A stretch of 64,000 nt of DNA, taken from contig NZ_VUYU01000026.1 in the NCBI RefSeq assembly GCF_011682065.1, positions 1 to 64,000 on the forward strand. The letters are read 5' to 3'. Source of the stretch: Massilia rubra (GTDB taxonomy: Bacteria > Pseudomonadota > Gammaproteobacteria > Burkholderiales > Burkholderiaceae_D). Under the pieces are notes generated by a model. That model made no database searches. It was given only the letters and a program-made list of their open reading frames with translations, and was not told the DNA's origin. Position numbers and translations under genes: made by a program. Positions 1 to 64,000 of the stretch are shown piece after piece. Each line of letters opens with the position of its first letter. Position 1 is the first letter of the stretch.

Positions 1-161
1 CTGCTCTGAGGTAGAATTCATGTCGGGCAAGGTGGCGTTTTTGTTGATAACTGTGTTTCTAGATAACTCACATTTTATCAATCACTTACGGCATTCTTGC
101 CCCTTTTTATGCAAAATTCAGGCTAGCAGAGCGCGATCCAGATCGACACCGTCGCGTACGT

Positions 162-396
162 AAATTCCAGTTGTTCGGCCACGTCTTCGCCCAAGTGGCG
201 CAACCCACCACCGCAGGCCGAGCATGCATCAGCGTCGGGCGCATAGATCTTCTTGTCGCGCGGCAGGTACTCAGGCAGCGCCCTGCGCACCGATTTCCTG
301 CGCGGCACCCGATCCACCTCTGGCATTTCCCCGCTTTGCCTCGGCTTCGTCTGCTTGCAAGTCTTCCAGCCGCAATTCGAGCTGCTCGATCTGGTG
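162..396 (-). pseudogene. IS66 family transposase (TnpC) remnant, N-terminal part
   Basis: Read on the minus strand, two frames together give a typical IS66 TnpC stretch. The first has the coiled QIEQLELRLEDLQADEAEA segment. After a frameshift near 310-330 the second gives the DRVPRRKSVRRALPEYLPRD segment and a zinc-finger-like part with CSACGGGLRHLGEDVAEQLEF. The match stops after EQLEF (about 162), where the intact protein would go on for several hundred residues. Nothing recognisable is seen in 1-161. The fragment ends against the left edge of the first pilA repeat unit. It cannot make transposase. Confidence 0.75.
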
Positions 397-593
397 CGGA
401 AGAGTAGCGGGGCGCAGTGACCTGGCCATGCTGCGCTTGCGAGATGAAAGTCTGCGATCCTTCGCTCCGGGCATATGGCGCCGTCACGGAGAGGATTGAA
501 ACAGGCGATGCCTTTGTATTGGAGAACGACGCTCCGTCCGGCGTATTCCGATGGTGTGCAATGCGTGCGGTGTGCTTGTGCATCACAGGAAAA

Positions 594-660
594 TGTCATT
601 TATGACAAAAATTGGAGGGGGTGTCAAAAATTGTAGATACGGTAGTGTCAATTATTGTCG
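594..660 (+). promoter_or_regulatory. TGTC-rich region, candidate PilR binding sites upstream of pilA copy 1
   Basis: The stretch opens with the palindrome TGTCATTTATGACA (594-607), followed by repeated TGTC motifs within about 60 bases. Sites built on TGTC are known for PilR, the activator of pilA in Pseudomonas. Their distance from the sigma-54 promoter (about 70-130 bases upstream) suits an enhancer-binding activator. Copy 2 keeps the same layout, with one T fewer in the palindrome. That this organism's PilR binds here is inferred. Confidence 0.45.
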
Positions 661-723
661 GCCTACCCCCCCTTTCGTCCTCAAAAAAATGAACCGCAGG
701 CGAAAGCAGGCATTTTTAGAAGC

Positions 724-739
724 TGGCACGGCATTTGCT
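724..739 (+). promoter_or_regulatory. Sigma-54 (RpoN) promoter of pilA copy 1
   Basis: The sequence TGGCACG-N4-TTGCT matches the -24/-12 consensus exactly, with GG and GC ten bases apart. It lies 54 bases upstream of the pilA start codon, so the leader would be about 40 bases. Sigma-54 control by PilS/PilR is the known mode for major type IV pilins. Confidence 0.85.
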
Positions 740-792
740 TATACCTATTCGTGGTTCAAAATATGGCTTAAATTCACTCTTGGAGAAACAAA

Positions 793-1269
793 ATGAAATC
801 GATGAAAATGGTTAAGAAAGTACAAGCTGGTTTTACCCTGATCGAACTGATGATCGTTGTTGCAATTATCGGTATCTTGGCCGCGGTAGCACTGCCAGCG
901 TACCAGGACTACGTTTCAAAGTCGCAAGTTGCTGCAGGCTTGGCTGAAATTACCCCAGGTAAAGTTCAAGCCGAAGCGAAGCTGGCAGAAGGTATCACCG
1001 CCGCGATCACCGATGTGAAAGAGATCGGCCTGAAGACCCCGACCAATCGCTGCGCAATCACCACCAGCATCGGTCCTACCGGTCTCAGCACCATCACCTG
1101 CACCCTGAAAGGCAACACCAACGTTGCAGCCAAAACCATCATCTGGTCGCGCGCAGCTGACACAGCTAGCACCGGCGAAACCGGCGCATGGAGCTGCGCT
1201 ACGACCGTTGCCGCTAAACTGGCACCAAAAGAGTGCCCAGCTGCCGCCGCACCAGCACCAGCACCTTAA
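793..1269 (+). CDS. pilA: Type IV major pilin PilA, copy 1
   Basis: A 158-residue prepilin. A short positive leader ends in Gly before the mature N-terminus [18 protein letters not shown], with Glu5 present, which is the type IVa pilin signature cut and methylated by PilD. The hydrophobic helix continues to [14 protein letters not shown]. Four cysteines follow in the globular part, the last two (near WSCATT and KECP) placed to close the D-loop. Unusually, a tail of only Ala and Pro follows the last Cys. The product should polymerise into the pilus fibre used for twitching, adhesion and DNA uptake. A GGAG ribosome site precedes the ATG, the promoter is of sigma-54 type, and a strong terminator follows. 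It differs from copy 2 by one residue (Ser to Thr in WSCATT). Confidence 0.93.
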
Positions 1270-1305
1270 GTTAGTATAGGCAAATCCTCAGTCCGGATAC
1301 GCCTT

Positions 1306-1342
1306 AAAAAGCCCCGCAGCGTGCAGCGCTGCGGGGCTTTTG
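1306..1342 (+). terminator. Intrinsic terminator of pilA copy 1
   Basis: A 12-base perfect stem (AGCCCCGCAGCG with its complement) and a 5-base loop are flanked by A and T tracts. The same hairpin follows copy 2. A group II intron begins five bases after the T tract, the favoured target of class C introns. Confidence 0.9.
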
Positions 1343-1346
1343 GTTT

Positions 1347-2875
1347 GTGCGCCCAGCATGGGCGCAATCCTGCGGGGGCAATCCCGCCGTGAGCTGACGA
1401 CAGCGAGCGAAGTGAAGCGCAACTGCGGAAGAGTAATTGACCGTGGAAGGAAGCGTGAATCGTCAATCATGAGCCGAGGTACACGAACTGCATAGAAGGC
1501 GCTGTCGATCAGGGCAAGCGGACCAATATTCGCGAAGCTCGTGTGGTCAAGCAGAGACGGCGTAGATGCGGCGGTTATGTGATGAAGGAGTGCGGCCCTT
1601 ACCTGGAGACGTCCTGTCCCACTTCTGAAAGGACGGCGGCGCTGCCGTAGCAGGGTCTCAGCAGAGGTCATCGTAGTTGGTGGTAGAGCCGGAAAGGCGC
1701 GCCCCGCTGGCGAAGGACTCGGCGTACCCGACCAAACGAGTAGGAATGTTGTCCGACATGTCGATACAACAGGCAATGCGTCAGATGCCCGCGTCAGCGG
1801 GGCGCGAGGCCATCGGGCAGGGTGTAGCCTTGGCTACAACTTCCAGCGACGAAGCGTGCTGTCCGCGGCATGTGTCAGGAGACGCAGGATCAATGCTGCT
1901 GCGTGCAGCATTGAGAAGGAAGAGCCTGCTGCAAGCGTTCAAGCGTGTGCATCGCAACCAAGGCGCACCCGAGGTGGATGGTCGGGACATCGACGAAACC
2001 TCGCGCTATCTGGCTGTTGCATGGCCGGATGGTTGATACGTGAACAACTGCTGGCGGGACGTACCGGCCCACCCCGGTACGCAGGGTGACAATCCCGAAG
2101 CCCGATGGTGGCGAGCGCGAGCTCGGCATTTCGACGGTCACGGATGGGCTGATCCAGCCAGCACTGCTCCACGTGTTGCAACCGATTCTTGATTCCACAT
2201 TCAGCGAGCACAGCTACGGTTTCCGTCCGGCGGATCGTGGTGGACGTGGACCTGTCGACGTTCTTCGACCGGGTCAACCACGACATCCTGATTGACCGCC
2301 TACGGAAACGCATCGATGACGCCGGAGTGATCCGGCTGGTCCGTGCCTATCTGAACAGCGGCATCATGGACCATGGCGCGGTGCAGTCGCGGCACGAGGG
2401 CACGCCGCAAGGCGGTCCGCTGTCGCCGCTGCTGGCGAACGCCCTGCTCGGTGAGGTGGATAAGGAACTGGAGCGGCGCGGACATTGCTTTGCGCGCTAC
2501 GCCGACGACGCGAACGTGTACGTTCGCAGCAAACGCGCTGGCGAGCGGGTGCTATGCCAAGTTGCACCTCGTGGTCAACGAAGGCAAGAGTGCGGTGGTC
2601 AGTGCCCACTCAAGCAATGGAAACGCGGAAAAACCATGCATCGAGAATTGCTCGGGCTTGGGCGGCGCCTTCGGTCGCAAAGCAGGTAGCGGCAAATAGC
2701 CGCCGCTGGTGGCGAAACACGGATCGACTGCTGAAAACAGTCCTCGCGATTGCCTACTTCGATGCGCTTGGCGTACCTCACCTGTCCTAACCTCAACTAC
2801 TCGAACCGTCCGGTGCGGACCCCCATGCCGGCCTGTGGCAGGGGACGGTCCATTTGAACCGTCCCCTATGCCGAT
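1347..2875 (+). mobile_element. Degenerate group II intron, probably bacterial class C
   Basis: The 5' end GTGCGCCCAGCATGGGCGC starts right behind the pilA terminator. A broken reverse transcriptase lies inside. After its stop, 2800-2875 has the usual domain V and VI layout: a CCGTCCGGTGCGGACC segment, CATGCCGG, then a GGCAGGGGACGG arm paired with CCGTCCCCTATGCC, ending near CCGAT. Insertion directly after a rho-independent terminator is the known habit of class C introns. The equivalent site behind pilA copy 2 is empty, which shows what the target looked like. About 1.53 kb long; it cannot move by itself because the maturase is broken. Confidence 0.8.
1758..2790 (+). pseudogene. ltrA: Group II intron reverse transcriptase/maturase, broken
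   Basis: Homology hops through at least five frame pieces. An N-terminal part has SLLQAFKRVHRNQGAPEVDG. Next come LIREQLLAGR, then IPKPDGGERELGI through HSYGFRP. The block with VDVDLSTFFDRVNHDIL follows, then GTPQGGPLSPLLAN and the catalytic YADD (near 2495-2510). After that come CYAKLHLVVNEGKSAV and the terminal WWRNTDRLLKTVLAIAYFDALGVPHLS. DNA coding for the segment after GFRP and for much of the maturase (X) domain is missing. The order matches the family, so this is one decayed gene. Confidence 0.85.
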
Positions 2876-2963
2876 TTGCGCCTTGCATGGAAGAACGCTT
2901 GGGTGGAAGTCCCGTCCCAAGCCGGCCCCGGCGGGCAAAGTGAAGCGCAATTCGGAAGAGTTA
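2876..2963 (+). mobile_element. Truncated 5' end of a second group II intron
   Basis: Immediately after the 3' end of the first intron, TTGCGCCTTGCATGG matches the first intron's start GTGCGCCCAGCATGG at 12 of 15 bases. A GGGTGGAAGTCCC element follows, then AAGTGAAGCGCAATTCGGAAGAG. That last segment closely repeats AAGTGAAGCGCAACTGCGGAAGAG at 1410-1433 of the first intron. The similarity stops where the second pilA unit starts. This looks like domain I of a related intron inserted in tandem and later cut off. Confidence 0.55.
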
Positions 2964-3280
2964 GTAGCGGGGCGCAGTGACCTGGCTACGCAGCGCTTGC
3001 GAGATCAAAGTCTGCGATCCTTCGCTCCGGGCATATGGCGCCGTCACGGAGAGGGTTGAAACAGGCGATGCCTTTGTATCGGAGAACGACGCTCCGTCCG
3101 GCTTATTCCGACGGTGTGCAATGCGTGCGGTGTGCTTGTGCATCACGAGAAAATGTCATTATGACAAAAATCGGAGGAGTGACAAAAATTGTAGATACGA
3201 TAGTGTCAATTATTGTCGGCCTACTCCCCCTTTCGTCCTCAAAAAGATGAACCGCAGGCGAAAGCAAGTGTTCTAAAAGC

Positions 3281-3296
3281 TGGCACGGCATTTGCT
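3281..3296 (+). promoter_or_regulatory. Sigma-54 promoter of pilA copy 2
   Basis: TGGCACG-N4-TTGCT again, identical to the copy 1 promoter and 54 bases upstream of the ATG. The TGTC motifs upstream (3154-3220) are also kept, so both pilin copies should be switched on together. Confidence 0.85.
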
Positions 3297-3349
3297 TATA
3301 TCTATTCGTGGTTCAAAATGTGGTTTAAATTTACTCTCGGAGAAATAGA

Positions 3350-3826
3350 ATGAAATCGATGAAAATGGTTAAGAAAGTACAAGCTGGTTTTACCCTGATC
3401 GAACTGATGATCGTTGTTGCAATTATCGGTATCTTGGCTGCGGTAGCACTGCCAGCGTACCAGGACTACGTTTCAAAGTCGCAAGTTGCTGCAGGCTTGG
3501 CTGAAATTACCCCAGGTAAAGTTCAAGCCGAAGCGAAGCTGGCAGAAGGTATCACCGCCGCGATCACCGATGTGAAAGAGATCGGCCTGAAGACCCCGAC
3601 CAATCGCTGCGCAATCACCACCAGCATCGGTCCTACCGGTCTCAGCACCATCACCTGCACCCTGAAAGGCAACACCAACGTTGCAGCCAAAACCATCATC
3701 TGGTCGCGCGCAGCTGACACAGCTTCCACCGGCGAAACCGGCGCATGGACCTGCGCTACGACCGTTGCCGCTAAACTGGCACCAAAAGAGTGCCCAGCTG
3801 CCGCAGCACCAGCACCAGCACCTTAA
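3350..3826 (+). CDS. pilA: Type IV major pilin PilA, copy 2
   Basis: A 158-residue prepilin identical to copy 1 except Thr for Ser in the WTCATT segment; four of the five base changes between the genes are silent. Leader peptide, Gly/Phe processing site, Glu5, hydrophobic helix, four cysteines and the Ala/Pro tail are all present. It has its own ribosome site, sigma-54 promoter and terminator, so it looks fully functional. A second gene may raise pilin dose or serve as a partner for gene conversion; both are inferences. Confidence 0.93.
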
Positions 3827-3862
3827 GTTAGTATAGGCAAATCCTCAGTCCGGATACGCCTT

Positions 3863-3906
3863 AAAAAGCCCCGCAGCGTGCAGCGCTGCGGGGCTTTTGG
3901 TTTTTT
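3863..3906 (+). terminator. Intrinsic terminator of pilA copy 2
   Basis: Same 12-base stem and 5-base loop as behind copy 1, here followed by TTTT, GG and six further T. This is the uninterrupted form of the site that carries an intron behind copy 1. Confidence 0.9.
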
Positions 3907-4271
3907 GTCCGGCGCGAGCGCGGCCTGGCCGATCCGGCACGGTGCCGATAGAAAAAAGACCCTCGTCATCGGCGGAATCGGTCGATGCCGCCAGCACGTG
4001 TCGTGCCACATGAGCATCAGTGAAGCGCTTGAGGGCCGGTCTCGATGCTGATTGATACGCGGCCACGCAGCGATTGGGCCGGATCCGATATTTGCCCAGG
4101 ATTGGCAAAATTGCTTCGGCTCGCCATGGCATGATCTGGCACAAGGAAAAGCAGACTACCTTAATAACCAGCTGAACCTTCAGTAGAGGATGGGGTCGAA
4201 CTTGCGTGGTCATCAGATGTTCGCAAGTCTTCACTCTTTTCTCGACAAACAGCAATAACTTTGGAGGTCTT
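3907..4271 (+). other. Gap between pilA copy 2 and the third pilin
   Basis: No convincing gene is seen on either strand. A TGGCAC near 4138 followed by AGCA resembles a sigma-54 site, but its GG to GC spacing is eleven rather than ten bases, so a promoter of that kind is doubtful. A GGAGG ribosome site ends the gap at 4263-4267. Confidence 0.5.
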
Positions 4272-4715
4272 ATGACATCAACAGGAAAGTGCGGCCGTTC
4301 GCCGCAATGCGGCTTTACGCTCGTTGAATTGATGATCGTGGTCGCGATCATTGGCATTCTGGCGGCGCTGGCGCTGCCCGCCTATCAGGATTATGTCGCA
4401 AAGGCGAAGGTCGGCTCGGCAATCGGGGAGTCGGCTGCCGGCAAGACCGGTATCGACGTCGAGCTCGTAATGAAACCTAGCTTACCTGCCGCCGAGGTAT
4501 TTTCGGCAACGCGACTGCCAGCATCAACATCCAACTGTGTCTATACTGCCACTGATGCGGCCGTTGGCGTCACCACGCTGATGTGTACAATCGTTGGGGG
4601 GCCGGCCAGCGTTGATGGAAAGAAAATCACTTGGGCGCGCGATACCAACGGAGGCTGGTTGTGCTCGACAGAAGTCATGAAAAAACACGCGGGGGTGGCG
4701 TGTACCGGGGTATAA
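4272..4715 (+). CDS. Third type IV pilin-like protein
   Basis: A 147-residue prepilin. The leader [14 protein letters not shown] ends in Gly before [33 protein letters not shown], so PilD processing, Glu5 and the membrane helix are intact. The globular part shares only its general plan with the two PilA copies: paired Cys, a [16 protein letters not shown] strand, and a final Cys four residues from the end. It lacks the Ala/Pro tail. The ATG at 4272 was chosen because GGAGG lies five bases upstream and the leader length then fits. It could be an alternative major pilin or a minor one; the sequence does not decide. No clear sigma-54 promoter precedes it. Confidence 0.85.
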
Positions 4716-4805
4716 GCTTTCTTTCTCCTGCACGCCACACGCGCCTGTCGCCGTGCCAGGAGAACAGGCCTTTCTTCGTGCAAAGCGGTTTGTGGGTTGG
4801 AGTGA

Positions 4806-5306
4806 TTACGTTCCCAGGGCGGCGTGCCAGTCGCCCGACTTGCCGCCCTGCTTCTCCAGCACCCGCACATTGGTCATCACCATGCCGCGGTCGACCGCCT
4901 TGCACATGTCGTAAATGGTCAGCAGGCCGACCTGGACCGCAGTGAGCGCTTCCATCTCTACCCCGGTCTTGCCGACTGTTTCGACCTGGGCGCGGCAGTG
5001 CACGCTGTTGGCCGCCTGGTCGACCTCGAAATCGACGGCGACCCGGGTAATCGCCAGCGGATGGCACAGCGGCACCAGCTCGCTGGTTTTCTTGGCGCCC
5101 ATGATGGCGGCGATGCGCGCAATGCCGAGCACATCGCCCTTTTTTGCGCTGCCCGACAGCACCAGCGCCATGGTGGCCGGCTGCATGCGGATGGTGCCGG
5201 CGGCCACCGCGATGCGGTGCGTGTCGCTCTTGCCGGCAACGTCGACCATATGGGCCTGGCCGGTGGCGTCGAAATGGGTAAGCTGGTCGTTCTGGGAGGT
5301 CGTCAT
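4806..5306 (-). CDS. moaC: Cyclic pyranopterin monophosphate synthase MoaC
   Basis: 166 residues, normal length for MoaC. The enzyme turns the MoaA product into cyclic pyranopterin monophosphate, the first stable intermediate of molybdenum cofactor synthesis, in the cytoplasm. Family landmarks are HMVDVAGK near the start, [29 protein letters not shown] in the middle, [16 protein letters not shown], and the closing DMCKAVDRG segment that carries a conserved active-site Lys. It is convergent with the third pilin and divergent from the protease gene at 5391; no other mo genes lie nearby. Confidence 0.95.
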
Positions 5307-5390
5307 CGGTTCAAGGGGAAGTAGGGCTGTTCAGGTTATCGCTAATGCGAGGCCGCTGCTTTGCGGCGCACTTGCGGTTATCATAGCACC

Positions 5391-6983
5391 GTGAAATCCA
5401 AAACCGCTCCAGCCAACCCGCGCCCGCCGCGCCGCTCGTCCGCGCGCACGCTGCTTTCCATCGCCCTGGCAACGACGCTGGGCGCCCTGGCGCCGTCAGC
5501 TCCCGCCCAGAACAATCTCAATGCCACCAGCCTGCCGACCCTGGGCGACACCGCGCGCGAAGACCTCTCGCCGGTGCTCGAACGCCGGCTCGGCGAGGAA
5601 ATCATGCGCGACATTAAGCGCGACCACGATTTCCTCGACGACGATCCGATCCTGGAATACCTCAACGAATTCGGCGGCGGCCTGGTGGCGTCATATCCCG
5701 GCGCGCGCGGCGAGACCAACGCCGATTATTACTTCTTCGCGGTGCGCGATCCGATGCTCAACGCTTTCGCGCTGCCCGGCGGCTTCATTGCCGTGCACTC
5801 GGCGTTGCTGCTGGCCGCCCAGAGCGAATCCGAACTGGCGTCGGTCATGTCGCACGAAATCGGCCACGTGGCGCAGCGCCACATTGCGCGCATGCTGGGC
5901 CAGCAAAAGCAGGATGCGTTGATTCCCCTGGCGGCCATGATTCTGGCCGCGCTCGCGTCGAAGGGCGGCTCGGACGCCGCCATCGGCGTATTCATGGGCG
6001 GGCAGGGCTTGCAGATCCAGCGCCAGCTCAATTTCAGCCGCGACGCCGAGCGCGAGGCCGACCGCATCGGCTTCCAGATCATGGGCGCCGGCGGCTACGA
6101 TACCTCCGGCATGGTGGCGTTTTTCGGGCGCATGCAGGCGGCCAGCCGTGTCTACAGCGACCTGATGCCGGCCTACCTGCGCAGCCACCCGCTGACCTCG
6201 GAGCGCATTTCCGACATCCAGGCGCGCATCCGCGAGACCCCCTACCGCCAGCGCGTCGACAGCCTGGAATTCCACCTGGTGCGCGCGCGTGCCCGCGTGC
6301 TGCAGGACGAAAGCACGCAGGGACGGGTGGATGCGGCCGCGTTTTTCGATGCGCAACTGATCCAGCAAAGCCGCCAGCAGCAGGCCGGCGCGCAATACGG
6401 ACTGGCCTTCCTGGCGCTCAAAAAAGGCGAACTGGCCAAGGCCCAGACCTGGTTTGAGAAGGCGCGTGGCACCATGCGTCCGACCGAGGGCGCGGTGTTT
6501 TCGACCGGGCAGGCCAGTTCCGACGGCGCCGCCATGTTTGCCAGCATGGGATTGGAAATCAAGCTGGCGGCCGGCCAGCCGGCGTCGCTCAAGCAACTGG
6601 CGCTCAAGGAGGCCGAGCAGGCGCATCTGCGTTATCCATTGTCGCGCGGCATTGCGCGCCAGTACGCCGATGCCATGATTGTCAACGGCAAGCTTGAGGA
6701 GGCCGCGCGCTTCCTGCGCGACCAGGCCCAGTTGTACCGCGAAGAGCCGAAGTTGCACGAGTTGCTGGCCAAGACCTACGCTGCGCAGGGCAAGATTGCC
6801 TTGCAACACCTGGCGCTGGCCGAATCGTACGCGCTCAGCGGTGGCATGCTGGCCGCGCTCGACCAGTTGACCATTGCGCGCAAGGCCAGCGATGCCTCGT
6901 TCTACGACATGGCCGTGATCGACGCGCGCGAACGCGAATTGCAGGCGCGCCGGCGCGAAGAGATGAAGGAAGCGAAAAAGTAA
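5391..6983 (+). CDS. bepA: M48 family metalloprotease with TPR tail, BepA-like
   Basis: About 530 residues. A basic stretch and hydrophobic segment ending APSAPAQ form a signal peptide. The zinc site HEIGH (in SHEIGHVAQRH) and the downstream EREADRIG ligand helix define an M48 peptidase. The C-terminal half is helical and TPR-like (ALKKGELAKAQTWFEKA, AAQGKIALQHLALAESYALSGG). BepA helps outer-membrane protein assembly, including LptD, and degrades misfolded forms in the periplasm; that role is carried over from E. coli. I chose GTG at 5391 because an earlier TTG at 5361 would add an unlikely basic stretch; no strong ribosome site precedes either. Confidence 0.85.
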   Translation: MKSKTAPANPRPPRRSSARTLLSIALATTLGALAPSAPAQNNLNATSLPTLGDTAREDLSPVLERRLGEEIMRDIKRDHDFLDDDPILEYLNEFGGGLVASYPGARGETNADYYFFAVRDPMLNAFALPGGFIAVHSALLLAAQSESELASVMSHEIGHVAQRHIARMLGQQKQDALIPLAAMILAALASKGGSDAAIGVFMGGQGLQIQRQLNFSRDAEREADRIGFQIMGAGGYDTSGMVAFFGRMQAASRVYSDLMPAYLRSHPLTSERISDIQARIRETPYRQRVDSLEFHLVRARARVLQDESTQGRVDAAAFFDAQLIQQSRQQQAGAQYGLAFLALKKGELAKAQTWFEKARGTMRPTEGAVFSTGQASSDGAAMFASMGLEIKLAAGQPASLKQLALKEAEQAHLRYPLSRGIARQYADAMIVNGKLEEAARFLRDQAQLYREEPKLHELLAKTYAAQGKIALQHLALAESYALSGGMLAALDQLTIARKASDASFYDMAVIDARERELQARRREEMKEAKK

Positions 6984-7088
6984 GCGGGCCGTATCGTCAA
7001 GATCGGCTTGTTACCGCTGACGTACATCCCCGGCGCCCGGCCTTGCCGTGGCTTAGCGTCCGTGCTGCCATTGCGCACCATGGCGGTC

Positions 7089-8102
7089 TCAGTCAGGCAT
7101 CCCTTGGGAATCGCTCGCATCTTCGCCAAATATCGCAGTCAAGCTGGGCGCAATAAGGCTGCGCTCGAACCACTGTTCAAGCTGCGCCTGCGAGGCCTGG
7201 CCGATGCGTTGCGCCGCCGACTGCGGCACATTGCCGAAGCGCCCGCGCAGCAAGCTGCCCAGCGCCCGGCGCAGCGCGATTGCCTGGCCTTCCTCCACGC
7301 CTTCGGCCTTCCCTTTCGCGCAACCTTTTTGAAAGCCGGCTTCCTCAATCTGCTCGGCCCACGTTCCGACTTTACCTTCCATCTCCGCCACCTCCTCCGC
7401 ATTGTCCAGGTTAAACAATTCCGGCTTGCCGGTTGTGCGTGCCAGCAAGGCGTTGATCCACCGCTGCACCGAGTTGCGCAGGCTGGTTTGGTGCGAGTCC
7501 TTGTACCAGGTCGCCAACGCTGGCAAGACCTCATATGAGACATCGGAAAAGAGTGAAAGTTCAAGCCGGAACAGCAGCGACAACACGTTGGCATTTTTTT
7601 CCAGCGCCGTCTTGTCCATCCGTTGCTGGTCGATCAGCACGTAGCGCTGGGATGGCTGGAAGGCCGCCAGTTCGGCTGGCGCTTGCATGAGCAAGTGCGC
7701 CAGATCCACGCTGGCGCTCCAGCGCGGCGCGCCGTTGTAGAACACGAGCGGCAGTACCGGCGGCAACAGCAAATCGGGCGACAATTCGTGGCGCCTGACC
7801 AGGTCCTGGTGCAGCAAGCCGACGTAAGTCTGCATGCGCAAGGCCATCCAGCGGTCCACGCCGGACTGGCATTCGAGCAAAATGTACACGTACAGGAACT
7901 GTTCGCCGATGCGCACGCGCCAGACGACGTCGCCCTGGCGCGCCGACGGCCGCTCGCTCACATACACGGAATTGACGCGTTCGAAAGCCGACAGCGCGAC
8001 CCCGTCCAACAGCGTGAGGGAAGTAAAGTCCGTCACCAGTTCGCGCACCAGCTCCGGGTGCGAGAACAGCGAACGGTATCCGAGGTCGTGATCGGCAGTC
8101 AT
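7089..8102 (-). CDS. Rpn family recombination-promoting nuclease / YhgA-like putative transposase
   Basis: 337 residues. The N-terminal half has the family pattern DHDLGYRSLFSHPELVRELV, then a PD-(D/E)XK-like core with VVWRVRIG and YVYILLECQSGVDRWMALRMQTY, where the Glu-x-Gln pair is part of the catalytic set. The C-terminal tail is charged and helical and ends in a repeat-like EEAGFQKGCAKGKAEGVEEGQ stretch common in this family. Rpn proteins are DNA endonucleases linked to recA-independent recombination and some act in phage defence. It stands alone, convergent with the protease gene, with no inverted repeats noticed around it. Confidence 0.8.
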   Translation of the reverse strand: MTADHDLGYRSLFSHPELVRELVTDFTSLTLLDGVALSAFERVNSVYVSERPSARQGDVVWRVRIGEQFLYVYILLECQSGVDRWMALRMQTYVGLLHQDLVRRHELSPDLLLPPVLPLVFYNGAPRWSASVDLAHLLMQAPAELAAFQPSQRYVLIDQQRMDKTALEKNANVLSLLFRLELSLFSDVSYEVLPALATWYKDSHQTSLRNSVQRWINALLARTTGKPELFNLDNAEEVAEMEGKVGTWAEQIEEAGFQKGCAKGKAEGVEEGQAIALRRALGSLLRGRFGNVPQSAAQRIGQASQAQLEQWFERSLIAPSLTAIFGEDASDSQGMPD

Positions 8103-8167
8103 GGGGCATTGTAGCGAGCCAAACTGCCCAAGCTTTGCGCTGCGTCAGTCGTGCGCCGGGTGCGCCG

Positions 8168-8794
8168 TCAATCCGCCGGTACGGAATTCGTGCCGGCCGC
8201 GCCGCTGGATAGCGCCGGCATCCTGACAAAGCGCATGCGCGTCGCCACGTCCTCGCGCGCGATGCGTTCGACTGGCGCCGCGTGGCCCTTGTAGCGCAGC
8301 GTCAGCTGGCCTGTGCCGCCGCCGAGCCAGCCCATCAGCGCCTCATCCGAGGCAAGGGCGCCATCGATGTCCAGGGTTGCCATCAGCTGCGCCACGTCGC
8401 GGTCGTCGACCTGCGCGATTTTGCCGGCGCTCTCGACAATCAGCTCGCCGTTGTCGGTCATCCACGCGCGCGCGATCGACGCCACCGGTTCGCCCGTGTG
8501 CAGCACCAGCCCATGCGCCGGATCGGTGCGCGCAATGAACGGCGTCGCTTCCAGGTTGACGAATACGCGCTGCGGCCCGTTCTGGAAATACCAGCAACCG
8601 CGCTCATCACACAGGTAGTTGCGATTGATAAAACCCAGCAGCGCCACCTGCACCACCTTGTCGCCCGCCAGGTCCAGATGCTGCGCGCGCTCGTCGCGCA
8701 TGCGCCAGTTGCCGCGTGCGTCGAGCGCCAGCCAGCCGTAGCAATGCGGCACGTCCGGCCATTTGGCCATCGCTTTTTTTACAATATCATCCAT
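8168..8794 (-). CDS. Conserved protein of unknown function (DUF-type, beta-proteobacterial)
   Basis: About 208 residues from MDDIVKKAMAKWPDVPHCYGWLALDARGNWRM. I recognise the general style of a conserved soluble family that includes HCYGWL, a YLCDERGCWYFQNGPQRVFVNLE segment and a C-terminal WLGGG motif, but cannot assign a function. It overlaps the end of the yheT-like gene by a few bases and is probably co-transcribed with it. An alternative start at 8818 adds MNYAKLRP and lies behind GGCGGGG; the choice between them is open. Confidence 0.7.
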   Translation of the reverse strand: MDDIVKKAMAKWPDVPHCYGWLALDARGNWRMRDERAQHLDLAGDKVVQVALLGFINRNYLCDERGCWYFQNGPQRVFVNLEATPFIARTDPAHGLVLHTGEPVASIARAWMTDNGELIVESAGKIAQVDDRDVAQLMATLDIDGALASDEALMGWLGGGTGQLTLRYKGHAAPVERIAREDVATRMRFVRMPALSSGAAGTNSVPAD

Positions 8795-9821
8795 GGGCCG
8801 CAGCTTCGCATAGTTCATCCCCGCCTGGCGCGCGCGTCGCATTGTGCGTCGCCTCGCGTTTCGCTGTGGCGGCGTCGAAAAAGCCCAGGATGCGGCGCGG
8901 CAGCCAGTCCAGCCGTCCCGGCGGATTGCCGACCGCAAAGCCGACATGCCCGCCCTGCGCCGGGTACTCCAGGGTCACCGCGTGCGCGGCGCTGGCCGGC
9001 AGATACTTCCCCGGCAAGAACGGATCGTTGCGCGCATTGAGCACCAAGGTCGGCACCGTGATGTCGCCCAGCACGTGCCTGGCGCTGGCCCGGTTCCAGT
9101 AATCGTCAGTATCGCGGTAGCCGTGCAGCGGTGCGGTCACCACGTTGTCAAATGCATACAGGTCGCGCGCGTCGAGCAGCGCGTCGCGCTCGAACAAGCC
9201 CGGAAACTGTTCCAGCTTGGCCAGGCACTTGGGTTTGAGTGTCTTGAGAAACATGCGCGTATAGACCATGTTGATGCCCGACGAGAGCGCCTCGCCGCCG
9301 CGCGCCAGGTCGAGCGGGGCCGACACCGCCACCGCCGCATCGACGATCTCGGCTTGATGCTGCGACTCGCCCAGCCAGCGCAGCAGCGCGTTGCCGCCGA
9401 GCGAGACGCCGGCCGCGTACAGCTTGCCTTGCGTGCGTGCGCGCAAACGCCGCACGATCCAGTCGACCTCGTTCGCGTCGCCCGAATGATAAAAACGCGG
9501 CGCCCGGTTCGGCTCGCCCGAGCAGCCCCGAAAGTGCGGCACCGCGCCCGACCAGCCGCGCGCGGCCACCGCCGCCATCAGGGCGCGCGCATAGTGGCTG
9601 GCGGACGAGCCTTCCAGCCCGTGAAACAGCACCACCAGCGGCTGGCCCGGCTCCCCATCGACGAAATCGACATCGACGAAGTCGCCGTCCTGCGTTTCCC
9701 AGCGCTCGCGCCTGAACGCCACCGCCGGCTTGGCGATGGCCACGGCGGGAAACATGGTTTGCAGGTGCCCGCCGGGCAGCCACAGCGGCGCTGTATATAT
9801 ACTCAAAGTGGGCAAGGTCAA
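8787..9821 (-). CDS. yheT: YheT family alpha/beta hydrolase
   Basis: About 344 residues. The family opening PLWLPGGHLQTMFP is followed by VVLFHGLEGSSASHYARALM, the NRAPRFYHSGDANEVDWIVRRL segment and the nucleophile elbow GVSLGGNALLRWLG (Ser). The Asp (NARNDPF) and His (GGHVGF) of the triad are also present. Homologues are serine hydrolases/esterases of unclear substrate. No ATG fits the N-terminus; a TTG at 9821, right behind the stop of the upstream gene, gives the usual family length and would couple translation. Middle gene of a minus-strand group with 9823-10248 and 8168-8794. Confidence 0.85.
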   Translation of the reverse strand: MTLPTLSIYTAPLWLPGGHLQTMFPAVAIAKPAVAFRRERWETQDGDFVDVDFVDGEPGQPLVVLFHGLEGSSASHYARALMAAVAARGWSGAVPHFRGCSGEPNRAPRFYHSGDANEVDWIVRRLRARTQGKLYAAGVSLGGNALLRWLGESQHQAEIVDAAVAVSAPLDLARGGEALSSGINMVYTRMFLKTLKPKCLAKLEQFPGLFERDALLDARDLYAFDNVVTAPLHGYRDTDDYWNRASARHVLGDITVPTLVLNARNDPFLPGKYLPASAAHAVTLEYPAQGGHVGFAVGNPPGRLDWLPRRILGFFDAATAKREATHNATRAPGGDELCEAAAHG

Positions 9822-9822
9822 A

Positions 9823-10248
9823 TCAGTGCAGGCTGGAAGTCGGATGCTCGTGCGCCGGCACGACGCCGGGCGCGACCGACACATGGTGCAGCACGATGCG
9901 CCAGCCCTGCGGCGTCTTGATATAGACATTGGTGGCGAGCAGGTGCGCCGGTTCGCCGCCGCTCGAGGTCACGCCTTCGATCACGGTATGCACCGAACTC
10001 ATCAAATTATGGGTCTCGTGCAGCTGCGACGGCCGGATCTGCAAGCCGCCGCGCTCGAGGATCGCTTCCCACGAAGCCTGGATCGCCGCATGCCCGTGCA
10101 GGCGCGGCCCGCCCGGGTGGATGCAGACGATTTCCTCGTCGTCGGCCCACAGCTGCATCAGCGCGTCGATGTCGGCGCGGTTGAGCGCTTCGTAGAAGGC
10201 GGCTTCGACCTCGGCCGCGCTACCATTGAGTTGTTTTCCTCGTTTCAT
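9823..10248 (-). CDS. NTF2-like / SnoaL-fold protein
   Basis: 141 residues with the cone-shaped NTF2-like fold pattern: AEVEAAFYEALNRADIDALMQLWADDEEIVCIHPGGPRLHGHAAIQASWEAI, then VYIKTPQGWRIVLHHVSVAP. Such small proteins are often DUF4440 or ketosteroid-isomerase-like, and the ligand is unknown. It starts the cluster with the YheT-like hydrolase, whose start codon lies one base beyond its stop. Confidence 0.75.
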   Translation of the reverse strand: MKRGKQLNGSAAEVEAAFYEALNRADIDALMQLWADDEEIVCIHPGGPRLHGHAAIQASWEAILERGGLQIRPSQLHETHNLMSSVHTVIEGVTSSGGEPAHLLATNVYIKTPQGWRIVLHHVSVAPGVVPAHEHPTSSLH

Positions 10249-10281
10249 GCGGCCTCGGCGATGTGGGGGAAGGGGGAATTT

Positions 10282-10476
10282 CTAGTGGTGCGCCATCACC
10301 GTACCCGGCTTCAGGCGGTATTCGGTGCCGCAGTACGGACACTTGGCCAGGCCGTCATGGCCAAAGTCGAGGAAGACGCGCGGATGGGACGACCACAGCG
10401 TCATCGCCGGATTCGGGCAATGGGCCGGCAAGTCTTTGTCGCCGAGTTCTACCGCTGGCGTTTTCGTGGCGTTCAT
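10282..10476 (-). CDS. Small zinc-finger CHCC-type protein
   Basis: 64 residues. A Cys-His...Cys-x-x-Cys pattern (HCPNP, SSHPRVFLDF, AKCPYCGTEYRL) matches the CHCC zinc-finger domain family, related to the small NADH dehydrogenase zinc subunit. The role in bacteria is not settled. ATG at 10476 was chosen because GGAGA lies just upstream; an ATG six codons earlier has no ribosome site. Confidence 0.75.
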   Translation of the reverse strand: MNATKTPAVELGDKDLPAHCPNPAMTLWSSHPRVFLDFGHDGLAKCPYCGTEYRLKPGTVMAHH

Positions 10477-10687
10477 GGATTCTCCGTCAGGCATGCAAAA
10501 CCTCGATTTTAGCGGATTCGGGCAATTAGCCGAAATGATCGGTAAAATAGTCTCACGACTTTACGGCCGCGTTCGCTTCTTTCCCTATGAAAACAGGCAT
10601 TCCGGCGCCCACACTGATTGCGCTTCATGCCAGACCGCACTGTTTCATTTGTACCACCGCCGCACCCATGTGTGGCAAGAAAACCAC

Positions 10688-11464
10688 ATGAATGACGTGA
10701 CTCCGCCACCGGCCGCGCTGCGTCCTCCCGATGAAGATCAGGCCATCTGGCGCGAAGCGTTCAAGACCGGCCTGCCGACCCTGTTCGGCATCGGCGCCTG
10801 GGGCCTGGTGGTGGGCATTGCGATGGTCAAGAGCGGCCTGACCGTGCCGCAAGCGCTGGGCATGACCCTGATCGTCTTCGGCGGCTCGGCCCAGCTCGCC
10901 TCACTCCCGCTGATCGTGGCCGACGCGCCGATCTGGGTGGTGTTCGCCACCGCGCTGGTGGTCAATTTACGTTTTGTCATCTTTTCCGCCTTGCTGGCGC
11001 CGCACTTTGCCCATTTGCCATGGCAAAAGCGCTTTTTGCTCGGCTACACGGCGGGCGACCTGACCGTGGCTCTGTTCCTGCAACGCTTTCCGAGCGAAGA
11101 ACCGGCCCTGGGTAAGGTGTCTTACCTGAAAGGTTTGCTGTATCCGAACTGGGTTTCCTGGCAAGTCGGCTCGATCGCCGGCGTGTTCCTCGGCAGCGCC
11201 GTGCCGACCGAGTGGGGCCTGGGCTTTGCCGGCACCCTGGCGATCCTGTGCATCATGATTCCCCTGACAGTCAATCGCGCCGCCCTGTGCGGCGTGCTGG
11301 TGGCCGGCGCCACCGCCGTGCTGGCCTACGAATTGCCGTACAAGCTGGGCTTGCTCGCTGCCGTGCTGCTCGGCATGCTGGCGGCCATGACGGTCCAGGC
11401 GTTGAATGAAAAGCGCGAAAAACGCGAAAAGCGCCTCGCCGCCAGGGGAGAGCCGCGTGTCTGA
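10688..11464 (+). CDS. azlC: AzlC family branched-chain amino acid exporter, large subunit
   Basis: 258 residues with about seven to eight membrane helices. Family motifs include FKTGLPTLFGIGAWGLVVGIAM, GGSAQLASLPLI, VNLRFVIFSALLAPHF and the YPNWVSWQVGSIAG segment. AzlC with AzlD forms an inner-membrane exporter of branched-chain amino acids. The last codons overlap the start of azlD. The C-terminus is a short run of Lys/Arg/Glu, probably cytosolic. Confidence 0.9.
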   Translation: MNDVTPPPAALRPPDEDQAIWREAFKTGLPTLFGIGAWGLVVGIAMVKSGLTVPQALGMTLIVFGGSAQLASLPLIVADAPIWVVFATALVVNLRFVIFSALLAPHFAHLPWQKRFLLGYTAGDLTVALFLQRFPSEEPALGKVSYLKGLLYPNWVSWQVGSIAGVFLGSAVPTEWGLGFAGTLAILCIMIPLTVNRAALCGVLVAGATAVLAYELPYKLGLLAAVLLGMLAAMTVQALNEKREKREKRLAARGEPRV

Positions 11465-11786
11465 TGTCGAGATCTGGATCACCATCATCGCGCTGGCCTT
11501 TGCCACCGCCGCCACGCGCAGCTCGTTCTGGCTGATCGGCCACCACATCACCATCCCCAAAAAAGTCCAGGAAATGCTGCGCTTCGCCCCGGCCTGCGCG
11601 CTGGCGGCCATCATCGCGCCCGACTTGGTTCTGGGCAACACCGGCCAGTTGCAATTGGGCCTGGATAACTTCAAACTGATCGCCGGCATTGCCGCCACGG
11701 GTTATTACCTGCTGAGAAGAAATATGCTTGAAACCATCATTTTCGGCATGCTGTTCTTTACGGTCCTGCGGATCTGTTTACAGTAG
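11457..11786 (+). CDS. azlD: AzlD family small subunit of branched-chain amino acid exporter
   Basis: 109 residues, about three to four membrane helices: [25 protein letters not shown], then [18 protein letters not shown] and [21 protein letters not shown]. The GTG at 11457 lies behind AGGGGAG and overlaps the azlC stop by eight bases, so the two are translationally coupled and act as one transporter. Confidence 0.88.
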
Positions 11787-11848
11787 GGTTTTCGGGCTGG
11801 GCTTGCGGTAAAATAGCGTTCTTTCATCATTTGACTCGTGGATCGCCA

Positions 11849-13054
11849 ATGCACGCTGTTCTGAACTTCACCCGTTTGCAAGACCTGATCGACCAACACG
11901 CCCTGCAAGGCAAGCGCGTGTTCATCCGCGCCGACCTCAACGTGCCGCAGGATGACGCCGGCAACATCACCGAAGACACCCGCATCCGCGCCTCGGTGCC
12001 GGCGATCGCCGCCGCCGTCAAGGCTGGCGCCGCCGTCATGGTCACCTCGCACCTGGGCCGTCCGACCGAAGGCGAATTCAAGCCGGAAGACAGCCTGGCG
12101 CCGGTCGCCGCGCGCCTGTCCGAACTGCTCGGCCAGCCGGTTGAACTCAAGCAAAACTGGGTCGATGGGGTCGAGGTTGCACCGGGCCAGGTCGTGCTGC
12201 TGGAAAACTGCCGCGTCAACAAGGGTGAAAAGAAGAATTCAGATGAGCTGGCCCAGAAAATGGCCAGCCTGTGCGATATCTACGTCAACGATGCTTTCGG
12301 CACCGCCCACCGCGCCGAAGCGAGCACCCACGGCATCGCCAAATTCGCCAAGGTGGCGTGCGCCGGTCCGCTGCTGGCCGCCGAACTCGATGCGCTGGGC
12401 AAGGCGCTGGGCGCGCCCAACCGTCCGCTGCTGGCCATCGTGGCCGGTTCCAAGGTTTCGTCCAAGCTGTCGATCCTGAAGGCCCTGGCCGACAAGGTCG
12501 ACAACCTGATCGTCGGCGGCGGCATCGCCAACACCTTCATGAAAGCCGTCGGCCTGAACATCGGCAAGTCGCTGGTCGAAGCCGACCTCGTTGCGGAAGC
12601 GAAAGCCATCATCGACATGATGGCCGCGCGCGGCGCCCAGGTGCCGATTCCGGTCGATGTCGTGTGCGCCAAGGAATTCTCGCCAACGGCGGCGGCCACC
12701 GTCAAGGACGTCGCCGACGTGCTTGACGACGACATGATCCTCGACATCGGCCCGAAAACAGCGGCCATGCTGGCCGCCCAGATCGCCAAGGCCGGCACCA
12801 TCGTCTGGAACGGCCCGGTCGGCGTGTTCGAATTCGACCAGTTCGGCGAAGGCACCAAAACGCTGGCGCTGGCGATCGCCGACTCCAACGCGTTTTCCAT
12901 CGCCGGCGGCGGCGACACCCTGGCCGCGATTGCAAAATACGCGATCAGCGATAAAATTGGCTATATCTCCACGGGCGGTGGCGCCTTCCTCGAATTTCTC
13001 GAAGGAAAAACCCTGCCGGCAGTCGAAATCCTGTTACAACGCAGTTCCCAGTAA
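11849..13054 (+). CDS. pgk: Phosphoglycerate kinase
   Basis: 401 residues, standard length. It converts 1,3-bisphosphoglycerate and ADP to 3-phosphoglycerate and ATP. Landmarks are [13 protein letters not shown] near the N-terminus, [21 protein letters not shown], the nucleotide-binding [12 protein letters not shown] and the closing [13 protein letters not shown] / [14 protein letters not shown]. The ATG at 11849 gives the usual N-terminus. It begins the glycolytic block pgk-pyk-fba. Confidence 0.97.
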
Positions 13055-13059
13055 GCCCA

Positions 13060-13090
13060 CAGCGCAGCCTTCCCGGCTGCGCTTTCACTT
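13060..13090 (+). terminator. Hairpin between pgk and pyk
   Basis: A nine-base perfect stem AGCGCAGCC/GGCTGCGCT with a five-base loop lies between the genes, followed by only a short T-poor stretch. It may be a weak terminator or an mRNA-stabilising hairpin that sets the relative levels of pgk and pyk. Confidence 0.5.
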
Positions 13091-13102
13091 CAAGGACTCT
13101 CT

Positions 13103-14551
<1,449 letters not shown>

Positions 14552-14721
14552 TGTAATCTGTGTAACCTGGCCGCGTCCTTCGGGGGCGCGGCATGCAGCG
14601 ATTTTTGCGGCCGCGGCTGAATCACAGCCCGTCGTCGCCGCCGTCCACACGCGTTGCGCGCTACCCGCGCGGTCTGCGCTTTCGTGGCGGCACCCCGCTT
14701 TCTATTGTTTGGAGTATTACC

Positions 14722-15786
14722 ATGTCCCTCGTATCCATGCGTCAACTGCTGGACCATGCCGCCGAAAACGGTTATGGCCTGCCTGCGTTTAACGTCAACA
14801 ACCTCGAACAGGTGCAGGCCATCATGGCTGCCGCCGACGCGGTCGGCTCCCCGGTCATCATGCAAGCGTCCGCTGGCGCGCGCAAGTATGCCGGCGAAGC
14901 GTTTTTGCGCCACCTGATCGACGCCGCCGTCGAAGCCTATCCGCACATTCCGGTCGTCATGCACCAGGATCACGGCCAGTCGCCGGCGGTCTGCATGACC
15001 GCGATCCGCTCCGGTTTTACCTCGGTGATGATGGACGGCTCGCTCGAAGCGGACGGCAAGAGCGTCGCTTCCTACGAGTACAACGTCGATGTCTCGCGTG
15101 AAGTGGTCAAGTTCGCGCACTCGATCGGCGTGACCGTCGAAGCCGAACTGGGCGTGCTCGGTTCGCTCGAAACCATGAAGGGCGACAAGGAAGACGGCCA
15201 CGGCGCCGACGGCCTGATGACCCGCGAACAGCTGCTCACCGACGTGGCCCAGGCCGCCGACTTCGTGCAGCGCACCCAGTGCGACGCGCTGGCGATCGCC
15301 ATCGGCACCTCGCACGGCGCCTACAAGTTCACGCGCAAGCCGACCGGCGACATCCTCGCCATCGACCGCATCAAGGAAATCCACGCGCGCATCCCGAACA
15401 CCCACCTGGTGATGCACGGTTCTTCGTCGGTGCCGCAGGAATTGCTGGCGATCATCCGCGAATTCGGCGGCGACATGAAAGAAACCTACGGCGTGCCGAT
15501 TGAAGAAATCCAGGAAGGCATCCGTCACGGCGTTCGCAAGATCAACATCGACACCGATATCCGCCTGGCCATGACCGCCGCCGTGCGCAAGTACATGTTC
15601 GAGAACCCATCCAAGTTCGACCCGCGCGACTTCCTCAAGCCTGCCCGTGAAGCGGCGACCGAGATTTGCAAGGCGCGCTTCCTGTCGTTCGGCTGCGAAG
15701 GCCAGGCCGCCAAGATCAAGGTCATGACCATGGACCAGATGGCCGAGCGTTACAAAAAAGGCGAGCTGGCGCAGATCGTCAAGTAA
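14722..15786 (+). CDS. fba: Fructose-bisphosphate aldolase class II
   Basis: 354 residues. Zinc-dependent aldolase cleaving fructose 1,6-bisphosphate into the two triose phosphates. It shows [17 protein letters not shown], the zinc/active-site [11 protein letters not shown], the SVMMDGS strand, [36 protein letters not shown] and the NIDTDIRLA phosphate-binding motif. This belongs to the longer Calvin-type subgroup (CbbA-like). ATG at 14722 follows GGAG at 14711. The 170 bases between pyk and this gene hold no other gene. Confidence 0.96.
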
Positions 15787-15820
15787 ACAAGTAAACTGTA
15801 GGCCGAACACCGTAACACCC

Positions 15821-15849
15821 GCACGCGCCCTTGGGCGCGTGTGTTTTTT
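15821..15849 (+). terminator. Intrinsic terminator of fba
   Basis: A nine-base stem CACGCGCCC-TT-GGGCGCGTG with a short loop, followed by TGTTTTTTG. A clear end to the glycolytic block before the next start at 15889. Confidence 0.85.
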
Positions 15850-15888
15850 GTCCTGTCATTATTGCTGTTTTTTTGACCATCTTTCATC

Positions 15889-16248
15889 ATGTACACAGGC
15901 AGCTGCCTCTGCGGCGCGGTCCGCTACGAAATCCACGGCGATGTCGATCGCACCAGCCTGTGCTGGTGCAGCATGTGCCAGAAGCAGCACGGCGCCGCCT
16001 GCGGCCCGTATGCGAACGTGGCATCAAACGCTGTGCGCGTCGTCGCCGGGCTCGATGCGATCACGCGCTACGCGTCCTCGCCCGGCGTCGAACGCGCGTT
16101 CTGCGGCGTGTGCGGATCGAACCTGACCTGGCAGATGGCCGAGCACAGCGACCGTATCGCCGTCACCCTCGGCACCTTCGACACGCCCTACGAAGGCCGG
16201 GTGACGCATGAATTGCACACCGATAGCAAGCCGGGCTGGCTGCCCTAA
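15889..16248 (+). CDS. GFA family protein (glutathione-dependent formaldehyde-activating enzyme fold)
   Basis: 119 residues. Cysteine pairs typical of the GFA/CENP-V fold are present: [12 protein letters not shown] near the start, then [15 protein letters not shown] and [14 protein letters not shown], which bind two zinc ions. The founding member speeds addition of formaldehyde to glutathione, but most small homologues have no proven substrate. It sits between the fba terminator and purC. Confidence 0.88.
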
Positions 16249-16265
16249 CCACCTCAAGGATTCAC

Positions 16266-17162
16266 ATGTCTGGCGTTCTCGAAACAAACCTGAAGTCCCT
16301 GCCTTTCCTGCACCGTGGGAAAGTACGCGACATTTACGCCGTCGGCGACGACAAATTGCTGGTCATCCAGACCGACCGCCTGTCCGCCTTCGACGTCATT
16401 TTGAATGAGCCGATCCCCGAAAAGGGCAAGATCCTGACGGCCATGTCCAATTTCTGGTTCGCCAAGTACAAGGACCTGATGCCCAACCACGACACCGGCA
16501 TCGACCCGGTGTCGCTGGTCTCGCCCGAGGAGCGCGCGCAGGTCGACGGGCGCGCCATCGTGGTGAAAAAAATGACCCCGCTCGGCATCGAAGCGATCGT
16601 GCGCGGTTACCTGATCGGTTCCGGCTGGAAGGATTACCAGAAGACCGGCAAGGTCTGCGGCATTGACCTGCCGGCCGGCCTGCAGGAAGCGCAAAAATTG
16701 CCGACCGTGCTGTTCACGCCATCGACCAAGGCCCCGGCCGGCGCCCATGACGAAAACATTTCCTTCGACGAAGCCCAGAAGATCGTCGGCGCCGACATCG
16801 CCACCCAGGTGCGCGACTACGCGATCAAGCTCTACACCGCCGCCGCCGAATATGCGGCCACGCGCGGCATCATCATCGCCGACACCAAGTTCGAATTCGG
16901 CCTGGACGAGCACGGCACAGTGCACCTGATCGATGAAATCCTCACGCCGGACTCGTCGCGCTTCTGGCCGATGTCGAGCTACCAGGTCGGCATGTCGCCG
17001 CCGTCGTACGACAAGCAGTTCGTGCGCGACTACCTGGAAACGCTGACCGACTGGAACAAGGCCGCGCCAGCCCCGGCCGTGCCGGACGAGGTGATCGCCA
17101 ACACCCGCGCCAAATACGTCGAAGCGCTCGAGCGCCTGACCGGCGAAACGCTGAAGGCTTGA
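16266..17162 (+). CDS. purC: Phosphoribosylaminoimidazole-succinocarboxamide synthase (SAICAR synthase)
   Basis: 298 residues. It joins CAIR and aspartate with ATP in purine synthesis. Motifs are [30 protein letters not shown] cut across the ATP site, then [31 protein letters not shown] and the [15 protein letters not shown] segment. First gene of a purC-purE-purK-tsaC series in which every junction overlaps. Confidence 0.97.
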
Positions 17163-17665
17163 TGATGAGCAATACTGAAAACAAGCCCCTGGTCGGCATC
17201 GTCATGGGTTCCTCGTCGGACTGGGAAGTCATGCAGCACGCCGTCAACATGCTCAAGGATTTCGGCGTACCGTTCGAAGCCCAGGTCGTCTCGGCCCACC
17301 GCATGCCCGATGAGATGTTCTCGTATGCCGAAAGCGCCCGCGCGCGCGGCCTGCGCGCCATCATCGCCGGCGCCGGCGGCGCCGCCCACTTGCCCGGCAT
17401 GATCGCGGCCAAGACCATCGTGCCGGTGCTCGGCGTGCCGGTGCCGTCGCGCTATCTGTCGGGCAAGGATTCCCTGCTGTCCATCGTGCAGATGCCGAAG
17501 GGCATTCCCGTGGCCACCTTCGCCATCGGTGAAGCGGGCGCGGCCAACGCGGCGCTGGCCGCCGTTGCCATGCTGGCCTGCACCGACGACGCCCTGGCTG
17601 CGCAACTGGAACAATTCCGCGCGCGCCAGACGGCCGCCGCCAAGGCATCGGTATTGCCGGTATGA
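17162..17665 (+). CDS. purE: N5-carboxyaminoimidazole ribonucleotide mutase
   Basis: About 167 residues, class I PurE. It moves the carboxyl group of N5-CAIR to give CAIR, the substrate of PurC. Typical parts are [26 protein letters not shown] with the catalytic His, [14 protein letters not shown] and [33 protein letters not shown]. The start codon shares a base with the purC stop; an ATG at 17165 is the alternative. The end overlaps purK by four bases. Confidence 0.96.
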
Positions 17666-18855
17666 CGCAACAGCATTCTCCGTCGTTTTCTCCCTTCCTG
17701 CCGCCGGCCCGGCTCGGCGTCATGGGCGGCGGCCAGCTTGGCCGCATGTTCGTGCACGCCGCCCAGGCCATGGGTTTCAAGGTGGCCGTGCTGGAAGCGG
17801 CGCCCGACAGTCCCGCCGGGCACGCCGCCGACAGCCTGATCGCGGCCGATTACAACGACCCGCAGGCGCTGGCCCGGCTGGGCCAGTCCTGCGTGGCCGT
17901 GACCACCGAATTCGAAAACGTGCCGGCCGACAGCCTGCGCCTGCTGGCCACGCACGCCTTTGTCGCCCCCGGCGCCGATTGCGTCGCGATTGCCCAGGAC
18001 CGTATCGCCGAAAAGCGTTTCCTGGCTGGCTGCGCGGCCCGTTCCGGCGTGCCGCCGGCGCCGCACAAGACCATCGCCACGTTGAGCGATATCGACAGCA
18101 TCGACGACTTGCTGCTGCCAGGCATCCTGAAAACGGTGCGCATGGGCTACGACGGCAAGGGCCAGGCCGTGGTCCGCAGCCGTGACGATGTGCGCGCGGC
18201 CTTCAATGGCATGGGCGGCGTGACTTGCCTGCTCGAAAAAATGCTGCCGCTGGCCTACGAAGTGTCGGTCCTGACCGCGCGCGGCGCCGATGGCGAGTCG
18301 GTGGTCTACCCGATTGCCGAAAACGTGCACCGCGACGGCATCCTGTTCACCACCACCGTGCCCGGCCCGAATGTGTCGGTCGAGAGCGCCGCCAGGGCGC
18401 AACAGGCTGCCAAAGTCATCGTCGACCAGCTCGCCTACGTCGGCGTGCTGTGCATCGAATTTTTCGTGCTCACCGACGGTTCGCTGGTGGTCAACGAAAT
18501 GGCGCCGCGTCCGCATAACAGCGGTCACTACACGATGGACGCCTGCGTCACCAGCCAGTTCGCGCAACAGGTGCGCGCCATGGCGCGCCTGCCGCTGGGC
18601 GAGGTGCGCCAGCATTCGCCGGCCGTCATGCTCAACCTGCTCGGTGACATCTGGTTTGCATCCGGATCGGACACGCCGCTTGAGCCGGCCTGGGCCGAGC
18701 TGCTGGCGCTGCCCGGCGCCTGCCTGCACCTGTACGGCAAGGAAGATGCGCGGCGCGGCCGCAAAATGGGCCATGTGACCTTCATCGCGCCGACCCTGGC
18801 GCAAGCGCAAAGCCAACTGGCCGCCGCCTGCGCCATTCTCGGGATCGCGGCATGA
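17662..18855 (+). CDS. purK: N5-carboxyaminoimidazole ribonucleotide synthase
   Basis: 397 residues, ATP-grasp enzyme that carboxylates AIR to N5-CAIR, feeding PurE. Motifs are [45 protein letters not shown], the ATP-grasp [28 protein letters not shown] cut short here, and SQFAQQVRA. It overlaps purE and tsaC by ATGA at each end, so translation is coupled through the operon. Confidence 0.96.
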
Positions 18856-19883
18856 CCGACCTTGCGCTGGACCTGGCCGCCATCGACGCGGCCGCCCGCC
18901 TGCTCGAACAGGGCAAGCTGGTGGCCCTGCCGACCGAGACCGTCTACGGCCTCGGCGCCGACGCCGAAAACCCGGATGCGGTCGCCCGCATCTACCAGGC
19001 CAAGGGACGCCCGCAAGACCACCCGGTGATCGTGCATGTCGCGCCCGATGCCGACCTCGGCTACTGGGCGACGGAGATCCCCGCCGAAGCCGGGCAACTG
19101 GCGGCCGCCTTCTGGCCCGGTCCCCTGACCATGATCCTCAAGCGCGCCGCCAACATTCCGGACGCCGTCTCGGGCGGCCAGGATACGGTCGGCCTGCGCT
19201 GTCCCTCGCACCCGGTCGCCATTGCGCTGCTGCAAGCGTTCAAGGGCGGCAGGGGAGGGGTGGCGGCGCCCTCGGCCAACAAGTTCGGCCATGTCAGCCC
19301 GACCACGGCCCGCCATGTCATCGACGAGTTCGGCGCCGACGGCACGGTTGACGCCGTGCTCGACGGTGGACAGAGCGCGGTCGGGATCGAGTCGACCATC
19401 GTCGACCTGTCGCGCCTGGCAACCCACGGCCCGGTGCTGCTGCGCCCCGGCCACATCAGCGCTGAAGCGATCGCGGCCGTCATCGACGCCATGCCGGCCG
19501 CTCCCGACGCGGCCGCTCCGCGCGCTTCCGGCACCCTGGAATCGCACTACGCGCCGCACACGCCGGTGGCCATGCAGGCCAGCGCGGAACTGGCCGATAC
19601 CCTCGCACGATTGAATAATGCGGGAAAGAAAGTAGCTTTGATACACTACTCGCACTTCCCGGATGTGTTCGCTGAGACTCAGCTGCCCACAAGCCCGGAA
19701 GGTTTCGCACACGCACTGTATGCGGCGTTGCGTGCGATGGATACGGCCGGGGCCGACCTGATTCTGGTCGAAGCACCGCCGCAGGACGATGCCTGGCTGG
19801 GCGTAAACGACCGTTTGCGCCGCGCGGCGCATGGATCGACCGGCATCGTACACGGCCTGCTCAACCACGAACCCTTTTCCTGA
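18852..19883 (+). CDS. tsaC: L-threonylcarbamoyladenylate synthase, Sua5 type
   Basis: 343 residues: a YrdC/Sua5 domain ([62 protein letters not shown]) followed by a Sua5-type C-terminal domain (about residues 225-340). It makes threonylcarbamoyl-AMP from threonine, bicarbonate and ATP for the t6A modification of tRNAs that read ANN codons. Longer than the single-domain TsaC of E. coli. Last gene of the pur series. Confidence 0.94.
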
Positions 19884-19895
19884 CGGACTAAAACC

Positions 19896-21440
19896 ATGCG
19901 CCTCGCTTTCGCTGCTCTCCTCACCCTATCATTAACGGCTTGTGGAGGCGGCGACGACGCGCCCACCCCCACACCCACGCCGACGCCGACCCCGACGCCC
20001 ACCCCGGTGCCGACGCCCACGCCAACCCCGGCCGCGCGCGGCAGCGTCATCGGCGGCGGCGCGGCCGTCATGCCGGTCAGCGCCAACGGCGCCAACGTCA
20101 CCACCCTCGACCCGGCCGTGTTCGGCAAGCTGCTCGACTCGCTGCAGCTGGGCACCACCGCCATCACGGGCGAGCTCAAGTGTGCTGTGACGACCTACAA
20201 GGTGCGCTACAACACCGTCGGCGGCGCCAGCGAAGCGACCGATGCCAGCGCCGCCATCATGGTGCCGTCCGGCACGAACCCGGAATGCAGCGGAGCGCGC
20301 CCGGTAGTGCTGTACGCGCACGGCACCTCGGCTGAACGCAACTACGACATGTCGACCCTGGCCAACACCGAGTCGCGCCTGGTCGCCGCCATGTTCGCCG
20401 CGCGCGGGTTCATTGTGGTGGCCCCCAACTACGCCGGCTATGCCAGCTCCTCGCTGGCCTACCATCCCTACCTGGACGCCGCCCAGCAATCGAACGACAT
20501 GATCGACGGCCTGCGCGCCGCGCGCAGCGTGTTCGGCGCCATCAAGACCGCCGACTCCGGCAAGCTGTTCCTGACCGGCTACTCGCAGGGCGGTTACGTG
20601 GCCGTGGCCACCCAGCGCGCCATGCAGGGCCTGGCCGGCGAATTCAAGGTCACGGCCGCAGCCGGCATGTCCGGTCCGTACGCGCTCGGCCAGTTCGGTG
20701 ACGAGATGTTCAACGGCAAGCCAGGCAAGGGCGCCAGCGGCTTCCTGCCGGCGCTGATCAATGCCGGCCAGCGCGCGGGCGCTGGCGTGTACGTCGCCTC
20801 CAGCGACTTGTACGAAGCCCCGTTCGCGGCCGCCGTCGACCAATTCGCCAGCGGCGCCATCACGGTGGAAGCATTGCTGAAAACCCCGGGCTGGCCCGAC
20901 AACGCCCTGTTCGCCAAGGAGTCGCAGCCGCAGGCGGACGGCTACGGCGATTATTTCGGTGCAGGCAACCTGTTCAAGACCAGCTATCGCAACGCCTACC
21001 TGGCCGACCTCAAAGCCCATCCATGCAACGTCAGCGCCGGCGCCCCGCTGGCCTGCGCCCCCGAGCATCCGCTGCGTAAACTCTTCGTCAAGAACGACCT
21101 GCGCACCTTCGCGCCGAGCGCGCCGCTGCTGCTGTGCGGCGGCCATGAAGACCGTACCGTCGCCTACAGCAACACGCGCGCCGCGGTCGATTATTTCCGC
21201 GCCGGCAGCGGCAGTGCGCTGGTCACCGAAGTCGACGTCGACGACACCCCCGGCAGTACCGATCCTTACCGCTCGGTCAAGACCAACTTCGCCACCGCCA
21301 AGCTGGCCGTCAAGCTCAACGCCATCAAGAGCGGCGACTCGGGCGACCGCGCCGTGGCCGACACCTACCACGCCGGCCTGGTGGCGCCATTCTGCCTGAG
21401 CGCCGCGCGCGGTTTCTTCAACGCCGCGCTCGCGCCTTGA
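19896..21440 (+). CDS. Secreted alpha/beta hydrolase lipoprotein (secretory lipase-like)
   Basis: 514 residues. A lipoprotein signal ends in LTAC (Cys16), followed by GGGDD and about ten Thr-Pro repeats as a stiff spacer. The hydrolase part has VVLYAHGTSAERNY, the oxyanion/nucleophile GYSQGGY (Ser about 230), an Asp in GGHEDRTV and a His in ADTYHAGL. The layout resembles LIP-type secretory lipases, but the substrate cannot be read from sequence. It is likely on the outer membrane. It starts 12 bases after tsaC, yet its function points away from the purine operon. Confidence 0.8.
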   Translation: MRLAFAALLTLSLTACGGGDDAPTPTPTPTPTPTPTPVPTPTPTPAARGSVIGGGAAVMPVSANGANVTTLDPAVFGKLLDSLQLGTTAITGELKCAVTTYKVRYNTVGGASEATDASAAIMVPSGTNPECSGARPVVLYAHGTSAERNYDMSTLANTESRLVAAMFAARGFIVVAPNYAGYASSSLAYHPYLDAAQQSNDMIDGLRAARSVFGAIKTADSGKLFLTGYSQGGYVAVATQRAMQGLAGEFKVTAAAGMSGPYALGQFGDEMFNGKPGKGASGFLPALINAGQRAGAGVYVASSDLYEAPFAAAVDQFASGAITVEALLKTPGWPDNALFAKESQPQADGYGDYFGAGNLFKTSYRNAYLADLKAHPCNVSAGAPLACAPEHPLRKLFVKNDLRTFAPSAPLLLCGGHEDRTVAYSNTRAAVDYFRAGSGSALVTEVDVDDTPGSTDPYRSVKTNFATAKLAVKLNAIKSGDSGDRAVADTYHAGLVAPFCLSAARGFFNAALAP

Positions 21441-21495
21441 GGTGACTTGGAGCCTGCCGAGACAGGCTCTTGACCCCGCCTTAAATGTCCACACG

Positions 21496-21533
21496 GTTGC
21501 CGGGAACGATTGATATAATCCGGCAACTTTTTT
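21496..21533 (+). terminator. Terminator-like hairpin containing an extended -10 sequence
   Basis: An eight-base stem GTTGCCGG/CCGGCAAC with a 16-base loop is followed by six T, which would end the lipase transcript. Its loop contains TGATATAAT, an extended -10 promoter match, which could start transcription toward the SGNH hydrolase with a leader of about 150 bases. A smaller stem GAGCCTG/CAGGCTC lies at 21450-21469. Both readings rest on sequence alone. Confidence 0.5.
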
Positions 21534-21675
21534 ATAGCGTGATCTGTTGCGTTCAACTGACGTTTTGCTAATGTGTTTTCCTATACAAGTAGGTGGAAGA
21601 CTGGCATATTAGTTGGGTAGGGAATAGCACGGCCGTTCGTTTATAAAAACTATACAAATTTCACCAGGAGACACA

Positions 21676-23022
21676 ATGCGTCACATCAATTTTGCGCTGA
21701 CTTTGCTCACCGCAGCCGTCCTGACTGCCTGCGGCGGCAGCGAGACCGGCAATCAAGACCTCAAAACCAAATTCTCGTCCCAGGTCTCGTTCGGCGACAG
21801 CCTGGCGGACGTGGGTACCTACAACGTCGGCACGGTCAAGACACTGGGCGGCGGCAAGTTCACGATCAACGGCGACAACACCGCCAAGAACCCTGCCCTG
21901 AACGGCAAGAACTGGACCGAATACATGGCTGCCCAGTTCGGCCTGCCCGCACCGTGCCCGGCCCAGACCGGCCTGGACGGCGACGCCAGCAAAGGCTTCT
22001 CGGTACCCGTGGTCAACAACAACGCTTGCCTGGGCTATGCCCAGGGCGGCGCGCGCGTGACCAATCCTGTCGGACCCGGCAACAAACTGACCGGTTCGGC
22101 CATCGGCCAGCTGACCGTGCCGATCGCGAGCCAGGTCGCCAATCACCTGGCGCGCAACGGAGGCAAGTTCAAGGGCGATGAAGTGGTACTGATGATTGGC
22201 GGCGGCAACGACGCGCTGGCCATGATGGGCGAGTTGTCGGCCTACGCCACGGCGGAAGGCAACAAGTTTTTCGCTGGCAATCTGACCGCCCAGCTGGCCG
22301 CTGGCGCGACCAATCCGGCCACCGCCGCGCAAGCCATCGGCGGCGCCATCCTGGCCGAGTCGCAGCGCACCGGTTCGACCCAGGAAAGCATCGTCGGCGC
22401 TGCCGTCCAGGCCGCCGCTACCCAGCCAGGCAACCAGATGGTCGGCCAGCAAGCCGTGTACGGCCCGATGGTCGCCAAGGCCCTGGCTGCCGCGAAAATC
22501 GAAGGCGCCAAGGCTGGCGCCGCGTACGTCACCGCCCAGGGACCGAAAATGATTGCCGCGATGGGCGTGGCGGGCGACGAAATGGCGGCACTGGCAAAAA
22601 CCCAGGTGGTGGGCAAAGGCGCCAATTACGTCGTCGTCAACAACCTGCCGGACCTGGGCCATGCGCCTGCTTCGAAGAAGGAAGGCGTGCCGCAGGCGCT
22701 GGTGATCGCCATGGTCGACAAGTTCAACGCCCAGCTCAAGGCGGGCGTGGCCGGCGAAGCCAAGATCCTGTACGTCGATCTGTGGGCCATCAGCAACGAC
22801 CAGATCGTCAATCCGGCCCCGTACGGCCTGAGCGAAACCGGCAAAGCGGCCTGCGGCGACAATGCCCTCGGACACACCTCGCTGGCATGCAACGGCAGCA
22901 ACACGATCGCTGGCGATGTCAGCCGCTACATGTTCGCCGACGACGTCCATCCGACCCCGTTCGAAAATTCGCTGATCGCGAAATACGTGGCCGAGCAGAT
23001 GATCGTCAAGGGCTGGCTGTAA
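21676..23022 (+). CDS. SGNH/GDSL hydrolase lipoprotein
   Basis: 448 residues. The signal peptide ends in the lipobox LTAC (Cys19). Block I is VSFGDSLADVGTY (Ser42 nucleophile), block III is GGGNDAL (Asn of the oxyanion hole), and the end has the Asp-x-x-His pair in DDVHPT, so all four SGNH blocks are present. It is probably an outer-membrane or secreted esterase/lipase. The OmpW-like gene starts 35 bases downstream and is likely co-transcribed. An autotransporter barrel, as in EstA, is absent, since the protein ends soon after block V. Confidence 0.87.
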   Translation: MRHINFALTLLTAAVLTACGGSETGNQDLKTKFSSQVSFGDSLADVGTYNVGTVKTLGGGKFTINGDNTAKNPALNGKNWTEYMAAQFGLPAPCPAQTGLDGDASKGFSVPVVNNNACLGYAQGGARVTNPVGPGNKLTGSAIGQLTVPIASQVANHLARNGGKFKGDEVVLMIGGGNDALAMMGELSAYATAEGNKFFAGNLTAQLAAGATNPATAAQAIGGAILAESQRTGSTQESIVGAAVQAAATQPGNQMVGQQAVYGPMVAKALAAAKIEGAKAGAAYVTAQGPKMIAAMGVAGDEMAALAKTQVVGKGANYVVVNNLPDLGHAPASKKEGVPQALVIAMVDKFNAQLKAGVAGEAKILYVDLWAISNDQIVNPAPYGLSETGKAACGDNALGHTSLACNGSNTIAGDVSRYMFADDVHPTPFENSLIAKYVAEQMIVKGWL

Positions 23023-23057
23023 GCCGGACGCACACATAATAAGAACCTGGAGAAAAA

Positions 23058-23738
23058 ATGAAATTACGTATGAGTAGTGTCGGCAAGGCAGTCGCCGCGG
23101 CGGCCGTGATGGCTGTCGCGTCGGGCGCATCGGCGCAGTCGGCCGGCCAGTGGACTGCCAAGGTCGGCGTCGCCGAAATCACGCCGAAGGTCAAGAGCGG
23201 CGACGTCAGCGCCCCCGCGCTGCCGGGCACCAAGGCCGACATCGGTTCCGACACCAAGCCGATCTTTTCGTTCTCGTACAGCCTGACCGATAACGTCTCG
23301 GCCGAGCTCGACCTGGGCATGCCGTTCAAGCACACCCTGTATGGCGACGGCGCCATCAAGGGCACGGGCAAGCTGGGCACGGTCAAGGCACTGCCGCCGA
23401 CCTTCCTGGTGCAGTACCGTTTCTTCAAGCCGGACGCGATGCTGCGTCCCTACATTGGCGCCGGCGTGACGTACGCGTATTTCGCCAAGGAGACCGGTTC
23501 CGGCCAGCTGACCGCGATCAGCGACATCGGCGGTCCGGCCACGACCTTCAAGGTCAAGAACAAGCTGGCCAGCAGCCTGCAGGCCGGCCTGGTGTACAAC
23601 ATCAATGACCGCTGGTTCGCGGACGTGGCGTACATCAAGAGCTTCCTGAAGACCAAGGTCGACTTCTCGTCCGGCCAGACGCAGGACATCACGCTCGACC
23701 CGCAGGTGATCAGTGTCGGGATCGGCTACAAGTTCTGA
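23058..23738 (+). CDS. ompW: OmpW family outer-membrane protein
   Basis: 226 residues. A signal peptide ends near SGASAQ, then alternating beta strands of an eight-stranded barrel follow: WTAKVGVAEITPK, FSFSYSLTDNVSAELDLGMPFKHTLYGDG cut by loops, PTFLVQYRF, RPYIGAGVTYAYF, and the last strand VISVGIGYKF ending in Phe as the assembly signal. OmpW-type channels pass small hydrophobic molecules. Placement behind a lipolytic enzyme suggests uptake of released lipophilic products, which is inference. Confidence 0.88.
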   Translation: MKLRMSSVGKAVAAAAVMAVASGASAQSAGQWTAKVGVAEITPKVKSGDVSAPALPGTKADIGSDTKPIFSFSYSLTDNVSAELDLGMPFKHTLYGDGAIKGTGKLGTVKALPPTFLVQYRFFKPDAMLRPYIGAGVTYAYFAKETGSGQLTAISDIGGPATTFKVKNKLASSLQAGLVYNINDRWFADVAYIKSFLKTKVDFSSGQTQDITLDPQVISVGIGYKF

Positions 23739-23760
23739 TGTAAGGAACTGAGTAAGTGTG

Positions 23761-23781
23761 CAGAAATTACAAGAATTTCTG
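23761..23781 (+). other. Small hairpin after ompW
   Basis: Eight-base stem CAGAAATT-ACAAG-AATTTCTG starting 22 bases after the ompW stop. It has no T tract, so it may protect the mRNA end rather than terminate. Confidence 0.4.
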
Positions 23782-23792
23782 CGCGGGTACTT

Positions 23793-23952
23793 AGAGCCTA
23801 TTCTTGTAGGCAAGGCGCCGCTTGCTGCCGGCCCCTCGGAAGCGGGGACGGCGTTGCTCGTCGTAGCATGGCTAGCCATGCGTCCTCCTCCCGCCTTGTC
23901 CGCGCTCCCGCTGGACCGGCATCCAGCTACGCTCCCTACAAGAATAGGCTCT
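23793..23952. repeat. 160-base palindromic MITE-like repeat
   Basis: The ends are perfect 18-base inverted repeats: AGAGCCTATTCTTGTAGG at 23793-23810 and its complement at 23935-23952. The interior includes GGCGTTGCTCGTCGTAGC and GCATGGCTAGCCATGC, wording I associate with a small non-coding repeat found in many beta- and gamma-proteobacterial genomes. No open frame is contained. It lies between ompW and a terminator. Confidence 0.7.
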
Positions 23953-23969
23953 TAGCCGCTTGCAAAGTA

Positions 23970-24003
23970 ATGCCGCCCAGGTGCAAACCGGGCGGCATTT
24001 TTT
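23970..24003. terminator. Intrinsic terminator between ompW and the toxin gene
   Basis: Stem ATGCCGCCC/GGGCGGCAT with an 11-base loop and a following T run. It sits between convergent genes and could serve the plus-strand ompW transcript. Confidence 0.8.
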
Positions 24004-24496
24004 ATGGCGGCATGTCGCTGAAAGGCATGAATAGAATGAAGGGATTCTCGTGAAACGGAACGTATCCGAACTTGCGATAAAACGCGGCTACCTGCGCGTC
24101 TTTGGCGTCGACAAACAGTGCATATCCACCTACGCGTTCCGCCGCCACCGCCGCACATTGCATGGCCTCGAACAGCAGGAATGTGCCGTAGCCCCTGTGC
24201 TTTTCGGTGTGGTGTACCGCCAGCCGCGCGAGCGAAAACGCAGGCACTTGGCTTGGCATACCCTTTGCCCATCCCGGCGGAAATGCCTGCGCGGGAACCA
24301 TCTTGCGTATGGCAAGGGTATAAAATCCGATCACGTCGGCAGGAGCATGCTCATGCGCAAGAATGTAAGTTTTTGAGATGTACTTTCTCTGGTGCTGCCG
24401 CGCCGTCTCTCTTAGGTACTTGTTTAATTCGATATCTCCGCAATCAAAGTTCTTCAGGTTGTGCAGCCGGCTCAATGGTGTGACCCGCGCTGCCAT
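24002..24496 (-). CDS. GNAT acetyltransferase, TacT-like toxin of a toxin-antitoxin pair
   Basis: 164 residues. The opening LKNFDCGDIELNKYLRETARQHQ is typical of the TacT/AtaT class, as are the ARLAVHHTEKHRGYGTFLLFEAM acetyl-CoA loop (R/Q-x-x-G-x-G/A variant, here HRGYGT) and the closing FYRKFGYVPF. Such toxins acetylate the amino group of charged tRNA and stop translation. The start overlaps the antitoxin gene by 53 bases. Its base composition is less GC-rich than that of the neighbours, suggesting transfer. Confidence 0.88.
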   Translation of the reverse strand: MAARVTPLSRLHNLKNFDCGDIELNKYLRETARQHQRKYISKTYILAHEHAPADVIGFYTLAIRKMVPAQAFPPGWAKGMPSQVPAFSLARLAVHHTEKHRGYGTFLLFEAMQCAAVAAERVGGYALFVDAKDAQVAAFYRKFGYVPFHENPFILFMPFSDMPP

Positions 24497-24767
24497 TTTT
24501 CATCTCCTTGAACCGTTTGTACGCTTTCATCATGGCGGCATTCGGCTTGCGCGGATTGTCGAGCATCTTGATGAGCATTGCCGCATCATTCTGGGAAAAA
24601 TAGATCGTTCGTTCAGGATCAAGAAGGGTGTCGGCTTTTTCGAGCGCGGCCTGGACGATGAACTCGTTTAAGGTGACGCCCGACCGATCAGCCGCTGCCT
24701 GCAATTTCATTGTGTCAGGGCGGGGCAAGCGCGCCGTGATTAGATCTGTTTCTTTGCTCGATTCCAT
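24444..24767 (-). CDS. DUF1778 (TacA-like) antitoxin
   Basis: 107 residues from ATG at 24767, chosen because GAGGTG lies upstream; a GTG three codons earlier is possible. The N-terminal ribbon-helix-helix pattern TDLITARLPRPDTMKLQAAADRSGVTLNEFIVQAALEKAD binds DNA; the tail with YFSQNDAAMLIKMLDNP would wrap the GNAT toxin. It precedes and overlaps the toxin gene, the normal order, and should repress its own promoter. Confidence 0.88.
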   Translation of the reverse strand: MESSKETDLITARLPRPDTMKLQAAADRSGVTLNEFIVQAALEKADTLLDPERTIYFSQNDAAMLIKMLDNPRKPNAAMMKAYKRFKEMKNGSAGHTIEPAAQPEEL

Positions 24768-24964
24768 GAGAGACACCTCATATTTGAAATGGTGTTTGTC
24801 CGGGCGTTGTCATTACAGGACAGCGATCTGGCGCTAGCGGTCTGGAACGCGCACGCGCAAGATAATTGTATACGTTGGACTGTGTATGCCCGGCCAAGTT
24901 CCCTGAGCCGCGCTTCACGCCGCAAAAAGACCGCTGCGGCGGTTCTTTTAGGATGTGCCTGCGC

Positions 24965-25276
24965 TTATCGCAGCACACCAAACGGGTTCGCCACCTTGAC
25001 CGAGGTGGCCTTGAGCAGCTCCGGGTCCAGCCCAAGTTCTTCCCAAGAAAAACTGAGTTCGACCACGTGCGTCGTGGTCTTGCACAGGTCCGGCGTGGTC
25101 CGCACGATCTCCAGGCCCAGCGTGATTTTTCCGGTCGTGCCCTTGGTCACGCGGATGTCGAAGTCGTCCTTGCCGGTGCAGCCGGTCGAGGTTACCCACA
25201 TGATCAGGCTTTTTTCATCGAAACGCAGGCCATGCAAGCGTTCCAGCACGTTCTTTTTAGCGATCATCGTGTCCAT
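24965..25276 (-). CDS. Small protein of unknown function
   Basis: 103 residues starting MDTMIAKKNVLERLHGLRFDEKSLIMWVTSTGCTG. A GGAGAAG ribosome site lies just before the ATG. The predicted strands (DDFDIRVTKGTTGKITLGLEIVRTTPD, HVVELSFSWEELGL) and two Cys suggest a compact beta-rich soluble protein. I do not recognise the family. Between it and the antitoxin lie about 200 bases with nothing clear. Confidence 0.6.
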   Translation of the reverse strand: MDTMIAKKNVLERLHGLRFDEKSLIMWVTSTGCTGKDDFDIRVTKGTTGKITLGLEIVRTTPDLCKTTTHVVELSFSWEELGLDPELLKATSVKVANPFGVLR

Positions 25277-25455
25277 ATCTTCTCCATTGAAATGTTCAGG
25301 TCAGCCGGGACGGCCCTGATAGCAAATCATAGGAAAGCACGGCGTCCAGCGCTTAACCTGCGTCACGCCCGAGCCACATGGCGCGATTTGGCCGCGAAGA
25401 CGAACGGTTCCTCATGGCTTTCTGGCGAAATGATGTTGCCTCTAGATTATTTATG

Positions 25456-25485
25456 TTGCTTTGTGAATATTTCGTAACGTATCAT
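25456..25485 (+). promoter_or_regulatory. Possible sigma-70 promoter
   Basis: TTGCTT and TATCAT are separated by 18 bases, about 40 bases upstream of the small membrane protein gene, in an AT-rich patch. A plausible but unproven match. Confidence 0.3.
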
Positions 25486-25522
25486 GGACGGTTTTGCCCT
25501 ATTCAAATGAAGGATGATTGAG

Positions 25523-25831
25523 ATGAACGTTCGCGAAAAAGCCATGGTGAAGCTGGTGGGAGGCTCGATCGGCTTTGCCATTTTGTATGCGACCCTCCTG
25601 AAAAACGGGCTGGGCGATTCGGGGTCGGGATCGCGTCTCAAGATGATGGCCGTGGCGGTCCCGGGGGCTTTCCTGCTGGCCGGCCTGATCGAACTGGTGA
25701 CCGGCGCGCCGTTCCAGCAGGTGTCGTCGCACTGGGACAGCCTGGAGGGCTGGCAGCGCGGTGTGTTGGGAATCGTGATTGTGATCGTGTCTGCCATCGT
25801 CCTGATGGGAGCGATGGTGATGTTTGCATAG
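25523..25831 (+). CDS. Small inner-membrane protein of unknown function
   Basis: About 102 residues with three hydrophobic segments: GGSIGFAILYATLL, AVAVPGAFLLAGLIELV and GVLGIVIVIVSAIVLMGAMVMF. The family is not recognised. ATG at 25523 is preferred since AAGGA lies nine bases upstream; ATG at 25514 is the alternative. It stands alone, convergent with gcdH. Confidence 0.65.
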   Translation: MNVREKAMVKLVGGSIGFAILYATLLKNGLGDSGSGSRLKMMAVAVPGAFLLAGLIELVTGAPFQQVSSHWDSLEGWQRGVLGIVIVIVSAIVLMGAMVMFA

Positions 25832-25921
25832 CAGGGGCAGGGCGCCCCTGGTGGCCGGGTAGGCGCCCGCCCCGGCTGGCGGGGCGGGCGCGGCGTTGCC
25901 GACGCGGCGTTGCCGACGCGC

Positions 25922-27118
25922 TTACTGGAAGGCCTGGATGCCGGTCTGCGCACGCCCCAGGATCAGCGCATGGATGTCATGCGTGCCTTCGTAGGTGTTG
26001 ACCACTTCCAGGTTGACCATGTGGCGGATCACGCCGAACTCGTCCGAAATGCCGTTACCACCCAGCATGTCGCGCGCCACGCGGGCGATGTCCAGCGACT
26101 TGCCGCAGGAATTGCGCTTCATCATCGAGGTGATTTCCACCGCCGCCGTGCCGGCATCCTTCATGCGGCCCAGTTGCAGGCAACCTTGCAGGCCGAGCGT
26201 GATTTCGGTCTGCATGTCGGCCAGTTTCTTTTGCACCAGCTGATTGGCCGCCAGCGGACGGCCGAACTGCACCCGGTCCATGGTGTACTGGCGCGCGATG
26301 TGCCAGCACGCTTCGGCCGCGCCCAGCGCGCCCCAGGCGATGCCGTAGCGGGCCGAGTTCAGGCAGGTGAACGGACCCTTCAGGCCGCGCACGTCCGGGA
26401 AGGCGTTTTCTTCCGGGCAGAACACATTGTCCATCACGATCTCGCCGGTGACCGAGGCGCGCAGGCCGAACTTGCCGTGGATCGCAGGCGCCGACAGACC
26501 GGCCATGCCTTTCTCGAGCACGAAGCCGCGGATCGCGCCTTCATCGTCCTTGGCCCAGACGACGAACACATCGGCCACCGGCGAATTCGTGATCCACATC
26601 TTGGAACCGCTCAGGGCGTAGCCGCCGGGAACCTTTTTAGCGCGGGTAATCATCGATCCCGGATCGGAACCGTGGTTCGGCTCGGTCAGGCCGAAACAGC
26701 CGATCCATTCGCCGGTGGCCAGTTTCGGCAGGTATTTCTGGCGCTGTTCTTCGGTGCCGAATTCAAAGATCGGCACCATCACCAGCGACGACTGCACGCT
26801 CATCATCGAGCGGTAGCCCGAATCGATGCGCTCGACTTCGCGCGCGATCAGGCCGTAGGCCACGTAGTTCAGGCCCGGGCCGCCGTACTGTTCCGGAATG
26901 GTCGGGCCGAGCAGGCCCAGCTCGCCCATTTCGCGGAAGATGCTCGTGTCCATGCGCTCGTGGCGGAAGGCCTCGAGGATGCGCGGGGCCAGCTTGTCCT
27001 GGCAGTAGGCGGCGGCGGCGTCGCGCACCATGCGTTCATCATCGCTCAGCTGGAGGTTGAGCAACAGCGGGTCGTCCCAGTGAAACTTGGCTTTGCTCGG
27101 CGCATCGGATCGGGTCAT
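25922..27118 (-). CDS. gcdH: Glutaryl-CoA dehydrogenase
   Basis: 398 residues, FAD-dependent acyl-CoA dehydrogenase fold. It oxidises and decarboxylates glutaryl-CoA to crotonyl-CoA in lysine, hydroxylysine and tryptophan breakdown. Subgroup marks are [12 protein letters not shown] (substrate Arg), [33 protein letters not shown], and the catalytic Glu in [18 protein letters not shown]. The N-terminus [22 protein letters not shown] also fits GcdH. Its electrons would go to ETF. Confidence 0.94.
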
Positions 27119-27217
27119 GGCGGTTCCTGTCTCTGTTTTAGTATTGGAAATTGGAAAATGGTGCGAATGGCTGGATAAACCAAACTTGTATAGACTGCTT
27201 TTTGGGTGGTTCGGATT

Positions 27218-27727
27218 TTACCGCGTTTGGGTGCTGCCGAATTGCCCGCCATGAAAAATGAGCGAGGCTTGCGGATGCACCGCGCATTCTTCGACTTCGC
27301 CCACGAAAATCACGTGGTCGCCTTCGGGATAGCGGCTGCGGTTGTGGCACTCGAACCACGCCGACACGCCCTTCAGGATGGGCTGGCCGGTGCGCGAGAG
27401 CTCGTATTCGATATCGCCGAACGGGTTTTCGCTGCGCTTGGCGAAGCGTTGCGCCAGGTGCGCCTGGTCGGCGCCCAGCACGTTGATGACGTAGTGCGAA
27501 TTGCCGCTGAAGATGGGCAAGCTGTTGGCAACGTTGCCGAGGCTCCACAACACCAGCGGCGGGTCGAGCGAGACCGAATTGAAGGAGCTGGCCGTCAGGC
27601 CACGGAAAGTGCCGTCGGCCAGGCGCGTCGTAATCACGGTGACGCCGGTGGCAAACTGCGACAGTGCCTGGCGAAACTGCGCCGTGTCGAATGCGCGCGA
27701 ATCGGCGCGGGGTGAGCTAGTGTTCAT
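27218..27727 (-). CDS. Flavin reductase family protein
   Basis: 169 residues with the split-barrel flavin-binding pattern: FRQALSQFATGVTVITT, GLTASSFNSVSLDPPLVLWSL, FVINVL-like YVINVLGADQAHLAQRFA and HVIFVGEVEEC near the end. Such enzymes reduce FMN or FAD with NAD(P)H, often for a two-component monooxygenase. The ATG at 27727 gives the usual N-terminus. It may share a transcript with gcdH, which starts 99 bases downstream. Confidence 0.88.
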   Translation of the reverse strand: MNTSSPRADSRAFDTAQFRQALSQFATGVTVITTRLADGTFRGLTASSFNSVSLDPPLVLWSLGNVANSLPIFSGNSHYVINVLGADQAHLAQRFAKRSENPFGDIEYELSRTGQPILKGVSAWFECHNRSRYPEGDHVIFVGEVEECAVHPQASLIFHGGQFGSTQTR

Positions 27728-27870
27728 TGTTGCCCTGTGGTTTATGACATTATGCCAAATTTTGGCGCCATCGGGCTTTTCCGACGCAGCCGGCCGCATC
27801 GATTGCAGGTGCATGCGGGGGCGCTTTGCGTTACAGTGATTCATATATCTATCCGTAACCGGAGCGAGCA

Positions 27871-28410
<540 letters not shown>

Positions 28411-28435
28411 GCGCCGCCGCCACCCGGGAACGCCG

Positions 28436-29485
28436 ATGAAGGTCGTGATCGTCGACGACACGCACATCAACCTGGTGCTCATGTCGCGCCTGCTGGAAAA
28501 ACTCCCGGACGTCGAAACGGTGGCCTTCCAGTCGGCGCCCGACGCGCTGGCCTGGTGCCGCGCCCATCCCTGCGACCTGCTGGTGCTCGACTACATGATG
28601 CCGGACCTGAACGGGCTCGATTTCATCGCCGCGCTCGGGGGCGAGGCGCGCGAGCGCCCGCCGGTGCTGATGGTCACCGCCAGCCAGGAGGTGGAAGTGC
28701 GCCACCGCGCGCTGGAAAACGGCGCCAACGATTTCCTGATCAAGCCGATCGACAAGATCGAATTTTTGGCGCGCACCCGCAACATGCTCGAACTGCGGCG
28801 CGCCACCCTGGCCCTGCAAAGCCGCGCCAGCACGCTGGCCAGCGAAGTGGGCAAGGCCACCGCCGAACTGCGCGCGCGCGAACAGGAAACCATCTTGCTG
28901 CTGTGCCGCGCCTCCGAATACCGCGACCCCGAAACCGGCGCCCACATCCAGCGCATGGCCCATTACTCCTGCCTGATCGCGGCCGAACTGGGCCTGTCGA
29001 ACGAGGAGCAGGCCTGCATCCTCAACGCCGCGCCCATGCACGATATCGGCAAGGTCGGCACGCCCGACCACATCCTGCTCAAGCCGGGCCGCCTCACGCC
29101 CGACGAAATGGACATCATGCGCCAGCACGCGGCGATCGGCTACAACATCCTCAAGGCCAGCGAAGCGAGCATGCTGCAACTGGCCGCCGTGATCGCCCAC
29201 ACCCACCACGAGCGCTTCGACGGCCAGGGCTACCCCAACGGCTTGCAGGGCGACGCCATTCCGCTGGTCGGGCGCATCGTCGCCGTGGCCGACGTGTTCG
29301 ACGCCCTGACCAGCGTGCGTCCGTATAAAACCGCCTGGACCCTGGACGCCGCGCGCGCCTACCTGCTTGACAACAGCGGCACTCACTTCGACCCGCAATG
29401 CGTGGACGCGTTGCTGCGGCGCTGGCCGGGGGTGCTCGAAATCCGCGAGCGCTTCCGCGATTGCGCGCGCCAGGACGCGGCGTAA
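28436..29485 (+). CDS. Response regulator with HD-GYP domain (predicted c-di-GMP phosphodiesterase)
   Basis: 349 residues. Receiver domain (about 1-120): VVIVDDTHINLVLMSRLL, phosphoacceptor Asp in LLVLDYMMPDLNG, Lys in FLIKPIDK. After a helical linker the HD-GYP domain (about 150-340) shows APMHDIGKVGTPDHILLKPGRLT, AVIAHTHHERFDGQGYPNGL and GRIVAVADVFDALTS, so the metal-binding HD pair and GYP motif are intact. Relatives such as RpfG break c-di-GMP when phosphorylated. Its likely kinase is the next gene, six bases downstream. Confidence 0.92.
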   Translation: MKVVIVDDTHINLVLMSRLLEKLPDVETVAFQSAPDALAWCRAHPCDLLVLDYMMPDLNGLDFIAALGGEARERPPVLMVTASQEVEVRHRALENGANDFLIKPIDKIEFLARTRNMLELRRATLALQSRASTLASEVGKATAELRAREQETILLLCRASEYRDPETGAHIQRMAHYSCLIAAELGLSNEEQACILNAAPMHDIGKVGTPDHILLKPGRLTPDEMDIMRQHAAIGYNILKASEASMLQLAAVIAHTHHERFDGQGYPNGLQGDAIPLVGRIVAVADVFDALTSVRPYKTAWTLDAARAYLLDNSGTHFDPQCVDALLRRWPGVLEIRERFRDCARQDAA

Positions 29486-29491
29486 GGGCCC

Positions 29492-31804
<2,313 letters not shown>

Positions 31805-32090
31805 GGCTTAAGGCTTTGCCGGCAGATTGCCTGCATCAATTCCTGATTCCCCTTCCCGTTTTTTCGATGGCCGGTCCGCGTGTCGATGCCGCCCGCCGCC
31901 GTTTGTCGCCTGTCGATTCGGATAGGGGAGGCCCTATACGAAGCGTCAGGTACCCCGCCATGACGCTCGGCTTATGCTGGGTCACGACTGCTGATCGTTG
32001 CCGACACCAGTCGGTCGCGCCGCCAGTCGCAAGCAATTTTTTTCAACGCGTCATTGTTGATTTTTTTCAAATCCAGAGGAGTGCACGGAC

Positions 32091-32705
32091 ATGAATGAAC
32101 AAGGCTTGGTGTTAGCGCTGAACGAAGATCAGATTCGGCAAATTCACGCCCTTAGCGGACAACGGATGACGTCGATCCGGATCGTCCCCGACTTCCCTGG
32201 CGTGCAGGGAGTGCAGGGCGCGCAGTCGGTGCAGGGCTATCAGGGCGGGCAGGGATACCAGGGGCCGCAGGCTTCCGGCGGTTTCCAGGGGACGCAGGCC
32301 GTCATCGGCCCGCTCGGCTTCCAGGGCTCGGTCGGGCCGTTCGGTTTCCAGGGGCCGCAGGCGATGGTCGGCTTCCAGGGGCCGCAAGGTTTCTTCGGAC
32401 CGTTCGGCTTCCAGGGCGCGCAGGGACCGGCAGGCTTTTTCAACCCGTTCGGCTTCCAGGGCAGCCAGGGACAGCAAGGTTACCAGGGGCCGCAGGCGGT
32501 GTTCGGCTTCCAGGGGCCGCAAGGCTTCGTCGGGCCGCTCGGATTCCAAGGCTTCGTCGGGCAGCAGGGCTACCAGGGACCCCAGGGCACGTTCGGTTAC
32601 CAAGGTGGGCAGGGCTTCCAGGGACCGTCCGGCTTCCAGGGCCAGGGCTTTCCCGGCCAGGGCTTCCAGGGCTTCCCGGGGTCGCAAGGATATCAGCGCT
32701 ACTAA
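32091..32705 (+). CDS. Collagen-like Gly-X-Gln repeat protein
   Basis: 204 residues. Residues 1-36 form a non-repetitive head with LVLALNEDQIRQIHALSGQRM. From about residue 37 to the end the chain is built of triplets, mostly Gly-Phe-Gln, Gly-Tyr-Gln, Gly-Pro-Gln and Gly-Pro-Leu/Phe. The three-residue register holds throughout, with Ser, Ala or Asn replacing Gly in a few triplets. Pro falls in the X place and Gln in the Y place, as in collagen-like helices stabilised by Gln. No signal peptide, Cys or membrane segment is seen, so export, if any, is unusual. AGAGGAG lies upstream of the ATG. The next gene has a similar head. About 290 gene-free bases precede it. Confidence 0.8.
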   Translation: MNEQGLVLALNEDQIRQIHALSGQRMTSIRIVPDFPGVQGVQGAQSVQGYQGGQGYQGPQASGGFQGTQAVIGPLGFQGSVGPFGFQGPQAMVGFQGPQGFFGPFGFQGAQGPAGFFNPFGFQGSQGQQGYQGPQAVFGFQGPQGFVGPLGFQGFVGQQGYQGPQGTFGYQGGQGFQGPSGFQGQGFPGQGFQGFPGSQGYQRY

Positions 32706-32846
32706 GCTGACCCGGTAGCGGCGCTTCCCCATGGCTTGGGTGATCTGGCATTGCCCAGGCTATGTTTCCAGCTTCTCGCTAAGCCGCGCGGCGAGTGTCA
32801 GCAAGGTTCTTCTTCACCACCACAAAGTCAACAAGGGAGCTTTATT

Positions 32847-33200
32847 GTGAATTCATCAGAGGTATTTTTTCCGGCCGGATGGCTGGCCCTGAGCAGCGAG
32901 CAGTCGGCGCAGATCAAATCGGTGCTGGGCAAGGATGTCAGCGCCGTTCCCGTGTATAACGTCGTGGCGCTGGCCGGAAATAATGGCTACCAGCCGCTCA
33001 ATGTGGTGCCGGGACTGGCCTGCCTGGTCGTGCACGAGGGCGCCCGGCAGCAATTCGGGGCGCACGACGAGTCGTTGCGGGCGCTGCCGGACGACATGGG
33101 GCGCGAATCTGGCGGATCGTCGTTTGGCAGGGATGCCAGGTCGATGACGCACCAGGGCGATGACGAGGCCGCCAAGAACGCCAAGCTCAAACAAAAGTAA
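32847..33200 (+). CDS. Small protein sharing the head module of the collagen-like protein
   Basis: About 117 residues from GTG at 32847, chosen for the AAGGGAG eight bases upstream. Residues 11-38 (GWLALSSEQSAQIKSVLGKDVSAV) align without gaps to residues 6-33 of the preceding protein, with shared LAL, Q, QI and G. A beta-rich middle (VPVYNVVALAGNNGYQPLNVVPGLACLVVHEGA) and a hydrophilic, charged C-terminus follow. It has no repeats or signal peptide. Function unknown; it probably works with the collagen-like protein. Confidence 0.65.
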   Translation: MNSSEVFFPAGWLALSSEQSAQIKSVLGKDVSAVPVYNVVALAGNNGYQPLNVVPGLACLVVHEGARQQFGAHDESLRALPDDMGRESGGSSFGRDARSMTHQGDDEAAKNAKLKQK

Positions 33201-33436
33201 CCGGGCCGTGCCGGGGCGGGATTGGCATCGCGCTAAATGGAAGGCGATCCTTGCCCCACGCCAGGCGCCTTGCGGACGTCCGGGGGAGAGTGGCTTTCAG
33301 TCAAGGTGAGACGGTGCCCGTAAGATCGATCAGAGTCTCGTAATGTCCTCTCAGCTCCAGAACCAGTTCATCGAAGGTAAAGCAGTGAAGATGCTGACTG
33401 TTAATCACGGTGGATTTTCTGCGTCACTCGATCTGC

Positions 33437-34054
33437 TCAGTTTGCGTGGTCTGGGCCGATCGTGCAATTAGCGCCAAGCTTACCGACTAGTTGCTGATCG
33501 CGAAGAGCGGAAATCCAGTTCAGACCTGTGACGAAATTACCCTGCTCGAGCAATAGCTTGCGTACTTCTGACTGATCGCGATGATACGCTCCGGCAAGAG
33601 CGCAGGCCACTTCTTCCAGGTCCAGGCCAGGCTCAACACCTTGCACATAAATCCGATAGCGCCGGTCCAAATACATATTGGGATCGCTCCATCGGATCTT
33701 CCCCATCTGCTCATCGAGCACGTTGATTCCCAACTCCGTCGCAATATTGTTGACAAAGCCACGAATGCTGATGAAGTCGGGACTATCTACAATCCCGAGG
33801 CTTCCGGATTGCTCCCCAAAATTGTCTATCAAAGGGCCGTCGCTCCAGGGACATTCGTCGATCGCCATATCGTCGTCAGCATACGAGCTCAAACACGGGT
33901 AAACGGACGTGATGATGTCATGTAAGCGAACAAATGCAGGATGTGGCGGACCATTCTGCGGCGCCGCCTCAATTATCTTGCGCGCTAATTCCCAGGCAGT
34001 CGCCGCGTCATCTTCCGGCAGCGGGGCAACAATAAACTCAAGCACGTAGCTCAT
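33437..34054 (-). CDS. Protein of unknown function, possibly immunity-type
   Basis: 205 residues: MSYVLEFIVAPLPEDDAATAWELARKII, a middle with DDDMAIDECPWSDGPLIDNFGEQSG, and a C-terminal part with VEEVACALAGAYHRDQ-like sequence, LLEQGNFVTGLNWISALRD. Acidic, soluble, with fewer G and C than its neighbours. The style (single gene, acidic, next to broken mobile DNA) resembles polymorphic-toxin immunity proteins, but no family is recognised and no toxin gene lies beside it. Confidence 0.6.
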   Translation of the reverse strand: MSYVLEFIVAPLPEDDAATAWELARKIIEAAPQNGPPHPAFVRLHDIITSVYPCLSSYADDDMAIDECPWSDGPLIDNFGEQSGSLGIVDSPDFISIRGFVNNIATELGINVLDEQMGKIRWSDPNMYLDRRYRIYVQGVEPGLDLEEVACALAGAYHRDQSEVRKLLLEQGNFVTGLNWISALRDQQLVGKLGANCTIGPDHAN

Positions 34055-34331
34055 TAAGATAAATTCCTTTCAGTTGCTTCTTTGCGTTGGAAGCGGATCG
34101 TAGCAGGCGCTGCAGCGGCACACAACACCCCTGCGCCGGGGTGATGTCGCGTTGTTGATCAAATGGCGGAAATTGGCCGAAAGCGGGAGTTGCCTGTAGT
34201 CGATTGTAGCGTACAGGTAAACCCTATCGAACCACGTGAGCGAGTCAATCTTTGTTGTCTCAACAGGGTTGTTTTATGTTTTCGAGATGCCAACTTTGAA
34301 GGGGCTACATCCTAACGAGACAAACCAAGCC

Positions 34332-34470
34332 ATGGCGCTCTACGGAGATGCCCGCGTTTCCAGCAGCGACCAGGATTTCACCCTGCAGGAGCAGGCGCTG
34401 CGCGCCGCCGGTTGTGATGTCGCGAGGGCCGAGAAGGCGAGTGGCACCAGTCGCGCCGGCCGCACCGTGC
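34332..34470 (+). pseudogene. Serine recombinase (resolvase/invertase) N-terminal fragment
   Basis: The frame gives MALYGDARVSSSDQDFTLQEQALRAAGCDVARAEKASGTSRAGRT, written here in two parts as the ARVSSSDQD motif (catalytic Ser region) and KASGTSRAGR. This is the first 45 or so residues of a resolvase. The rest of the catalytic domain and the helix-turn-helix are missing. The fragment is joined directly to transposase sequence. Confidence 0.75.
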
Positions 34471-34474
34471 CGGC

Positions 34475-34935
34475 CACGGCAAGCCGCGACTGTGGCCGCA
34501 TGCGGAGCTGGAGCGCTATTGCGAGCTGATCGCGGCGCTTAAACTGCGCATCACCAACAAGGCCGGGCGCCACCTTTCCACCGGGCGGTCCATCGAGCTG
34601 ATGGAGGACTATGGCGTGGAGACGGCGCAGGGCTTGGTCAAAGCGCCGAAGGGCCCGCTGCGGCGTCCGACCGTCAATCGCCATCTTTCGCTCTTACGCC
34701 TCGATCAGCCCCGTCTGCTGCGCGAACCGCCGGCCGTGCGCTTCCAGGCCGGACCAAGCAAGGACTGCTGGCAATCCGACATGTCGCCGTCGGACCTCAA
34801 GCACATCGACAAGCCCGATCGGATCGATCCGTCGAAGGCTGTGCCGACCTTGATGCTGTTGAGCGTGGTGGACGCCCGTAGCGGCGTCTGCTACCAAGCG
34901 TACCAGTGCGTGAACGGCGAGGACGCCGAGTCAAC
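34475..34935 (+). pseudogene. Integrase-core transposase fragment
   Basis: An open stretch reads HGKPRLWPHAELERYCELI, GRHLSTGRSIELMEDYGVETA, RRPTVNRHLSLLRLDQPRLLREPPAVRF and a catalytic-core start CWQSDMSPSDLKHIDKPD followed by SVVDARSGVCYQAYQC. This is the middle of a DDE (rve) transposase that binds DNA with its front half. Front and back are missing; the right end stops at the cfa gene's 3' end. Downstream, the same frame runs on only as antisense of cfa. Confidence 0.75.
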
Positions 34936-36175
34936 GCCACGTCGCCTGCCCGTACATGTAGCGCCGCGACCATGGCAGCGCGGCCGGATCGCGTCCCGCC
35001 CTGCCGCACACGATCTGGTACAAACTGATCCAGTCATGGGTGAACGCATGCGTGCATCCGGCCAGGTACACCTGCCAGATGCGAAAGCGGCGCGCGTCCG
35101 TCAAGCCTTTGATGCGCTCGGCATTGGCCTCGAAATTCTCGGTCCACATGGCGCATGTGCGCGCGTAATGGCGCCGCAGGTTTTCCACGTCGCGCACCTC
35201 GAGCCCGCCTTCCTGCATGGCCTTGACCACCGTGCCCAGGTGCGCCAGCTCGCCGTGCGGAAACACGTACCGGCTGATGAAGTCGCCGCCTCCGTGCGGC
35301 ACGCCATGGCTGTCCGGATTGGTGGTGGTCAGCCCGTGGTTCATCGCCACCCCGTCGGGCGTGAGCAGCGTTGCCATGCGGCGAAAGTAGGCGGGCAGCT
35401 GGCGCACGCCCACATGCTCGAACATGCCCACGCTGGTGATGCGGTCGAACTGGCCGCCGACATCGCGATAATCCTGCAGGCGGATCTCGACCTGCCCTGT
35501 CAAGCCGGCCCGCTCGACCCGCTCGCGGGCCAGCCGCGCCTGGTTATCGGACAGGGTGACGCCGACGCAGCGCGCCCCGTGCCGCTGGGCCGCGCGGATG
35601 GCCAGCGCGCCCCAGCCGCAACCGATGTCGAGCAGGCGGTGTCCGGGCCGCACGCCGATCTTGGTGAGGATATGGTCGATCTTCCTGAGCTGCGCCTCGG
35701 CCAGCGTTTCGTTGCCGTTCTCAAAATAGGCGCACGAATACACCATGTCCGGATCGAGCCAGGCGCCGTAGAATTCGTTGGACACGTCGTAGTGATAGCG
35801 CACCGCTTGCGCATCGTGCTTGCGCGTGTGGCCGCCGCCGAGCGCGTCGCCGACCGCGCCGAGCAGGCGCCCCAGCCCGAGTGCGGGCAGCTTGTTGGCC
35901 AGTGCATGACTAGCCAGCGCATTGACCACGGCAATCATGTCGTTGGCGCGCCCGCTGACGTCGATCGCGCCTTCCACGTACGCGCGGCCGAGCTTGTACA
36001 GCGATGGCGCCAGCAGGTAGCGCAGCGAACTGGCGCGCGGCACGCGCACGGTTACGCGCGGCGGATCGGGCGAAAAATCGAAGCGCTGGCCGTTCCACAG
36101 CTCCACCCGCAAAGGAAGCGATGGCTGGCTGCGCAGGCCTTCGCTCCAGGCCTTCAGTTTGATCTGGTTGAACAC
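34931..36175 (-). CDS. cfa: Cyclopropane-fatty-acyl-phospholipid synthase family methyltransferase
   Basis: About 414 residues. It uses SAM to add a methylene bridge to unsaturated acyl chains of membrane lipids. Motifs are YHYDVSNEFYGAWLDPDMVYSCAYF, LLDIGCGWGALAIRAA (SAM site), VGVTLSDNQ, ITSVGMFEHVG and a C-terminal TENFEANAERIKGL. I chose GTG at 36175 because GGAGG lies five bases before it; an upstream GTG at 36181 sits directly on the ribosome site. It lies 44 bases behind the hemerythrin-PdxH gene on the same strand, probably one operon. Its 3' end abuts transposase debris. Confidence 0.92.
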   Translation of the reverse strand: MFNQIKLKAWSEGLRSQPSLPLRVELWNGQRFDFSPDPPRVTVRVPRASSLRYLLAPSLYKLGRAYVEGAIDVSGRANDMIAVVNALASHALANKLPALGLGRLLGAVGDALGGGHTRKHDAQAVRYHYDVSNEFYGAWLDPDMVYSCAYFENGNETLAEAQLRKIDHILTKIGVRPGHRLLDIGCGWGALAIRAAQRHGARCVGVTLSDNQARLARERVERAGLTGQVEIRLQDYRDVGGQFDRITSVGMFEHVGVRQLPAYFRRMATLLTPDGVAMNHGLTTTNPDSHGVPHGGGDFISRYVFPHGELAHLGTVVKAMQEGGLEVRDVENLRRHYARTCAMWTENFEANAERIKGLTDARRFRIWQVYLAGCTHAFTHDWISLYQIVCGRAGRDPAALPWSRRYMYGQATWR

Positions 36176-36225
36176 GCACACCTCCGGACGATTGTTGCCG
36201 GCCGCTGTGCGCGCACACCGGCCGG

Positions 36226-37440
36226 TTAGGGTTGCAACCGTTCGCGCGCCCAGCTGCCGTCGCTTTGCAGCGTGTACACGATGCGGTCGTGAAAACGCGA
36301 GCGGCGTCCCTGCCAGAACTCGATGCGTTCAGGTACCAGGCGGAAGCCGCCCCAGTTGTCGGGACGTGGCGGCTCCTCGCCGTATTGCTTGGCTACAGCG
36401 TCGTAGTGTTGTTCCAGCGCGCCACGATTGGCAATCGGCTCGCTTTGCGCGGACGCAATCGCGGCCAGCCGGCTTTTCAGCGGACGGCTGTGGAAATACT
36501 TGTCGCTTTCTTCCGCAGAAGTGCGCTCTACCCTTCCTTCGATCCGGATCTGGCGTTCGAGTTCCGTCCAAAAGAACAGTAATGCCGCATGCGGGTTGGC
36601 GGCCAGCTGGCGCCCCTTCTGGCTGTTGTAGTTGGTGTACCAGGTAAAGCCGCGCGGATCGAACTGCTTGATCAGCACGATGCGCGAGCTCGGCCGGCCC
36701 TGTTCGTCCACGGTCGCCACGCTCATCGCGTTCGGCTCGTTGACCTGGGCCTTGAGCGCTTCCTCGAACCAGGTGGTAAATTGCACGAACGGATCATCCG
36801 CCACGTCGCTTTCGTTCAGGCTGGCCTGGCCGTAATCCTTGCGCAGGCTGGCCACGGCGTCGCCGGTCGATGCCGGCTGCGCCGCCGGCGTGGCGCTCGG
36901 GGCGCCCGGGGCGATACCGCGCCGTTGCTGCATGGCCTGGCCCAGGGTCGCCATCTGCGCGGCGCTGAACAGGCGCTTGGCCATCGGCGCGATATGGCCT
37001 TCCTCGCGCTCCATGTGGGCGCGGTACATGCTGGCGAAGCGCTGCACGTCGTGCTCGCGCAGCAGCGCGGCGCTGCCGTCGGCGATGGCGGACAGTTGCT
37101 CGTGCAGTTCTTGCCACATGCCGTCCATCTGGCGGTGCTCGTCGAGGATGCCGGGCACGAGCTGGGCCAGCAGCTCGGCGTCCGCGCCGCTGGCCGTGCT
37201 GCGCAGCATCGGCACCAGGTTCTGTTCTTCGTCTTCGTGATGGAGCGGCGCGGCCTGGTCGAAATACTTCATCACCGCGCGCGCGGCATGGCGCGCTTCG
37301 TCGTCGGCGCCGTGGCTGGCCAGGTGCGGCAACAATTTTTCCAGGGTGGCCAGCTGTTTGCGGATGCGGTCGTGACAGTGTTTCAGCACCGCGATCGGCT
37401 GGTCGAAACCGGGGGCGCTGTCGGGCAGGGCGTAGCTCAT
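36226..37440 (-). CDS. pdxH: Hemerythrin HHE domain fused to pyridoxamine 5'-phosphate oxidase (PdxH)
   Basis: 404 residues in one open frame. The N-terminal part (about 1-165) has the hemerythrin-like pattern of helices with metal ligands: [37 protein letters not shown] and [17 protein letters not shown]. An Ala/Pro-rich linker (about 172-193) leads to a full-length PdxH (about 194-404): [69 protein letters not shown], and the end [24 protein letters not shown] cut short here. PdxH makes pyridoxal 5'-phosphate with FMN and O2. A di-iron O2- or redox-sensing domain on it is unusual. ATG at 37440 gives a clean hemerythrin start; earlier codons read through a repeat. Confidence 0.88.
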
Positions 37441-37522
37441 GGAGATTTCTCGCTTGTGGCTGGTGGCAAATACCTCATTGGCGCTGACATGAGCTCTTTC
37501 GAGCCGATCGTTACACTCAAAA

Positions 37523-37614
37523 CCGTCGTTCCCGCGCAGGCGGGAACCCAAGTTCGTTCCGCAGCCAGTGGCGGTTCGACAAAACTTGGGTTCCCGCCTG
37601 CGCGGGAACGACGG
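37523..37614. repeat. dRS3-like palindromic repeat, copy A
   Basis: Two perfect 32-base inverted arms (37523-37554 and 37583-37614) enclose 28 bases. Each arm contains GTTCCC-N8-GGGAAC (GTTCCCGCGCAGGCGGGAAC). This is a variant of the ATTCCC-N8-GGGAAT core seen at 51271 and known as dRS3 in Neisseria. It lies between the divergent pdxH and tcdA genes. Confidence 0.8.
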
Positions 37615-37690
37615 AGTGACGTCACCGCCATCGGGAACATATTGCACATTTTAGAGCAGTCTGTCCGGCCGCGTCCGTTAAAATGGCGGC

Positions 37691-38542
37691 ATGAATACCA
37701 TCACCACCCCCTCACTTCCCCCCGATACCAGCGAGGTCGACTTCGAGCGCCGCTTCGGCGGCATCGGCCGCCTGTACGGCGCCGCCGCGCTGGCGCGTTT
37801 CCGCTCCGCCCATGTGTGCGTGATCGGCGTCGGCGGGGTCGGCTCCTGGATCGTCGAGGCGCTGGCCCGTTCCGCCATCGGCCAGCTCACCCTGATCGAC
37901 CTCGACAACGTGGCCGAATCGAACATCAACCGCCAGATCCAGGCCCTCACCGATACCGTCGGCCAGGCCAAGATCGGCGCGCTGGCCGAGCGCATCGCCC
38001 AGATCAATCCCTTCTGCAAGGTCAAGCTGATCGAAGAGTTCATCGATCCCGACAACCTCGACCAGATGATCGGCGCCCACCAGTACGACTACGTGGTCGA
38101 CGCCATCGACAACGTCAAGGCCAAGGCCGCGCTGATCGCGTATTGCCGCGACCACCAGTTGCCGATGGTGATCATCGGCAGCGCCGGCGGCAAGACCGAC
38201 CCCACCCGCATCGAACTGCGCGACCTGTCCAAAACCGAACAGGAGCCCTTGCTGAAACTGGTGCGCAAGCGCTTGCGCAACGATTACGGCTTTCCGCGCA
38301 GCCTGAAAACCAAGTTCAACGTCGATGCCGTGTTTTCGATGGAACCGCTGAGGATGCCCGAAGGCGAGAGTTGCGAGGTCGATGGCGACGGCATCACCGG
38401 CCTCAATTGCGCCGGCTTCGGCTCGAGCATGGTCGTCACCGCTACCTTCGGCATGGTGGCCGCCGGCCACGTGCTGCGCCGTCTTGCCGACGGTGCAATT
38501 CACGCGCCTTCTGTGCAGGCGCCCGAGGCCTTGCTATCATAG
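37691..38542 (+). CDS. tcdA: tRNA threonylcarbamoyladenosine dehydratase TcdA
   Basis: 283 residues, E1/ThiF-like fold. It closes t6A37 of tRNA to the cyclic form ct6A using ATP. Landmarks are RRFGGIGRLYGAAALARF, the nucleotide-binding VIGVGGVGSWIVEALARS, LIDLDNVAESNINRQIQA, DYVVDAIDNVKAK and a C-terminal GFGSSMVVTATFGM. It works downstream of the tsaC product found at 18852, although the genes are far apart. Confidence 0.93.
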   Translation: MNTITTPSLPPDTSEVDFERRFGGIGRLYGAAALARFRSAHVCVIGVGGVGSWIVEALARSAIGQLTLIDLDNVAESNINRQIQALTDTVGQAKIGALAERIAQINPFCKVKLIEEFIDPDNLDQMIGAHQYDYVVDAIDNVKAKAALIAYCRDHQLPMVIIGSAGGKTDPTRIELRDLSKTEQEPLLKLVRKRLRNDYGFPRSLKTKFNVDAVFSMEPLRMPEGESCEVDGDGITGLNCAGFGSSMVVTATFGMVAAGHVLRRLADGAIHAPSVQAPEALLS

Positions 38543-38602
38543 CGTTGCAGAATTACCCAGTTTGACCGTTGTTCACTGAATCTTACTGAAAGAGATCACC
38601 TC

Positions 38603-39178
38603 ATGCGCCGTCCTATTTCCGTATTCCTGATGTGCGTCGCCGCCGCATCGATGGCCCAGGCCGCCGGCCAGACGCCGCCCGCACCCGAGACGCCGCCGGC
38701 GGCGACCCAGGCCACGCCGCCCGCCGCTGAGCCGGTGGCCCCGGTCACGCCGGCGCCAGCGGCCCAGCCGCCCGCGCAAGCCCAGCCTGCCACGCCGCCA
38801 GGCACCGTGCTGCTGGCCGAGCCGGTGCTCGATCCCCTGGTCGCCACCGACATCAAGGTCGGCAGCGGCGCCGAAGCGACCGCCGGCAGCAAGGTATTCG
38901 TGCATTACACCGGCTGGCTGTACAAGCCAATGGCGACGCGCCAGCGCGGCCGCCAGTTCGACTCCTCGCTCTCGCGCGGGGCGCCGCTCGAATTCGTGCT
39001 CGGCACCGGCCGCGTGATCAAGGGCTGGGACCAGGGCGTACTCGGCATGAAGGTGGGCGGCAAGCGCACCCTGGTCATTCCGAGCTACCTGGCCTACGGC
39101 AAGCGCGGCGCGCCGGGCGGCGGCATTCCGCCGGATGCCGATTTGATCTTCGACGTGGAACTTGTCAACGTCAAGTAA
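38603..39178 (+). CDS. Exported FKBP-type peptidyl-prolyl isomerase
   Basis: 191 residues. A signal peptide ends near SMAQAAG; residues about 25-70 are an Ala/Pro-rich spacer; the rest is an FKBP domain with [52 protein letters not shown] split around the active site, and [16 protein letters not shown]. It should speed proline turns in periplasmic proteins. The gene is followed 28 bases later by cysK. Confidence 0.9.
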
Positions 39179-39206
39179 GTCCAACCATGACAGCGGGAGA
39201 GTGAGC

Positions 39207-40139
39207 ATGAGAATCGCAAACGACGTCACTGAGTTAATCGGTAACACCCCGCTGGTCCGGATTCGCAAACTGGCGCAGGGCGCCGGCGCGGACATCCTCG
39301 CCAAGCTGGAGTTCTACAACCCGGCCCACAGCGTCAAGGACCGCATCGGCCTGGCCATGGTCGAAGCGGCCGAGGCGGCCGGCAAGATCGGCCCGGACAC
39401 CGTTATCGTCGAGCCGACCAGCGGCAACACCGGCATCGCGCTGGCCATGGTGTGCGCGGCGCGCGGCTACCGCTGCAAGCTGGTCATGCCCGACACCATG
39501 AGCAGCGAGCGGCGCATGCTGCTGCGCGCCTACGGCGCCGAGCTGGTGCTCACGCCGGGTCCTGAAGGCATGCTCGGCGCCATCAAGGTGGCCGAGGAAC
39601 TGGTGGCGGCCAATCCCAACTACTACATGCCGCAGCAATTCAACAATCCCGCCAATCCCGATGTACACCGCCGCACCACGGCCGAGGAAATCTGGCGCGA
39701 CACCGACGGCAAGGTCGATATTCTGGTGGCCGGGGTCGGCACCGGCGGCACCATCACCGGCGTGGGCGAAGTGCTCAAGGCGCGCAAGCCGGGCTTCCAG
39801 GCCATCGCGGTCGAGCCCGAAGCGTCGCCCATGCTGTCCAAAGGGACCAAGGGTCCGCACCCGATCCAGGGCATCGGCGCCGGTTTCGTGCCGCAGGTGC
39901 TCAACCGCGCGGCCTTTGACGAAGTCATTTGCGTGAGCAACGACGCCGCCTTCGAGACCGCCCGCGCGGCCGCGCGCGAAGAAGGGCTGCTGGTCGGCAT
40001 TTCGTCGGGAGCGGCGCTATGGGCCGCGATCGGAGTGGCGCGCCGTCCCGAAAACGCGGGCAAGGTGATCGTGACGATTATTCCATCGTTCGGCGAACGC
40101 TATTTGTCCACGGCCTTGTTTGCCAACCTGGCGGGCTGA
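39207..40139 (+). CDS. cysK: Cysteine synthase A (O-acetylserine sulfhydrylase)
   Basis: 310 residues, fold-type II PLP enzyme making cysteine from O-acetylserine and sulfide. Schiff-base Lys is in [11 protein letters not shown]. Substrate loop [11 protein letters not shown], phosphate loop [23 protein letters not shown] and VGISSGAAL all fit. GGGAGA seven bases upstream supports the ATG at 39207. The enzyme needs PLP, made by the PdxH fusion 2 kb away; the link is only suggestive. Confidence 0.95.
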
Positions 40140-40184
40140 GGTGGTGAGCGGCGCTGGCGCTGCCTGACGCCCGGCGGGCGCTGC

Positions 40185-40784
40185 GTGTTCTGGCTGTTTT
40201 TCTGCGTCTTGCTCGCTACGCCGTTGGCCAGCCCGGTGGCGGCGTGGTGGCTGTCGCGGCAAGCGCCGCTGGTGCAGCGCCGCACGCTGGCGCTGCTCGC
40301 CGCCAGCGTGGTCGTGGTCGTGGGGTCGCTGGCGCTCGGCTTGTCCACGGCGAGCGTCGGACTCAACGCGCTCTTGTGGCTTGTGGCCTGGCTGGCCTTT
40401 GCGGTGCTCGGCATGTCGGCCTACCGCCTTCGCCCGAAGGTGCTCGCTTACCTGCTTGGCTCGGTTGCAGCGATTCCCGGCATCGCCGGATTGCTGTTCG
40501 CCACCGTTGGCGTGATGGGACTGATGGGCGCCGTGGCCGAGATCACTGGGCGGCATGCCGAACAGCTGGCGCCGCGCCTGCGCTGCTATGTCGATGTCGT
40601 TGAAGACCGGGATACCAGCCAGCCGGCCTACGAGGTCACGCTCAAGCGCCAGTCGCCCGTGCTGCCCTGGTTCGAATACAGCCCGCGCACCGTGCGCCTG
40701 GACGACGTCGACATCGAGGCGACCCAAGCCTGCCGCCGCGCCTTTCCACCTTCCACAATCGAACCAACCGGAGCATCACAATGA
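40185..40784 (+). CDS. Membrane protein of unknown function
   Basis: 199 residues from GTG. Four hydrophobic segments occupy the first 120 residues (WLFFCVLLATPLASPVAAWWL, LALLAASVVVVVGSLALGL, LLWLVAWLAFAVLGM, LLGSVAAIPGIAGLLFATVGVMGLM cut at its ends). They are followed by a soluble tail. No family recognised. Its stop overlaps the start of the SMI1/KNR4 gene by ATGA, so the three genes 40185-41922 form a coupled operon. Confidence 0.65.
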   Translation: MFWLFFCVLLATPLASPVAAWWLSRQAPLVQRRTLALLAASVVVVVGSLALGLSTASVGLNALLWLVAWLAFAVLGMSAYRLRPKVLAYLLGSVAAIPGIAGLLFATVGVMGLMGAVAEITGRHAEQLAPRLRCYVDVVEDRDTSQPAYEVTLKRQSPVLPWFEYSPRTVRLDDVDIEATQACRRAFPPSTIEPTGASQ

Positions 40785-41434
40785 ATGAGCTGCTCGACCG
40801 TCTGCAAGCCTGCATCGCCTCGCGTTTCCCCACCATGGCGGCGAACCTGAACCAGGGCGCCGGCGAGGCCGACCTCGACGCCTTCGAGCGCGCCATCGGC
40901 AGGCCGCTGCCAGCATCCGTGCGCGCGCTTTACCGTTGGCATGACGGCAGTGCCGACAAGGGCGGCCACTACGTGCCTGGTCTGTTCTTCGGCCTGCCGT
41001 TCCTGAGCCTGGACGACGCCTTGCGTCACTGGAAGAGAGACACGGATATCCTCGCTGAGTGTACGGATGAGCAACTCGCCAGTTTTGCCGCCGACTACAC
41101 CTGCCTGCCACCCGCCACCATTCGCCAGTGCGCCGCCAGCAGGGCCTGGATTCCGCTGGCCGACGACGGCGGCGGCGCGTATCTGGGCATCGACCTCGAC
41201 CCGGACGCGGCCGGCAGCGTCGGCCAGGTGATCTCGTTCGGGTGCCGCGAGTTCACGCGCGTGCGGGCGGGCGCGAGCCTGGAACAATTCCTGGAAGGCT
41301 TGCTCGGTTTGTACGAAAACGGCGAATACGAGATCGTGCAAGAAGATGACGACGTGTTCAGCCTCGCCAGCGTAGGGCCGTACGCCACCCATTTCCTCGA
41401 CTACCTGCGCCTGAAGGCGGAAGGCGCGCGATGA
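40781..41434 (+). CDS. SMI1/KNR4 family protein
   Basis: 217 residues. The SUKH-type pattern is plain: AGEADLDAFERAIGRPLPASVRALYRWHDGS at the front, then GLFFGLPFLSLDDALRHW, WIPLADDGGGAYLGIDLDPD and EFTRVRAGASLEQFLEGLL. Many bacterial members are immunity proteins against toxins of contact-dependent or polymorphic systems; others are housekeeping. ATGA overlaps on both sides tie it to its neighbours. Confidence 0.85.
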   Translation: MNELLDRLQACIASRFPTMAANLNQGAGEADLDAFERAIGRPLPASVRALYRWHDGSADKGGHYVPGLFFGLPFLSLDDALRHWKRDTDILAECTDEQLASFAADYTCLPPATIRQCAASRAWIPLADDGGGAYLGIDLDPDAAGSVGQVISFGCREFTRVRAGASLEQFLEGLLGLYENGEYEIVQEDDDVFSLASVGPYATHFLDYLRLKAEGAR

Positions 41435-41922
41435 TCGCCGTGCAAGTCATCGAAATCCGCTGGACCAAAGCCACCCGTGGCGCCCCGCGCGCCAACGAAC
41501 GGGCGGTGCTGCCACGCGCCTTTGCGCTGTTGCAGGCCGGCGCGGCGTATTGCTACCAGTATTACCTGATGCATGAGCGCGACGGTTTTGCCGCCGTCTT
41601 GAAGAAAGAAAAACAGGTCGATCATGCCCCGCTCAAGGAGCGCAGCCTGGTGCTGTCGCCGCGCGACGATGGCGCGCTGGCGCTCGGCCTGAAATGGGAC
41701 CCGTCCGAAGGCCAGCCGCGCCGCTGCGCGAGCAACTCGGCCATCCGGCTCGCCCCCGGCCAGACCGCGCGCCTGGTGCTCAACGGCCGCCACGCCTCGT
41801 ACATCGGCCAGGAATACGCCGAAGTGATCTACAACGTGGCCTATGGCGACACCATCGCGCGCGATTGCTTCCTCGGTCGCGAGCCCGACCAGCAATTGAG
41901 CCTGGCCGCGCACCTGTTTTAA
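41431..41922 (+). CDS. Protein of unknown function in the SMI1 operon
   Basis: 163 residues. Soluble, with ARANERAVLPRAFALLQAG, a central acidic/basic mix, and the best-formed stretch GQTARLVLNGRHASYIGQEYAEVIYNVAYGD. It starts inside the stop of the SMI1 gene (ATGA). I do not recognise the family. Context suggests shared function with the SMI1/KNR4 protein. Confidence 0.65.
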   Translation: MIAVQVIEIRWTKATRGAPRANERAVLPRAFALLQAGAAYCYQYYLMHERDGFAAVLKKEKQVDHAPLKERSLVLSPRDDGALALGLKWDPSEGQPRRCASNSAIRLAPGQTARLVLNGRHASYIGQEYAEVIYNVAYGDTIARDCFLGREPDQQLSLAAHLF

Positions 41923-41990
41923 GCAATCAGCAGATCGGAACGCAAAAGCGGCGCCATCAAGGTGCTTTTTCGCCATTCGGAACGAGGTCT

Positions 41991-42926
41991 TCACCGTTCC
42001 TGTATCTCGTCATCGGGCGCCTGTTTTTCGGTTCCGGGCCAGGGCGCCGCGATGACGCAATTGCGTCCCTGCATCTTGGCCGCATACAAGGCGCTGTCGG
42101 CGCGATGCAGCAGTTCGGTCATGTCCATCGCATTGGCGGCGTTCATCGAGGCGATGCCGATGCTGACCGTGACGGCGATCACGCCATACGCGGTCGGCAC
42201 GCTGGTGTCGGCCATGACGCTGCGCATCCGTTCGGCGACGAAGAGGGCATGTTCCGGATCGCAGTCGGGCAGCACGGCGAGCAGTTCCTCGCCGCCGTAA
42301 CGTCCGAACGCGTCGTAATTTCTCAGCGCGGACGCCATGCGGCGCGTCGCTTCGCGCAGCACCTCGTCGCCCGCGAGGTGGCCGTAGCTGTCGTTGATGC
42401 GCTTGAAGTGATCGAGGTCGGCAAAGATCAGGGACAGGCAATTGGACGCCCTGGCCTGGCGCGCCATTTCCTTTTGCAGCAGGTCGAGGATCGCGCCACG
42501 GTTGAAGATGCCGGTCAGGGCGTCGCGCGTGGCCTGCCTGCGCAATTCCTGTTCCAGGTCGACGATGCGGCGCCCCGCGCGTACGCGCACCCGCATTTCT
42601 TCGGCGATGAAGGGCTTGGCGACATAGTCGTCGGCCCCGGCGTTCATGGCCGCGACGATGAATTCGGTCTCCGTGCGCGAGGTCAGCATGATCATGTAGA
42701 CATAGCGCGCCATGCCGGCCTGGCGGATGTTGTGGCAGACGTCGATGCCGTCCCGTCCCGGCATCATCCAGTCCAGCACCGCCAGCAAGGGGCCGTCCTC
42801 CTGGCGCAGGATCGCTTCGGCGGCCAGGCCGTCGGTGGCGACCACGACCTCGTAGCCCCATTCGGAGAGCACGTCCTGCAGATAGAAGACAGAGACCGGA
42901 TCGTCATCGGCGACAAGTACTTTCAT
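41991..42926 (-). CDS. Response regulator diguanylate cyclase (REC-GGDEF)
   Basis: 311 residues. Receiver (about 1-120): VLVADDDPVSVFYLQDVL, Asp in LAVLDWMMPGRDG, Lys in YVAKPF. GGDEF domain (about 145-300): LTGIFNRGAILDLL, metal-binding FADLDHFKRINDSYGH, active site RYGGEELLAVLP and VSIGIAS. An active enzyme making c-di-GMP is expected. Its start overlaps the stop of the giant kinase gene (ATGA), which is the probable phosphodonor. Confidence 0.93.
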   Translation of the reverse strand: MKVLVADDDPVSVFYLQDVLSEWGYEVVVATDGLAAEAILRQEDGPLLAVLDWMMPGRDGIDVCHNIRQAGMARYVYMIMLTSRTETEFIVAAMNAGADDYVAKPFIAEEMRVRVRAGRRIVDLEQELRRQATRDALTGIFNRGAILDLLQKEMARQARASNCLSLIFADLDHFKRINDSYGHLAGDEVLREATRRMASALRNYDAFGRYGGEELLAVLPDCDPEHALFVAERMRSVMADTSVPTAYGVIAVTVSIGIASMNAANAMDMTELLHRADSALYAAKMQGRNCVIAAPWPGTEKQAPDDEIQER

Positions 42927-45900
42927 TGGTTCAATTCCAGGGTCGTGGCAAGGGTGGCGGCCAGTTCATCGATGCACTGCGCCAGGTGGCGTGCCGCACT
43001 GTCGAGCTCCTCATGGCTGGCCTGCTTGCCGTGGCGCGCCAGCACTTCGAGCGCTCCCGCGGCCTGCGCCGTGGCCTCGCCGGCCAGCGTCGCGGCCGCC
43101 CCCTTGACCCGGTGCGCCGCGCGTTCGAGCAGGAGGACATCGGGCCGGTCGCGGGCGCCGTGCAACTGGCGCACCAGTTCGGGAGCGGTGTCGATGAACG
43201 ATCTTGCCATGAGAATGAGCAAATTGCGTTTCCCGCGTGCGCGTTCGAGCGCCAGGTCGTGGTTGAAGACGCATGCGGCGGACGCCACGGCCACTTGCGG
43301 GAGCGGCGTGTCCGGCGCCGCCGCCCGCGCCGCCCATGGGCGTTCCAGGCAGGCGTACAGATCGAGCGGCTCGATCGGTTTCGACAGGTAGTCGTCCATG
43401 CCCGCGTCCAGGCAGGTCTGGCGGTCGCCCGACATCGCATGGGCGGTCACCGCAACGATATGGATATGCGCGCCGCTCAGCGCTTCGCGGCGGCGGATTT
43501 CGGCGGTGGTCTGATAGCCGTCCATCTCCGGCATCTGGCCATCCATCAGGATGACATCGAACTCTTCGCGCTCGAGTATCCGCAACACCTCGACGCCGTT
43601 GCCGACCACGCTGAAGGCGTGCCCACGGCTGCGCAACAATTCGCTGATCAGCATCTGGTTGATGGGATGGTCGTCGGCGACCAGCACGCGCAAGCGCTTT
43701 TGCAGGGGCGGCGCGGGTGGCTGCGCGCTATGCGACGTGCTATGCGAAGCGCTAGGCGACGCGCCAGGCGAGGCCCCCGCCTGCACGGCGGCGCGCAGCG
43801 GGCCGCCGGCCTTGCCCTGGACGATCCCCAACAGGGCGTTGAACAGCTCCGAGTGCCTGACGGGCTTTTTGATAAATTCCGTCACCCCCGCCGCCATGCA
43901 GGCTTGCAGCACGCCGCCGCCGTCCTGCAGCGGCAGCATGGCGATGACCGATGCCGGCGCCAGCCCGGCGGCGCCAAGTGCGCTGGCCAGGGCTGCGCCG
44001 TCGTCGAGCAGCGTTGCGCTGCAGATGGCGGCGCAAAACGGTTCCGCCGCCGGCGCGCCGCCGGCCCGTTGCAGATGGCCGGCCAGGGCGGCCTCGCCTT
44101 GCACCAGGGTGGGCAGCATTTTCCAGCTGCGCAGCAGGTTGACGATAATCTGGCCGGAGGTGGCGTTGTCATCGACCACCAGGACCGGCTTGTACTGCAG
44201 TCCGGCGTGGCCCGGACCCGACTCCAGCCCGGCCGGGTGCTGCGCGAGCTGGACCGAGACCGTGAAATAGAATTGCGTGCCCATGCCCGGTTCGCTGTCG
44301 ACCCACAGACGGCCGCCCATCAGGTTCACCAGCTGCGAGACGATGGCCAGTCCCAGCCCGGTACCGCCGTACTGGCGGGTGGTGGAGGCGTCGGCCTGGA
44401 CGAACGACTCGAAAATATGCTCCTGCTGCTGGCGTGAAATGCCGATACCCGTGTCGCGCACGCCGAGCAGCAGTTCGGCGCGCCCGCCATGCTGCGACTG
44501 CAGGGCGACCGTCAGCACGACTTCGCCGCGCGCGGTGAACTTGATCGCGTTGCTGGTCAGGTTGATCAGGATCTGCGCCAGCCGGCCCTTGTCGGCGACG
44601 ATGATGCGCGGTACCTCGGGTGCGATGTCGAAGGCCAGTTCCAGGCGCTTTTCCGCCGCGCCCGCCGCCAGGGTGCGGCACATATTGGCGATTTCTTCGC
44701 GCAGGTCGAACGCCGTTTTCTCCAGAACGAGTTTCTTGGCCTCCATCTTGGAAAAGTCGAGGATATCGTTTAACAGGCGCAGCAGGGAGTCGGCCGACGA
44801 TTCGATCAGTTGCATGTACTCCCGCTGCTGGTCGGAGAGCCCGGTTTTCAGCACCAGCCGCGTGAAGCCGATAATGCAATTCATGGGCGTGCGGATTTCA
44901 TGGCTCATGTTGGCCAGGAATTCGCTCTTCGCTTCATTCGCCGATTCGGCTTTGTGCTTGGCTTCCTGCAACTGGATTTCAAATTTCTTGATGGTGGTGA
45001 CGTCGTGGTCGGTCCCTCGGTAGCCGAGGAAAGCGCCGTCGGGGTCGAACACCGGTACCGCCGACGATTCCAGATAACGATCGCTGCCGTCGCGGTGGCG
45101 CCAGCGTATCAGCCAGCTGCTCCACCCTTCGCCTTTCTGTTGCAGATGCAAGATCCTGGCGCCGACGCCAGCCCGTTCGTCGGGGTGGACGTAGCGCAGC
45201 ATGCCCTTGCCGGTCAGTTCATCCGGCGCGCGGCCGAGCATGGCCTCGACCGCCGGGTTGGAATACAGGATGCGGCCGTCCCTGTCGAGCGACCATATCC
45301 AGTCTTTGGTGGTCTCCACGATCGAGCGGAACTTTTCCTCGCTCAACCTGAGCCGGTCTTCGGTCCGCTTGCGGTGGGTGATGTCGTTGTACAAACACAG
45401 CAAATGGGGCACGCCGGACAGCTCCACCACGTCGGCCGACAGCAGCACGCTGATCACGGCGCCATCGGCGGTGCGCATGGCCGCTTCCACGTCGCTGATC
45501 GAACCTTCCCGGCGCAGCCGCTCCATCATGGCCGCATGGGCCGCCGGCGCGAACCAGTCATCGAGCGGCGCGGCGGGACGGGTCAGCAGCACGCCGCGTT
45601 CCTGGCCGATCAGTGCGCAAAATGCATCGTTGACTTCCAAAAAGGCGCCATCGGCCATGCTGCTGACGGTAATCGCAACCGGACTCATACTAAAAATCTT
45701 GGAGAAACGTTCTTCCAGCTGGCGCATGCGTTCTTCGACATTCTTGCGCTCGCTGATGTCCATCATGGCGCCGATCATGCGCACCGCCCCGCCGTGCGCG
45801 TCGTGGATGATGTAGCCGCGATCGTGGACATAGGCAAACGTGCCGTTCGCCAGGCGGAAGCGGTACTCGCCGGTCCAGTACTGGCTGCCCGCGTGGATTT

Positions 45901-48409
45901 CATGCTCGACTTCGCGCGTGACCCAGTCGCGGTCATCCGGATGGATCTGGTCGACCCACCACTGGGCCGGCGTTGCCGTGGTGGCCAGTTCGTGACCGAA
46001 GGTGTGCGCAATGCCCGCATTCCACCAGATCTCGTCGGTCGCGAAGTCCCAGTCCCACACCGTATCGTTGGTGGCGCGCGCGACCAGGTTGAAACGGTCC
46101 AGCGTCTTGCGCAGGTCGTCTTCGGCGCGCTTGCGCTCGCTGACATCGACCCCCACCATCGCGTACGAACCGGCTTCGCCCTCCAGATGCTCGATGCGCA
46201 CCACCGAAAACAAGAAGGGGACCACGGCGCCGCTGCGCGTGCACAAGGCAAATTCGCCGCGCCAGGCGGCCAGCGACGCTTCAAGAAAAATATCCTGCAA
46301 ATAGCCGCTGGCGCTCCCGGGGCAAGCGAATTGATCCATCGACAGGCTGGCGCAGTCTTCGTCCCCGGCAATGCCAAGCAGGTCGCGCCCGGCGCCGTTG
46401 AGATACAAGATACTCTGCTCGGCGGAAACGAAGGCCACCAGGTTGGGGGTGGCGTCGAGGAAGGCGCTAAAGCGCGAACTGACTTCGGACGCCCGCCGCT
46501 CATCGCTGATGTCGCGCAGGATCGCCACCGACAAGCGTCCCCCTTCGTGCAGCGCTTCGCGCACGGCAATGTGCAGGGGGAACAGACTGCCATCCTTGCG
46601 TTTGCCGTGCACTTGCATCCCGCGCGCGCTGTCCGGCCGCGCCGCTGCGCCTGGCTGCCCGCTCGATGGCGGGCCGGCTGGAATCAGCCCGGCGAGGGCG
46701 GTATCGAGCAGCTCCGGCGCGGCATAGCCGAACATGGCGGCGGCGGCCGGATTGATCGACTTGATGCGGCCATGCTCGTCGATGGTCAGCAGACCCTCGG
46801 CCATATTGTCGAGCACCGCCTGGATCTTGCCCTCGCCCGCGCGCGCCTTTTGCTTGGCCGCCAGCAGCGCCGCGATCAGCGGGGACACTTGCCAGTGCAA
46901 GAGAAACATTCCGCACATAAACAGTACGGCCAGCACCGCCACCATATACGATATTTGCGTGCGGATCGGCTCGTACAATTCGACGGCGTCTTCCTTCACC
47001 ACCAGGCCCAGGCCGGTGGCGCCGATCGGCCCGTAGGCGGCGACCACCATCCGTCCCCGGTAATCTTTTGCCACGGCCAGTCCGGTGTGGCCATCGAGTG
47101 CCAGGCTCATCGGCAGGCTGCTTCCCTCGCGCATCCGGGGCGCCTCGGTAAAGCTGCGCGGGTGCAGGCGGGTCGGCAGGCAATTCATGCGGCCGCTGCC
47201 GCTGGCCGCGCAAATCGCAATATCGCCGCTTTTTCCCAGGAGTGCGGCATCGGCCAGCAGGGTTTGTACGATGGGCAAGTTGCGTTCGGCCCGGAGGGTG
47301 CCGATGACGCTCGTTCCCGTGTGCACCGGCACCCTTATCTTCAATATGGGCAGCGTCGACCAGGAAAGTTCCTGCTCATTGTTCAAGCGCAAGGTGACGG
47401 ACGCGCTGGTCGCGGGCGCGCCGGCACGCAGCAGCGCGGTGCCCTCGCTGGTGAGAGCGGCCACCGAGGAGTAGCCGTCGCTGAGCAAGTGACTCCCGAG
47501 CTCGGTCTCATCGGCCGCCGGGCCGGCGCCGGCGGCGCGCGCGTATTCCTTGAGCAGGGCAGGGTCGCTGGCAAGCGCACGGGCCTGCAAGCGGGTGTTT
47601 TCCAGCACGAAGTTCAACAGCTGGGCGCGATTCGAATGCGCCACCCGCATATTCAGGTGCAAGGCGGCCTCGGTGCGGTGCGCCGACAGGACCGAGCTGA
47701 TCATCCCGGCCGTCAGCGCCATCGAGAGCAGGATGACGGTCGCGATCGCGGTGATGCGCTGGTCGCCGCGCTCGCGCCGGAAGCCGCTTTCCTTGACGCT
47801 GCGGTACCAGCGCAGCCACAGCGCACTGCCCAGCAACAGCACGCCGAACGCCGTGTGCGGCGCCATCCCGACGAACTGATACCCTTCGTAGAGCAGCGCC
47901 AGCTTGAGCGAGTGGCCGGTCATGCCGATGATCCCGAGCGATACCAGCGCCAGGCACAGCAGCTGGATGGCCCAGCCGGCGGCGCGCGTCGCGCGTTGCC
48001 GCTCCTGCAGCAAGAGACAGGCGCCGGCCAGCCAGAAACCCACGCAAGCGAGCGGCGACATGCGTCCCGGATGGGGGTTGGGGTCGGCCAGCCACACCTG
48101 GACGAACAACTGGTCGATATGCAGGTCGATGCCGAGCAGGTTTTGCAGGCCGACCACGCCCGCCACGCCCAGCATGGCCGCGCAGGCCCCGCCACGCACG
48201 GCGCGCGCCAGCGGCGCTTGCCGGTCGGAAATCGCGAGGGCGATACCGGCAAGTATGAAACACAGCGCCGTGTTGAACACCATCGCGACCGCGCCGGGCA
48301 GCGGTTGCACCAGATCGCGCAGGCGCAGGCCCCAGCCGGCCATCACGACAGCGCCCAGCAGCATCAGCAATGCCCCAAGCGCTCGTTGAAGCTGTGAGAA
48401 TGTCAACAC
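42923..48409 (-). CDS. Giant membrane hybrid histidine kinase with five PAS domains, two receivers and Hpt
   Basis: About 1828 residues. The order is membrane helices (about 1-230), an extracytoplasmic sensor (about 250-480) and a closing helix (SYMVAVLAVLFMCGMFLL). PAS domains follow from about 525 to 1145 (starts at IQAVLDNMAEGLL, FLDATPNLVAFV, LVARATNDTVWDW, KIFSMSPVAITV, SIVETTKDWIWS). Next are HisKA (FLANMSHEIRTPMNCIIG), HATPase (NLTSNAIKFTARGE; GGTGLGLAIVSQL), a first receiver lacking the usual phosphoacceptor Asp, a second intact receiver (DVILMDGQMPEMDG) and Hpt (AAHRVKGAAATLAG). GTG at 48409 follows GGAAAGG; a TTG at 48478 could extend it. Confidence 0.9.
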   Translation of the reverse strand: MLTFSQLQRALGALLMLLGAVVMAGWGLRLRDLVQPLPGAVAMVFNTALCFILAGIALAISDRQAPLARAVRGGACAAMLGVAGVVGLQNLLGIDLHIDQLFVQVWLADPNPHPGRMSPLACVGFWLAGACLLLQERQRATRAAGWAIQLLCLALVSLGIIGMTGHSLKLALLYEGYQFVGMAPHTAFGVLLLGSALWLRWYRSVKESGFRRERGDQRITAIATVILLSMALTAGMISSVLSAHRTEAALHLNMRVAHSNRAQLLNFVLENTRLQARALASDPALLKEYARAAGAGPAADETELGSHLLSDGYSSVAALTSEGTALLRAGAPATSASVTLRLNNEQELSWSTLPILKIRVPVHTGTSVIGTLRAERNLPIVQTLLADAALLGKSGDIAICAASGSGRMNCLPTRLHPRSFTEAPRMREGSSLPMSLALDGHTGLAVAKDYRGRMVVAAYGPIGATGLGLVVKEDAVELYEPIRTQISYMVAVLAVLFMCGMFLLHWQVSPLIAALLAAKQKARAGEGKIQAVLDNMAEGLLTIDEHGRIKSINPAAAAMFGYAAPELLDTALAGLIPAGPPSSGQPGAAARPDSARGMQVHGKRKDGSLFPLHIAVREALHEGGRLSVAILRDISDERRASEVSSRFSAFLDATPNLVAFVSAEQSILYLNGAGRDLLGIAGDEDCASLSMDQFACPGSASGYLQDIFLEASLAAWRGEFALCTRSGAVVPFLFSVVRIEHLEGEAGSYAMVGVDVSERKRAEDDLRKTLDRFNLVARATNDTVWDWDFATDEIWWNAGIAHTFGHELATTATPAQWWVDQIHPDDRDWVTREVEHEIHAGSQYWTGEYRFRLANGTFAYVHDRGYIIHDAHGGAVRMIGAMMDISERKNVEERMRQLEERFSKIFSMSPVAITVSSMADGAFLEVNDAFCALIGQERGVLLTRPAAPLDDWFAPAAHAAMMERLRREGSISDVEAAMRTADGAVISVLLSADVVELSGVPHLLCLYNDITHRKRTEDRLRLSEEKFRSIVETTKDWIWSLDRDGRILYSNPAVEAMLGRAPDELTGKGMLRYVHPDERAGVGARILHLQQKGEGWSSWLIRWRHRDGSDRYLESSAVPVFDPDGAFLGYRGTDHDVTTIKKFEIQLQEAKHKAESANEAKSEFLANMSHEIRTPMNCIIGFTRLVLKTGLSDQQREYMQLIESSADSLLRLLNDILDFSKMEAKKLVLEKTAFDLREEIANMCRTLAAGAAEKRLELAFDIAPEVPRIIVADKGRLAQILINLTSNAIKFTARGEVVLTVALQSQHGGRAELLLGVRDTGIGISRQQQEHIFESFVQADASTTRQYGGTGLGLAIVSQLVNLMGGRLWVDSEPGMGTQFYFTVSVQLAQHPAGLESGPGHAGLQYKPVLVVDDNATSGQIIVNLLRSWKMLPTLVQGEAALAGHLQRAGGAPAAEPFCAAICSATLLDDGAALASALGAAGLAPASVIAMLPLQDGGGVLQACMAAGVTEFIKKPVRHSELFNALLGIVQGKAGGPLRAAVQAGASPGASPSASHSTSHSAQPPAPPLQKRLRVLVADDHPINQMLISELLRSRGHAFSVVGNGVEVLRILEREEFDVILMDGQMPEMDGYQTTAEIRRREALSGAHIHIVAVTAHAMSGDRQTCLDAGMDDYLSKPIEPLDLYACLERPWAARAAAPDTPLPQVAVASAACVFNHDLALERARGKRNLLILMARSFIDTAPELVRQLHGARDRPDVLLLERAAHRVKGAAATLAGEATAQAAGALEVLARHGKQASHEELDSAARHLAQCIDELAATLATTLELNQ

Positions 48410-48588
48410 TGGAGCCTTTCCGACATGGATGGCCGCAACGGGCCACCGGCGTCCCTGGCCACCGGTGGCACTCGGCAAAGATGTCTTTCACGAAATTGTT
48501 AGCCGACTATACAAGATCGCTCCCGGCTTTCGACCCGATTCGGATGGGTTCGGCAAAAAAACCACGTCGCCTCCGGCTGGCGCCGAAC

Positions 48589-49608
48589 CTAGGCTGGCTT
48601 GGGCGCTTCCCCATGTAGAACGCAGCTGTGCTCGCTCGTCCCCAGTTCCACCTGCAAGGTGCAGTGGGCGATCGCATAATCGGCCTTGAGCGCCGCCACG
48701 ATGGCGTCCAGCGCGGCGTCGCCCGGGTAGCCGGCGGGCATGACCAAATGCGCGGTCAGGGCCGTTTCGGTCGTGCTCATGGCCCAGATATGCAGGTCGT
48801 GCATGCCGGCCACGCCCGGCTGCGCCAGCAGATAGTCGCCCACCGCGCCGGCATCGACATTGGCCGGCACCGCCGCCAGCACCAGGTCGAGCGATTCGCG
48901 CAGCAAGCCCCAGGTGGTGACCAGGATCAGCAGCACGATCACGATGCTGACCGCCGGGTCGAGCCAGGTCCAGCCGGTGAAGATGATCGCCACGCCCGAC
49001 ACCACCACGCCCAGCGAAATGGCGGCGTCGGCCGCCATGTGCTGGTAGGCGCCGCGGATGTTCAGGTCGTCCTTGCTGCCGGCCATGAACAGCCAGGCCG
49101 AAAAGCCGTTGACCAGCACCCCGATACCGGCCACCACCGACATCGTCATGCCCTGCACCGGGGCCGGATTGGCGAAGCGGTGCACGGCTTCCCAGCCGAT
49201 CGCGCCGCAGGCGAGCATCAGCAGCAGGGCGTTGAGCAGCGCCGCCAGGATCGAGGAACTGCGCAGGCCGTAGGTGTAGCGCCCGTTCGGCGCGCGCCGG
49301 GTGAGCATGGCCGCGCCCCAGGCCAGCATCAGGCCCAGCACATCGGACAGGTTGTGGCCGGCGTCGGCCATCAGCGCGGTCGAATTGGCCAGGAATCCGT
49401 AAAAGAATTCGATGCCGACAAATACCGTGTTCAGGCCGATCGCCAGCGCAAAGGCGCGCCCGTTGCCGTTCGGATCGAGCTGGTGATGGTGGTGGCCATG
49501 CCCGTGCCCATGGTCGTGCCCGTGGTCGTGCTTGTCCACCGCTTTGGCCGGCGCGTGCGCGTGGCTGGCGTGGTCATGGTCGTGATCGTGGTCGTGGGCG
49601 CTGGTCAT
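48589..49608 (-). CDS. Cation diffusion facilitator (CDF) zinc/cobalt exporter
   Basis: 339 residues. A His/Asp-rich metal-binding head (runs of HDHDHDH and HGHGHHHH) precedes six membrane helices. Metal-site helices are NSTALMADAGHNLSDVLGLMLA (helix II) and AYQHMAADAAISLGVVVSGV (helix V), and the cytoplasmic C-terminal domain has VAGMHDLHIWAMS. It is of CzcD/ZitB type, proton-driven metal export from the cytoplasm. Its start overlaps the ArsR regulator's stop by ATGA. Confidence 0.93.
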   Translation of the reverse strand: MTSAHDHDHDHDHASHAHAPAKAVDKHDHGHDHGHGHGHHHHQLDPNGNGRAFALAIGLNTVFVGIEFFYGFLANSTALMADAGHNLSDVLGLMLAWGAAMLTRRAPNGRYTYGLRSSSILAALLNALLLMLACGAIGWEAVHRFANPAPVQGMTMSVVAGIGVLVNGFSAWLFMAGSKDDLNIRGAYQHMAADAAISLGVVVSGVAIIFTGWTWLDPAVSIVIVLLILVTTWGLLRESLDLVLAAVPANVDAGAVGDYLLAQPGVAGMHDLHIWAMSTTETALTAHLVMPAGYPGDAALDAIVAALKADYAIAHCTLQVELGTSEHSCVLHGEAPKPA

Positions 49609-49922
49609 GGGTCGATTCCATTGGTGGGTTCGGCGATGTGTTCGAGCATGTCGGTCAGCACGCCGCTGATGTGGGCGTCCGCCGTCGAATAGAACACCTG
49701 CTTGCCCTGGCGCTCGGCCTTGACGATGCGCGCGGCGCGCAGCAGGCGCAGGTGGTGGCTGACCAAGGAGCTGCTCAATTGCAGGCCGGCCGCGATGTCG
49801 CCCACCGCAATCGGCCCTGGCAAGCACGACAATACGATGCGCAGCCGGGTCGGGTCGCCCAGCAGATGGAACAGGTCGGCCAGTTGGGCGATCGAGGCGT
49901 CATTATCGGGAGAAGGTTTCAT
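49605..49922 (-). CDS. ArsR/SmtB family metal-sensing repressor
   Basis: 105 residues from MKPSPDN (an ATG three codons earlier is possible). The winged helix is clear: ADLFHLLGDPTRLRIVLSCL, DIAAGLQLSSSLVSHHLRLLRAARIV, RQGKQVFYS. The C-terminal helix carries D-x-H-x10-H-x2-E (in ADAHISGVLTDMLEHIAEP), the alpha-5 zinc/cobalt site known from CzrA and SmtB, so zinc should release it from DNA. First gene of a two-gene operon with the CDF exporter, which it very likely controls. Confidence 0.9.
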   Translation of the reverse strand: MKPSPDNDASIAQLADLFHLLGDPTRLRIVLSCLPGPIAVGDIAAGLQLSSSLVSHHLRLLRAARIVKAERQGKQVFYSTADAHISGVLTDMLEHIAEPTNGIDP

Positions 49923-49945
49923 AGTCAACATGTGAAGATATGTAG

Positions 49946-49961
49946 ATATGATAGCGCATAT
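49946..49961. promoter_or_regulatory. Candidate operator of the ArsR-type repressor
   Basis: An inverted repeat ATATG-N6-CATAT lies in an AT-rich patch 24 bases upstream of the regulator start, next to further ATAT repeats. Position and shape suit an ArsR/SmtB operator covering the promoter. Confidence 0.4.
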
Positions 49962-49990
49962 CCGGAACACATGGCTGCGCTTGCCGGAAA

Positions 49991-50506
49991 TTACGGCTTT
50001 TGCATCTCGGCGGCAATGGCCGCGCGGGTTTTGGGATCGAGTTTGGCCACGGCTTTGGCCAGCTTGTCGCCATCGCGCAGGGCGCTGCTTTGCTCCGGCG
50101 TGAGTTCCCTGGCGACGAGCACCGGTGCCGGGGCAGGCGCGGGGCGCAACAGCAACGCCTGGCCGGCCAGCACCACGAACGCGCACAGCAGCGCGGCGCC
50201 GCCGACGATGGCGATCAGGCGTTTTTCCTGCGCCGCGGCAGCCTGGACGGGACCTGGCGCCGCCGTCACCAGCGCCGCCGGACGGGCGCTGGCAGGGACG
50301 GCATGGCCAAGGTAGCCGGTGTCCTGCAGCGCCCGCACCTGGTCGGCCAGGTCGGCGGTCGCGTCGTCGAGCAATTCCACGTGGCGCTCGACCGCTTCGG
50401 CCAGCACCGCCTCGTTCAATGCCACCAGCGCGAAGATCGGATCGTCGATATCGATCCGCACGCCGGTCTTTTCAAAGACGAGGGTGCGCAGTTTTTGCTG
50501 GTCCAT
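49991..50506 (-). CDS. TraM-like conjugal transfer protein
   Basis: 171 residues. A soluble head (LRTLVFEKTGVRIDIDDPIFALVALNEAVLAEAV in pieces), an Ala/Pro linker, one membrane helix (IAIVGGAALLCAFVVLAGQALLL) and a short outer tail. The head pattern with DDPIFALVALNEAVL, one membrane helix and its place right after a TraL-like ATPase fit TraM of IncP-type transfer regions. No other tra genes are present, so a role outside conjugation is likely. Confidence 0.55.
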   Translation of the reverse strand: MDQQKLRTLVFEKTGVRIDIDDPIFALVALNEAVLAEAVERHVELLDDATADLADQVRALQDTGYLGHAVPASARPAALVTAAPGPVQAAAAQEKRLIAIVGGAALLCAFVVLAGQALLLRPAPAPAPVLVARELTPEQSSALRDGDKLAKAVAKLDPKTRAAIAAEMQKP

Positions 50507-50512
50507 GCCGGC

Positions 50513-51244
50513 TTACCACTGCACTTTGTCGAGTTGTTCGAACAGGTCGCGGAACACCACCTTGATGCGCTGCTTTTCCATCACGTTGAATTTGTCGCTT
50601 TCGCGCACTTCCTGGGCGGTCAGGCGCGCGATATTCATCTTTTTGATGTCGGCGCCGAAGGTGTCGGCGTTGCGTTGCGACAGCACCACGCGCCCGCACA
50701 CGCGCGCCGCGTTGTCGGCGTAGGTCTGGGACTCGGTAAACACCTTGCCGGTGGCCGATTGCAAGGGGCCGAAGTGCTCGTTTTCCCACAGCACCAGCGG
50801 CACCGTGGTCGACTTGGCGGTCGAGACGAAACCCATGGCCGTATCGTGCAAGGTGTCGCCGCCGCCGACGATGGTGTGGATATACACCTTGCGCCCGGAT
50901 TCCTTGAGCAGGTCGAAGCAATCGTTTTCCAGCAGGTAGCCCATCAGCGGCGAAAAGGTGTTGGCGCCGTTGTCGATGACGCAGTTGCCTTCTTCTTCCA
51001 GCAGGTCGATCATCAGCGCGTCGAAGCGCTTGGGGTCGATGTTGCGCGCATCGGTCATGACCGGCACGTGTTTCACGTCCATCGCCTTGTAGCGCGAAAA
51101 GGTGGCGTTTTCCTGGTCGGTATCGTAGCAGCGCAGGGGGCGCTCCTCGTCCTTGCCCGCCAGCCACTGCGCGAGGATGGTCGAGACCAGGGTCTTGCCG
51201 ATGCCGCCCTTGCCCTGCAAGATGAAATGAACCGTGTTGTGCAT
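50513..51244 (-). CDS. TraL-like / ParA-type P-loop ATPase
   Basis: 243 residues. N-terminal Walker A of the deviant ParA/MinD type in FILQGKGGIGKTLVSTILAQWL (two Lys), DTDQENATFSRY after it, and VIDNGANTFSPL in the Walker B place. The remaining sequence and length match TraL of IncP plasmids. It sits six bases before the TraM-like gene on the same strand. A palindromic repeat separates it from pncC. Confidence 0.65.
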   Translation of the reverse strand: MHNTVHFILQGKGGIGKTLVSTILAQWLAGKDEERPLRCYDTDQENATFSRYKAMDVKHVPVMTDARNIDPKRFDALMIDLLEEEGNCVIDNGANTFSPLMGYLLENDCFDLLKESGRKVYIHTIVGGGDTLHDTAMGFVSTAKSTTVPLVLWENEHFGPLQSATGKVFTESQTYADNAARVCGRVVLSQRNADTFGADIKKMNIARLTAQEVRESDKFNVMEKQRIKVVFRDLFEQLDKVQW

Positions 51245-51270
51245 CGAATTGCTCCAGAAAATGACTCACC

Positions 51271-51351
51271 CGTCATTCCCGCGCAGGCGGGAATCCAAGG
51301 TCCTGCCGTTTAGCAGACATGCCTTGGATTCCCGCCTGCGCGGGAATGACG
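51271..51351. repeat. dRS3-like palindromic repeat, copy B
   Basis: Perfect 30-base inverted arms at 51271-51300 and 51322-51351. Each holds ATTCCCGCGCAGGCGGGAAT, the ATTCCC-N8-GGGAAT form. Same family as the repeat at 37523-37614, with A/T in place of G/C at the arm core. Confidence 0.85.
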
Positions 51352-51433
51352 ACGCTTAGGTTAGCGGCGTTTGCATCAGACAAAGGGTTGAAAATGGCGA
51401 TGGCGCCGCGGCGCCATCGGCGTCGTGTTCGCG

Positions 51434-51916
51434 CTATTCGATGATGCGCAGCAAGCCTTGCAGCGCATGCAGCACGGTCTGCTCGCGCACCGCCTGGCGG
51501 TCGCCGGCAAACACCAGGCGCTCGGTCTGGACCGTGTCGCCCCTGGCCCAGCCGAAGCAGACCGTGCCGACCGGCTTGCCCGGCACCGCGCCGCTCGGGC
51601 CGGCGATGCCGGTGGTCGACAGCGCCACATGCGCGTTGCTGTTCGCCAACGCGCCCGTGGCCATGGCGGACGCCACTTCCTCGCTGACCGTGCCCAGCTG
51701 CGCGATCAGCGCGGCCGACACATCAAGCAGCTCGGTCTTGGAGGCGTTCGAATAGGTCACGAAGCCGCAATCGAACCAGGCGGTCGAGCCGGCCACCTCG
51801 GTGACCGCCTGCGCCACCCCGCCGCCGGTGCATGATTCGGCGGTTACCAGCAGCAAACCTTTCGCTTGCAGCGCGCGGCCGACTTTGGCGGAAAGTTCGA
51901 GAATGTCGTTCGTCAC
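51434..51916 (-). CDS. pncC: Nicotinamide-nucleotide amidohydrolase (CinA C-terminal family)
   Basis: 160 residues. It deamidates NMN to nicotinic acid mononucleotide in the pyridine nucleotide cycle. Motifs are LLVTAESCTGGGVAQAVTEVAGSTAWFDCGFVTYSN across the catalytic Ser region, and STTGIAGPSGAVPGKPVGTVCFGWA. GTG at 51916 is preferred since AAGGAG lies six bases upstream. Confidence 0.93.
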   Translation of the reverse strand: MTNDILELSAKVGRALQAKGLLLVTAESCTGGGVAQAVTEVAGSTAWFDCGFVTYSNASKTELLDVSAALIAQLGTVSEEVASAMATGALANSNAHVALSTTGIAGPSGAVPGKPVGTVCFGWARGDTVQTERLVFAGDRQAVREQTVLHALQGLLRIIE

Positions 51917-52257
51917 GTGTTGCTCCTTTTGGACGGTCATGGGGGGATCGGATTACCTATCGAAATTCATATCGACATTCATATCGACATTCAGATCAGG
52001 GGAGGGCGCGCGCGACCGCGCGGCCCTGCGATTCTACTTTACCATGCCGTATGCAACACTGTTCGTCCACCCTGTTGCAATGTTTCACAAGGGATATCCA
52101 AGAGACCCAAAAAAGCGTAGAGTGGACCTGGGGAAATCGTCCTGCCGTGCGCCACGGGCCTGCTGCTCTGCTATGCTGGCCTTTACCGCTGAGTTTGCTT
52201 TTTGTCTGATCCGGATTGGAGTCCCATGTCCCCGATTCTCTTGCTGGCCGAACTGCC
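51917..52257 (+). other. Gap between pncC and the yfiR-like gene
   Basis: No gene is supported. It holds a 12-base tandem repeat ATTCATATCGAC at 51965-51988 with a partial third copy to about 51996, and an inverted repeat TGCAACA/TGTTGCA at 52052-52079. Promoters for the divergent genes on both sides should lie here. Confidence 0.5.
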
Positions 52258-52830
52258 ATGGCGGGCCTGAGCTGGTTCGCATTGCGCCGGCGCACGCTGG
52301 CGCTGCCCATCGTGCTGGCCCTGTCGGCCTGGAGCGGCCCAATCGCGGCCCAGTCGCCGCCCAGCGTCGAAAACCAGGTCAAGGCCGCCTACCTGTTCAA
52401 ATTCGCCGGCTTCGTCGAGTGGCCCGACGGCAGCTTCGCGCGCGCCGACAGCCCGCTCCAGATTGGCGTCTCCGGCAATGACGGCCTGGCCGACCAGCTC
52501 GAACAAATGGTGGCCGGGCGCACCGTCGGCGGGCACGCCGTGCTGGTGCGCAGGCTGCGCCGCGGCGACCCTGTCGGCGGCGTCCACATCCTCTTCATCG
52601 GCGCCGGCGAACGCGCCGCCGTGATCGACATGCTGGCCGCCGCGCGCGGCCAGTCGGTGCTGACCGTCTCCGACGCCGAGGACGGCATCGCGCTTGGCTG
52701 CATGATCGCCTTCGTCGTGGCCCAGGACCGGCTGCGCTTCGACGTCGCCCTCGGCCAGGTCAATTCCAGCCGCCTGCGCATCAGCGCACGCATGCTGGCC
52801 GCCGCCAACCGTGTGCAGGGGGTCACATGA
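52258..52830 (+). CDS. YfiR family periplasmic protein (DUF4154)
   Basis: 190 residues. A signal peptide (RRRTLALPIVLALSAWSGPIAAQ) is followed by the family opening VENQVKAAYLFKFAGFVEWPDGSF, then LQIGVSGNDGLADQLEQM, VHILFIGAGE, LTVSDAEDGIALGCMIAFVV and RLRFDVALGQVNSSRLRISARML. YfiR in Pseudomonas binds and silences the diguanylate cyclase YfiN from the periplasm. Here the next gene, overlapping by ATGA, encodes a membrane kinase. ATG at 52258 gives a good signal peptide. Confidence 0.9.
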   Translation: MAGLSWFALRRRTLALPIVLALSAWSGPIAAQSPPSVENQVKAAYLFKFAGFVEWPDGSFARADSPLQIGVSGNDGLADQLEQMVAGRTVGGHAVLVRRLRRGDPVGGVHILFIGAGERAAVIDMLAAARGQSVLTVSDAEDGIALGCMIAFVVAQDRLRFDVALGQVNSSRLRISARMLAAANRVQGVT

Positions 52831-54854
52831 TCGTGCGCTCGATCCGCGAAAAACTGGTCACGGTGGTCATGCTCACTACCCTGGCGGCGCTGCTGGTGTC
52901 GATCGGCACCGTGATCGCCTACGACCTGCGCAACTACCACAAGGCCCTGCTGGGCGACATGGCGACCCAGGCCGAACTGCTCGGCCACATGACCTCGGCC
53001 GCGCTGACGTTCGATGACGCCCGCCTGGCCACCGAAAACCTGGCGCTGCTGCGCATCCGCCCGTCGGTGCGGGCCGGCGCCATCTACGACGCCAAGGGCG
53101 CGCTGTTCGCCTCCTACCGCGCGCCGGGCGAACAGCAGGCCTTCCCGGTCAGCCCGCAGACCGACGACCTGCGCGTCTCCGGCGACGACCTGCTGCTGTA
53201 CCGGCGCGTGGTCGAAAACGGCGAACTGCTCGGCACCGTCTACCTGCGCGCCGAATACACGCTGGTCGCGCGCGCGGTCGACTACCTGAGCATCGCCGCC
53301 GGCGTGATCGCGCTGGCCATGCTGATCGCCTGGCTGATGACGCGCCGGCTCGGGCGCATCGTCACCGCGCCGATCGTGGCGCTCACCGAAACCGCGCGCG
53401 AAGTGGTCAGCACGCGCGACTACTCGCGGCGCGCCCCGCGCATCAGCGACGACGAAGCGGGCGAACTGGTGGACTCCTTCAACGCCATGCTGGGCGAAAT
53501 CGAACAGCGCACCGGCGCGCTCGAAACGTCGCACCACGCGATTGCGCGCGAAGCCGAGGAACGCGCCCGCGCCCAGCAGGAAATCATGGACCTCAACGAG
53601 CGCCTCGAAGTGCGGGTGCACGAACGCACCATGCAGCTCGAACTGACCAACGCCGAGCTGGAAGTGGCCATGTCCGCGGCCAAGAACGCCAACCAGGCCA
53701 AGTCGGCCTTCTTGTCGTCGATGAGCCACGAGTTGCGCACGCCGCTCAACGCCATCCTCGGCTTCGCCCAGATATTGACGTCCGAATCGCTGCCGTCCAC
53801 ACTGCCGCAAAAGAAGGAGTTCGCCGGCCACATTCTCAAGTCGGGGCGCCACCTGCTTACCCTGATCAACGAAATCCTCGACCTGGCCAAGGTCGAATCG
53901 GGCACCGTGACCCTGTCGATGGAACCGGTGGCGCTGGCCGACATGCTGGTCGAGTGCCGCAACATGACCGAACCGCTGGCGCAGCAGCGCAAGATCCGCA
54001 TGCTGTTCCCGGACGCGCCGCCCGCCGTGGTGCAGGCCGACCGCACGCGCCTCAAGCAGGTGCTGCTTAATCTGCTGTCGAACGCCATCAAGTACAACCG
54101 CGAGATGGGCGCGGTGGTGTGCGACTGCAGCGTCGTCACCGCCAACCGCGTGCGCCTGTCGGTGCAGGATACCGGCATGGGCCTGCGCCCCGAGCAGATC
54201 GATTCGCTGTTCCAGCCGTTTAACCGCCTGGGCCAGGAAAACGGCAGCGAAGAAGGCACCGGCATCGGCCTGGTCGTCACGCGCCGCCTGGTCGAACTGA
54301 TGGGCGGCGAAATCGGCGTCTCGAGCAGTGTCGGCGTGGGCACCGTGTTCTGGATCGAACTGGGACTGACCCAGCCGGTGCCGTCGGTGGTGGGCGAGGC
54401 GACCGTGCTGGCGCTCGAGCCCAAGGCAGCGAGTGCGCCGCGCGCCGACCACACCTTGCTGTACGTCGAAGACAACCCGGCCAACCTGAAGCTGGTGCAG
54501 GAGATCGTGCGCTACCGGCCCGACCTGCATTTGCTCACCGCGCCCGATGGCCACCTCGGCATCGAAATGGCCAAGGCGCACCTGCCGGACGTGATTTTGA
54601 TGGACCTGAACCTGCCCTGCGTGAGCGGCGCCGACGCCCTCAAGGAATTGCGCAGCGACCCGCGCACGGCCCACATTCCCGTCATCGCGCTGACCGCCAG
54701 CGCGATGCCGCGCGACGTCGAGCGCGGGCTGGCCAGCGGTTTTTCGCGTTACCTCACCAAACCGATCAACATTGACGAATTCAACGAGGCGATCGACACC
54801 ACCCTCGCATTCGCCGACACGCGGCAGCTTGCGCAGAAAGCGCGAAATCCATGA
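52827..54854 (+). CDS. CHASE8-like membrane hybrid histidine kinase
   Basis: 675 residues. Membrane helix 1 (VVMLTTLAALLVSIGTVIAY), a periplasmic part (about 35-150) with MTSAALTFDDARLATENLALLRIRPSVRAGAIYD in pieces, helix 2, HAMP (PIVALTETAREVV), coiled coil, HisKA with FLSSMSHELRTPLNAILGFAQIL, HATPase with NLLSNAIKYNREMG and GTGIGLVVTRRLVELMGG, then a receiver with Asp in VILMDLNLPCVSG. The periplasmic part resembles the CHASE8 domain of YfiN. Coupled by ATGA overlaps to the YfiR-like gene and to the GGDEF-EAL gene. Confidence 0.9.
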   Translation: MIVRSIREKLVTVVMLTTLAALLVSIGTVIAYDLRNYHKALLGDMATQAELLGHMTSAALTFDDARLATENLALLRIRPSVRAGAIYDAKGALFASYRAPGEQQAFPVSPQTDDLRVSGDDLLLYRRVVENGELLGTVYLRAEYTLVARAVDYLSIAAGVIALAMLIAWLMTRRLGRIVTAPIVALTETAREVVSTRDYSRRAPRISDDEAGELVDSFNAMLGEIEQRTGALETSHHAIAREAEERARAQQEIMDLNERLEVRVHERTMQLELTNAELEVAMSAAKNANQAKSAFLSSMSHELRTPLNAILGFAQILTSESLPSTLPQKKEFAGHILKSGRHLLTLINEILDLAKVESGTVTLSMEPVALADMLVECRNMTEPLAQQRKIRMLFPDAPPAVVQADRTRLKQVLLNLLSNAIKYNREMGAVVCDCSVVTANRVRLSVQDTGMGLRPEQIDSLFQPFNRLGQENGSEEGTGIGLVVTRRLVELMGGEIGVSSSVGVGTVFWIELGLTQPVPSVVGEATVLALEPKAASAPRADHTLLYVEDNPANLKLVQEIVRYRPDLHLLTAPDGHLGIEMAKAHLPDVILMDLNLPCVSGADALKELRSDPRTAHIPVIALTASAMPRDVERGLASGFSRYLTKPINIDEFNEAIDTTLAFADTRQLAQKARNP

Positions 54855-57436
54855 TAGCCCTCGAAGACATCCATCACGCCGCCATCCTGATCGTCGACGA
54901 CCAGATGGTCAACGTCCAGCTGCTCGAGTACCTGCTCACGACCACCGGCTACACCAACGTCAGCAGCACCACCGACCCGCGCGAGGTGGCGGCGCTGCAC
55001 ATGAAGCACCGCTACGACCTGATCATCCTCGACCTGCATATGCCGGGCATGAACGGCTTCCAGGTGATGGAGGCGCTGGCGCCCATGGAAACCGAAGCCT
55101 ACCTGCCGGTGCTGGTGGTGACGGCCGAGCCGGACAAGAAGCTGGCCGCGCTCGACGCCGGCGCGCGCGACTTTGTCGGTAAACCCTTCGACCCGGTCGA
55201 GGTGCTCACGCGCATCCGTAACATGCTCGAGGTGCGCCTGCTGCACCGCGAATCGAAGAACTACGGCGCCGTGCTCGAACAAACGGTGCGCGAGCGCACC
55301 GCCGAACTGCAGCGCTTTCGCAGCGCCATGGACGCCACCGACGACGCCATCTTCCTGATCGACATCGGCGCCATGAAGGTGGTCGACGTCAACGACGGCG
55401 CCTGCCGCATGCTTGGCTACCAGCGCGACGAACTGCTGCGCCTCGACCCCACCGTGTACGGCCTGGCCGGGCGCGGCCAACTGGCCTGCCAGGCCGATCC
55501 CGCGCGCGACGCGCTGCGCTACCCGGACCTGGTCGAAGACCAGCTCACGCGCGCCGACCTGCGCGAAGTGGCGGTCGAAATCTACTGGCAGACCCAGAAC
55601 GTGGGCGGCACGCGCATGCTGATCGCGGTCGCGCGCGACATCAGCGAACGGCTGGCCGCGCGCCAGCGCCTCAAGCACCTGGCCAGCTACGACAGCCTGA
55701 CCGGCCTGCCCAACCGCACCCTGTTCTACCAGACCTTGCGCGAAGCGATCGAGCTGGCGCAGGACAAGCACTGGCGCATCGTGGTGCTGTTCATCGCGCT
55801 CGACCGCTTCAAGACCATCAACGATTCGCTCGGCTCGGCGCTGGGCGACGAGTTGCTGCGCCAGTTCAGCACGCGCCTGGTGCAGTGCGTGCGCATCCGC
55901 GACACGGTCGGGCGCCTGGGCGGCGACGAATTCGCGCTGATCCTCACCATGACGCGCAACCAGCAGGACGCCGTCAACGTGGCCAACGAAGTGCGCGACA
56001 CCCTGCGCGCGCCGTTCGACCTGCACGGCCGCCAGGCGGGTCTTACGGCCAGCATCGGCATCGCCATGTATCCGGACGACGCCCTCGATCCCGAAACGCT
56101 GATCAAATATGCCGACACGGCCATGGGCCGCGCCAAGGAAGCGGGGCGCGACGGCTACCGCTTCTTCACCGCCGGGATGAACGTGCAGGTGCTGGCCCGG
56201 CTCGACCTCGAACTGGCGCTGCGCCACGCGCTCGAGCATGGCGAGTTTTTGCTGTACTACCAGCCCAAGGTCAATTTGCGCACCGGCCGCATCGCCGGCG
56301 CCGAAGCGCTGCTGCGCTGGAACCGGCCCGGCTTCGGCCTGGTGTTCCCGGCCGAATTCGTGCCGGTGATGGAAGAAACCGGCTTGATCGTGCGCGTCGG
56401 CGCATGGGTGATCGAAGAAGCCTGCCGCCAGATCGCGCAGTGGTCGGCCGGCGAGACCGGCGACGTGCGGGTGGCGGTCAATGTGTCGAGCCGCCAGTTC
56501 GTCGAGGGCGACCTGGAAGGCGACATCCGCGCCGCCATCGGCAAGCACGGGATCGACCCGTCGCTGCTGGAACTGGAGCTGACCGAAAGCGCGCTGATGT
56601 CCAACGCCGAGCATACGATCAAGGTGCTGGGCAACCTCAAGCAGCTCGGTATCACGATCGCCATCGACGACTTCGGGACCGGTTATTCGAGCCTGGCGTA
56701 CCTGAAGCGCTTCCCGATCGACAAACTCAAGATCGACATCGCTTTTGTACGCGAGGTGACGGTCAACCCGGACGACGCGGCCATCGCGCTGGCCATCATC
56801 GGCATGGCGCACTCGCTGCACATGCAGGTCATCGCCGAAGGGGTGGAGACAGCGGCGCAGATGGCTTACCTGCGGCGCCATCGCTGCGACGAAGTGCAGG
56901 GCTTTCATTTCAGCCGGCCGTTGCCGGTCAAGGAGTTCGGCGCCATGGTGCTGGCCAACCTGGCGCAGCCGCAGGAGCCGGAGTCGCCCGACAATCACCG
57001 CCAGACCTTGTTGATCGTCGATGACGATGTCAATGTGCTCTCGGCGCTGCACCGCTTGTTCAAGCGCGATAACTACCGGATCTTGACGGCGGTGTCACCG
57101 GCCGAAGGATTCGAGCAATTGGCGCTGCACACGGTGCAGGTGATCGTGTGCGACCAGCGCATGCCGGGAATGAGCGGAACCGAGTTTTTGAGCAAGGTCA
57201 AGGAGCTCTATCCGGACACGATCCGGATCATCTTATCCGGCTACACCGGGCTTGAAGCGGTGCTCGATTCGATCAACCGCGGGGCGATCTACCGCTTCTA
57301 CACCAAGCCGTGGGACGAGACCCAACTGCGCGACAACGTGCGGCTGGCGTTTCATCATTACTGGCTGATGAACGGGCCGAAGGACGATCCGCATAATGCG
57401 CACTTTGTCGATGCCGGGCAGGTGGCGGCGGAGTAG
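54851..57436 (+). CDS. REC-PAS-GGDEF-EAL-REC c-di-GMP turnover protein
   Basis: 861 residues. First receiver (about 1-125, Asp in LIILDLHMPGMNG), PAS (about 155-275), GGDEF (about 285-440), EAL (about 455-700) and second receiver (about 715-840, Asp in VIVCDQRMPGMSG). The GGDEF motif RLGGDEFALI is intact, but the usual first metal-binding Asp is Ala316 (FIALDRFKTINDSLG), so cyclase activity is doubtful. The EAL domain keeps GAEALLRW, LELTESALM, AIDDFGTGYSSL and IAEGVET, as needed for c-di-GMP breakdown. Likely a phosphodiesterase controlled by the coupled kinase. Confidence 0.92.
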   Translation: MIALEDIHHAAILIVDDQMVNVQLLEYLLTTTGYTNVSSTTDPREVAALHMKHRYDLIILDLHMPGMNGFQVMEALAPMETEAYLPVLVVTAEPDKKLAALDAGARDFVGKPFDPVEVLTRIRNMLEVRLLHRESKNYGAVLEQTVRERTAELQRFRSAMDATDDAIFLIDIGAMKVVDVNDGACRMLGYQRDELLRLDPTVYGLAGRGQLACQADPARDALRYPDLVEDQLTRADLREVAVEIYWQTQNVGGTRMLIAVARDISERLAARQRLKHLASYDSLTGLPNRTLFYQTLREAIELAQDKHWRIVVLFIALDRFKTINDSLGSALGDELLRQFSTRLVQCVRIRDTVGRLGGDEFALILTMTRNQQDAVNVANEVRDTLRAPFDLHGRQAGLTASIGIAMYPDDALDPETLIKYADTAMGRAKEAGRDGYRFFTAGMNVQVLARLDLELALRHALEHGEFLLYYQPKVNLRTGRIAGAEALLRWNRPGFGLVFPAEFVPVMEETGLIVRVGAWVIEEACRQIAQWSAGETGDVRVAVNVSSRQFVEGDLEGDIRAAIGKHGIDPSLLELELTESALMSNAEHTIKVLGNLKQLGITIAIDDFGTGYSSLAYLKRFPIDKLKIDIAFVREVTVNPDDAAIALAIIGMAHSLHMQVIAEGVETAAQMAYLRRHRCDEVQGFHFSRPLPVKEFGAMVLANLAQPQEPESPDNHRQTLLIVDDDVNVLSALHRLFKRDNYRILTAVSPAEGFEQLALHTVQVIVCDQRMPGMSGTEFLSKVKELYPDTIRIILSGYTGLEAVLDSINRGAIYRFYTKPWDETQLRDNVRLAFHHYWLMNGPKDDPHNAHFVDAGQVAAE

Positions 57437-57442
57437 GGATGC

Positions 57443-58411
57443 TCAGGCGCTGGCGAAGTGGTCGAACCCGGCCAGTTGCAAGTCGAGCGCCTGGCCGCGC
57501 GCATCGACCAGGCGCAGGCCCGGCGCCGCATCGATGGTCCCCACGCGCGTGACGGCGGCGCCGCTGGCGAGGCCGGCGGCCAGGATCGCTTCGCGCTGCG
57601 CCGGCGCGGCGCTAAAACACAACTCGTAATCGTCACCGCCGGCGGCGCAGAACTGGCGCCGCAGCGCCTGCGCCTGCGCGGCCAGCGCCGGCCCGGCCGG
57701 TAGCGCATCCACATCCAATGTAGCGCCGACCTTCGACGCGGCCAGGATGTGTCCGAGATCGCCCACCAGCCCATCGGAGATGTCGATCGCCGCGTGCGCC
57801 AGGCGCGCGCCGGCCAGGGCCAGGCCAAGCGCCACGCGCGGCGCCGGCATGTGCATGCGCGCGCCCGCCAGCAGCTGCGCGGCATCATCGAGTGCCACTT
57901 CCTTGCGGTACCCGGCCAGCGCCAGGCGGGCGTCGCCCAGGGTGCCCGAGATCCAGAGATCGTCGCCGGCGACGGCGGCATCGCGCCGCAAGGCGTGGCC
58001 GGGCGCCAGTTCGCCGAAGATGGTGATGCAGATCGTGAGCGGGCCTTTGGTGGTGTCGCCGCCGATCAGTTCACAGTCATGCAGGTCGGCCAGCGCAAAC
58101 AGGCCGGCGGCAAATTCGCCGAGCCACGCCGGTTCGGCCGTCGGCAGCGCCAGCGCCAGCGTAAAGGCGACTGGCCGTGCGCCCATTGCCGCCAGGTCGG
58201 ACAGATTCACGGCCAGGCATTTGTGGCCCAGCATGCGCGCATCGGCGCCGGCGAAGAAATGGCGGCCCTCGACCAGCATGTCGGACGAAATGGCCATCTG
58301 CATGCCGGGGGCGGGCGCGAGCAGCGCGCAATCGTCGCCAATGCCGAGCGCGGCCCGGCTTGGCTGTGCACGTTTGAAGTATTGCTTGATAAGGTCGAAT
58401 TCTGAGAGCAT
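57443..58411 (-). CDS. thiL: Thiamine-monophosphate kinase
   Basis: 322 residues. It makes thiamine diphosphate from thiamine phosphate and ATP. Motifs are MLSEFDLIKQYF, ALGIGDDCALL (metal-binding Asp), SSDMLVEGRHF, NLSDLAAMGARP, LIGGDTTKGPL, AIDISDGLVGDLGHI and GGDDYELCF. ATG at 58411 gives the classical start. Convergent with the GGDEF-EAL gene, only six bases apart. Confidence 0.94.
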   Translation of the reverse strand: MLSEFDLIKQYFKRAQPSRAALGIGDDCALLAPAPGMQMAISSDMLVEGRHFFAGADARMLGHKCLAVNLSDLAAMGARPVAFTLALALPTAEPAWLGEFAAGLFALADLHDCELIGGDTTKGPLTICITIFGELAPGHALRRDAAVAGDDLWISGTLGDARLALAGYRKEVALDDAAQLLAGARMHMPAPRVALGLALAGARLAHAAIDISDGLVGDLGHILAASKVGATLDVDALPAGPALAAQAQALRRQFCAAGGDDYELCFSAAPAQREAILAAGLASGAAVTRVGTIDAAPGLRLVDARGQALDLQLAGFDHFASA

Positions 58412-58457
58412 GCGCAATTGTACTCCGGCATTCTCCGCCTTCTCCGCCCCCGGTGTG

Positions 58458-58560
58458 CCCCACCCCGGTGTCAGGTCTGACATTCGGACACGAACCCAGC
58501 CATTGGTTTTCAGTAAAGTCCAGCTCGTGTCCGTTTGTCAGACCTGACACCGGGGGTGGT
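58458..58560. repeat. Palindromic repeat of about 100 bases
   Basis: Long arms facing each other: CCCCGGTGTCAGGTCTGACA (58463-58482) matches TGTCAGACCTGACACCGGGG at 58536-58555. An inner arm CGGACACGA pairs with TCGTGTCCG. The loop holds about 30 bases. No open frame. It looks like a short mobile or REP-type element between thiL and the lipoprotein gene. Confidence 0.7.
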
Positions 58561-58562
58561 GC

Positions 58563-59766
58563 TTACAGCTTGCCCAAGGTGACTTCGAGCAGGCGCCCCT
58601 TTTTCTTGAACTCTTCATTGACCGTCACCAGGATGCGTCCCTGGGCGTCTTCCGCGATCGAGGTCACTTCGCTGGTGGCGTCGGCACCCGTGCGCTTGTA
58701 GCCCGGCAGCAGGCTCGATAGGTCGGTCCATTTGTCGCCGTTGTCGTTCGACCACGCCAGGTAGGGCAGGCCATGCGCCTTGTCGAAACCGGCGGCGACG
58801 ATCACGTTCGGCTTGCCCGCCGGCGAGAGCAGCTTGGTGATGTAGGGATAGCCGGTCCCGCCCGACAAGGGCTGCTTGAGCACGAACTTGTAGCTCTTGC
58901 CGCTGTCGTCGCTGCGCAGCAGGCCGCCTTCGACGCCGATGAACACGCGCTCGCTCTTGCCCAGGCTGGTGATCAGGTGCACATTGCGGTTTTCCAGCTC
59001 CGGCACGCTGATCGGCACTGGGACCATGGACGCCAGCGCCGAATTGTCGGCGTTCATGCTGTAGGCGCGCACGTAGGCCATGTCGAGCGGGCATTCGCCG
59101 CCGGTCAGCAGGCGACCACCGGCCACCTCGAAGGCCTGGTGGGTGCAGCTCATGCTGTCCATGCTGCCCATGATGGGCTTCCAGCTCAGGCCTTGGTCGT
59201 TCGAGACCTGCACGTTCTGGCCGGCGCCGCCGTTGGCGAACCAGCGCTTGCCGACTGCCTTGATGTCATTGACCTCCATGCGTTCGCAATAGGTCGCGTA
59301 GCAGATGCGGAAGTCTTTGTCCTTGGGAACGAAGGTCATCTTGGCCTGGTCGAGCTCGCATAAAGTGTGTTCGTCGGCGCTGCCCCAGGCGCTCTGCACC
59401 AGCATGGTCTTGCCGGCCAGCGCGCAGGTCGGCCGCGCGCCGCACTTCGACCTGCGCGCTGGCCGGCAGCTTGCACTCGCCCAGGGCCACGTTTTGCCAG
59501 GCCGACCTGGCGCTCACGCCGCGCGCGGTGGCGATCACCGCGGTGCCCTCGGCTTCGGTATTGGTCAGCGCGACATAGGCGTTCTTGTCGTCGATGGTGA
59601 CGGCCTTCATGCCGCGCTCGTTACTCATCAGGATGTCGACGCGGGCCACCGGGTCGGGCGTCGGCAGCGGGGCGGGCTTGCCGGCGTCGCCACCGCCGCC
59701 GCCGCAGGCGGTAAGCAGGGTGGCGGCGATCAGGCCGGCGGGAAGGCATTTCTGGAAGTCGTTCAT
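58563..59766 (-). pseudogene. Lipoprotein with exo-sialidase/BNR-like beta-propeller repeats, frameshifted
   Basis: Reading starts at MNDFQKCLPAGLIAATLLTACGGGGG (59766), a lipoprotein signal with LTAC. It continues through GECKLPASAQVEVRRA, then the frame must shift by one base near 59425-59445 to go on as TCALAGKTMLVQSAWGSADEH to the stop at 58563. The count of bases is one too many for a single frame. After the shift come repeated blade-like parts: VQVSNDQGLSWKP, LRSDDSGKSYKF and LAWSNDNGDKWTDLS. About 400 residues in all if intact. The break lies in a GC run, so a sequencing slip cannot be excluded. Confidence 0.75.
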
Positions 59767-60077
59767 GGGCGTTGTCTCCGGACAGGTTGGGGCGCGCCGC
59801 GCGCGGACGGAGGTTCCGGCCGGCAGTGCCGCGATGTGGCATTTTCGGTCCGGGAGCGTCCCGGGATCTATTGCGTTTATGTCTAGGATTTGTATCAACT
59901 GTCGGCAATCTGTACCGTCTTGTGACGTCGAGCGAGCGTTCGCTTTGTTTTTCTTGCCGCAAAAAAGGCGTGTTTTACGGCAATTGACCCGCGCTTGGTG
60001 AAAATACGTACCTTGTTGAAAGATCACGTCTGATAAAATCGTCAGTCCCCGACAGTACACAGGAAGGCCGTACCAGC
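59767..60077 (+). other. Gap between divergent lipoprotein gene and maeB
   Basis: No gene is supported. Promoters for both sides should lie here. A TAAAAT at 60034-60039 with TTGTTG 15 bases before it could be a suboptimal sigma-70 site for maeB. Confidence 0.4.
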
Positions 60078-62390
60078 ATGGATTCGTCACCAGAGAAGAA
60101 GGAAGAACTGCGCCAACAATTGCGCCTCGCCGCGCTCGAGTATCACGAGTGCCCCCGCCCCGGCAAGATCAGCGTCACCCCCACCAAGCAGTTACTCAAC
60201 CAGCGCGACCTGGCCCTGGCGTATTCGCCGGGCGTGGCCGCGCCGTGCGAAGAGATCGTCAAGGATCCGGGCAACGCCTATAAATACACGGCGCGCGGCA
60301 ATCTGGTGGCAGTCATCACCAACGGCACCGCCGTGCTGGGCCTGGGCAATATCGGTCCGCTGGCGTCCAAACCTGTGATGGAAGGCAAGGGCGTGCTGTT
60401 CAAGAAGTTCGCCGGGATCGATGTCTTCGATATCGAGATCAACGAGCAAGACCCGGACAAGCTGGTCGACATCATCGCGTCGCTGGAGCCGACTTTCGGC
60501 GGCATCAACCTGGAAGATATCAAGGCGCCCGAGTGCTTCTATATCGAACGCCAGTTGCGCAGCCGCATGAAGATTCCCGTCTTCCACGATGACCAGCACG
60601 GTACCGCGATCATCGTCGGCGCCGCCATCCTGAACGGCATCAAGGTCGTCGGCAAGGATATCCGCGAGTGCAAGCTGGTGGTGTCGGGCGCGGGCGCCGC
60701 GGCGCTGGCCTGCCTGGAACTGATCGTCGACCTCGGTTTCCCGATCGAGAACATCTATGTGACCGACCTGGCCGGCGTGGTCTACAAAGGCCGCGTCGAA
60801 CTGATGGACCCGGACAAGGAGCGTTTCGCCCAGGACACCCCGTTGCGCACCCTGGCCGAAGTCATGCCGGGCGCCGATATTTTCCTGGGCCTGTCCGCCG
60901 GCGGCGTGCTCAAACAGGACATGGTCAAGGCCATGGCGGCCAATCCGCTGATCCTGGCGCTGGCCAACCCGACCCCGGAAATCCTGCCGGAAGACGTGAA
61001 GGCCGTGCGCGGCGACGCGATTATTGCCACCGGGCGTTCGGACTATCCGAACCAGGTGAACAATGTGCTGTGCTTCCCGTACATTTTCCGCGGCGCCCTC
61101 GATTGCGGCGCCACCACCATCACGCGCGAGATGGAAATTGCGGTCGTGCATGCGATTGCCGACCTGGCCCACGCCGAGCAGTCGGACGTGGTGGCCACCA
61201 CCTACGGCATCAGCAATCTCTCGTTCGGCCCGGAATACCTGATCCCGATGCCGTTCGATCCGCGCCTGTTGATCCACATCGCCCCGGCCGTGGCCAAGGC
61301 TGCGTTCGAGTCGGGCGTGGCGACGCGCCCGATCGCCAACCTGGAAGCCTACGCCGACAGCCTGCAGCAGTTCGTGTACCGCAGCGGCACCTTCATGAAG
61401 CCGCTGTTCGCGGTGGCCAAGGCGGCCCCGCCGGAACTCAAGCGCATCGTCTACGCCGAGGGTGAAGAAGAGCGCGTGCTGCGCGCGGTGCAAGTGGTGG
61501 TCGACGAGAAACTGGCGCGGCCGATCCTGGTCGGCCGTCCGAGCGTGCTGGAGCAGCGCATCGTCAAATTCGGCCTGCGCTTGAAGCAGGGCGAGCATTT
61601 CGACGTCATCAACCCGGACCACGAAGACCGCTACCGCGATTACTGGCAGACGTATTACGCGATGACCATGCGTAAGGGCGTGACCCAGGAATACGCCAAG
61701 CTGGAAATGCGCCGCCGCCACAGCCTGATCGGCGCGATGATGATCCACAAGGGCGACGCCGACGGCATGATCTGCGGCACCTTCGGCACCACCAACTTGC
61801 ACCTGCACTATATCGACCAGGTATTGGGCAAGCGCGACGGCGCCAATGTGTATGCGGCGATGAACTTCCTGATCTTGCCGGAACGCCAGATGGCCATCGT
61901 CGACACCCACGTCAACGAAAATCCGAGCGCCGAGCAACTGGCCGAGATCACCATCATGGCGGCCGACGAGATGAGCCGCTTCGGCCTGATTCCGCGCGCG
62001 GCCTTGTTGTCGCACTCGAACTTCGGTTCGGCCAACAGCGCCTCGGCCCAGAAGATGCGCGCGGCGCTGGCGCTGGTGCAGCAAAAGGCGCCGCAGCTGG
62101 AAGTCGATGGCGAGATGCACGGCGACGTGGCGCTCGACGCCAAGCTGCGCAAGCAGATGATGCCGCACTCGACCTTGCAGGGCGAAGCGAACCTGCTGGT
62201 GATGCCCAATATCGACAGCGCCAACATCGCCTACAACCTGCTCAAGACGGCGGCCGGCAACGGCATCGCGATCGGCCCGGTGCTGCTCGGCTGCGCCAAG
62301 CCGGTGCACATCCTGACCCCGTCGGCCACCGTGCGCCGCATCGTCAACATGACCGCGCTATGCGTGGTCGATGCGGTGTCGGAGCGCTGA
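60078..62390 (+). CDS. maeB: NADP-dependent malic enzyme with phosphotransacetylase-like C-terminal domain
   Basis: 770 residues, MaeB type. The front (about 1-430) is the malic enzyme: [53 protein letters not shown], the dinucleotide site [16 protein letters not shown] and [13 protein letters not shown]. The rest is a phosphate-acetyltransferase-like domain ([51 protein letters not shown]) that is regulatory, not catalytic, in studied members. It decarboxylates malate to pyruvate making NADPH. Confidence 0.95.
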
Positions 62391-62426
62391 CCGGCAGCGA
62401 AGACCGCGCTTCGTTTTGCGCCAAGG

Positions 62427-62461
62427 ACGGCCGCCATCTTCACGGATCGCGGCCGTTTTTT

Positions 62462-62462
<1 letters not shown>
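62427..62462 (+). terminator. Intrinsic terminator of maeB
   Basis: Stem ACGGCCGC/GCGGCCGT with a 14-base loop, then seven T. Confidence 0.8.
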
Positions 62463-63760
<1,298 letters not shown>

Positions 63761-63761
63761 T

Positions 63762-64000
63762 ATGACGGCCATGGTCACGGAAACGTCTCCCGCGCCCGGC
63801 GCCGAAGGGCAGGGCAAGCGTGCCCTGATCACCGGCCTGCACGGCTTCACGGGACGCTACGTGGCGCGCGAACTGGCCGCCGCCGGCTACCGCGTGTTCG
63901 GCACCGTGGTGCCGGGCCATGGCGATAGCCCCCTTGACACCGATGTGTTCGCGGTCGACCTGCTCGACCGCGCCGGCGTGGCTGCCATGGTCGAACAGGT
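63762..64000 (+). CDS. NAD-dependent epimerase/dehydratase family protein, partial (runs off the window)
   Basis: The first 79 codons only. The start MTAMVTETSPAPGAEGQGK is followed by the nucleotide-binding RALITGLHGFTGRYVARELAAAGYRVFG, the extended SDR pattern GxxGFxG. Directly behind gmd it is likely the reductase or epimerase acting on GDP-4-keto-6-deoxymannose (Rmd- or fucose-synthase-like); which one cannot be told from the part shown. Confidence 0.8.
   Translation, partial: MTAMVTETSPAPGAEGQGKRALITGLHGFTGRYVARELAAAGYRVFGTVVPGHGDSPLDTDVFAVDLLDRAGVAAMVEQ

Follow-up and report, generated by a model that had tools for sequence, protein, structure and literature searches.

A hemerythrin-like HHE domain fused in frame to pyridoxamine-phosphate oxidase in Massilia rubra and its relatives

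The stretch of DNA analysed here (the window) comprises 64,000 nucleotides of Massilia rubra (contig NZ_VUYU01000026.1), and it carries one open frame in which an HHE-type di-iron domain is joined through an Ala/Pro-rich linker to a complete pyridoxamine-phosphate oxidase, PdxH or PNPOx (Table 1). The frame, on the minus strand, begins with an ATG at 37440, ends with the stop at 36226-36228 and encodes 404 residues, and the plus strand over 36226-37440 contains a stop. A first-pass annotation, made from the letters alone, had described this single frame, the linker and a complete oxidase half, and each of these points was borne out, with both domains above their curated cut-offs. An upstream extension of the frame is possible to a GTG at 37647, which would give 473 residues. 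The ATG at 37440 is nevertheless the likely start of the fusion gene, since 45 of 46 fused loci found among its relatives align from residue 1 (the remaining one, L006, from residue 5) and an inverted repeat lies within the additional stretch. This repeat, TTCCCGCGCAGGCGGGAACCCAAG and its reverse complement, lies at 37529-37608 between the fusion gene and its divergent neighbour; a second pair is found at 51276-51346 with one mismatch per arm. The repeat resembles dispersed repeats known from Neisseria.

Pfam places Hemerythrin (PF01814) at residues 15-154 with 60.5 bits (cut-off 25.3), PNPOx_N at residues 225-350 and PNP_phzG_C at 363-404, and the NCBIfam pdxH equivalog TIGR00558 is passed with 272.6 bits against a curated cut-off of 180. 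The AlphaFold2 model, based on 63 aligned sequences, consists of two confident domains (mean pLDDT 88.9), the HHE half being modelled as four helices within residues 15-157 and a fifth at 160-173. The linker region (178-199) is poorly modelled and, at a pTM of 0.54, the relative place of the two domains is not predicted, nor is any docking between them.

Table 1. Features of the HHE-PdxH locus in the M. rubra window.
Feature	Position	Strand	Evidence
HHE-PdxH fusion gene, 404 aa + stop	36226..37440	minus	one open frame, Pfam and NCBIfam matches, relatives
HHE di-iron domain, residues 1-176; conserved H21 C22 H23, H67 H68 xx E71 E72, H102, H142 xxx E146	36913..37440	minus	Pfam, alignment, predicted structure
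Ala/Pro-rich linker, residues 177-195, weakly constrained	36856..36912	minus	junction alignment, model confidence
Complete PdxH (PNPOx) domain, residues 196-404, with lid R200/Y203 and the catalytic residues retained	36229..36855	minus	NCBIfam, alignment, structure match
cfa-like cyclopropane fatty acid synthase gene, next downstream	34931..36181	minus	ORF list, profile matches, synteny
tcdA-like ThiF-family gene, divergent neighbour	37691..38542	plus	ORF list, profile matches, synteny

The PdxH half retains all 13 lid, FMN and substrate positions of the E. coli enzyme (R14, Y17, R67, K72, K89, Q111, Y129, R133, S137, W191, R197, H199 and R201). In E. coli PNPOx, R14 and Y17 are lid residues (PMC10969823), and in the alignment they correspond to R200 and Y203 of the M. 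rubra protein, directly after the linker. The same 13 positions are kept in 54 of 55 fused PdxHs, the exception being a locus with three changes (L095). The PdxH half aligns over 210 residues with E. coli PdxH (PDB 1g76 and 1jnw; TM 0.94 by target to 1jnw), with which it shares the catalytic and FMN residues. The E. coli enzyme differs in being without an N-terminal HHE domain and in having Arg23-Arg24 as part of its allosteric PLP site, where the M. rubra protein has Asn209-Glu210. Loss of this Arg pair was considered as a cause of the fusion and rejected, because lone PdxHs and most outgroup PdxHs are also without it.

The genome (7.57 Mb in 118 contigs) holds no second pdxH over the cut-off: the fusion gene is the sole match in a whole-protein search, and TIGR00558 found in addition only a match of 23.3 bits, which is far under 180 and was discarded as a candidate. 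PdxJ is present, and PdxS gave no match in the genome with a search that was positive in 10 of 14 known genomes used as a control. PLP synthesis by the PdxJ route ends at PdxH. Because no other PdxH passes the cut-off and the genome has PdxJ but lacks PdxS, the fusion protein should catalyze the last step of this route in M. rubra. Hemerythrin-family matches over the cut-off number six in the same genome, the fusion included. Elsewhere, pdxH of Neisseria gonorrhoeae is tabulated among the genes that change anaerobically (PMC3032703).

For the HHE half, 96 domains of the window's family were compared, 55 of them fused to PdxH and 41 encoded next to it. H67, H68, E71, H102 and H142 are invariant, as are H21, C22, H23 and E146 in every row with a letter at that position (95 for each), and Y59 and Y139 are likewise invariant. 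The sole substitution at a ligand position is E72 to Lys in L102, the other departures being gaps in short rows. The iron ligands of YtfE are H84, H204, H129, H160, E133 and E208 (PMC9268430), and their order of His, HxxxE, His and HxxxE is repeated here by H23, H68-E72 (or H67-E71), H102 and H142-E146, with the same spacing of 45 between H84 and H129 as between H23 and H68. Membership in RIC/YtfE itself was tried and rejected, as TIGR03652 reaches 25.7 bits against a cut-off of 204.7 and covers model positions 75-172 only, and as the N-terminal ScdA domain is missing, there being no room for it in a protein whose helix A starts at residue 15 in the model.

Oxygen carriers have a second helix-C His in HxxxH spacing. 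Position 106, which lies four residues past H102, is Asp in M. rubra and His in 3 of the 96 family HHEs, and the domain also departs from the O2-binding hemerythrin site of five His, one Glu and one Asp (PMC9388753). We provisionally read the iron site as resembling that of YtfE, not that of an O2-carrying hemerythrin. The first-pass annotation had argued from the general ability of hemerythrins to bind or sense O2, NO or redox state; membership in the HHE family holds, by profile score and fold, and the O2-binding part of the argument is weakened by the YtfE-like ligand pattern.

Several characterized or structurally solved proteins can be set beside the domain. NMB1532 of Neisseria meningitidis (PDB 2p0n), a standalone HHE chain of 172 residues, has the same fold (TM 0.93 by target, 27% identity) and has in common the CH, HHEDEE, H and H..EE residues, but it carries Ala where the M. 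rubra domain has H21; the fusion offers a lead to the function of uncharacterised NMB1532-type HHE proteins. The mycobacterial hemerythrin-like proteins Rv2633c and Mka HLP are HHE-type four-helix bundles with four His and two Glu, as here, although they are not fused to an oxidase. Mka HLP, whose site adds a Tyr to the four His and two Glu, acts weakly as a catalase and NO peroxidase, and the Tyr ligand is said to occur nowhere else than in mycobacteria (PMC8913304), so that this H2O2 chemistry, which has been shown for the mycobacterial proteins and is proposed by analogy for the HHE domain, may not carry over. Fusions of O2-binding hemerythrins with MCP, GGDEF and HD-GYP domains likewise join a hemerythrin-type domain to another domain, but the commonest partners described are signalling domains (PMC4919030; PMC9388753), whereas here the partner is a biosynthetic oxidase and the iron-site pattern is different. 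We found no description of an HHE-PdxH fusion in the open-access literature, and the main text of the survey of O2-binding hemerythrin architectures is without the string 'pyridox' (PMC4919030); the architecture may be recorded in domain databases.

A scan of named genomes found the same fusion, with no intervening stop, in 46 of the best 80 of 582 relatives (L002-L047), a ranking that is no census. By title, these loci come mostly from Massilia, Duganella, Rugamonas and Janthinobacterium; Telluria and Pseudoduganella also occur, as do single entries named 'Herbaspirillum sp. SJZ107' and 'Burkholderiaceae bacterium', both of which fall among Massilia in the tree. The spread was also counted in 92 genomes of the window's family (Oxalobacteraceae, going by its named members) at an E-value of 1e-15, at which weaker HHEs are not seen. 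The fusion is present in 21 of the 92, across eight genera, including one genome (G018) that was set to fused by hand as its two rows lie in one 461-aa frame. Another 31 have an unfused HHE gene adjacent to pdxH, 10 in the same frame with one stop and 21 in another frame, and the two genes are thus together, fused or adjacent, in 52 of the 92. The remainder have pdxH alone (32), both genes apart (3), HHE only (1) or no match (4). In one genome whose row begins at residue 97 (G074), no HHE match was found within 4 kb. One genus of the family with small genomes (g7) stands out: 13 of the 17 genomes without a PdxH-like match at 1e-10 in a family sample belong to it, and its sampled genomes gave none. 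Two fused loci, L123 and L004, have identical PdxHs on contigs of equal length and probably represent one genome counted twice among the 55.

Outside the family, HHE and pdxH lie side by side in none of the 44 genomes of the order for which both genes were listed; 29 of these have the genes on different contigs, and in the 15 with known distances the nearest pair is 107,670 bases apart. In samples of 300 genomes from the order and 274 from the class, rows spanning both domains came, among the matches listed, only from the window's family, and these searches would have missed a fusion that involved a dissimilar HHE.

The gene order at the locus is tcdA (divergent), HHE-pdxH and cfa, the last starting 44 bases past the fusion stop on the same strand. 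tcdA is a neighbour in 51 of 55 fused, 34 of 41 adjacent and 7 of 14 lone pdxH loci, and the corresponding counts for cfa are 47 of 55, 23 of 41 and 5 of 14. The position of cfa downstream of the fusion gene, noted in the first-pass annotation, is borne out, but this synteny says little about the fusion, because it is also seen in adjacent pairs and lone pdxH loci. A promoter and terminator scan gave nothing over chance.

The junction alignment is informative about the origin of the fusion. Where the two genes are an unfused pair, the HHE reading frame stops just short of the pdxH start or runs into it. By a simple start and Shine-Dalgarno (SD) rule, and with L103 omitted, 36 of 40 adjacent loci have an ATG near the pdxH start, one has only GTG or TTG and three have none, and an SD-like site is found in 24. 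Among the 55 fused loci an ATG near the old start is present in 12 (11 titled Janthinobacterium, and L122), only GTG or TTG in 31 and no start in 12, and in none of them does a start come with an SD-like site. By these counts fusion removed the stop and the ribosome site and, in most cases, the ATG as well, and the sequences show how it came about: within one branch of the family, an HHE gene lying immediately before pdxH became continuous with its reading frame. In the PdxH tree, 51 fused rows and the frame-broken L103 are separated from all others by a branch with SH-aLRT 94 that is not starred, and the fused L095, L099, L101 and L122 are found elsewhere on long branches. L099, L101 and L122 are grouped (98) beside adjacent genes in the HHE tree, whose starred branches force at least two changes. 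Both trees are quick searches, and AU tests do not reject a single fused clade (p 0.675 for PdxH and 0.723 for HHE).

Over six close pairs, dN/dS is 0.07-0.31 for the HHE domain, 0.05-0.11 for PdxH and 0.18-1.54 for the linker, three of the six pairs, from the window's own group, not being independent, and the linker value resting on 15-27 codons. By this measure HHE and PdxH are under purifying selection and the linker is kept much less; from the last RR of the HHE domain to the lid it varies between 12 and 49 residues, with 29% Ala and 11% Pro. Two loci depart from the common pattern. Unlike the rest of the core clade, L103, from a genome of the same genus as the window (G213), has HHE and PdxH in different frames, probably through an assembly frameshift or a recent mutation. 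In genome G019, the fused copy L095 is changed at the lid Tyr (Y203) and at the substrate residues Y315 and R319 and keeps its HHE ligands, and a separate pdxH (L141) is present; this is perhaps a natural split of the two functions, and the HHE domain may matter without PdxH catalysis.

One residue distinguishes the HHEs that accompany PdxH. Position 21 is His in all 95 PdxH-partnered domains with a letter there (HCH), whereas in 22 standalone HHEs (20 from outside the family, L142-L161, and two from inside, L162 and L163) it is Ala in 20, Val in one, Ser in one and His in none, the motif being mostly ACH. No pdxH was found in the fetched stretches around these 22. Two exceptions, L164 (79 residues matched) and L165, have His at this position with no pdxH in the fetched stretch, and all 24 domains have C22 and H23. 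The His follows descent no less than partnership and may be a mark of the former rather than of function.

PNPOx reduces O2 to H2O2 (PMC10969823), and the reading that we tentatively place first, at well short of even confidence, is that the HHE domain, tethered beside this peroxide-making enzyme, uses a di-iron site to scavenge H2O2, O2 or NO. PdxH would oxidise PNP or PMP with O2 and release H2O2, the HHE domain would by its proximity remove small oxidants (H2O2, possibly O2 or NO) near the FMN site, and both the enzyme and its aldehyde product would be spared. Proximity or a fixed dose fits the variable linker and the unfused pairs better than rigid mechanical coupling does, and it is the linker, the undocked model and the unfused forerunners, which favour proximity, that rank the scavenger first. 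Precedents by analogy are Mka HLP and HerA/HerB, which help protect Campylobacter enzymes from oxygen damage (PMC4257069). Against it stand the YtfE-type sites, known for iron-sulphur repair and NO (PMC9268430), the altered L095 of G019 and the His of L164 and L165. PdxH can also do without the domain, as the 32 family genomes with pdxH and no HHE match at 1e-15 illustrate. We are more doubtful of the fuller statement that the HHE domain, re-tooled by the invariant His beside Cys22 and His23, either removes the H2O2 of PdxH or throttles the enzyme by oxidant or NO level; if true, it would bring PLP synthesis under di-iron control and make this a B6 oxidase with a built-in di-iron redox module. 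In any case, a conserved covalent link of oxidase and di-iron-type domain, with the stages apart, adjacent and fused all in one family, allows a direct genetic test of the role of the domain.

It is possible, if somewhat unlikely, that the fusion is passive and that the HHE domain does its own job in iron-sulphur repair, NO handling or iron buffering, the link only fixing dose or sharing expression. The YtfE-like ligand pattern, the common unfused pairs and the G019 copy, with its kept HHE ligands and two changed substrate residues, are consistent with this, but the pair stays together in more than half of the family genomes counted and the partnered HHE bears a His that standalone HHEs lack. 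The HHE frame was recognised in 10 of 20 outside-family standalone loci, two of which (L147 and L155) lie in runs with NnrS and SirB genes, a hint of an NO-related duty that also fits a passive fusion. Two others have thioredoxin-like neighbours, and of the rest scanned one has a rhodanese, one a Kdo transferase and two no match, a mixture too weak to fix a function.

An unlikely reading is that the HHE domain senses redox state, NO, O2 or iron and gates PdxH through the tied N-terminal lid, thereby tuning PLP supply. Hemerythrin sensor domains are known (PMC9388753), and the Arg pair of the E. coli allosteric PLP site is replaced by Asn209-Glu210, but the linker is weakly constrained over its 12-49 residues, no docking is predicted, and lone and outgroup PdxHs look largely the same as fused ones at the lid and at the missing Arg pair. 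That the domain stores or carries O2 for PdxH in hypoxia is very improbable: PdxH does need O2 and the domain passes the Pfam hemerythrin cut-off, but the ligands are not those of O2 carriers, and one O2 per subunit would be a trivial store for an enzyme with turnover. Least probable of all is that the fusion is an error of sequencing or assembly, or that an internal start yields two proteins. In favour of this, V196 is encoded by GTG in the window, 12 of the 55 fused loci carry an ATG close to the lid, and the two parts are in different frames in G213. However, no such codon in the 55 is preceded by an SD-like site, and a slip in one genome, or separate proteins in a corrected sequence, is excluded by the same open fusion in those 46 relatives.
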